Source: Gammaproteobacteria bacterium
Lineage (GTDB): Bacteria > Pseudomonadota > Gammaproteobacteria > Steroidobacterales > Woeseiaceae
Assembly: GCA_029881055.1 (NCBI GenBank)
Contig: JAOUNH010000007.1
Span: 1-34,065 of the forward strand
Length of the DNA: 34,065 nucleotides
Direction of reading: 5' to 3'
Part shown: positions 1 through 34,065 of the stretch, in pieces
Layout: the number at the start of each line of letters is the position of its first letter
How positions within the stretch are numbered: position 1 is the stretch's first letter
The notes under the pieces: model-generated
The model's input: only the letters and a program-made list of their open reading frames with translations
Databases searched by the model: none
What the model was told of the DNA's origin: nothing
Translations under genes and position numbers: made by a program

Positions 1-745
1 GGTCCTTGCCGCCTGTGGCGGTGGCGGTGGCTCGGCAACGCCTAGCCCGCCTGCCGTCGTGCCACCACCTCCTCCACCGCCCACGGACGAGCTGCCAGGC
101 GGCCACTGGTTTGGCACACTGACCAACGATCTCAGTGCCATAACAGAAGATTTCATCGCGATGGTCGACGAGAACGGCCGCTTCCGCTTCGTTTCGGTCG
201 ACTCCGCTGTACAAATGTCCGGCAACTTCAGCGTAGCCCTCAGTGTCCTTAACGGTGACGGCACGGCTTTCGCGGATGCCGGCGTCTTCTGGCTCGACTC
301 TACTTCGGCCACGCCCGTCACGATTGTTGGAACACTCGACGGACGCAGTACGATGACGGGTACATGGACCACGATTTCCGGCGAGAGCGGCAGTTTCGAC
401 TTTCAATACGATCCGACTTTCTACGAGCGGGCCTCGCAGCTTGACCAGCTTGCTGGCTCATGGATCAGCTACGATGAATTCCTGAACCCTGAAGTCACGT
501 TCACGATCGCCGCAGACGGCAGCTTTAACGGGCAGAATACGATGGGCTGTAATTCTTTGGGGCAGTTTGGCCTGATCAATTCAGGATTCAACCTGTTCGA
601 AGTTCAAGCCACGATCAGCGGTTGTTCGCTGGCGGGCGACTATGTCGGCCTCGCGTTCCTCGCAGATATTCTTGCCCCGAATGACGTAATGCTTTACGCC
701 GTCGATAACGGCTCGCGGGCCTACCTGATCGGTTTTGAGAAATAG
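1..745 (+). CDS. Putative lipoprotein, 5' end outside the window
   Basis: The frame is open to the left edge. Upstream of the listed GTG (59) it reads VLAACGGGGGSATPSPPAVVPPPPPPP, i.e. lipobox LAAC followed by Gly- and Pro-rich linkers, so the ORF-track start is internal. Confidence 0.8.
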   Translation, partial: VLAACGGGGGSATPSPPAVVPPPPPPPTDELPGGHWFGTLTNDLSAITEDFIAMVDENGRFRFVSVDSAVQMSGNFSVALSVLNGDGTAFADAGVFWLDSTSATPVTIVGTLDGRSTMTGTWTTISGESGSFDFQYDPTFYERASQLDQLAGSWISYDEFLNPEVTFTIAADGSFNGQNTMGCNSLGQFGLINSGFNLFEVQATISGCSLAGDYVGLAFLADILAPNDVMLYAVDNGSRAYLIGFEK

Positions 746-751
746 CCGCAT

Positions 752-781
752 GGGAACCGGCTAGTGCCGGTTCCCTATTTT
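752..781 (+). terminator. Intrinsic terminator-like hairpin between convergent genes
   Basis: Perfect 10-bp stem GGGAACCGGC-TAGT-GCCGGTTCCC (752-775) followed by TATTTT, between a + CDS ending at 745 and a - CDS ending at 775. Confidence 0.8.
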
Positions 782-1689
782 CCGATCAGCTTAATCCCTT
801 GCAGGAACGCGACGATCTCGTGGATGAAATAGTCCCTCGATCGTTCCAGCAGCACCGCGTGATCGCCGCCGGGTACGGAGACGTATTGTTTATGCCCGGT
901 AGCCAGGCTTAGCAAGAGCCTGACCTGCATGTCGGCCGGTGCCAGCGGATCGAATTCCCCGGCAATAACCAGCGTCGGCACCGTGACTTTCGCACCATCG
1001 AGTGCGTTGAATTCATCTTCGCGCCGAAAATCCACGCGGATCGGGTCGGCTGCCAGCGCGGCGGCCACGTAGGCGTCAATCGCAGCCTGGCTGATCGACC
1101 CCGGCGTGATGAAATCACTGGCCGCTGCCTCGGCGGTGTTCACTTCCTTAAGCGGCACTATGTCAGGCGCATCGGCGGGCAGAACTTCATTCACATCCAG
1201 CCAGTGACCGAACAGCGTCAGCGACGAAACCAGCCCCGGGTGTCGCTGTACCATCAACTGCGAGATCGTCGATCCATTTGACCAGCCAAACAAGTGCGGC
1301 TTCCCACTCCACTTCCCCTGCCCGGCTATCCAGGCAAGCACTATCGCGACATCGTCGGCAGCCCGGTTCGGCGTCAGCCATCCCGTGTCATCGCGCGGCG
1401 TCTCGCCGTAGCCCCGCAAGTCAACCGCGTAGACGGCATAGCCCGCATCGACGAGACTGTCCATCATCGACAGGTCTTCGCCGTCGAGTTGCAGATCGAA
1501 GTCCGGCAACGCACTCCAGGTCCTGCCGTGAACCAGCAAGATCGATTCTGTCGCTCCCGCGGCGCTTTTCTCCCAGAGGGCTATAGGATGGCCGTCGGCC
1601 ATCACGGTGTGTCGCTCAAGCTCCGCACTTGCAGCGAGCAATGGCGCAAAAACAAGCGCGCAGATGACTATCAGTATTCGTATCAACAT
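775..1689 (-). CDS. Exported alpha/beta hydrolase
   Basis: Signal peptide; LLVHGRTWS, GWSNGST nucleophile elbow, AGEFDPLAP and GGDHAVLLE typical of the alpha/beta hydrolase fold. Confidence 0.85.
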   Translation of the reverse strand: MLIRILIVICALVFAPLLAASAELERHTVMADGHPIALWEKSAAGATESILLVHGRTWSALPDFDLQLDGEDLSMMDSLVDAGYAVYAVDLRGYGETPRDDTGWLTPNRAADDVAIVLAWIAGQGKWSGKPHLFGWSNGSTISQLMVQRHPGLVSSLTLFGHWLDVNEVLPADAPDIVPLKEVNTAEAAASDFITPGSISQAAIDAYVAAALAADPIRVDFRREDEFNALDGAKVTVPTLVIAGEFDPLAPADMQVRLLLSLATGHKQYVSVPGGDHAVLLERSRDYFIHEIVAFLQGIKLIGK

Positions 1690-1808
1690 GAGTCACTCTT
1701 GTCAGCCGGCTTATCCGGTGTCCTCAGGATCCGGTAATAGCACCAACTCGTGAGCACAACAACTGAAAGCACCGCTGTGCACATGAAAAGCATTGCCAGG
1801 ATGGTCAT
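1683..1808 (-). CDS. Small single-TM protein, candidate NSS transporter small subunit (MetS-like)
   Basis: Manual translation: MTILAMLFMCTAVLSVVVLTSWCYYRILRTPDKPADKSDSC*. Its ATG overlaps the symporter stop (ATGA, 1808-1805) and its stop overlaps the hydrolase start region. Below the size cutoff of the ORF track. Confidence 0.7.
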   Translation of the reverse strand: MTILAMLFMCTAVLSVVVLTSWCYYRILRTPDKPADKSDSC

Positions 1809-3463
1809 GTTTGTCTCCCGATCTGTGTCGAGGATTCCTGTAAGTCGTCGGGCATTCGTTCGCCATCGACATCCATGCCGGCGGCGCGCCAGCGGCGTGT
1901 TCCGATCGCGGTTACGACCATCAGCATTGTGATCGAGCCAAGAATTACGAGCCAGGCGTAAATGACCGATCGGTCCGTCGGTGTTGCGGGATCGCCGCCT
2001 CCAATGACGGACTCGACGTACGGCGGCAGGTTATACCAGCAGAATCCAAGAAAGATGACGATCAGATAGGTTGGTGATACGTACTTGATGATGAAACGAA
2101 AGATACGTGGGATGCCAATCTGCGCACCGCGCTGTGCCTCGGCGAGCGCCTTGTCAACGCCGAAGACCCACGAGAAGCAGATGATTTGGGTACCGGCAAC
2201 CACAAAGATCATGAACGTACCCACCCAGAAGTCCAGTGTATCGAGTGCGACCAGTCCTTTACTGAACCAGAGCACGAACAGATTGCCGGCAACGCAGAGT
2301 CCGGCCACGACAAGTGTTGCTCCCTTGTGCGACAGGCCGAGGGCTTCTTCGAAAAATGCCTTGGTTGGTTGCAGCATCGAAAGCGAACTTGTGATGGCCG
2401 CCAGAAACAACATGAAAAACCAGACCGCACCAAAAAAGTTACCCAGCGGCATGTGAACAAAAACGACAGGCAGTGCCGAAAATCCGGTACTGAAAGTGCC
2501 GCCGATGTTGGCTTGCGTTGCTACCAACCCCAGGAACACAACGGCGGCAGTTAGTGTGATCATGCCGCCCAGGGCGACCTCGAAAAACTCGTTGGTAGCC
2601 GACGACGTCAGGCTGGCCAAAACGATTTCGTCATCCTTCTTGAGATACGAGGCGTAGTTGATGATGACGCCGAAGCCAACTGACAGGCTGAAGAAGATCT
2701 GGCCGGTCGCTGCGAGCCAGGTCTGGAAATTGCCGAGCGCTGCGAAGTCCGGGTTCCACATGAAGTTCAACCCTGCGGCAACGCTTTGGTCCGGCAGGTT
2801 TGGGTCGGGTGTCCCGAGCGTCAGCACACGTACCAATACGATGAGCGCACACAGCGCCATCGCAGGCATGGCCCAGCGGCAGAATGTCTCGATGCCCCGA
2901 CTGAGTCCCCGGTACAAAAAATAGAGATTCAGAGTAAAGGTAATACCCCAGAAAATAAGCGTCGGATGCCAGCCGCCCCGGATAAGCGACCCGTCGGCGC
3001 CAGCACCCGTCGTTGCACTAAAGTACTGCCCGGATGCGGCGACCTGTGCCGCCACCGATTGTCCGGCATCGATGCCGATACCGCCGCTGGCGTAGCTCCA
3101 GGCATACGACAGGCACCAGGACTCGATCATGACGTAGTAGAAATAAACGACGAGCGGGACCAGCACGCCGAAAGAACCCATGTACCGCGCGACCGCGCCC
3201 CGCCCCCACAGTCCCATGATTGCCGGCGCCGAATGGAAACCTTTGCGACCGCCGTATCGTCCCATGGTCCATTCCGCCCAGCCGATGGGAATTCCCAGCA
3301 GCAGGAAGGCAATGAAGTAGGGAATCAGGAACGCGCCACCGCCATTTTCCGCGGCATTTCCCGGGAAGCGCAAAAAGTTTCCGAGGCCGACGGCCGATCC
3401 CGATACTGCGAGGACGATGCCCAGGCGAGATCCCCAGGCCTGTCCATTGGAATTACTGCTCAT
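1805..3463 (-). CDS. Sodium-dependent transporter, neurotransmitter:sodium symporter (NSS/SNF) family
   Basis: MSSNSNGQAWGSRLGIVLAVSGSAVGLGNFLRFPGNAAENGGGAFLIPYF is the NSS TM1 signature. The listed start at 3886 lies inside the preceding gene; ATG at 3463 fits. Confidence 0.92.
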   Translation of the reverse strand: MSSNSNGQAWGSRLGIVLAVSGSAVGLGNFLRFPGNAAENGGGAFLIPYFIAFLLLGIPIGWAEWTMGRYGGRKGFHSAPAIMGLWGRGAVARYMGSFGVLVPLVVYFYYVMIESWCLSYAWSYASGGIGIDAGQSVAAQVAASGQYFSATTGAGADGSLIRGGWHPTLIFWGITFTLNLYFLYRGLSRGIETFCRWAMPAMALCALIVLVRVLTLGTPDPNLPDQSVAAGLNFMWNPDFAALGNFQTWLAATGQIFFSLSVGFGVIINYASYLKKDDEIVLASLTSSATNEFFEVALGGMITLTAAVVFLGLVATQANIGGTFSTGFSALPVVFVHMPLGNFFGAVWFFMLFLAAITSSLSMLQPTKAFFEEALGLSHKGATLVVAGLCVAGNLFVLWFSKGLVALDTLDFWVGTFMIFVVAGTQIICFSWVFGVDKALAEAQRGAQIGIPRIFRFIIKYVSPTYLIVIFLGFCWYNLPPYVESVIGGGDPATPTDRSVIYAWLVILGSITMLMVVTAIGTRRWRAAGMDVDGERMPDDLQESSTQIGRQT

Positions 3464-3477
3464 GTGCTTTCTCGACC

Positions 3478-4689
3478 CTAGGCCGCTGCCGGGTGCCAGC
3501 CAGACAGCAATAGCAATGCTGCGAACCCGGCCAGGTAAGCGAGCGGAACGGTCCAGCCGTAACGCAGCCACAGGAATACGGACTTCGCTTGTGGGAACTG
3601 CGTCGACAATGCCACGCCCGCGGAAGACCCAAACCACATCATCGATCCGCCGAAGCCCACCGCAAAGGCGAGTGCACCCCAGTCGTAGCCGCCCTGTTCG
3701 AGTGCAAGCTTGGTGAGCGGAATGTTGTCGAAAACAGCCGACACGAAGCCGAGGCCGAGCGTTGTCTGCCATGATGGCAGGGGCAGGCTTTCCACCGGCA
3801 TCATCGACGCGCTGGTGACCAGGGATAAAAGAAACAGGCTGCCTAAGGCCGCCGGCCGCACAATTTTCCAGTTCGGCGCGCGCCAAAACGCCGTCACGAG
3901 TAAGGTTACCCAGACCGCCACGGCCAGGAACGGAAACCGGTCGGCCAGATCAGCGTATCGCGTGTTTACAAAAATGTTGGTGCAGATGACGGCAACAAGT
4001 AACAACACAACGATCGTGACGCGTGACCAGTCAATGCGCAGGTCGGGGGCGGCGTCGCGCATGATGGGAGAATGCTTCTGTTGCGCCAGCGATGCTGGAA
4101 TGCTGAAAACGGCGAGCGCAACCACGGCGGGCAGAAACGCATGCAGCACATCCAGCGGCGATACGCCTTCTATCCACATCATCGTGGTCGTCGTGTCCCC
4201 GACGACACTGCCGGCACCGCCTGCATTTGATGCGGCAACGATCGCCGCAAGATAGCCAATGTGCACCTTCTTGCGAAACACGGCAGCCGCTATCGTGCCA
4301 CCGATAATGGCCGCGGCGATGTTATCCAGAAATGTCGACATGACAAAAATCATGACGAGCAGCATCGCCGGTCCGCGCCAGTCATCCGGCAACAAGGCCG
4401 GCAACCAGGCCGGGACGTGGCTCTTTTCGAAATGGTCAGCTAACAGGGCGAAGCCGACCAGCAGGCCGAACAGGTTCGACAGAACAACCCACTCCTCCGC
4501 CATGTGCCCGGCCAGTCCGGGCAAACCAGAAACACCTTCGAAGCTCGTGAACATCAGCTTGTAGAGCGTTATCGTCGCGAGCCCAAGAAGTCCCACTTTC
4601 AGCGTATGGTGGTGAAAGATCGCCACACCGAGCAACGTGAGCGCGAACAATATGAAAGCAACAGGAATGCCGAACAGACTCATTATCAT
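3478..4689 (-). CDS. ArsB/NhaD (citrate transporter/SLC13-like) superfamily permease, possible Na+/H+ antiporter
   Basis: Polytopic protein with FVMSTFLDNIAAAIIGGTIAA and AASNAGGAGSVVGDTTTTMMW. Start MIMSLFGIP at 4689; the ORF-track extension to 4887 overlaps divergent rlmI. Confidence 0.8.
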   Translation of the reverse strand: MIMSLFGIPVAFILFALTLLGVAIFHHHTLKVGLLGLATITLYKLMFTSFEGVSGLPGLAGHMAEEWVVLSNLFGLLVGFALLADHFEKSHVPAWLPALLPDDWRGPAMLLVMIFVMSTFLDNIAAAIIGGTIAAAVFRKKVHIGYLAAIVAASNAGGAGSVVGDTTTTMMWIEGVSPLDVLHAFLPAVVALAVFSIPASLAQQKHSPIMRDAAPDLRIDWSRVTIVVLLLVAVICTNIFVNTRYADLADRFPFLAVAVWVTLLVTAFWRAPNWKIVRPAALGSLFLLSLVTSASMMPVESLPLPSWQTTLGLGFVSAVFDNIPLTKLALEQGGYDWGALAFAVGFGGSMMWFGSSAGVALSTQFPQAKSVFLWLRYGWTVPLAYLAGFAALLLLSGWHPAAA

Positions 4690-4737
4690 GCTCAGGAGAG
4701 CGAATTTTCTGCGGCTACGATAGCGCAAATTTGATCC

Positions 4738-4784
4738 TGTCAATGGGCAATCTTTTTTGCTAAAAGTGGCGCCACCCATTGACA
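4738..4784. promoter_or_regulatory. Perfect 10-bp inverted repeat in a divergent intergenic region, candidate operator
   Basis: TGTCAATGGG (4738-4747) and CCCATTGACA (4775-4784), 27-bp spacer. Each arm contains TTGACA in one orientation, facing the divergent genes. Confidence 0.5.
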
Positions 4785-4824
4785 ATGCCGCTGGTATTGC
4801 CCCGGAAATCGAGAGCCCGCCAAT

Positions 4825-6021
4825 ATGACAAGTATGCCTGAAGTGACGCTCAAAGCCGGTCGGGAGAAATCGATCCGACGGCGGCATCCGTGGATTTTTT
4901 CCGGCGCGGTCGCAGGCGTGGACGGTGCACCACCCTCCGGTTCGACGGTGCGCCTGGTATCCCAGTCACGCGAGTTCCTCGCGTATGCCGCCTGGTCGCC
5001 GTCATCGCAGATACGGCTGCGGATCTGGTCGTATGACGAAAAGGAAAGTATCGACGCCGCATTTATGACGCGGCGTGTAGCGCGTGCGATTGAGTTGCGA
5101 CGGCAACTCAGGTTGCTGGACAAGTCCGGTGCATGTCGCCTGATATTCAGCGAGTCCGATGGCCTGCCCGGCCTCATCGTCGATCGTTATGGCGAGTATC
5201 TCGTCTGTCAGTTCCTGTCGGCGGGCGGCGATTACTGGCGCGACGCACTCGTGTCCGCACTGGACGAGTTGCTGTCGCCGCGTGCTATCTACGAACGATC
5301 AGAGGCTGACGTGCGCAAGAAGGAAGGCCTGGAGTCCCGCTCCGGATTACTGCGAGGTGATTTGCCATCAGAGCCCGTCGAGTTTTCGATTGGTGGCATG
5401 CGACGTCTCGTGAACATCGAACAGGGGCACAAGACCGGTGGCTACCTCGACCAGAGCATCAACTATCAGCGGGTCGCGTCTTACGCAAGCGGCGCACGCG
5501 TGCTCGATGCGTATTCCTATTCTGGTGGTTTTGCGATTTCCGCGTTGCTGAAAGGCGCGCTGAGCGCCACGCTGATCGACAGTTCCGCGGATGCACTCGC
5601 GACCGCAGAACAACAGGCGACATTGAATGGCGTTGCGGATCGATGCGGCTATACGAACGCGAACGTGCCGGAGGAATTGCGCAGGCTGCGCAAGGCACAA
5701 GAGCGATTCGATATTGTTGTTCTCGATCCGCCGAAGTTTGTGAGCTCGGCACAGCAACTGAAGTCCGGGTGCCGCGGATACAAGGACATCAACATGCTCG
5801 GACTTCATCTGTTGAAGCCGGGCGGCATACTGGCAACGTTTTCCTGCTCGGGGCACGTGAGCAGCGATCTGTTCCAGAAAATCGTCGCCGGTGCGGCCGT
5901 TGACGTGAATCGAAATGTGCAGATTATCGAAAGAATGACGCAAGCCCCCGATCACCCGGTCGAACTGCAATTCCCCGAAGGTGAGTACTTAAAGGGTCTG
6001 TTGCTTCGCGTGGTTGAATAG
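4825..6021 (+). CDS. rlmI: Class I rRNA methyltransferase, RlmI-like (23S rRNA m5C1962)
   Basis: N-terminal PUA-like GREKSIRRRHPWIFSGAV; SGLLRGDLPSEPVEFSIGGMRRLVNIEQGHKTGGYLDQ; VLDPPKF and TFSCSGHV motifs. Confidence 0.9.
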   Translation: MTSMPEVTLKAGREKSIRRRHPWIFSGAVAGVDGAPPSGSTVRLVSQSREFLAYAAWSPSSQIRLRIWSYDEKESIDAAFMTRRVARAIELRRQLRLLDKSGACRLIFSESDGLPGLIVDRYGEYLVCQFLSAGGDYWRDALVSALDELLSPRAIYERSEADVRKKEGLESRSGLLRGDLPSEPVEFSIGGMRRLVNIEQGHKTGGYLDQSINYQRVASYASGARVLDAYSYSGGFAISALLKGALSATLIDSSADALATAEQQATLNGVADRCGYTNANVPEELRRLRKAQERFDIVVLDPPKFVSSAQQLKSGCRGYKDINMLGLHLLKPGGILATFSCSGHVSSDLFQKIVAGAAVDVNRNVQIIERMTQAPDHPVELQFPEGEYLKGLLLRVVE

Positions 6022-6036
6022 GAGCCGGACAGGATC

Positions 6037-6468
6037 GTGATAAGCGCATCCAGGAGCACGCTCAAAACCGTATCCGGGATCGTGTGGTTCAGCGGCGCAG
6101 CGGTCCTGTTAGCGAAAGGAGTCAGCCTGTTTACGGCGGCAATCGCACTGCGGCCGGACGAGTCCTGGTCATGGCTCGCGGTTGCGGCCGGGGCGTTGAT
6201 CGGCGCGGTAAAGGGACAGTTCCTGTTTAGTGGATTTTGCCGCAAGAACCTGGCGAGGATCGCGGCCTTGAGTGAGCCTCAGTTATGGCAGGCGTTTCGC
6301 CCGGGATTTTACGTCTTTCTTATGGCGATGGTGTTGCTCGGTGCTACGCTCTCAAGCCTCGCGGTCGGAAGTTATCCGGCCTTGATGGCAATGGTCGTGC
6401 TCGATATCAGTCTCGGTGTAGCGCTGCTGGGGAGTCTTCGGGTCTTCTGGCAACAACCTGCCGTTTAG
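6037..6468 (+). CDS. Hypothetical small polytopic membrane protein
   Basis: GTG start just after rlmI; several hydrophobic segments (VWFSGAAVLLAKGVSLF, FYVFLMAMVLLGATLSSLAVG). Confidence 0.65.
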   Translation: MISASRSTLKTVSGIVWFSGAAVLLAKGVSLFTAAIALRPDESWSWLAVAAGALIGAVKGQFLFSGFCRKNLARIAALSEPQLWQAFRPGFYVFLMAMVLLGATLSSLAVGSYPALMAMVVLDISLGVALLGSLRVFWQQPAV

Positions 6469-6485
6469 CGCGGCCCTGGCAAGAG

Positions 6486-7154
6486 ATGACTGGAATGATA
6501 CAAGCAACAATTCGCGAACTGGCGGTTGGACTGCCAAAAACCATCCAGCATGACGGCAAGCCGGTTAGCACGGGCATCTTCAAGCAGCCCGTCAGCAGCA
6601 GGGTGTTCGTTAGCTTCGACGGAATAGCCGGCGACGGGCAGGCCGATCTCACTGTGCACGGCGGTCGCAACAAGGCGGTTTATGTTTATCCGGAAGTGCA
6701 TTACGCGGCCTGGAACCGTGAGCTCGGCACCGACGGGCTTGAACCCGCACAGTTCGGCGAAAACCTGACGGTCAGTGAGCTTTCCGAGCAAACCGTGACG
6801 CTCGGCGATACCTACCGCTTCGGCAGTGTCGTCGCCACTGTGGCCCAGCCACGCCTGCCGTGCTTCAAGCTCGGCATACGGATGCATGACGAAGATTTTC
6901 CTGCGCGCTTCCTGCAAAGCGGCCGGCTGGGCTTCTACCTCAGAGTTGAGGAGGAAGGCGAAACGGGCCTGGGTGACACCTTCGAGTTACTTGATCGCCC
7001 GGCGCACGGCATCACTGTTCATGACTTGTGGCATTTCGTTTTTCGCGGTGCGGGCGATGCGGAAAAGCCGAACAACTACCTGGCGCTGCTGCCGTACATC
7101 GATGAGGGCTGGAAACGACGCTTGCGGCTGAAGGCGATGACCGCTTCCGGGTAA
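6486..7154 (+). CDS. MOSC domain protein, YiiM-like
   Basis: VSSRVFVSFDGIAGDGQADLTVHGGRNKAVYVYPEVHYAAW and FGENLTVSEL...QPRLPCFKLGIRM are MOSC features. Start at 6486 or 6495, not 6285, which lies in the previous gene. Confidence 0.88.
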   Translation: MTGMIQATIRELAVGLPKTIQHDGKPVSTGIFKQPVSSRVFVSFDGIAGDGQADLTVHGGRNKAVYVYPEVHYAAWNRELGTDGLEPAQFGENLTVSELSEQTVTLGDTYRFGSVVATVAQPRLPCFKLGIRMHDEDFPARFLQSGRLGFYLRVEEEGETGLGDTFELLDRPAHGITVHDLWHFVFRGAGDAEKPNNYLALLPYIDEGWKRRLRLKAMTASG

Positions 7155-7267
7155 TTTTGTCGCAGAAAAATCAGCTCATGAACAAAACGTCAGGTCCGCA
7201 TCAGCGCAAGATCAGCTCTTTCGCCTCCCGCTGGTTTAGACTTCGTCTCTGGCAATCGGGGTAGCTG

Positions 7268-8623
7268 ATGATGAATTGCAAATCCATTGTGTTGGGGCTT
7301 GGCGTTGCGTCGCTGTTCTGTTGCCTGCCCGCCGCCCAAGGTGCGGCGGAAACGGAGCCCAAACAAAAAGGTGAATACGGGCAGGTCGACCTGACAGCCG
7401 ATGAGTATCACCTGATTGAAACCTCAGAGGAGATGCACGACCAGCTTGAACGACGCGGCTTGCGGCACAGCAACCGCCGGCTCGAGGCGTGGATGCAGAC
7501 AATTGGCCAGAGCCTTGCGCCGGAACCCACCGATTTCTATCAGGAATACCGCTTCTACCTGTTACACGACCCATCGCCCAATGCCTTCGCGCTACCGGAC
7601 GGCCAGATCTACGTGCATACGGGACTGATCAGCCGCTTGCAGACTGAGGCGCAGCTGGCGACCTTGCTCGCGCACGAGATCAATCATGTTGCCGGCCACC
7701 ATGGCGTGTTGGCTTATCGCTCACAGCGCAAGAAAGCCGCCGCGGGCATTTTCTTCAGTATTGCCGGGGCGTTGGCCGGTGGTTGGGGTGAGGTTGCAGG
7801 GCTGATGGTTAACGTGGGGCTCGTCTCCTCCGTGTATGGCTATAGCCGCGAGCTGGAGCAGGAAGCCGATATCAAGGGATACGAACGGATGTTGCAGGCC
7901 GGCTATGACGTGCGCGAGATGCACAAGCTCTTTGAGATACTGGGTCAGGATTTCGAGGGCCTGAATCCGCGCATTGGCGGCAAATGGAGCACACATCCCG
8001 ATCTCGCCTTGCGTGGCCAGTACACGGCCGAGCTCGCGGCGAGTACACCCGAAGAGACGCTCGCCGGCTTGCGCCTCGGCGATGACAGTTTTCGTCGTCG
8101 CGTACGGCCGGTGGCGCTGGAAACAGTGCGCGATTACATCCTGGCCGATTATCCGAAAACCGCGTTGGAGCTCGCCCGGTACCTGGTCACCGAGGATTCG
8201 GATGATGCCGGCGGACATGTGGCGACGGGGCACTCCTACATCGCCCTGGGAGCAAGATCCGAATTTGCCGCCGAAGCGCAGTTGACCGACAAAGAAAAGA
8301 AGCAGCAAGTCAAAATCCGTTCCAAGCTGACGCGCGATGAATTGCATGCGCAGGCTGAACAATCACCGGAGGCCAAAACCATCATCGAGCATAATCTCGC
8401 TGCGGCCGAAGCCGCGTACAGGATCGCGCTGGAACTGGATCAGGGCGCGGCCGAGGCACACGCCGGTCTCGGCGAAATCTACCTGAGGCGTGGCTTGCAC
8501 CGCGACTCCGCACGCGAGTTGATGACCTACCTGAAGCTGCGTCCGGACGCGCCGGATCGAAACATCGTTATGGATGACCTGCGTGACATCGCACAACAAA
8601 TTAAAACTGCAACCGGAGAATGA
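7268..8623 (+). CDS. M48 family metalloprotease with C-terminal TPR-like region (BepA-like)
   Basis: Signal peptide; HEINHVAGHHG (HExxH); SRELEQEADIKGYERMLQAGYD; TPR-like AEAHAGLGEIYLRRG. Confidence 0.88.
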   Translation: MMNCKSIVLGLGVASLFCCLPAAQGAAETEPKQKGEYGQVDLTADEYHLIETSEEMHDQLERRGLRHSNRRLEAWMQTIGQSLAPEPTDFYQEYRFYLLHDPSPNAFALPDGQIYVHTGLISRLQTEAQLATLLAHEINHVAGHHGVLAYRSQRKKAAAGIFFSIAGALAGGWGEVAGLMVNVGLVSSVYGYSRELEQEADIKGYERMLQAGYDVREMHKLFEILGQDFEGLNPRIGGKWSTHPDLALRGQYTAELAASTPEETLAGLRLGDDSFRRRVRPVALETVRDYILADYPKTALELARYLVTEDSDDAGGHVATGHSYIALGARSEFAAEAQLTDKEKKQQVKIRSKLTRDELHAQAEQSPEAKTIIEHNLAAAEAAYRIALELDQGAAEAHAGLGEIYLRRGLHRDSARELMTYLKLRPDAPDRNIVMDDLRDIAQQIKTATGE

Positions 8624-8624
8624 A

Positions 8625-9503
8625 ATGAGCAACTCAAGTCGATGCGGAAATTTTGCGCGCGCAGTTACAGGGCTTCTGGTGCTCCTGGCGAGCCTGCCAG
8701 CCAGCGCGGGCGAATTCATGACGCCCGAGTTTGCACGTGGCGAGTATCGGCCGATGTCCATGGTGCTGATTCCGCCGTTGGCCGAGGTCATGAAAGACAA
8801 GGCGACCACGACCGAAAGCATGGTCGCGGAGGCAGCCGGGCTGGAAGACGCCGCGGGTCTGGTTCTGCGCGAGCAGTTGCGGGCGAAAGGCTACGAGCTT
8901 CGTATTTTGTCGGTAGACCAGGTGAACGCTGATCCGGTGCTGCGACAAATGGTGCGCAGCTTGAACGAACGTTACGATGCCGACATCGTGCAAGCGATGA
9001 AGAAGCCGAAGGATATCCGTATTCGCCGCTACAACTTCGGCGATGAAGCAAAGGTCCTCGCGGCGAGACTCGATGCTGACGCTCTGATTGTGAGCAGAAT
9101 AACGGCCAGCGGTGCGACCGGAGGCCAGAAAACCATGGCCGTCCTGATCGGCGGAAGCATGGGTTACGCAGCGGTGAGTATGGGACTGGTCGCCGGCGAT
9201 AACGGCGATCTCGAAGCCTTCTTCGACGGTGCCGTCGGTAACATGTCGCCCGAAAAACTGGAGCGCGAGCCTAAGGAAGTCATGTCGAAAATCACGGCGA
9301 CGGCCCTGAAGAAATTCCCGGCGCACGACGCGGCGGCGAAATACAAGAAGTCATGGCCACAGAATAGCGATCGCAAAGTGCAGGACCAGGCCGCCAGCGA
9401 CGACGAGGTATTGATGGACCTGGAGGCCTTGTTCGAGGAAACACCGGAGGCCAGAGTGGCCGAACCTGAAGAGGTTGCACCGGTCGAGGAACAAATGGAT
9501 TAG
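8625..9503 (+). CDS. Exported protein of unknown function
   Basis: ATG at 8625 directly after the M48 stop; signal peptide ending LPASAG. Mid-region KVLAARLDADALIVSRITASG vaguely resembles GNA1162/CsgG-type lipoprotein domains. Confidence 0.75.
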   Translation: MSNSSRCGNFARAVTGLLVLLASLPASAGEFMTPEFARGEYRPMSMVLIPPLAEVMKDKATTTESMVAEAAGLEDAAGLVLREQLRAKGYELRILSVDQVNADPVLRQMVRSLNERYDADIVQAMKKPKDIRIRRYNFGDEAKVLAARLDADALIVSRITASGATGGQKTMAVLIGGSMGYAAVSMGLVAGDNGDLEAFFDGAVGNMSPEKLEREPKEVMSKITATALKKFPAHDAAAKYKKSWPQNSDRKVQDQAASDDEVLMDLEALFEETPEARVAEPEEVAPVEEQMD

Positions 9504-9536
9504 CGCGAGTATCTCTCCCGTGGCACAGTAATCACC

Positions 9537-9911
9537 ATGTCATTCCTCGGCAACATTGTCTTCTTCGTATTCGGTGGATTCGTGATCTTCCTGGGTTACC
9601 TACTCGGGGGCATTTTGTTGTGCCTGACGATCATAGGCATACCGTTCGGTTTCATGTGCTTCAGGCTCGCCGGCGGAGTCCTCGCCCCGTTCGGCCGCGA
9701 GGTTCAACAGACTAAACCGCCGGGCGGCCCGGTTGCATTGATCATGAATATCATCTGGATCATCCTGCCGGGCCTGGAACTTGCGATCATGCACCTGCTG
9801 CTCGCCTTGTTCTTTGCGCTGACCATCATCGGCATTCCAATTGCCGCACAACACATGAAGCTGGTGCCGCTGGCACTGTTGCCGTTTGGTCATGTGATGA
9901 GGGATTTGTAA
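9537..9911 (+). CDS. yccF: YccF domain inner membrane protein
   Basis: Duplicated GGILLCLTIIGIPFGFMCFRLAGGVLAPFGREV / LALFFALTIIGIPIAAQHMKLVPLALLPFG. Confidence 0.88.
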   Translation: MSFLGNIVFFVFGGFVIFLGYLLGGILLCLTIIGIPFGFMCFRLAGGVLAPFGREVQQTKPPGGPVALIMNIIWIILPGLELAIMHLLLALFFALTIIGIPIAAQHMKLVPLALLPFGHVMRDL

Positions 9912-10100
9912 GGTCGCTGCAAGCCACAACGTCACCAAAGCCCAATGAAACGCTTCGCCCAAGGCTATGATTTTCAATAGCTTATAGGTCCATCGCACCG
10001 AACGACTCAAAGTTATTCAGGCCCCGTTCAGCCATACCCCGCTAGTTTTGGCTTCTATGAAGTGAGCGCACCCCAAAACTAACAACAAGGACATGGCGAC

Positions 10101-10964
10101 ATGAACGTCTTCCAGGTTCGGCCGGCAGCCGAAGTATCCATTGCCCCGCAATTCCCCGCTGCTTTTACGCGGATCTTCTTGCTTTCACTACTTGTTTCGC
10201 TGCTCCTGGTCGTTACGGCGCAGGCGCAGGCACCGACGATCAAACTGTTTCCGACGACGGTCGTCGAAGACCTCCGCCAAACCAGTTTCGTCGCGAAAGA
10301 GATGGAAACCGGTTTGCAGGAAGTCATCGGGCGGCTTGATCAGCAACAGCAGCTCTACCAGGAGAGCAAGTGCGACGGCGCCGAGTCGGATCCCGGCTGC
10401 CAGCGGCTCGCCAAGCAACTGGGTGCGACCTACCTCGACATGCTCGGCATCATGGAAGAACGCCTGCCGGACATGGAACACACCGTTAACAACACGCGCC
10501 TTAGCCTGGAAAAACGGCTGCGCAGTGAGCTTGGCAACAAGATGACGTCGTGGACTTTGCAGGAAACCCTCCTGGGCGGAAATCCGCAGGCGGAGTCCGC
10601 CGCCGCGACGCCATCCATGCGCGGCAAGTCCGGCATGCGGCTGAGCGAGAGGTTTCGCCAGTACTACCAGCTGGTCGCGTCTTCAAGCAGCCAGACGGAC
10701 CAGTCCCTTGCCGTCCTCGCGTCCGACATTTATCTCGACATGGATGAGACAAGCGTCCTGATCGCCCGTACGCGCGAGGAAATCGCACGCGCGACCCTTA
10801 TCGAACAGCTTAACCAGTCATTCGGCACGATTACGCCGGAGATGATGGAGGTTGTCGGCGGTGTGAAGTCGATCCTGTTCGGCGATGAGGCATCGCAGGT
10901 GCAGGTCGCAGGACCACCGCCTGGCAGTATTGAACAGGCCTATCGCAGCCCGCTGGAAAACTGA
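10101..10964 (+). CDS. Exported or membrane-anchored coiled-coil-like protein, unknown function (cluster gene A)
   Basis: Hydrophobic segment IFLLSLLVSLLLVVTAQAQA, then a helical-looking domain with a Cys pair (SKCDGAESDPGCQRL). First gene of a tight co-directional run. Confidence 0.75.
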   Translation: MNVFQVRPAAEVSIAPQFPAAFTRIFLLSLLVSLLLVVTAQAQAPTIKLFPTTVVEDLRQTSFVAKEMETGLQEVIGRLDQQQQLYQESKCDGAESDPGCQRLAKQLGATYLDMLGIMEERLPDMEHTVNNTRLSLEKRLRSELGNKMTSWTLQETLLGGNPQAESAAATPSMRGKSGMRLSERFRQYYQLVASSSSQTDQSLAVLASDIYLDMDETSVLIARTREEIARATLIEQLNQSFGTITPEMMEVVGGVKSILFGDEASQVQVAGPPPGSIEQAYRSPLEN

Positions 10965-10980
10965 TTCCCGGAGAAATGAA

Positions 10981-11526
10981 ATGAACTTCAATTACTCAAT
11001 CGTTCGAGCGCTGGCTTTACTGATGACAGGCGGCATGTTGCTTGCGTCCTGCGCCAGCTCACCGCCGCCCTGTGACGGCCCACAAACGAAGAACCTCGAC
11101 GCCGCGATCGGCGACGTAAAGGAAAGCCTGGTTGCCGGATGCTCCGCGCACTTCGAGGCCTACTACGATGATTTGCTGGAGATCGCCGAGGGCAACCCGA
11201 AGCATGAAAACAAGCGCTTGTTCAGCGACTTCCTCGTCTGGGCCAGCGACGAGGGTATTCTCAGCCAGCGCCAGGCACGCGACTACTACAATCGTTACTT
11301 CAACGTGAAGTTCGTTTCACTGCAGAGCGACTACAACAATTGTTCACACACCTGCCCACGGCGCGGCAAGGTCATGCTCGATATGCAACGCGAACTTTCC
11401 GACAAGGAACGCGGCCTGCTGAAAGTGAGCATGGACAATGCCGGCTACTACCGCGCGGACGAGCTTTACCAGGAAGTCGAGCTTGTGCTTGAGGCTACCT
11501 GTACAGCCTGTTCCGCCGGCCAATAG
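10981..11526 (+). CDS. Putative lipoprotein with Cys pairs (cluster gene B)
   Basis: ATG at 10981; lipobox MLLASC, then SSPPPCDG, NCSHTCPRRG and ATCTACSAGQ. The ORF-track start 10885 lies inside gene A. Confidence 0.8.
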   Translation: MNFNYSIVRALALLMTGGMLLASCASSPPPCDGPQTKNLDAAIGDVKESLVAGCSAHFEAYYDDLLEIAEGNPKHENKRLFSDFLVWASDEGILSQRQARDYYNRYFNVKFVSLQSDYNNCSHTCPRRGKVMLDMQRELSDKERGLLKVSMDNAGYYRADELYQEVELVLEATCTACSAGQ

Positions 11527-11536
11527 GTACTGCACG

Positions 11537-12208
11537 ATGATTTCCGCCGGGCGGAGCGCTGGTTTCATGGAAGGTCTGACCGTGGGCATGTTTGGTTCCG
11601 CGGTCGGCGCCGGCTCTGCGCTCTATCTTATGCGGCGCAATGACTTCGTTTCCTTCTCGCCCGATCGACTGCCGAGTATCGATCCGTGGCTCGACTGGGC
11701 CTTCGCGAATCTGGGCATGTCGATACCGGTATTCGCCGCGATCCTCGTTGCTTACGTTGTCAGCCTGCGCCGTTTGCGCGCGCGTCTCGACAGCGAACGG
11801 CCGATTGACGAGATCGTACAACTCGACCATCTGACGGATATGTGGACGACGCTGTTCTTTGGCACCGGAGTCATCTGGACGGCTATCGGCATGCGCAGTG
11901 CGCTGCTTTTCGCGTTGGGCGATCCTGACTCGACGATTCAACAAGGCGCCTTTGCTGTCCTGCAAAGAATGGTGGACGGCGGAATTTTGCTTGCACTCTC
12001 GACCACGATCTTCGGCGGTGTTGGTGGCTACCTGATGCGCGTCTACAAATCCGTAGCCATCGGTACACGATTACAACAGCGTTACGACAGGGCTGCCCGC
12101 GTCGATACTTCGAGCATGCGCGAATCGCTCGAGCGCATTGAGAAACGCCTGTGCACACCGAAGGACAATGACTCGGCTGCCAGCGCCACAACGGAAGAGC
12201 CGTCGTGA
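11537..12208 (+). CDS. MotA/TolQ/ExbB-like proton-channel family protein, four predicted TMs (cluster gene C)
   Basis: ATG at 11537. TM3 LFFGTGVIWTAIGMRSALLFAL and TM4 GGILLALSTTIFGGVGGYLMRVYKSV match the TM pattern of this superfamily; followed by a gene with ExbD-like topology. Confidence 0.6.
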   Translation: MISAGRSAGFMEGLTVGMFGSAVGAGSALYLMRRNDFVSFSPDRLPSIDPWLDWAFANLGMSIPVFAAILVAYVVSLRRLRARLDSERPIDEIVQLDHLTDMWTTLFFGTGVIWTAIGMRSALLFALGDPDSTIQQGAFAVLQRMVDGGILLALSTTIFGGVGGYLMRVYKSVAIGTRLQQRYDRAARVDTSSMRESLERIEKRLCTPKDNDSAASATTEEPS

Positions 12209-12972
12209 TGCGCTCCCCGCTGTTTTACCCGTTGAATCGCGGCGGTGACGCCGACGCAGGCGGTGCAGCGGAATTACAAACCGATGTCATGCGTTTCATG
12301 GCGATATTGTCGCTGTGCCTGGTAGCCATTTTTGCGCTGGTGCAAAGCATACCGTTGTCCCCCGCCGCGGACGAACCGGCACCAAAGCAGGAGGTCACGC
12401 CGGTCGTAAACGAGGCGGTTACAGAAATAGCTCCTGCAGAAGAAGTCAGCGCATTGGTCAGGCCCAAACGCATCCAGCATGAATTACCGACAGCGGCTGT
12501 TTCTTTATCGCGACCGCGTCCATCACCGGTCACCGAAACACCCGAGCCTGCGCCATCGGCAAGCGTGACTGCACCTCCGCCTGTTGCCGAAGCACCAACG
12601 CAAGCAGCGGACCCTGCCGAGATTGGTTTCACCCTGCGATTCGAAAACGATACGGCGCTGACGCGGCTGGTAGAGCAACAGGTCGTCGGGTTTTATGCCA
12701 TCGGAGCCGATAGTGCATTTCGCCTGTCAATCGATGGAAACGCGATCAGTTTCTGGCCGGCATCGATTCCCGGCCAGTTTCATGAAATGGACAGTGCAAC
12801 GGTCCCCGAAGCAGTGCTGGGCGCGTACCGGCGTAGCAACGGCGCTCCGGACATTCGGTGGGGCGTGACACTGCCGGCGAAAATGTCACGCGACCTGAAT
12901 GACTACCTGGGTGCCGAGACCGGCGGCTCACTGATTATCGCCGCCAGTGGCGACATCAACCTGAGGCAATGA
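12208..12972 (+). CDS. ExbD/TolR/MotB-like single-TM protein with Pro-rich linker and periplasmic domain (cluster gene D)
   Basis: TGATG junction with gene C. N-terminal ...AELQTDVMRFMAILSLCLVAIFALVQSIPL places an Asp (about residue 26) at the TM start, as in ExbD/TolR; Pro/Ala/Glu-rich linker; C-terminal alpha/beta-like domain ending GGSLIIAASGDINLRQ. Confidence 0.55.
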   Translation: MRSPLFYPLNRGGDADAGGAAELQTDVMRFMAILSLCLVAIFALVQSIPLSPAADEPAPKQEVTPVVNEAVTEIAPAEEVSALVRPKRIQHELPTAAVSLSRPRPSPVTETPEPAPSASVTAPPPVAEAPTQAADPAEIGFTLRFENDTALTRLVEQQVVGFYAIGADSAFRLSIDGNAISFWPASIPGQFHEMDSATVPEAVLGAYRRSNGAPDIRWGVTLPAKMSRDLNDYLGAETGGSLIIAASGDINLRQ

Positions 12973-12973
12973 G

Positions 12974-14464
12974 ATGCTGGGTTGGCGACAAACATTCGTG
13001 CTCACCGTCACAAGCATACTTGCGGTTTCGGCTCACGGTGCTTCATTCGAGGCGGATCTCGAGCAGTGGATAGCCCGTGACCTGACACCTTACGTAGCTG
13101 AGCAACTGACGTCGCAAGCGCGCTTTCGTAATGAGTCCATTCGTTTTGTCGTGTTGTCGGGCGAAAACCCGCAGTCCGCCGCCAGCGAACTCGCCCTGAA
13201 AATTCGCGACCGTATGCGAGATGCCGTGGCGAACGAACCGGGACTGCGAGTTGTATTGCAACACGATACCCTGTCCGCCACCGAAGCAGGCCACCTGGAT
13301 TGCACGAAGGACAGAGTGCACTACTACATCGGCGTGAATGTCATTGCCGAGCAACGCGGCCTGGTCAGCATCGACATTCGGGCACTCGATATCGAAGATC
13401 AAAGCTGGGTGGCCGGTTTTACGCGCTCGTGGCGTGGTTACCTGGATGCCAGTCAGCGACGTCAACTGGATCACCTGGTCGCCGACCCGACTCTGCGCGG
13501 CGCACGCGGCGCCCCGTATAGCGAATCGCAGTTCGACCTGCTTGCCGCGCACCTGGCGCACGAGCTTGCGTGTTCCCTGCTGCGTCAGACATCCGGCGAG
13601 TACGTTGTTGCGGGGCTGCCGGGCAAGCCGGACGCTAATGCCGACGGGGCCATGCTGGAACTCGTCAGTAACAACCTCGCCGAATTCCGGGCCCTGCAGT
13701 TTGCGGCTTCGGATGCCGATGCAAATTCGGTCATAGAAGGCAAGGCGCACCTGATCGCCAATGAGCTCTACCAATACTGGATTACGATCAGGCCGAAAGA
13801 CACTGATCCTTCACTTCCGACTCTGAGCGCGAGTGCTTATATTCGCGTCACCGACAAGTACTCCAATGCCGCCTTGATTCCCACGGTGACGGTCGCACTT
13901 GCGAGAACGTCCGAGCAATTTGTCGACAATTTCAGCATTGTTGCACTTCGCGACAAAAACGCATGCCAGGCACCCACGTTTCAGCGCCAGAATTCCGGCA
14001 TGTTCGACAGCCGCTATTCGTCCAGCGAGTGTTTCGCACTGCAGGTCGACACAGCCGACGACGCAATACTGTTTTTCCTGAATCACCAACTGAATAACGG
14101 CCTGGTGCGCCTTGCCGACAAAGACTGCCGTGATCGCACCGATGCAAAAATTGCACTTGAGGGCGATCAGTTTCGCTACCCGTTGCCCGCCGATACGTTG
14201 ATGTCCGCCTCCTGGACCGCAACCGACGGCTGGCAGCTCTCACCGGATCAGGACACTTACTACGCCATTGCAGTAACGGATTCCAGGGCGGCCCGCGCGA
14301 TATCGAAGCACATTGCCACATTGCCGAAACGCTGCACTTCGTCTGTGCGCCAGGGACTTGAAGGCACCGAACTCAAGGCCTGGCTGGAAAAATTCGCGGC
14401 AATCTCCGGGCGCTGGGAACAGGCGATTGACTGGCGTGCGGTGCGTGTCCGCAACGTCTACTGA
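12974..14464 (+). CDS. Large exported protein of unknown function (cluster gene E)
   Basis: Signal peptide ending AVSAHGA; RFVVLSGENPQSAASELALKIRDRM and VHYYIGVNVIAEQRGLVSIDIRALDI suggest a CsgG/LpoB-like fold (weak). Confidence 0.75.
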   Translation: MLGWRQTFVLTVTSILAVSAHGASFEADLEQWIARDLTPYVAEQLTSQARFRNESIRFVVLSGENPQSAASELALKIRDRMRDAVANEPGLRVVLQHDTLSATEAGHLDCTKDRVHYYIGVNVIAEQRGLVSIDIRALDIEDQSWVAGFTRSWRGYLDASQRRQLDHLVADPTLRGARGAPYSESQFDLLAAHLAHELACSLLRQTSGEYVVAGLPGKPDANADGAMLELVSNNLAEFRALQFAASDADANSVIEGKAHLIANELYQYWITIRPKDTDPSLPTLSASAYIRVTDKYSNAALIPTVTVALARTSEQFVDNFSIVALRDKNACQAPTFQRQNSGMFDSRYSSSECFALQVDTADDAILFFLNHQLNNGLVRLADKDCRDRTDAKIALEGDQFRYPLPADTLMSASWTATDGWQLSPDQDTYYAIAVTDSRAARAISKHIATLPKRCTSSVRQGLEGTELKAWLEKFAAISGRWEQAIDWRAVRVRNVY

Positions 14465-14474
14465 GGTCGGTCCA

Positions 14475-15026
14475 ATGTTCAGATTACTAGGTTTTCTCAT
14501 CGGCTCAGCGATCTCCATCGCCGTCATTTTGCTGGTCACGGGACTTCCTGAATTCCACAGTCAGAGTTCGGAAATTGACCAGCAGCGCTTCGACGAGGCC
14601 GTCGAAAAGCTGATGGCCAGGAAAGTCGATGCGCAGAGAGCAGGCCAGGTGACGCCTGCGGTAGTCACCGATACTGACGCCAGCGAACTGCAAACGGGGG
14701 TGCAAACCGAAGTACTGCCGGATCACGCCACAAATGATGCGGATCGCGCTGACTTGCAGCCGGCGGAACAATCAATGCAGATATCAACTGCCCTGGCAGT
14801 GGAACAAAGTCCGCAATGGTATTCGTTCTGGAATCCATTTCGCAGCCAGATTGCCGCCAGCGGATTTGTTTCCCGGCTCGAGGAAGTGACGGGTCTCGAT
14901 TATCGAGTCGTCAAGGTTAAGTCCGGTGTCTACGAAGTTGCGTTTTCCTATTTTGACGACGAAGAACGGCGTACGAAGCTGGCCGTCATATCCGACGCGA
15001 CGGGTCTCGAGCTGCCGGACTCATGA
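14475..15026 (+). CDS. Single-TM protein with C-terminal SPOR-like domain (cluster gene F)
   Basis: ATG at 14475; TM FLIGSAISIAVILLVTGL; linker; GFVSRLEEVTGLDYRVVKVKSGVYEVAFSYFDDEERRTKLAVISDATGLEL. The ORF-track start 14313 lies inside gene E. Confidence 0.72.
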   Translation: MFRLLGFLIGSAISIAVILLVTGLPEFHSQSSEIDQQRFDEAVEKLMARKVDAQRAGQVTPAVVTDTDASELQTGVQTEVLPDHATNDADRADLQPAEQSMQISTALAVEQSPQWYSFWNPFRSQIAASGFVSRLEEVTGLDYRVVKVKSGVYEVAFSYFDDEERRTKLAVISDATGLELPDS

Positions 15027-15811
15027 GGCACTTAGTGCATCGGGCTTTACTGGTATTTCTTGTTGCCGCAAGCGCCAGCACGTTCGCCGCGAGGACCACG
15101 ACAGCCGATCCGGACGCGGCGTGGAAGCATTACCTGGATAACGATACCGGTATCGCACCCGGTCTTCGCTTTCCTTATACAAGCTGCTTCAAGGCAGCGG
15201 CAGCAGCGCACGATCTGCCGGAAACCCTGTTGCTTGCGGTTGCACGCGGTGAAAGCGATTTTGAGGCGACGGCGCGCTCAAAAGCGAACGCACATGGCGT
15301 CATGCAGATCCTCTGGCCTACCACCGCAAACCATCTCGGCATTTATCGCCTGACTCAACTTTACGACCCGTGCACAAACATTGATGCTGGCGCGCGATAC
15401 CTGAAGGAACTGATCAGGCAGTTCGACGGTAACTTGCACCTCGCGCTTGCCGCCTATAACTACGGTCCCGATCGCATTTCAAAAGACACGGACAACATAC
15501 CCTCAGGGGCGCTCTGGTACAGCGACTACATTTACCGGCACCTGAACTACGTCCTCGGCGACAGGAAATCGACCCGTTCACCGAGTGAACGACTCTATTC
15601 CGAGCTTGGACGAACGGTGCTCGTCTCTTTTGCCGAGCCCTATCGCGCAGCGGCGTTTGTCGATGGCCTGGAGCAGCGCTCCCCGTCGCTGAAGCTGGAC
15701 TGGTTCCGCAAGGACGTCGGCAATTTTTCAGTCGTAGTCTCATACAATGATCGGGACGATTTTCGCAATACCGCTACGTTGCTTGCCAATGCGGGGTTTC
15801 CCCTCGACTGA
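15023..15811 (+). CDS. Exported SLT-family lytic transglycosylase with C-terminal SPOR-like domain (cluster gene G)
   Basis: ATGA overlap with F; signal peptide; catalytic RGESDFEATARSKANAHGVMQILWPTTA and ALAAYNYGPDRI motifs. Confidence 0.9.
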   Translation: MRHLVHRALLVFLVAASASTFAARTTTADPDAAWKHYLDNDTGIAPGLRFPYTSCFKAAAAAHDLPETLLLAVARGESDFEATARSKANAHGVMQILWPTTANHLGIYRLTQLYDPCTNIDAGARYLKELIRQFDGNLHLALAAYNYGPDRISKDTDNIPSGALWYSDYIYRHLNYVLGDRKSTRSPSERLYSELGRTVLVSFAEPYRAAAFVDGLEQRSPSLKLDWFRKDVGNFSVVVSYNDRDDFRNTATLLANAGFPLD

Positions 15812-15888
15812 GCGCCCCTGACAGCGCAACCCGATTCTGCCTGTGTCATGATTAGCGCCTGTACAGCACTTTGGCGCGCGAGCTTGTT

Positions 15889-17712
15889 ATGGCCAAATCA
15901 TCCGGCGAACAGCCACCATTTTCGGTACAGGCGGAACGCCGTGTGCTGGAAGCCATCGACGCCCGGCAGGTAGCTGATTTCTCGTCACTGCCCGCACCTG
16001 AACGGGTGCTTCGTGCTGAATTTCTGCAAGCGCTGATTTCCGGCTCGCATGCATCGCACGGAGAACTGTGCTGCCCTTTGCGCATACACGGCGCCGATAT
16101 CGTTGGAGCGTTGCGGCCACCGACTGGCGTCCGGCACGGCGACACGGCATTGCAGTTCCGCTCATGTAGTTTCGATGCACCGGTCGATCTTAGTGGTGCC
16201 GAGTTCCTGGTGTTGCGTTTCGTTGAGTGCACCTTGCCGGCTTTCATCGGGGCAAGCCTGCGTGTGCGGGCGGATCTCGATCTTTCAGGTTCGCAATTCT
16301 CCGGTGTCAGCGACTACGAATCAGAGTTAAGCCAGGTCGGCACCGGCTCAATCCATCTCAGCAATGCCCGAATTGGTGGCCGCCTGGTGCTCAGTTCTAC
16401 GCCGGGATCCCGCTTCACTGCCGCGGGCACGATCCGGCTAGACGGCGCGAAAGTCGACGGCGATGTCACGCTGGCGGGTGCCCTGATGGATGGTCGGGAC
16501 CAGGCTGCGCTGAGCGCCCGCTCAATGATCGTCGGCGGCAATGTCAGTCTACAACCCGCGGGTGGCTTTCGCTCCGAGGCGATCGGTGAAGTCGCGTTCG
16601 TAGCTGCACAGATTACCGGCGACCTCGTTTGCGACGGCGCCCGGCTGACCAACCCCCGCGGTCGCGCGTTGCACTGCGAGGACCTGAAAGTGGAAACCGT
16701 GACGCTGACATCCAGTGACGAGCCCCATCACCTGTTCGAGGCCAGCGGCAGAATCAATTTCCTCACGGCAATCATCGGCGGCAGTTTCTTCCTGACCAAC
16801 GCCCGCCTGGCGCCGGGCCCGGACTACAAGGGCCTGCTCACAACCGGCGGGCCGGTGATGGCAAACCTGCGGCAGACGCGCATTTCCAACGCGCTCGCAC
16901 TGCGAAATATTGGCGCGCTGCAATCCGGGGACGCAGCCCTGCACCGCATTCCGGAACCGGTCAGGGGATGGTTGCTGCTGACCGGCGCACAGGTGAACAC
17001 TATCCTCGACGAGGTCGCGACCGGCTGGCCTGCGCCCGGCTTTCTCGATCTCGATGGCACCACCTACTCTCGTATCCGCCACGTCGGCCGCGGTGACGTT
17101 GTCAAAGAGAGCATTGCCTGGCTGCGCAACCAGTTTCCGAACGGCCGGCCCAACGCGGGCAGCTTCCGGCCACAGCCTTACGAACAGTTGAGTCGTGTCC
17201 TGCGCCAGCATGGCCAGACGCGGGAGGCCGATGCGATCGCGGTTGAAAAGATCCGCATGCGACTCGCGGCACGCGTCGATAAACCCTGGAACCGCATCTT
17301 TCCGCGCCTGCTGATGCTGATCAGCCACCACGGTTATTCGACCAGTCGTGCCATCATGTCATTCCTGATATTCGTCCTGCTCGGTTCGCTGATGTACTCG
17401 TCGGCACTGTTTGTGTTTGGGCAATCCTTCGTGCCGGTCGAAAACGCGCCCGAAACGGCAACCTACGACTTCGCCTTCGGTCTGGCGACACTCACAACCG
17501 AGAATGGCTGCCCGGGGTTCGATCCCCTGCACTATGCGCTGGATGCCGCCATGCCCGTGATCGACCTCGGCCAGGACCTGCGTTGCCGCTTCATGCCGGT
17601 GGGTCCGCTACGCTGGTTGTGGTTGATGTTGAACAGTCTGTATGTCATCGCCGGCGCGGGCCTTGCCGCCGTTGTCGTCTTGACGCTGACCGGTGTATTG
17701 CGGCGCGACTAG
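15889..17712 (+). CDS. Beta-helix-like repeat protein with C-terminal membrane domain (cluster gene H)
   Basis: Repeats of the form GTIRLDGAKVDGDVTLAGALM / GEVAFVAAQITGDLVCDGARL / GRINFLTAIIGGSFFLTNARL, then hydrophobic IMSFLIFVLLGSLMYSSALFVFG and LNSLYVIAGAGLAAVVVLTLTGVLRRD. ATG at 15889 preferred over TTG 15871. Confidence 0.75.
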   Translation: MAKSSGEQPPFSVQAERRVLEAIDARQVADFSSLPAPERVLRAEFLQALISGSHASHGELCCPLRIHGADIVGALRPPTGVRHGDTALQFRSCSFDAPVDLSGAEFLVLRFVECTLPAFIGASLRVRADLDLSGSQFSGVSDYESELSQVGTGSIHLSNARIGGRLVLSSTPGSRFTAAGTIRLDGAKVDGDVTLAGALMDGRDQAALSARSMIVGGNVSLQPAGGFRSEAIGEVAFVAAQITGDLVCDGARLTNPRGRALHCEDLKVETVTLTSSDEPHHLFEASGRINFLTAIIGGSFFLTNARLAPGPDYKGLLTTGGPVMANLRQTRISNALALRNIGALQSGDAALHRIPEPVRGWLLLTGAQVNTILDEVATGWPAPGFLDLDGTTYSRIRHVGRGDVVKESIAWLRNQFPNGRPNAGSFRPQPYEQLSRVLRQHGQTREADAIAVEKIRMRLAARVDKPWNRIFPRLLMLISHHGYSTSRAIMSFLIFVLLGSLMYSSALFVFGQSFVPVENAPETATYDFAFGLATLTTENGCPGFDPLHYALDAAMPVIDLGQDLRCRFMPVGPLRWLWLMLNSLYVIAGAGLAAVVVLTLTGVLRRD

Positions 17713-17770
17713 GAGATGAGCTATCGACGGAGCGTTCATCATCTCCTGATATCAACGATCCAGCCGAAGC

Positions 17771-18124
17771 CTAGCCCCAGCCGATGTCGTCGAGATGGTC
17801 GTCATCGATGCCGAAATAGTGGGCGATTTCGTGTATCAGCGTTTTCGCGATTTCTTCGCGCAGTGCAACGCTGGCCAGGCCAAGCTCGAGGTGCGGCTTT
17901 CGAAACACGTAAATGACGTCGGGCAGCTCCCCGGCGTTATCTGATTCGCGCTCGGTGAGCGGTACGCCGGTGTACAGGCCCAGCAAGCCCTCGCCTTCCG
18001 GATCGAGATCTTCATTGGCCACTTCTTCGACCAGCACGCTGACGTTATGCATGGCCTCGCGAACCCACTCTGGTAATGCTGCCAGGGTCTCGGCGATGAC
18101 GGCTTCGAATTCGGATTCGTTCAT
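17771..18124 (-). CDS. Metallopeptidase family protein (minimal zincin, DUF1025-like)
   Basis: MNESEFEAVIAETLAALPEWVREAMHNVSVLVEE...GLYTGVPLTER...LIHEIAHYFGIDDDHLDDIGW, with HExxHxxGxxD. Start 18124 preferred. Confidence 0.9.
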   Translation of the reverse strand: MNESEFEAVIAETLAALPEWVREAMHNVSVLVEEVANEDLDPEGEGLLGLYTGVPLTERESDNAGELPDVIYVFRKPHLELGLASVALREEIAKTLIHEIAHYFGIDDDHLDDIGWG

Positions 18125-18159
18125 GTGTTTTCGCAGGATCAGCCGGGTTCCGGACCCCA

Positions 18160-18369
18160 CTATTTCTGCAGGCTTACCACCGGGGCGAAGCCGCCGAAGA
18201 TCAGCCGCTTGCCGTCGAACGGCATCGGGTTCTTTTCCGGATCCATAGGCGGATCAAGCTTCGACGGATCGTTCATCATCTCCATCAGTTTGGCCATTCC
18301 GGCGTGCTCAATGAATCGTTGCTTGTTCGCGGTCGGCACGGCGATCACGAATCCATCGATATAGCTCAC
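18160..18369 (-). pseudogene. Internally deleted DUF1428 family gene
   Basis: N-terminus MSYIDGFVIAVPTANKQRFIEHA and C-terminus GMAKLMEMMNDPSKLDPPMDPEKNPMPFDGKRLIFGGFAPVVSL are both DUF1428-like, but the central part expected in the ~115-120 aa family is missing, still in frame. Confidence 0.7.
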
Positions 18370-18387
18370 AAGTGTTCTCCCTCAGTT

Positions 18388-21300
18388 TCAGTTGCTCGCC
18401 GTATCCGCAATTCCCCGCGCCTGTTGCAGCTCATCGGCAAGCCGCGAGGATTCCTCTGCGCGGGCGGCGGAGAAGCGCGCCAGCATGAGGTACAGCATGG
18501 GCGTCAGGTAAAGCGTGAACAACGCGGCGATACCGAGTCCGCCAAACACAACCCAGCCGATCGACGAACGCGCCTCGGCGCCCGCACCGTCGCTCAGAAT
18601 CAGCGGCAGCCCGCCGAGGATGGTCGAAATCATGGTCATCGCGACCGGCCGCAGCCGCACTGTTGCGCCGGTTTCGATGGCCTCGCGAATGCCGTAGCCG
18701 CGATCGCGCAGCTGGTCGGCAAATTCGACGAGCAGCACGCTGTTTTTCGCCATCAATCCGATCAGCAGCACGAGCCCGATCTGCGAATAGATATTGATCG
18801 ACGTGCCAGTCAGGAACAAAGCGTAGATTGCCGCAGCAACACCGAAAGGCACGATGAGTGTCACGACCACCGCGCTCGTGAATCCTTCGAACTGCGCCGC
18901 GAGCACGAGGAAGATGACGGCGAGCGCAATCGCATAAGTAAAAGCAACTTCACGCGAGGTTTCCTCGAGCGTCGCCGCCTCGCCGAGCAATATCATCGAC
19001 ACATTTGACGGCAACACTTCGTCAGCCAGCGCACGCAGATCGTCGACGGCCGTCTGCAACGGGAAATTCGGCGGCAACTGAATGCTGACCTCGATCGCAC
19101 GTCGTTGCGCATGGCGATCAAGTTGCGTCGCGACGCCCTGCTCGCTCAGTGTCACGACACTCGATAAGGGCACAAGCTGCCCGGAATTGGTGCTGACGTA
19201 CAGGTTGACGAGATCGGACGGATCGTTGATGTCGCCGCTCGATGATTCGAGAAGTATCGGCACAGCTTCGTCCTCGACATTCAGGTCGACGAGTTCGTCG
19301 CCGTCGATCATCGCGCGCAGCGTTGCCGCCAGGTTGTCGAGGTCGATGCCGAGATCGGACGCGCGACGCCGGTCGATATCAACGGACAACTGCGGCTGCG
19401 TCGGATCGTAGGAAATGCGCGGATCACTGAGATCAGGGAGCCGGTCTTCGATATTTGCGGCAAGAATTTTGGCGGCTTCGAAAATCGTGTAGTAGTCATT
19501 GCCGACCAGCGCCACTTCGAGTTCGCCGCCGGAACGATGCAGGTTCAGGCTGTTGCTGCCGGACACGGACACGCGCGCGCCCGGGATGCGCGACAGCGGC
19601 TCTTCAAGCGACGCGGCGATTTCCTGCTGACTGCGCTGGCGGTCGTCCCAGTCCACCAGCGGCACGGTCACGCGGCTCCGGTTTGGATCCCAGGTGCCCA
19701 CGATCGTAAACAGCGAACTTGCTTCACCACTGTCGACGAGCGGCTGCAGGATGTCCTCGATCTTTTGCGTTTGCCGGTTCATGTAGCCGATGCCGGTGCC
19801 GTCCGGGCCGGCGGCATCCACATTGACCACGCCACGGTCTTCGGGCGGGATTAACACGCGATCGAGTTGCTGGTAGAGCAAGGCGGCGCCGGCGGCGAAT
19901 ACCAGTGCGACCAGCAGCGGGATCCAGGGCCGATCAAGCATTTTCGACAGAGAGCTCGCATAGAAATTGCGAAGGCTGTTACCGAACTTCGCCGCTGCCC
20001 GGTTGAAACGACTGCCATCGCCCGCTGCCGGCAATCGCGATGCCGCCGCCGGAACCAGCGACAGCGACACGAAACTCGAGATGGCGACGGCAATCGCCAG
20101 CACCACGCCGAACTCGCGGAACAATCGCCCCGCGGTACTGGGCAGGAACGCGATCGGCACGAACACGGATATGAGCACCGCGGTTGTTGTAACGACTGCG
20201 AAAAAAACCTGGCGCGTTCCGAGCACGGCCGCCGCGCGAGCGCCGAGTCCCTGCGCGCGACGTCGCTGGATGTTTTCGAGCACAACGATGGCGTCGTCGA
20301 CAACGAGGCCGGTCGCCAGCACCAGTGCGAGCAAGGTCAGGATGTTAATCGAGAATCCCGCCAGCCAGATGGCAGCCACGGTACCGATGAGTGCCACCGG
20401 TATGGCAATACTCGGCACCAGTGTTGCCCGCAGTGATCCCATGAACAACCAGATCGTTGCGATGACAATGGCAATGGTGATCGACAGCGTGATCAATACT
20501 TCGGTAATTGAACTGCGGACGAATATGGCCTGGTCGTCGGTGATCGTGAGTTCGAGGTTGTTGACGCGCGCGTTGATGCGGTCGACGACTGCATGCACTC
20601 CGTCCGAGATTCGCACTGTATTTGCTTTTGCCTGGCGAATGACGCCGAGCCCGATCACGGACTGCCCGTTGAGCCGCGTATAGGCCTCTGCGTCTTCCGG
20701 CCCGAAGTAGACGTTGGCGATGTCGCCAATGCGTATCGAGTCCCGGATGATGATGTCGGCAATCTGCGCTGCGGAAACCACTGAAGCATCAGCACGCACG
20801 ATCAGTTCCTGGTCTTCGGAGCGGAAGCTGCCGGCCGGTACGTCGAACGGCACCAGGCGCAACGTCGTTGCAACGTCGGTTACCGAAAGTCCGTAGCTGG
20901 TCAGGCGCAGCGGGTCGACAACAACCCGCAGCATGCGCTTGCGGTTGCCAAAAGGGCGCACGTCGGCGACGCCGTCGATCGAGATCAGCTCCGGAATAAT
21001 GTCCTTTTCGACGATACGCGTCAGTTCTTCTTCTATAAGGACGTCGCTTCTTACCGCGATGTTGACGATTGCTTCGGAGTCGTTATCCGCCTTGACGACG
21101 ATGACTTGCTCAAGGCGGTCGGGCAGTTCTCGAGCAATGCGGTTGACTGCTTCGCGCACGTCAGATGCCGCACTGTCGAGGTTCACATCCGGCCGGAACT
21201 CGATGCGCATGCGTCCCGCGTTTTCCTCGGAGGAGGAGCGGATGTTCTGGATACCCGAGACACGTGCTACTGCGCCTTCAATGACGCTGATAACTTCCGC

Positions 21301-21537
21301 GTCCATAGTTTCAGGCGACGCACCCGGATACTCGGCGCGCACACTGACGATCGGCCGGTCGACGTCCGGCAATTCGCGGGTCTCGACGGCGAGGATAGCC
21401 GCAATACCGGCCAGCAGGATTAACAGGTTGAGTACCAGCACCAGTACCGGCCGGCGTATGCTGAGGCTCGGCAGGTCGTTGATGTCAACGCCCGGCACGG
21501 CGTTGGGACTTTCGTCTATGTCCTTGCGGCGAGTCAT
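18388..21537 (-). CDS. RND efflux transporter permease (AcrB/HAE1-like)
   Basis: SIRRPVLVLVLNLLILLAGIAAILAVETRELPDVDRPIVSVRAEYPGASPETMDAEV; GLVVDDAIVVLENI; IGLVLLIGLMAKNSVLLVEFADQLRDRG. Start MTRRKDID at 21537. Confidence 0.95.
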   Translation of the reverse strand: MTRRKDIDESPNAVPGVDINDLPSLSIRRPVLVLVLNLLILLAGIAAILAVETRELPDVDRPIVSVRAEYPGASPETMDAEVISVIEGAVARVSGIQNIRSSSEENAGRMRIEFRPDVNLDSAASDVREAVNRIARELPDRLEQVIVVKADNDSEAIVNIAVRSDVLIEEELTRIVEKDIIPELISIDGVADVRPFGNRKRMLRVVVDPLRLTSYGLSVTDVATTLRLVPFDVPAGSFRSEDQELIVRADASVVSAAQIADIIIRDSIRIGDIANVYFGPEDAEAYTRLNGQSVIGLGVIRQAKANTVRISDGVHAVVDRINARVNNLELTITDDQAIFVRSSITEVLITLSITIAIVIATIWLFMGSLRATLVPSIAIPVALIGTVAAIWLAGFSINILTLLALVLATGLVVDDAIVVLENIQRRRAQGLGARAAAVLGTRQVFFAVVTTTAVLISVFVPIAFLPSTAGRLFREFGVVLAIAVAISSFVSLSLVPAAASRLPAAGDGSRFNRAAAKFGNSLRNFYASSLSKMLDRPWIPLLVALVFAAGAALLYQQLDRVLIPPEDRGVVNVDAAGPDGTGIGYMNRQTQKIEDILQPLVDSGEASSLFTIVGTWDPNRSRVTVPLVDWDDRQRSQQEIAASLEEPLSRIPGARVSVSGSNSLNLHRSGGELEVALVGNDYYTIFEAAKILAANIEDRLPDLSDPRISYDPTQPQLSVDIDRRRASDLGIDLDNLAATLRAMIDGDELVDLNVEDEAVPILLESSSGDINDPSDLVNLYVSTNSGQLVPLSSVVTLSEQGVATQLDRHAQRRAIEVSIQLPPNFPLQTAVDDLRALADEVLPSNVSMILLGEAATLEETSREVAFTYAIALAVIFLVLAAQFEGFTSAVVVTLIVPFGVAAAIYALFLTGTSINIYSQIGLVLLIGLMAKNSVLLVEFADQLRDRGYGIREAIETGATVRLRPVAMTMISTILGGLPLILSDGAGAEARSSIGWVVFGGLGIAALFTLYLTPMLYLMLARFSAARAEESSRLADELQQARGIADTASN

Positions 21538-21547
21538 CCTTGTCGCC

Positions 21548-22615
21548 TCAGTCGCTGTGCGGCTCGTCGGCCAGCGACGGCGGCTCGTAATCGACTTCGA
21601 GCCCGTCGCGCAATCGCTGGATCCCTTCGACAACGACGAGTTCTCCCGCCTCAAGCGGCGCATCAACAAGCACGACGCCCTGCTGTCGCTGGACGACATT
21701 GACGGGCACGCGGTGCGCCCGCTTGTCGACGACGGCCCAGATGTAGGCGCCGTCCGCGCCCCACTGAACAGCGGTTTCGGTGATGACGGGATAGGCTGTT
21801 CCTTCGAGATTCATCGACACACGGAAACTCATGCCGGGTCGCAGCTCGTCGGTTTTGTTGTCGACACTGGCGCGTGCTTCGAACGTGCGTGTCGCCGGAT
21901 CGATGCGACTGCCGATGTCGACCACACGCCCGATCGCTGTCGAGCCACGACTGTTCCAGGTCGAAACGCTGACATCGTCGCCCACGGCCACTTCGCCGAC
22001 CAGCGCTTCCGGGACGTTGAAACTGACGAGCAGCGAGTCGCGATTGTCGAGCGTCGTGATGACGGTATCCGGATTGATCCGGTCGCCGCGATCGACGTCG
22101 GTAATGCCGACATAGCCGTCGAACGGCGCTTCTATCGTGCGGTATTCGAGCGCCACGCGGGCGCGCTCGACCTGAATGCGCGCGGCTTCAACCGCGGTTC
22201 TGGCGGCGTCCGTCTCCGTCGGCAGCACGGCGCCGCTGCTACCCGTTCGCTGGTAGCGGTCGTATAGCCGCTCGGCATCCTCCAGCTGAATTTCGGCGAG
22301 AGACAGCGCAAGTTCCTCGTCGCGACGCTCGAGTTCGACCAGCACATCGCCTGCAGACACTTGCTGGCCGGGCTGGAAATTGACCGCAATAACTTCGCCT
22401 GACGTTGCAGGGTGCAATTCGATGGACTGCAGTGCGCGCGAGGTCCCGACGGCTTCCAGCCGCGTGCTGGCGCGATCGAACTGCAGGGGAGCCACGACAA
22501 CCGGCACGGTCCGGTCGACCGCGCGCTGCGTTTGCCGCGTGTCGTCGCCGCAGGCCTGCAACATCAAAAATGCGGCAGCCAGCATCGAAACATCAAAGAA
22601 TGACCGATTTTTCAT
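21548..22615 (-). CDS. RND efflux periplasmic adaptor (membrane fusion protein) lipoprotein
   Basis: MKNRSFFDVSMLAAAFLMLQACGDD lipobox; VGTSRALQSIELHPATSGEVIAVNFQPGQQVSAGDVLVELE; APFDGYVGITDVDRGDRI. Confidence 0.93.
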   Translation of the reverse strand: MKNRSFFDVSMLAAAFLMLQACGDDTRQTQRAVDRTVPVVVAPLQFDRASTRLEAVGTSRALQSIELHPATSGEVIAVNFQPGQQVSAGDVLVELERRDEELALSLAEIQLEDAERLYDRYQRTGSSGAVLPTETDAARTAVEAARIQVERARVALEYRTIEAPFDGYVGITDVDRGDRINPDTVITTLDNRDSLLVSFNVPEALVGEVAVGDDVSVSTWNSRGSTAIGRVVDIGSRIDPATRTFEARASVDNKTDELRPGMSFRVSMNLEGTAYPVITETAVQWGADGAYIWAVVDKRAHRVPVNVVQRQQGVVLVDAPLEAGELVVVEGIQRLRDGLEVDYEPPSLADEPHSD

Positions 22616-22857
22616 ATATCCCTGGTAACCGGCCATATTCAGGTTCGGACGCCGGAATCCGCTCGCAGACAGTCTTTATTACAGCTATCGTGCAGTGAAT
22701 ACTCACAGTTTAATGGAATTGGTCCGGCCGTTCTGTAACAAACTGTCACGAACGGCGGTGCCACGAATGGCTGGCCCGAGCTGAGAACGCCCTGGGCAGA
22801 TAGCCCGTACCAGCCTCGTGTTATTGTATCCAACCTGTTCTCAGGAGGACCGATGAC

Positions 22858-23520
22858 ATGGCCGGAAAAATCGCTACATTCGTCGAAAGCCGCCGCGGTT
22901 CGGGACCTCGTGGCGGCGTACGTCGCCGACAAGCAGGCAAAGCCATGACTCGTGACACACGGTTCTGGATGTCGTTGGCCGTATTCCAGATTGTCTTCGG
23001 CCTGGCGGTCTTTGCGATTACGCGCGACTACTATATGCAGGACGCGGCCACAGTGAGCGCCCATCCATCGCTAACAGGCGGCCCGGCGCCCGTCTTGTCT
23101 CAAGGCATCACGGCAGCGGAGATATCACGACTGACATCGCCGGCCCCTGCGATGACCACGACCGACGACCCGGTCGCGATCTATCGGCAGGCGGAGGAAT
23201 TTTTCGCCAACGGGCAGTACGCACAGGCTGCGCACCTGTATGAACAACTGTTGGCGCTCAGCCCGGGCGATGCGGAACTCCATAACAATTTGGGGCTCAC
23301 CTTGTTCTATCTCGGCCGAGCGGAGGAGTCCCTCCGCACACTCAACGATGGCGTGGCCGCAGATCCGCAACACCAGAGAATCTGGCTGACGCTGGGATAC
23401 GTAAACAGTCAGCTCGGCAATACAGAGCTGGCCAGAAGCGCACTCGAGAACGCCGTGCAACTCGGCAATGACGAGTCGATCCGCGAGTCGGCGCGAAGAA
23501 TGCTGGCAGAGTTACGTTAG
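22858..23520 (+). CDS. TPR protein with N-terminal TM
   Basis: FWMSLAVFQIVFGLAVFAIT; TPR motifs AEEFFANGQYAQAAHLYEQLLALSPGDAELHNNLGLTLFYLGRAEESLRTLNDGVAADPQH. Confidence 0.83.
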   Translation: MAGKIATFVESRRGSGPRGGVRRRQAGKAMTRDTRFWMSLAVFQIVFGLAVFAITRDYYMQDAATVSAHPSLTGGPAPVLSQGITAAEISRLTSPAPAMTTTDDPVAIYRQAEEFFANGQYAQAAHLYEQLLALSPGDAELHNNLGLTLFYLGRAEESLRTLNDGVAADPQHQRIWLTLGYVNSQLGNTELARSALENAVQLGNDESIRESARRMLAELR

Positions 23521-23682
23521 TTTGGGGGTTGCATGTTCGCTCCCACACAACAGGCGCGTGCCGCGACACTCAGCTCCGCAAAGGAACGCGATCGGCGAAT
23601 GCATCGCTTGAAACCAGCCGACCCAAAGTGGAATTATCTGAGCTATTATCTAAGGAGTCCACCAAAACAGCAGGATATTGCT

Positions 23683-24141
23683 ATGGCTATCGATTTCGAA
23701 CTGAACGGCAAGAGCGTGAGTCTGGATGCGGATCCTGCCATGCCGCTATTGTGGGCAATCCGTGAGATTGCCGGGTTGACCGGCACCAAGTACGGTTGCG
23801 GCAAAGGGCTTTGTGGAAGCTGTACCGTCCACGTCGATGGACAGCCCGTGCGATCCTGCGTTCTTCCGGTATCGGCGGCCGTTGGCACCAAAATTACGAC
23901 GATCGAGGGCTTGAGCACGGACGGCAATCACCCGGTGCAGGTCGCATGGCGGGATCTGAACGTCGCTCAGTGTGGCTACTGTCAACCTGGGCAGATAATG
24001 ACGGCGGTCGGACTCCTTGCGCGCATCCCGAATCCCACCGATGCCGATATCGACCAGGCGATGAGTGGCAACATCTGCCGATGCGGGACCTACACGAGAA
24101 TTCGCAAGGCGATACACCGTGCTGCGGAGGACAAATCATGA
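23683..24141 (+). CDS. iorA: (2Fe-2S)-binding subunit of molybdenum hydroxylase (isoquinoline 1-oxidoreductase alpha-like)
   Basis: [23 protein letters not shown] and [10 protein letters not shown]...[16 protein letters not shown] carry both [2Fe-2S] motifs. Start MAIDFELNG at 23683. Confidence 0.93.
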
Positions 24142-26390
24142 GCGAACTTCGGAAGATCAGTCGCAGGGAATTCATGAAGCGTACGGGCCACGCTGGTGGA
24201 GGCCTCGTATTCGCTTTAACTTTCGCCAGTGCCTGCCAGCCGGAAGAAGTAGCTGTCGGTCCGGCCGCGAAGGCAACCGCGTCAGTCGCACCGAACGTCT
24301 ACGTCAATATACGCAACGACGGCATCGTCGAGATCTATTGCCACCGTTCCGAGATGGGCCAGGGCATTCGCACGTCATTGCTACAGGTTATTGCTGATGA
24401 GCTGGAGGCCGACTGGGACAAGGTCGAAGTCATCCAGGCTATTGGTCACGAGAAATATGGGGACCAGAATACCGATGGTTCTACAAGTATTCGTAATCAA
24501 TTCGACTTGCTGAGAAACGCTGGCGCAACCGGACGCGACATGATGGTCGCGGCAGCGGCGCAAATGTGGGCCGTTCCGGCAAGCGAATGTGTGGCACGCG
24601 AGCACGCCGTGCACCATGAAGGTAGTGGCAAGACGGCTGGCTACGGCGAACTCGTCGAAACCGCCTATGGCATGCCTCAGCCGGAAAGCGCCGCGTTCAA
24701 AGCGCGAAAGGACTATCGCTATATCGGCAAGCCGATGGATACGATTGACGGACGGGCGTTCACGACCGGTGGCGCCAGGTACGGGACCGACACGGTGTTA
24801 CCGAACATGTTGTATGCGTCAATCGAGCGCTGCCCTGCGTTCGGCGGTACCGTGACGTCGTATGAGGATGCGGCTGCACGAGCGATTGCGGGTGTCGTGG
24901 ACGTCATCCGGATGCCGGAGCCTACCTCGCCGCCACTCTTCAACATTCAGGGCGGCATCGCGGTAGTGGCCGACAACAGCTGGTCTGCTGCCGAGGGCCG
25001 CAAAGCGCTCGAGATACAGTGGGACCGCGGCGCAAATGCGGAACACGAGAGCCAGGCGTACAGGGAAGACTTGATTGCCTCGGCATCTGCTGCGGGCACA
25101 ACCGTTCTGATTCGCGGCGATGCGGATATTGAAACACACAGCCAGCATGAGGCGGTCTACTACACGCCGTATCTCGCACAGGCACCTATGGAGCCGCCGG
25201 CGGCGACGGCTATTGTCAACGAGGACGGTAGCTGCGAGGTGTGGGCCGCAACGCAGGACCCGCAGACGGCACGTGCCACTGTCGCAGAAACGCTGGGAAT
25301 CGCAAAGGAGCAAGTGACGGTGAATATCACGTTGCTCGGCGGCGGGTTCGGCCGCAAGTCCAAACCCGACTTCATTGCAGAGGCCGCCTGGCTTGCTCGT
25401 GAAACGGGGCGGCCGGTCATGGTTGCCTGGTCACGTGAGGACGATATCCGGCACGGCTATTTCCATTCCGCCAGCGCCCAGTATTTCCGTGCGGGTATGG
25501 ACAAGAACGGCACAACGCAGAGTTGGTTACATCGCAGCAGCTTTCCGTCGATTGCCTCAACCTTCGCGCCGGGTGTGACCGGCCCGAGCGACTTCGAGCT
25601 CGACCTTGGCTTGCTCGATGCTCCGTGGGACGTGCCCAATATGCGCATCGAAACCTGCGATGCGAAAGCTCATCTCCGGATTGGCTGGCTGCGCTCGGTA
25701 TGCAATGTATTTCACGCCTTCGGTGCCTGCGGCTTTGTCGATGAGCTGGCACACGCCAAAGGCCGGGACCCGAAAGAGCACTTGCTCGAGATTATCGGGC
25801 CGGCCCGAAAGATCGATCCGGCAAAAGATGCCGCGAAGTACACGAACTATGGTCATGACCTGGCCAAACACCCCGTGGATACCGGGCGCCTGAGCGCCGT
25901 TGCCCGGCAGGTCGCCGACATGGCCAAGTGGGGCCGCGATTTACCCGAAGGTCACGGGCTGGGTATCGCGGTGCATCGCTCGTTCGTGTCCTATGTTGGC
26001 GCGGTCGCGGAAGTCAGCGTGAACGAAAATGGCAAGCTGGTCGTGAACGAACTCTGGATCGCGATCGATGCCGGTACCGTCATCAACCCGGACCGCGTTC
26101 ACGCACAACTGGAAGGAGCGGGAATATTCGGCATGAGCCTTACTTTGCACGGAGAACTCACGACAAAAGATGGCGCTGTAGTAGAAGGCAATTTCGATTC
26201 CTATCCGATGATTCGATTGAGTGAGACGCCGGCTAAAATTCATACCCATATCATGGAGTCCGATGCACCTCCGGGCGGTGTCGGTGAGCCGGGGGTTCCG
26301 CCTATCGCGCCGGCCATCGTAAACGCGTATTTCGCGGCTTCTGGCAATCGAGTACGTGAATTGCCGCTCAGGAAAGCAGGCCTCACATAA
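24138..26390 (+). CDS. iorB: Xanthine dehydrogenase-family molybdopterin-binding subunit (isoquinoline 1-oxidoreductase beta-like), Tat exported
   Basis: [26 protein letters not shown] is a Tat-type signal; [72 protein letters not shown] overlap with iorA. Confidence 0.93.
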
Positions 26391-26498
26391 GACCAGCAAT
26401 CGTGACCGTCGCGGCGTCCGGGTAATCCCGTATGGCCGGAGCTACTCTCGCTCGGTCTAATTGGCTTTCGGTGTCGTTTTGCGAAAGGAGTATCGGCC

Positions 26499-27791
26499 AT
26501 GTCGAGTGCCGCTCTTTCACGATTTGCTGTCGTCCTGCCCTTGCTGCTCACACTGTTCGGGGTCTGCAATCCGGCGGACGCAATGCCCGCCTTCGCGCGC
26601 GAGTATGGTGTGAGTTGCAACGTTTGCCATGCGGCTTATCCGCGCCTGAACGAATTCGGTGCAACTTTCGCCGGCGACATGAACTACCGCCTGCCGAACT
26701 GGCGTGACAAAACGATCAAGACCGGCGACGACCAGCTGGCACTCCAGCCGTCGCTGCCGCTGGCAGCGCGCGTGCAGGCGTATGTCCAGGGCAGGGATGG
26801 CGAGTCGATCGACCCCATTAGCGGCGGGGTCGAGGCAGATGCGAGCGTCGATTTCCAGGCACCCTACCTGGTGAAGCTGCTCTCCAGCGCACCGCTCACG
26901 GACAACATCAGTTATTACTTCTACATGATATTTGCGGAAAAGGGCGCGAACACCGAAGTCATCGTTGAGGACGCGTGGTTCAGCTATGCGGACCTGTTCA
27001 ATTCCGGCGTGGACGCCATGCTCGGCCAGTTCCAGGTATCGGATCTCATGTTTCCGCGCGAGATCCGCATGACCTTCCAGGATTTCATGGCTTATCGCTT
27101 CGCCGGTATCACCTATGACCGCGGCGTGCTGTTCGGCCGCGGGTTCGGCCCGCTGGATGTATCGCTCGGTTTCGTGAACGGCAACGGCATCGAGAGTAAC
27201 TACAATCTCAACAGTCCCGGTTACCGGCGCCCCGACAAACTCTTCGACAACGATTCCGGCAAGAGCGTGTTCGGCCGACTCGGCACAGAGATCGGCCCGG
27301 TGTCCGTCGGACTCTTCGGCTTGTCCGGGGGACAGTTCAACGTCACCGGTCCGGCGGGGACGGAGACGGGAACGCGTGACACCGACAAGCTCGTTGCCGG
27401 CATCGATGCGTCCGGCAGGATTGCCGATCGCTGGTACTGGTTCGGGCAGGTCCTGTGGAACCGCTGGGAAGGCTTCCTCGATCCTGCGCTGGACTACGAA
27501 TGGACCGGCGGCTTCGCAGGCGTGGACTATGTGCACAGCGAAAAATGGGTTTTCTCCGCACTACTGAACCTGAGCGATGCAGGCGATTTCAAGAACAGCG
27601 ACACAATCTATGAAGGCATCGACATGCGCACCGTGTCTCTAGCAAGCGCCTACTATTTCATGCGCAACGTAAAGGGCGTCATAGAATTGAATATCGACCT
27701 GCTCGACGAAGAGCCGCAGACCGGCACGTACTACACCGGCCATCTCAGCAAGGAGAATTACATCCTGCTCGGTATCGATGCGGCATTTTGA
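26499..27791 (+). CDS. Fused c-type cytochrome-outer membrane beta-barrel protein, Cyc2-like candidate
   Basis: Signal peptide, then [38 protein letters not shown] with CXXCH, then ~370 aa of alternating beta-barrel-like sequence ending in an aromatic residue (LLGIDAAF). Confidence 0.65.
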
Positions 27792-27945
27792 CGCACGCCA
27801 AAAACGAACGGCCAGACACCTGATCGCTAAGCATTTGGCCGTACCTGTATAAGCTGGTGGCCAGAGGCAGACCGATCCGCGCAAATCTCACGCATCGCAT
27901 CCATGGGCTTTGGACGTTCGGTCCGGTGTAAACTCCGAGCTACCG

Positions 27946-28716
27946 ATGAACGCCCGCCGATTTTTTCTCATGACCATAGTGTTCTGGCTGCTAGCTGCCG
28001 GAATACTGTTCGTGAATTCCTGGCCCAATGCGCGAAACCACATCCAAGTTACGTACGTGCGCTACGCGTACTTTTTCGTGGTCGGGTTGCTGGCCAGCGG
28101 CGGGATGATGTTTTTGTACGGGAGCGACTGGTTTGCCCGGCAGCAACGGCGACTCTTGTGGGTGACTGCCTTCAGTGCTATTGCGGCGCTGGTCACCGCC
28201 GTCCTTATCAATCCCATTACGTACATGATGGTCGGCCGCAGCATCCACGCGGTACCTATTGAGATCATTTCCACGGGTACTTTGTACTTCACCCTGTTGT
28301 TTATGATCTGGTCGGCGATCTATTTGCAGCTTAAGGGTGAATCGCTTTTACATGCGCGCCCTGTTGCAGAGGACGGACCGCGCCCTTCGCCTGTCTTCCA
28401 GGTCGAGAAGCGCGGCGAAATCCGGCAGCTGCGTGCGGACGATATTGTCTGCGTCCGCGCCAACGGCGACTACGTCGACCTGATCACTGCGGCCAATATT
28501 TATCTCAAGAAAGACACGATGGCGAACCTCGAATCGATGCTCGATCCCGAGCTTTTCAAGCGCATACACCGCTCGACCATCGTCAATATACGGAAAATCG
28601 AGCGCGTTTCGCCGAAACCGGGCGGCGCGTTCGACATCACCCTCGAGGGCGGATGCCTGGTGCAGTCCAGCCGCGGATATCGCGCAGTCGTATCGACTAT
28701 CGTACCGGCCGGCTGA
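27946..28716 (+). CDS. Membrane-anchored LytTR family transcriptional regulator
   Basis: Four hydrophobic segments, then a LytTR domain: EIRQLRADDIVCVRANGDYVDLITAANIYLKKDTMANLESMLDPELFKRIHRSTIVNIRKIERVSPKPGGAFDITLEGG. ATG at 27946 preferred over TTG 27910. Confidence 0.9.
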   Translation: MNARRFFLMTIVFWLLAAGILFVNSWPNARNHIQVTYVRYAYFFVVGLLASGGMMFLYGSDWFARQQRRLLWVTAFSAIAALVTAVLINPITYMMVGRSIHAVPIEIISTGTLYFTLLFMIWSAIYLQLKGESLLHARPVAEDGPRPSPVFQVEKRGEIRQLRADDIVCVRANGDYVDLITAANIYLKKDTMANLESMLDPELFKRIHRSTIVNIRKIERVSPKPGGAFDITLEGGCLVQSSRGYRAVVSTIVPAG

Positions 28717-28834
28717 CACCATTCATCGACGGCGAGTGACACTCGTCGACAAAGGGCGACATTAAGCGATTCCTTGCTGCGTTTCTGGCAGTTCTCGCAT
28801 CCAATCTTCCGGAACACACAAACGGGAGATTGTG

Positions 28835-29524
28835 ATGACCATTGAGCTGCACTCCGTCTCGAAGAGTTACGAGACTCATGCCGGACCGTTCGACGCTGTG
28901 CGGGAACTATCCCTGAACATGACGCCAGGCGAGTTCATCGGTTTGGTCGGCCCTTCGGGGAGCGGCAAGTCGACGCTGCTTAATCTGATCAGTGGTCTGG
29001 ACCACCCCTCATCCGGCGAAGTCCGGGTCGCCGGAGAACGACTGGCTGGTCTGTCGGAAACGAAACTCGCGAGTTTCCGAGGCGAGAAGATCGGCTTCGT
29101 ATTCCAGTTTTTTCAGCTGGTTCCGACGCTGACGGTATTCGAGAACGTCATGCTGGCGATGGACCTCGTCGGCACGATCAATAGGTCCGAGCGACACAAG
29201 CGCGCCCTCGAACTACTGGATCAGTTCGGCGTGCTGCGTCACAAGGGCAAGACGCCGTCGAGGTTGTCGGGCGGCGAGCAACAGCGCGTCGCAATCGCAC
29301 GCGCGCTTGCGAACGACCCACCAATCCTGGTCGCGGATGAGCCGACCGGAAACCTGGATTGCGAGAACAGCGATCGCACGATGGACCTGTTTGCAGATTG
29401 CGCGGACGGCGGCCGCCTGGTCATTGTCGCAACACACGACACCGCTAGGCTCGGTCGACTTAGCCGTGTGCTGACTTTGCGCGATGGCGCGCTCGTCAAG
29501 GACGAGGTCAACGGGCATGGCTAA
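28835..29524 (+). CDS. ABC transporter ATP-binding protein (LolD/MacB-type)
   Basis: Walker A GPSGSGKST, signature LSGGEQQRVAIARALAND, Walker B ILVADEPTGNLD. Confidence 0.95.
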   Translation: MTIELHSVSKSYETHAGPFDAVRELSLNMTPGEFIGLVGPSGSGKSTLLNLISGLDHPSSGEVRVAGERLAGLSETKLASFRGEKIGFVFQFFQLVPTLTVFENVMLAMDLVGTINRSERHKRALELLDQFGVLRHKGKTPSRLSGGEQQRVAIARALANDPPILVADEPTGNLDCENSDRTMDLFADCADGGRLVIVATHDTARLGRLSRVLTLRDGALVKDEVNGHG

Positions 29525-31964
29525 CAGCATCGGGAAAAAAATCTGGCGCGACCTCACCGAGCGCAAAGGCCGCAGCTTGCTGACGATACTCGGCTTGTGC
29601 ATCGGATTTTGGGGTGTTGGCAATGCGGCTGTGGCCTGGCTGGTACTGAGCAAGGATCTCGCCGGCAATTTCACGCGCACCAACCCGCCCGCCATCGCGA
29701 TGACCATCGAGGGGCGGGGCGTGGTTGACGTGAGGCGTATCGGTGCGATCGAGGGCGCACAGGAGATCGAGAACCGCCCGCAACTCTCGGGCCGGATTCA
29801 ATATGCACCAGACCGCTGGCTGGCGCTCGTCCTCTGGGTTGTCGAGGACTTCAAAGACATGCGCGTCGGTACGGTATTTGCTGAGGATGGCACTCTCCCT
29901 CCGCCACCAGGCACCATGATCGTCGAGCGCGATGGCCTGCCTCTTGCCAACGTTTTAAAAAGACGCGAGCAATCAGGGAGCGTCGGCCACAACAAACTTA
30001 TTGTCGATCCCGAGGCGCCATTCGTGCGCTTTGAGGATGCGCCGATTCCGGTACAGCTTGCCGGCGGTGTGGACGTCATGGCCGCAATCAGCGGCACCGT
30101 GTTCGATCCCCGTCAGGCGCCATCACGCATGGAGATGGCGATATACGCCTATGCAGAACGCGACACCGTTGCACAATGGGGCGCCAAGATTACTGATCGC
30201 TTGCTGGTCACGCCAGCACCCGGATATGAAAACGAGGCCGCCATCCACGATACTGCGGCCCGGCTCAAAGCACGATTGGCGAAGCTCGGCTACGTCACGG
30301 TTGAGACCGCTTATCCCTCGCACACGAAGCATGTACATCAGTTCCAGATGAATTCCATACTGTGGCTGATCTCCTGTGTCGGCATCCTCGCCCTGCTGAT
30401 GAGCGTCGTCCTGGTAGTGGACCTGATAGCCGGTATTCTGACGAACCAGGTGCGCCAGATAGGGGTGCTCAAAGCCATCGGCGCATCCGCGCGGCAGATT
30501 ACGCTGATCTACGCGACCGAGATGATGTTGGTCGGTGCCATCGCAGCCGCGATCGCCATGCCCTTCTCGGTCCGTAGCGGATTCGTCCTATCTGGCTGGC
30601 TCGCGGCGCTGCTGAACTTCGAGCTGCTGACTGAGGAACTGCCGCTGTCTGCCTACGCCAGCTTTGTTATTGCAGCAAGCCTGTTCCCGGTAATTGCCGC
30701 GCTACCTACGGTCCGCCACTGGGCGCGCGTCTCGGTTACGGATGCGTTACAGCATTTTGGGGCAAATCCCGAACAGGATAAGTCACTCCGTATCGATCGC
30801 ATCACGGCACCGCTCGCACTGGACGTGCGCATGGGGCTGCGCAACGCATTTCGCAAACCGCGGCGCACTCTGATGACTGCGGCGACCCTGGGGCTCGGGC
30901 TGCTGGTGTTCATGGTTGCAATGAATACTCGTTCGTCACTGCTCTACACGGCCGAAACGGAGGAAGCTGCACGACGCTATGATGTGCTGGTCGGTTTTGA
31001 GGAGCCGATCGATGCGAGCCGAGTCGCGTGGATGAGCGCTTTTCCGATTGTCGAGCGTGCCGAGACCTGGCGTATTGAGCGCGCGAACATCATTTCCCCG
31101 AATGAGGCGCTGGACGAAGACGTCCGGCTATTCCGCGTACCGGACGACAGCGACATGATGAATCCCAACGTCCTCTCGGGGCACTGGTTTGGCGATGGGC
31201 AGGCCGACGGCATCGTCATCAATCTTCGTCTACAACAAGCGCGGCCGGAACTCGTGCCTGGTGCGCCTGTTCTCCTCGCTGTAAACGGGCAGGAGCTGGC
31301 GACGACCGTTATCGGCGTCATCAAGGAATTCGGGCCGGCATCAATGTACATCCGCGATGCGGATTATCGCGTACAGCTGAATGATCAGGACCAACGGGTA
31401 AACGCCGGCTTCGTACGCCTGAAAGAGCCGACGGAAAAAAATCTCGCCACTCTCACTGCGCTTTTGGAATCGCATTTCGAACTGGTACAGGTTCGTATAC
31501 GCGGACTGCAATCCGGCAAGGTCGCGAGCCGCGTCATCCGCGGCCACCTGGACAGTATCATCACGACACTCCTGGTACTCGCGCTGCTGGTATTGTTGGT
31601 AAGCGTCCTCGGCATGACCTCGGCTGTCTCTACGAACATCGTGGAGAGGGGTCGGGAACTCGCAATACTGCGAGCAATTGGCGGTACCCCGGCCGCAATC
31701 CGCCGGATTCTCTTCAGCGAGGCCGTAACGATTGCCGTCGTCGGGTGGGTGTGCGCACTTCTACTGGCCGCCACAGTCAGCTCGACAGTGTCTGATTTCT
31801 TCGGCCAGGCGCTAGTGGAGTACCCTTTCGACTTCCGTTTCTCGCCGCTCGGCGTTGCGTCGAGCTTTGCGCTCGCTGTACTGCTCGCCGTGCTTGCCAG
31901 TATCGTACCCGCGCATGTCGCAAGTCGGCAGTCGGTCCGGGTCGCGTTACAGAACGGGGCATGA
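29517..31964 (+). CDS. FtsX-like (MacB-type) ABC transporter permease
   Basis: 8-bp overlap with the ATPase gene; MANSIGKKIWRDLTERKGRSLLTILGLCIGFWGVGNAAVAWL; two FtsX-like modules (IGVLKAIGASARQITLIYATEMMLVG; ELAILRAIGGTPAAIRRILFSEAV). Confidence 0.92.
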   Translation: MANSIGKKIWRDLTERKGRSLLTILGLCIGFWGVGNAAVAWLVLSKDLAGNFTRTNPPAIAMTIEGRGVVDVRRIGAIEGAQEIENRPQLSGRIQYAPDRWLALVLWVVEDFKDMRVGTVFAEDGTLPPPPGTMIVERDGLPLANVLKRREQSGSVGHNKLIVDPEAPFVRFEDAPIPVQLAGGVDVMAAISGTVFDPRQAPSRMEMAIYAYAERDTVAQWGAKITDRLLVTPAPGYENEAAIHDTAARLKARLAKLGYVTVETAYPSHTKHVHQFQMNSILWLISCVGILALLMSVVLVVDLIAGILTNQVRQIGVLKAIGASARQITLIYATEMMLVGAIAAAIAMPFSVRSGFVLSGWLAALLNFELLTEELPLSAYASFVIAASLFPVIAALPTVRHWARVSVTDALQHFGANPEQDKSLRIDRITAPLALDVRMGLRNAFRKPRRTLMTAATLGLGLLVFMVAMNTRSSLLYTAETEEAARRYDVLVGFEEPIDASRVAWMSAFPIVERAETWRIERANIISPNEALDEDVRLFRVPDDSDMMNPNVLSGHWFGDGQADGIVINLRLQQARPELVPGAPVLLAVNGQELATTVIGVIKEFGPASMYIRDADYRVQLNDQDQRVNAGFVRLKEPTEKNLATLTALLESHFELVQVRIRGLQSGKVASRVIRGHLDSIITTLLVLALLVLLVSVLGMTSAVSTNIVERGRELAILRAIGGTPAAIRRILFSEAVTIAVVGWVCALLLAATVSSTVSDFFGQALVEYPFDFRFSPLGVASSFALAVLLAVLASIVPAHVASRQSVRVALQNGA

Positions 31965-32059
31965 ACCGGGTTTGCAGGAAATACGCACCTACTCTAAGCA
32001 GCGAAATCACTGGGCGATGTTCGCTGTTTGGTAAAACGCTACAACTCGTTCGTTTGGTG

Positions 32060-32106
32060 CGTCATCAGCTTGGGAAGCTGATGTTCTACCATTGAACGAC
32101 ACCCGC
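32060..32106 (-). pseudogene. Truncated tRNA-Gly(CCC): 5' acceptor strand, D arm, anticodon arm and variable loop only
   Basis: Reverse complement GCGGGTGTCGTTCAATGGTAGAACATCAGCTTCCCAAGCTGATGACG: D stem GTTC/GAAC, anticodon stem TCAGC/GCTGA, loop TTCCCAA. It continues CACCAAACGAACGAG, with no T arm and no 3' acceptor strand. Confidence 0.75.
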
Positions 32107-32196
32107 TTTTCAGGGAGTTAGCTCTCACCTTCGCCTAAGTGAGCATAGAGTTTTGACTGCTCACCTTGACTTATACATATATTGTGCATATCTTCC

Positions 32197-32475
32197 ATGA
32201 GAATTGAATGGGATCCGGCCAAAGCGAAGTCGAATCTCGGCAAGCACGGGATCAGCTTTTCCGACGTGGAGCCTGCTTTCTATGAAGAGTTTGCCCTTTC
32301 GATGCCGGACCCGTTCTCGATTGCAGAAGAGCGGTTTGTCCTGGTTGGTCGTGACGCCTTGAACAGAGTACTGACCATCGCATACACGTACAGAGGCGAA
32401 CATATCCGGGTCATCTCCGCGCGACCAGCAACCAAGGCGGAACGCAGAACTTATGAGAAAGGAATACGACCTTAG
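32197..32475 (+). CDS. brnT: BrnT family type II toxin (ribonuclease)
   Basis: MRIEWDPAKAKSNLGKHGISFSDVEPAF...EERFVLVGRDALNRVLTIAYTYRGEHIRVISARPATKAERRTYE is the BrnT pattern. ATG at 32197 preferred over the listed start. Confidence 0.92.
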   Translation: MRIEWDPAKAKSNLGKHGISFSDVEPAFYEEFALSMPDPFSIAEERFVLVGRDALNRVLTIAYTYRGEHIRVISARPATKAERRTYEKGIRP

Positions 32476-32704
32476 CAAGGCGAAACGCGGCCCGGTGGTA
32501 AAACCCAAGGGCAAAACGAGGATTACGATCTATCTCGATGACGACGTGATCGAAGCCTTTCGAGAGCTGGGTGATGAGCGTGGACGTGGCTATCAGACGC
32601 TGATCAATGAAGCGCTACGCGAAACACTCGGCACTAGCCAGCGTCCGGTTGATGCCAGAACGCTCAGGCGAATACTGCGAGAAGAGCTAAAGAAAGCGGG
32701 ATGA
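32453..32704 (+). CDS. brnA: BrnA family antitoxin
   Basis: Overlaps brnT by 23 bp; KTRITIYLDDDVIEAFRELGDERGRGYQTLINEALRETL is RHH-like with the BrnA RGYQTLIN signature. Confidence 0.92.
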   Translation: MRKEYDLSKAKRGPVVKPKGKTRITIYLDDDVIEAFRELGDERGRGYQTLINEALRETLGTSQRPVDARTLRRILREELKKAG

Positions 32705-32738
32705 TGTCCCGTTCGCAAATCGGCAAGTTACGTCTCGC

Positions 32739-32933
32739 TCAGGTCTGGCTGAGCCTCGGATCCAGATCGATGCCGACGTACCTCTCCGGTTTGAGCAGTT
32801 CGTTGATGATTCTGGCTCCGGTCACTTGACCGCAACCTATCTCAAGAACACTGGCAGGCTCGCCGCAAACGAGCCGCATCAGGCGGGGGGCCTCATAGTG
32901 CCGCTGAACAAATCCTCGCAAAGGACTATTCAT
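32739..32933 (-). pseudogene. N-terminal fragment of a class I SAM-dependent methyltransferase
   Basis: MNSPLRGFVQRHYEAPRLMRLVCGEPASVLEIGCGQVTGARIINELLKPERYVGIDLDPRLSQT*: motif I present, then a stop right after the acidic-loop motif; the rest of the Rossmann domain is absent. Confidence 0.65.
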
Positions 32934-33142
32934 CGCTTAATATTCGATCGTATTCATCAACATTTCGCTAGTCCGATAGCAGTGTATATCTAACTTGACG
33001 AAGTGCATTCCCGAGCTGTTTCGGAGACCGATCCCCAGAGCCCCTAGGTGTGAAACGCTTGCACAACAGGCCGGTTACTAAATGACACGTAAGCGACGCT
33101 TGTCCTGCTTATTGCGTTACCCCCGACCTGGCCTGCGCCTCC

Positions 33143-34065
33143 TCAGTCGAACCTGTCTTGAGGCAGCGCCCAGTCGATTCCGTCGACGGCAGGCAGCTCG
33201 CTTCCGTCATCAACGCCGATCTCTGCAGCGATGATTGCCCCGAGCTTTGCGTTCATAGCCAGCACGAGATCTCCGTTCGTAGCCCTGTCTGCTGCCAGGT
33301 TGATATTCTCGCCGGGATCCTTTTCTCGATCGTATAACTCGAGATCGTTGTACTCGTACAGTTCGTCGAGGTTTGCCGGCTTGTGGTGCTCGGTCGGCGA
33401 AAAATAGCGGGAGAACGTGTAGCGGCCGTTGGACATAGACCGCACCGAACCGCGCTTCTTCAGGTTGGGGCGGAAGCCAGTGGCCGCCATCTCGGCCTTC
33501 GGGTCCTTACCTGCGGCCTTGGCGTTGGCGATGAACGGCATCAGGTCGCCATCGTTCGAAGCAATCCCGCTGTAGGTGAACAGCGCCGCATCGCGCACGG
33601 CGTGCACGTCGGCTCCCTGTGGATCGTTGAGCAGGACAGCGAAATCCTTGCCTGGCAGCTCGCGTCCCGCGAATTCGGCGACCTGCGTCTGATTCGCGCC
33701 GGCCATCGCGAGCAGCGTCGGCGCGATATCGATATGCGACGTCAACGCGCCGCAGGTCTGTCCGCCGCGCACATCAGGGTGCACGACGTACATCGGCACG
33801 TGGAAGGTCTCTTTATACGCAAACGGACCTTTGCCGCGCAGACCATGGGCGCCACCCGCTTCGCCGTGATCGGCCGTGTACACGATGATCGTATTGTCCG
33901 TCATGCCGAGAGCATCCAGCTCATGGAGAACGGTCGTCAGTTGAGCATCCACAGAGCGAATGCTGTTGATGTAAAAGTTATTGAACCGGCGCCAACGTTC
34001 CTCTTCCGGGGGAATGTGTCCGAGCACATAGTCCCAGGCCTTGCTGAACTCACCGTGCGCAGCCG
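33143..34065 (-). CDS. Sulfatase family protein, 5' end outside the window
   Basis: DNTIIVYTADHGEAGGAHGLRGKGPFAYKETFHVPMYVVHPDVRGG...TSHIDIAPTLLAMAG...LYDREKDPGENINLA. The frame stays open to the window edge (AAHGEFSKAWDYVLGHIPP), so the listed start is internal. Confidence 0.9.
   Translation of the reverse strand, partial: AAHGEFSKAWDYVLGHIPPEEERWRRFNNFYINSIRSVDAQLTTVLHELDALGMTDNTIIVYTADHGEAGGAHGLRGKGPFAYKETFHVPMYVVHPDVRGGQTCGALTSHIDIAPTLLAMAGANQTQVAEFAGRELPGKDFAVLLNDPQGADVHAVRDAALFTYSGIASNDGDLMPFIANAKAAGKDPKAEMAATGFRPNLKKRGSVRSMSNGRYTFSRYFSPTEHHKPANLDELYEYNDLELYDREKDPGENINLAADRATNGDLVLAMNAKLGAIIAAEIGVDDGSELPAVDGIDWALPQDRFD

Follow-up and report, generated by a model that had tools for sequence, protein, structure and literature searches.

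A fixed and previously undescribed set of seven genes, G1, G2, C, D, G5, G6 and SLT, is found in Woeseiaceae-like bacteria and a few other Gammaproteobacteria, and we consider it probable, on balance, that its two central genes, C and D, work as a 5:2-type motor driven by ions. A motor pair resembling ExbB/ExbD and MotA/MotB had been proposed by a first-pass annotation of the window (the whole stretch of DNA analysed, 34,065 nucleotides from a metagenome-type assembly of a Woeseiaceae bacterium). Topology, translational coupling, the position of an aspartate, a Pro-rich linker and the fold ranking of C speak for this reading, the searches with motor-family profiles speak weakly against it, and the homology of the pair to MotAB and ExbBD remains unproven. 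The Woeseiaceae are described as bacteria that occur widely in marine sediments (PMC7082342). No prior description of the seven-gene set was found in the profile libraries and open-access literature searched.

The Seven-Gene Operon and Its Distribution

All genes of the set lie on the forward strand. G1 (10101..10964) encodes an exported, probably helical protein of 287 aa with a signal-like N-terminus, for which 25 homologues were found and which lies adjacent upstream in nearly all loci. No other operon gene comes near it in conservation, its identity being 70-85% in these homologues versus about 60% for C. G2 (10981..11526), conserved in position, encodes a lipoprotein of 181 aa with the lipobox LASC and a conserved Cys motif, NNCSHTCP; its identity is 65-73% in 18 homologues and 28% in the rearranged locus L078 (see below). 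Gene C (11537..12208; coding part 11537-12205, stop codon TGA at 12206-12208) encodes a four-TM subunit of 223 aa, putatively pentamer-forming and ExbB/MotA-like, and gene D (12208..12972) a putative axle subunit with a single TM, ExbD/MotB-like. The ATG of D at 12208 overlaps the stop codon of C in a TGATG, which bears out the translational coupling claimed at first pass; an alternative GTG start lies at 12205. The exported G5 protein (12974..14464; 496 aa) has a lipoprotein-type N-terminus in loci L205, L206 and L207, and its candidate identity as FTCD_C (best E 0.006, 6 members) was unconvincing. G6 (14475..15026) consists of an N-terminal membrane anchor, a Pro-rich linker and a conserved C-terminal domain. 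A SPOR domain, suspected there by eye and from matches of 4 of 18 members (best E 0.093), was rejected, as hhalign scores against the SPOR domains of relatives (n=13) fell within those of shuffles. Finally, SLT (15023..15811) encodes an exported lytic transglycosylase of the SLT family (PF01464, E 8e-27); across 19 homologues there is no variation in its catalytic-type motifs, which lie around GESDF, GVMQI and AAYNYGP. SLT reaches a Pfam or NCBIfam cut-off, and G1, G2, C, D, G5 and G6 reach none.

The flanks of this block are variable, and its chromosomal site is common to some related genomes. In the window, an M48 metallopeptidase with TPRs, distantly BepA-like, lies upstream of the operon and outside the conserved block (7268-8623). 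The gene at 15871-17712 encodes a protein of 613 aa that has TM segments in its C-terminal part and belongs to no NCBIfam family, and the region 27910-31964 appears to encode a membrane protein with a LytTR-like C-terminus, then an ABC transporter ATPase and a large FtsX-type permease.

Gene C was matched in 25 of 60 related genomes (E 1e-57 to 1e-87), at 50 further loci in GTDB genomes and in 4 of those tallied from a class-wide sample of 274 genomes. Since homologues occur in related, class-wide and GTDB genomes, C and D are real coding genes, and their conservation is far above chance. A phylum-wide profile search of 349 genomes gave C in its own genome only, and thus no family bridging C to ExbB was found. 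D adjoins C wherever the contig permits, with the exception of one rearranged case, and the order G1, G2, C, D, G5, G6, SLT is repeated in about 50 loci. The closest carriers are mostly labelled Woeseiaceae or Gammaproteobacteria, and searches with a D profile added two genomes from other families that carry the set (G723, and G765 with two copies). The two operon copies of G765 (L205 and L206) are diverged, and the D of one of them has a long coiled coil and lacks a Pro-rich linker. In the Marinobacterium genome G698 (L078 and L207) the set is rearranged over two contigs, the one carrying a Sel1-repeat protein, C and the lipoprotein, in this order, and the other G6, SLT, D, two further genes and G5. 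The Sel1-repeat protein, which lies directly upstream of C in L078, has 892 aa; the two genes between D and G5 in L207 encode proteins of 207 and 390 aa without Pfam match. Note also that almost every carrier is a metagenome assembly, and incompleteness therefore affects the pattern of presence and absence.

Gene C: Topology, Conservation and Fold

Four hydrophobic segments had been reported for gene C, and its family-averaged hydropathy indeed has four peaks, near residues 25, 69, 117 and 157. An AF2 model of the monomer (pLDDT 70, pTM 0.51, 34 sequences) has helices at residues 5-34, 49-59, 62-85, 90-127 and 130-206, the last two of which contain TM3 and TM4 as long continuing helices, as in ExbB. 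Both ends are predicted to lie inside, because of their basic residues and the positive-inside rule as read from the sequence, and the TM2-TM3 loop spans about 25 residues by hydropathy and in the model. In ExbB, TolQ and MotA this loop belongs to a large cytoplasmic domain, which in PF01618 proteins precedes the channel-lining hairpin and which C lacks.

Conservation within C is highest in TM3, the next loop and TM4. The TM3-TM4 hairpin (WTTLFFGTGVIWTAIGMRSALLFALGD...RMVDGGILLALSTTIFGGVGGYLMR; 11843..12043, forward strand) is a candidate ion pathway, with the consensus GTGVIWTAIGMRSALxxALGD...GAFxxLxRMxDGGILLALSTTIxGGxGGYLMR. WTAIG and AL(S/T)(S/T)TIxG are present in 56/56 aligned C sequences, and the hairpin (WTAIGMR...GGILLALSTTI) is nearly invariant even where overall identity is 43-55%.

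When the C model was compared with the PDB by Foldseek, 12 of the top 50 matches were ExbB, TolQ, MotA or Zorya chains, far outnumbering any other membrane protein family. ExbB chains stand at ranks 2, 4, 5, 10, 16, 31 and 49, a ZorAB chain at rank 14 (TM 0.67 of a 99-residue target), TolQRA at rank 25 and MotAB/PomAB-type stators at ranks 32, 41 and 42. Every fold match has an E above 0.3, the TM-scores are mostly 0.2-0.37, and unrelated helical bundles are interleaved with the motor chains. As these 12 chains are one fold counted repeatedly, they amount to a single line of evidence. Nothing of use for C came from a viral structure library.

Gene D: A Conserved Aspartate and a Variable Linker

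The plan attributed to gene D at first pass is recovered in its sequence and in an AF2 model, which again is that of a monomer. A short N-terminus is followed by a single TM (helix 21-47), a Pro-rich linker in a low-confidence, unstructured stretch (residues 48-138) and a folded C-terminal alpha/beta domain (residues 140-253; mean pLDDT at least 90 in every 10-residue block). With a conserved acid near the cytoplasmic end of its TM, D follows the plan of B subunits of the ExbD, TolR and MotB type. This acid is the aspartate already noted at the TM start, D26 (codon 12283..12285, forward strand), which lies near the helix start in the model and is kept in every homologue checked. The motif QTDxMRF stands at the helix start in 51/51 aligned D sequences, a frequency that is partly by construction, since the set was trimmed on QTD. 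The outlier L082 has ETDVMRF, with Glu in place of the Gln two residues before the Asp, and four further distant copies (L204-L207) retain QTDxMRF; thus the Asp is kept in all D proteins checked and the Gln is not.

The length of the Pro-rich linker varies from 56 to 176 residues (regular-expression count in the aligned set). L206 has in its place a heptad-patterned coiled coil of about 160 residues, with hydrophobic residues at 35/46 a/d positions versus 23/116 elsewhere. The TM of the L207 protein is likewise followed by a coiled-coil-like stretch, though a shorter one. Coiled coils right after the TM suggest that D may form a parallel dimer. As regards the C-terminal domain, its conserved motifs are HEM...TVP...WGVTLP, and no PDB structure matched the fold of this periplasmic domain significantly. 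GHKL-ATPase-like matches (probability at most 0.2, TM-score at most about 0.2) were rejected, and neither Pfam nor the PDB gave a match for an OmpA-like peptidoglycan-binding domain in D.

Sequence Comparisons with Motor Families

Profile similarity to the known motor families, which the first-pass reading had led one to expect, was not found: even at E 10, MotA_ExbB (PF01618) matched none of 34 C members and ExbD (PF02472) none of 27 D members, and neither protein matched any Pfam, NCBIfam, PADLOC or PDB-sequence profile. The same models easily found 6 MotA_ExbB and 7 ExbD matches in the genome itself, one of these canonical genes matching TolQ at E 3e-63. By hhalign, C scored 22.6 (probability 3.6%) against the ExbB/TolQ family of genus relatives, which is above the maximum of column shuffles of the same profile (19.5, n=30) and within the span of five unrelated long TM families (15.6-26.2); a broader, more diverse C profile scored 23.1 versus a shuffle maximum of 24.2. 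In the same set-up ExbB and MotA score 60 (95%), and the method is therefore able to see true homologues here. The last two segments of C had also been likened to TM helices of TolQ, ExbB and MotA. Unconstrained hhalign aligned GVIWTAIGM/GGILLALSTTIFG of C with GLxGTVxGM/GIxEALIATAxG of ExbB, placing the hairpin in register with TM2-TM3 of ExbB/TolQ, which are the channel-lining TMs, and the TM4 motif was also aligned with MotA. The register agrees with the likeness, but the score is not above that of decoys. For D, the N-terminal 55 columns were not above shuffles against ExbD, and a 30-column profile alignment with the ExbD/TolR periplasmic domain (probability 6-11%) was above them.

Because of the profile test and the missing large cytoplasmic domain, C and D are not filed under PF01618 and PF02472. 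A survey of MotAB relatives reports that sequence searches typically missed ExbD and TolR, and that adjacency was used to assign B subunits (PMC12505986). GldLM has been described as a 5:2 motor that shows no obvious homology to MotAB in sequence (PMC9389320). Given these precedents, missing sequence similarity is weak evidence against a motor.

Known Systems and Alternative Explanations

C and D resemble ExbB/ExbD and TolQ/TolR in their A-then-B order and in a single-TM B subunit with an acid at the TM start, and C appears to share with ExbB and TolQ a TM pair with GxxxTxxG-like and ALxxTxxG motifs and, in the model, long TM helices. They differ in that C carries an additional TM at its N-terminus and lacks both the cytoplasmic domain of about 100 residues and a profile match, and in that the periplasmic part of D is longer and different, with no detectable ExbD domain. 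C also resembles MotA and PomA in its four TMs, in the predicted location of its two ends inside, and in a TM4 motif that aligns with MotA, whereas it lacks the cytoplasmic torque-generating domain, and D the OmpA-like domain match, of MotA/MotB and PomA/PomB. GldL/GldM offers a precedent for such divergence, but C differs from it in its four TMs and short C-terminal tail, and type IX secretion genes were not recognised in the operon.

One alternative, which strikes us as rather unlikely, is a membrane pair unrelated to the motors. C would then be a four-TM scaffold or resemble a small transporter, D would be a periplasmic adaptor of the TonB/TolA or linker type, and the two would assemble an envelope complex without ion-driven movement, in which the Asp of D would be structural. 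An unrelated pair would accord with the lack of significant profile matches of C and D to motor families, the decoy-level hhalign score of C and the periplasmic domain of D without known fold match, and one D member weakly matches the TonB polyproline region (E 0.016). It leaves unexplained, however, the dominance of motor chains among the membrane proteins in the fold matches of C, as well as the joint presence of MotA-type topology, the TM-start Asp, coiled-coil D linkers and the A-then-B order.

A sub-case of the motor reading, as to task, is a lineage-specific extra system, either Tol-Pal-like (outer-membrane constriction) or Ton-like (receptor energising). The operon does hold an outer-membrane-type lipoprotein and exported partners, and the genome has the separate canonical MotA_ExbB and ExbD genes mentioned above, including the TolQ match; since TolA, TolB, Pal and TonB-like genes were not recognised in the conserved operon and D has no detectable ExbD/TolR domain, we find this task doubtful. 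It is very improbable that the pair serves as a stator in flagellar or gliding motility or as a Zorya-like motor against phages. The same motor type is used by gliding and Zorya systems (PMC9389320, PMC12505986), and the fold matches of C include a ZorAB chain. Yet flagellar MotA_N had no match in the six same-genus genomes searched, this one included, PADLOC matched no operon gene, C has no long cytoplasmic tail, and neither ZorC/D/E-type genes nor any nuclease or effector gene was recognised in the conserved operon. In addition, tblastn of C against plasmids gave no match.

Proposed Mechanism and Implications

In the motor reading, which we prefer, several C subunits (five by analogy) would surround a D dimer, forming an inner-membrane motor like ExbBD, TolQR and MotAB. 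D26 would be the ion-carrying acid, opposite polar Thr/Gly positions of C TM3-TM4; ion flow and rotation, like the oligomer and the task, are what we infer for the pair, while its gene structure, conservation and predicted topology and the fixed operon are what the analysis shows. C and D would power a trans-envelope machine built with their operon partners, namely two exported proteins, a lipoprotein, a TM-anchored protein and a lytic transglycosylase. Because separate canonical MotA_ExbB and ExbD genes, one of them a TolQ relative, are present and MotA_N is not matched in the six same-genus genomes searched, C and D are taken as an additional system, and SLT, the lipoprotein and the exported proteins make a task at the cell wall or outer membrane most likely, judging from the operon context.

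It is conceivable, if somewhat short of probable, that we are dealing with a new class of ion-driven trans-envelope machine: a pared-down 5:2 motor without cytoplasmic torque domain and with a new axle domain, powering a seven-gene, cell-wall-acting apparatus. Equally tentatively, an apparatus of this pared-down motor with its own SLT might belong mainly to Woeseiaceae and be scattered in other Gammaproteobacteria. If true, one more family would join the few proton-driven rotary motors, and its minimal A subunit, a TM core without cytoplasmic domain, would bear on how torque is made and transmitted. Woeseiaceae would then possess an unstudied energised cell-wall machine.
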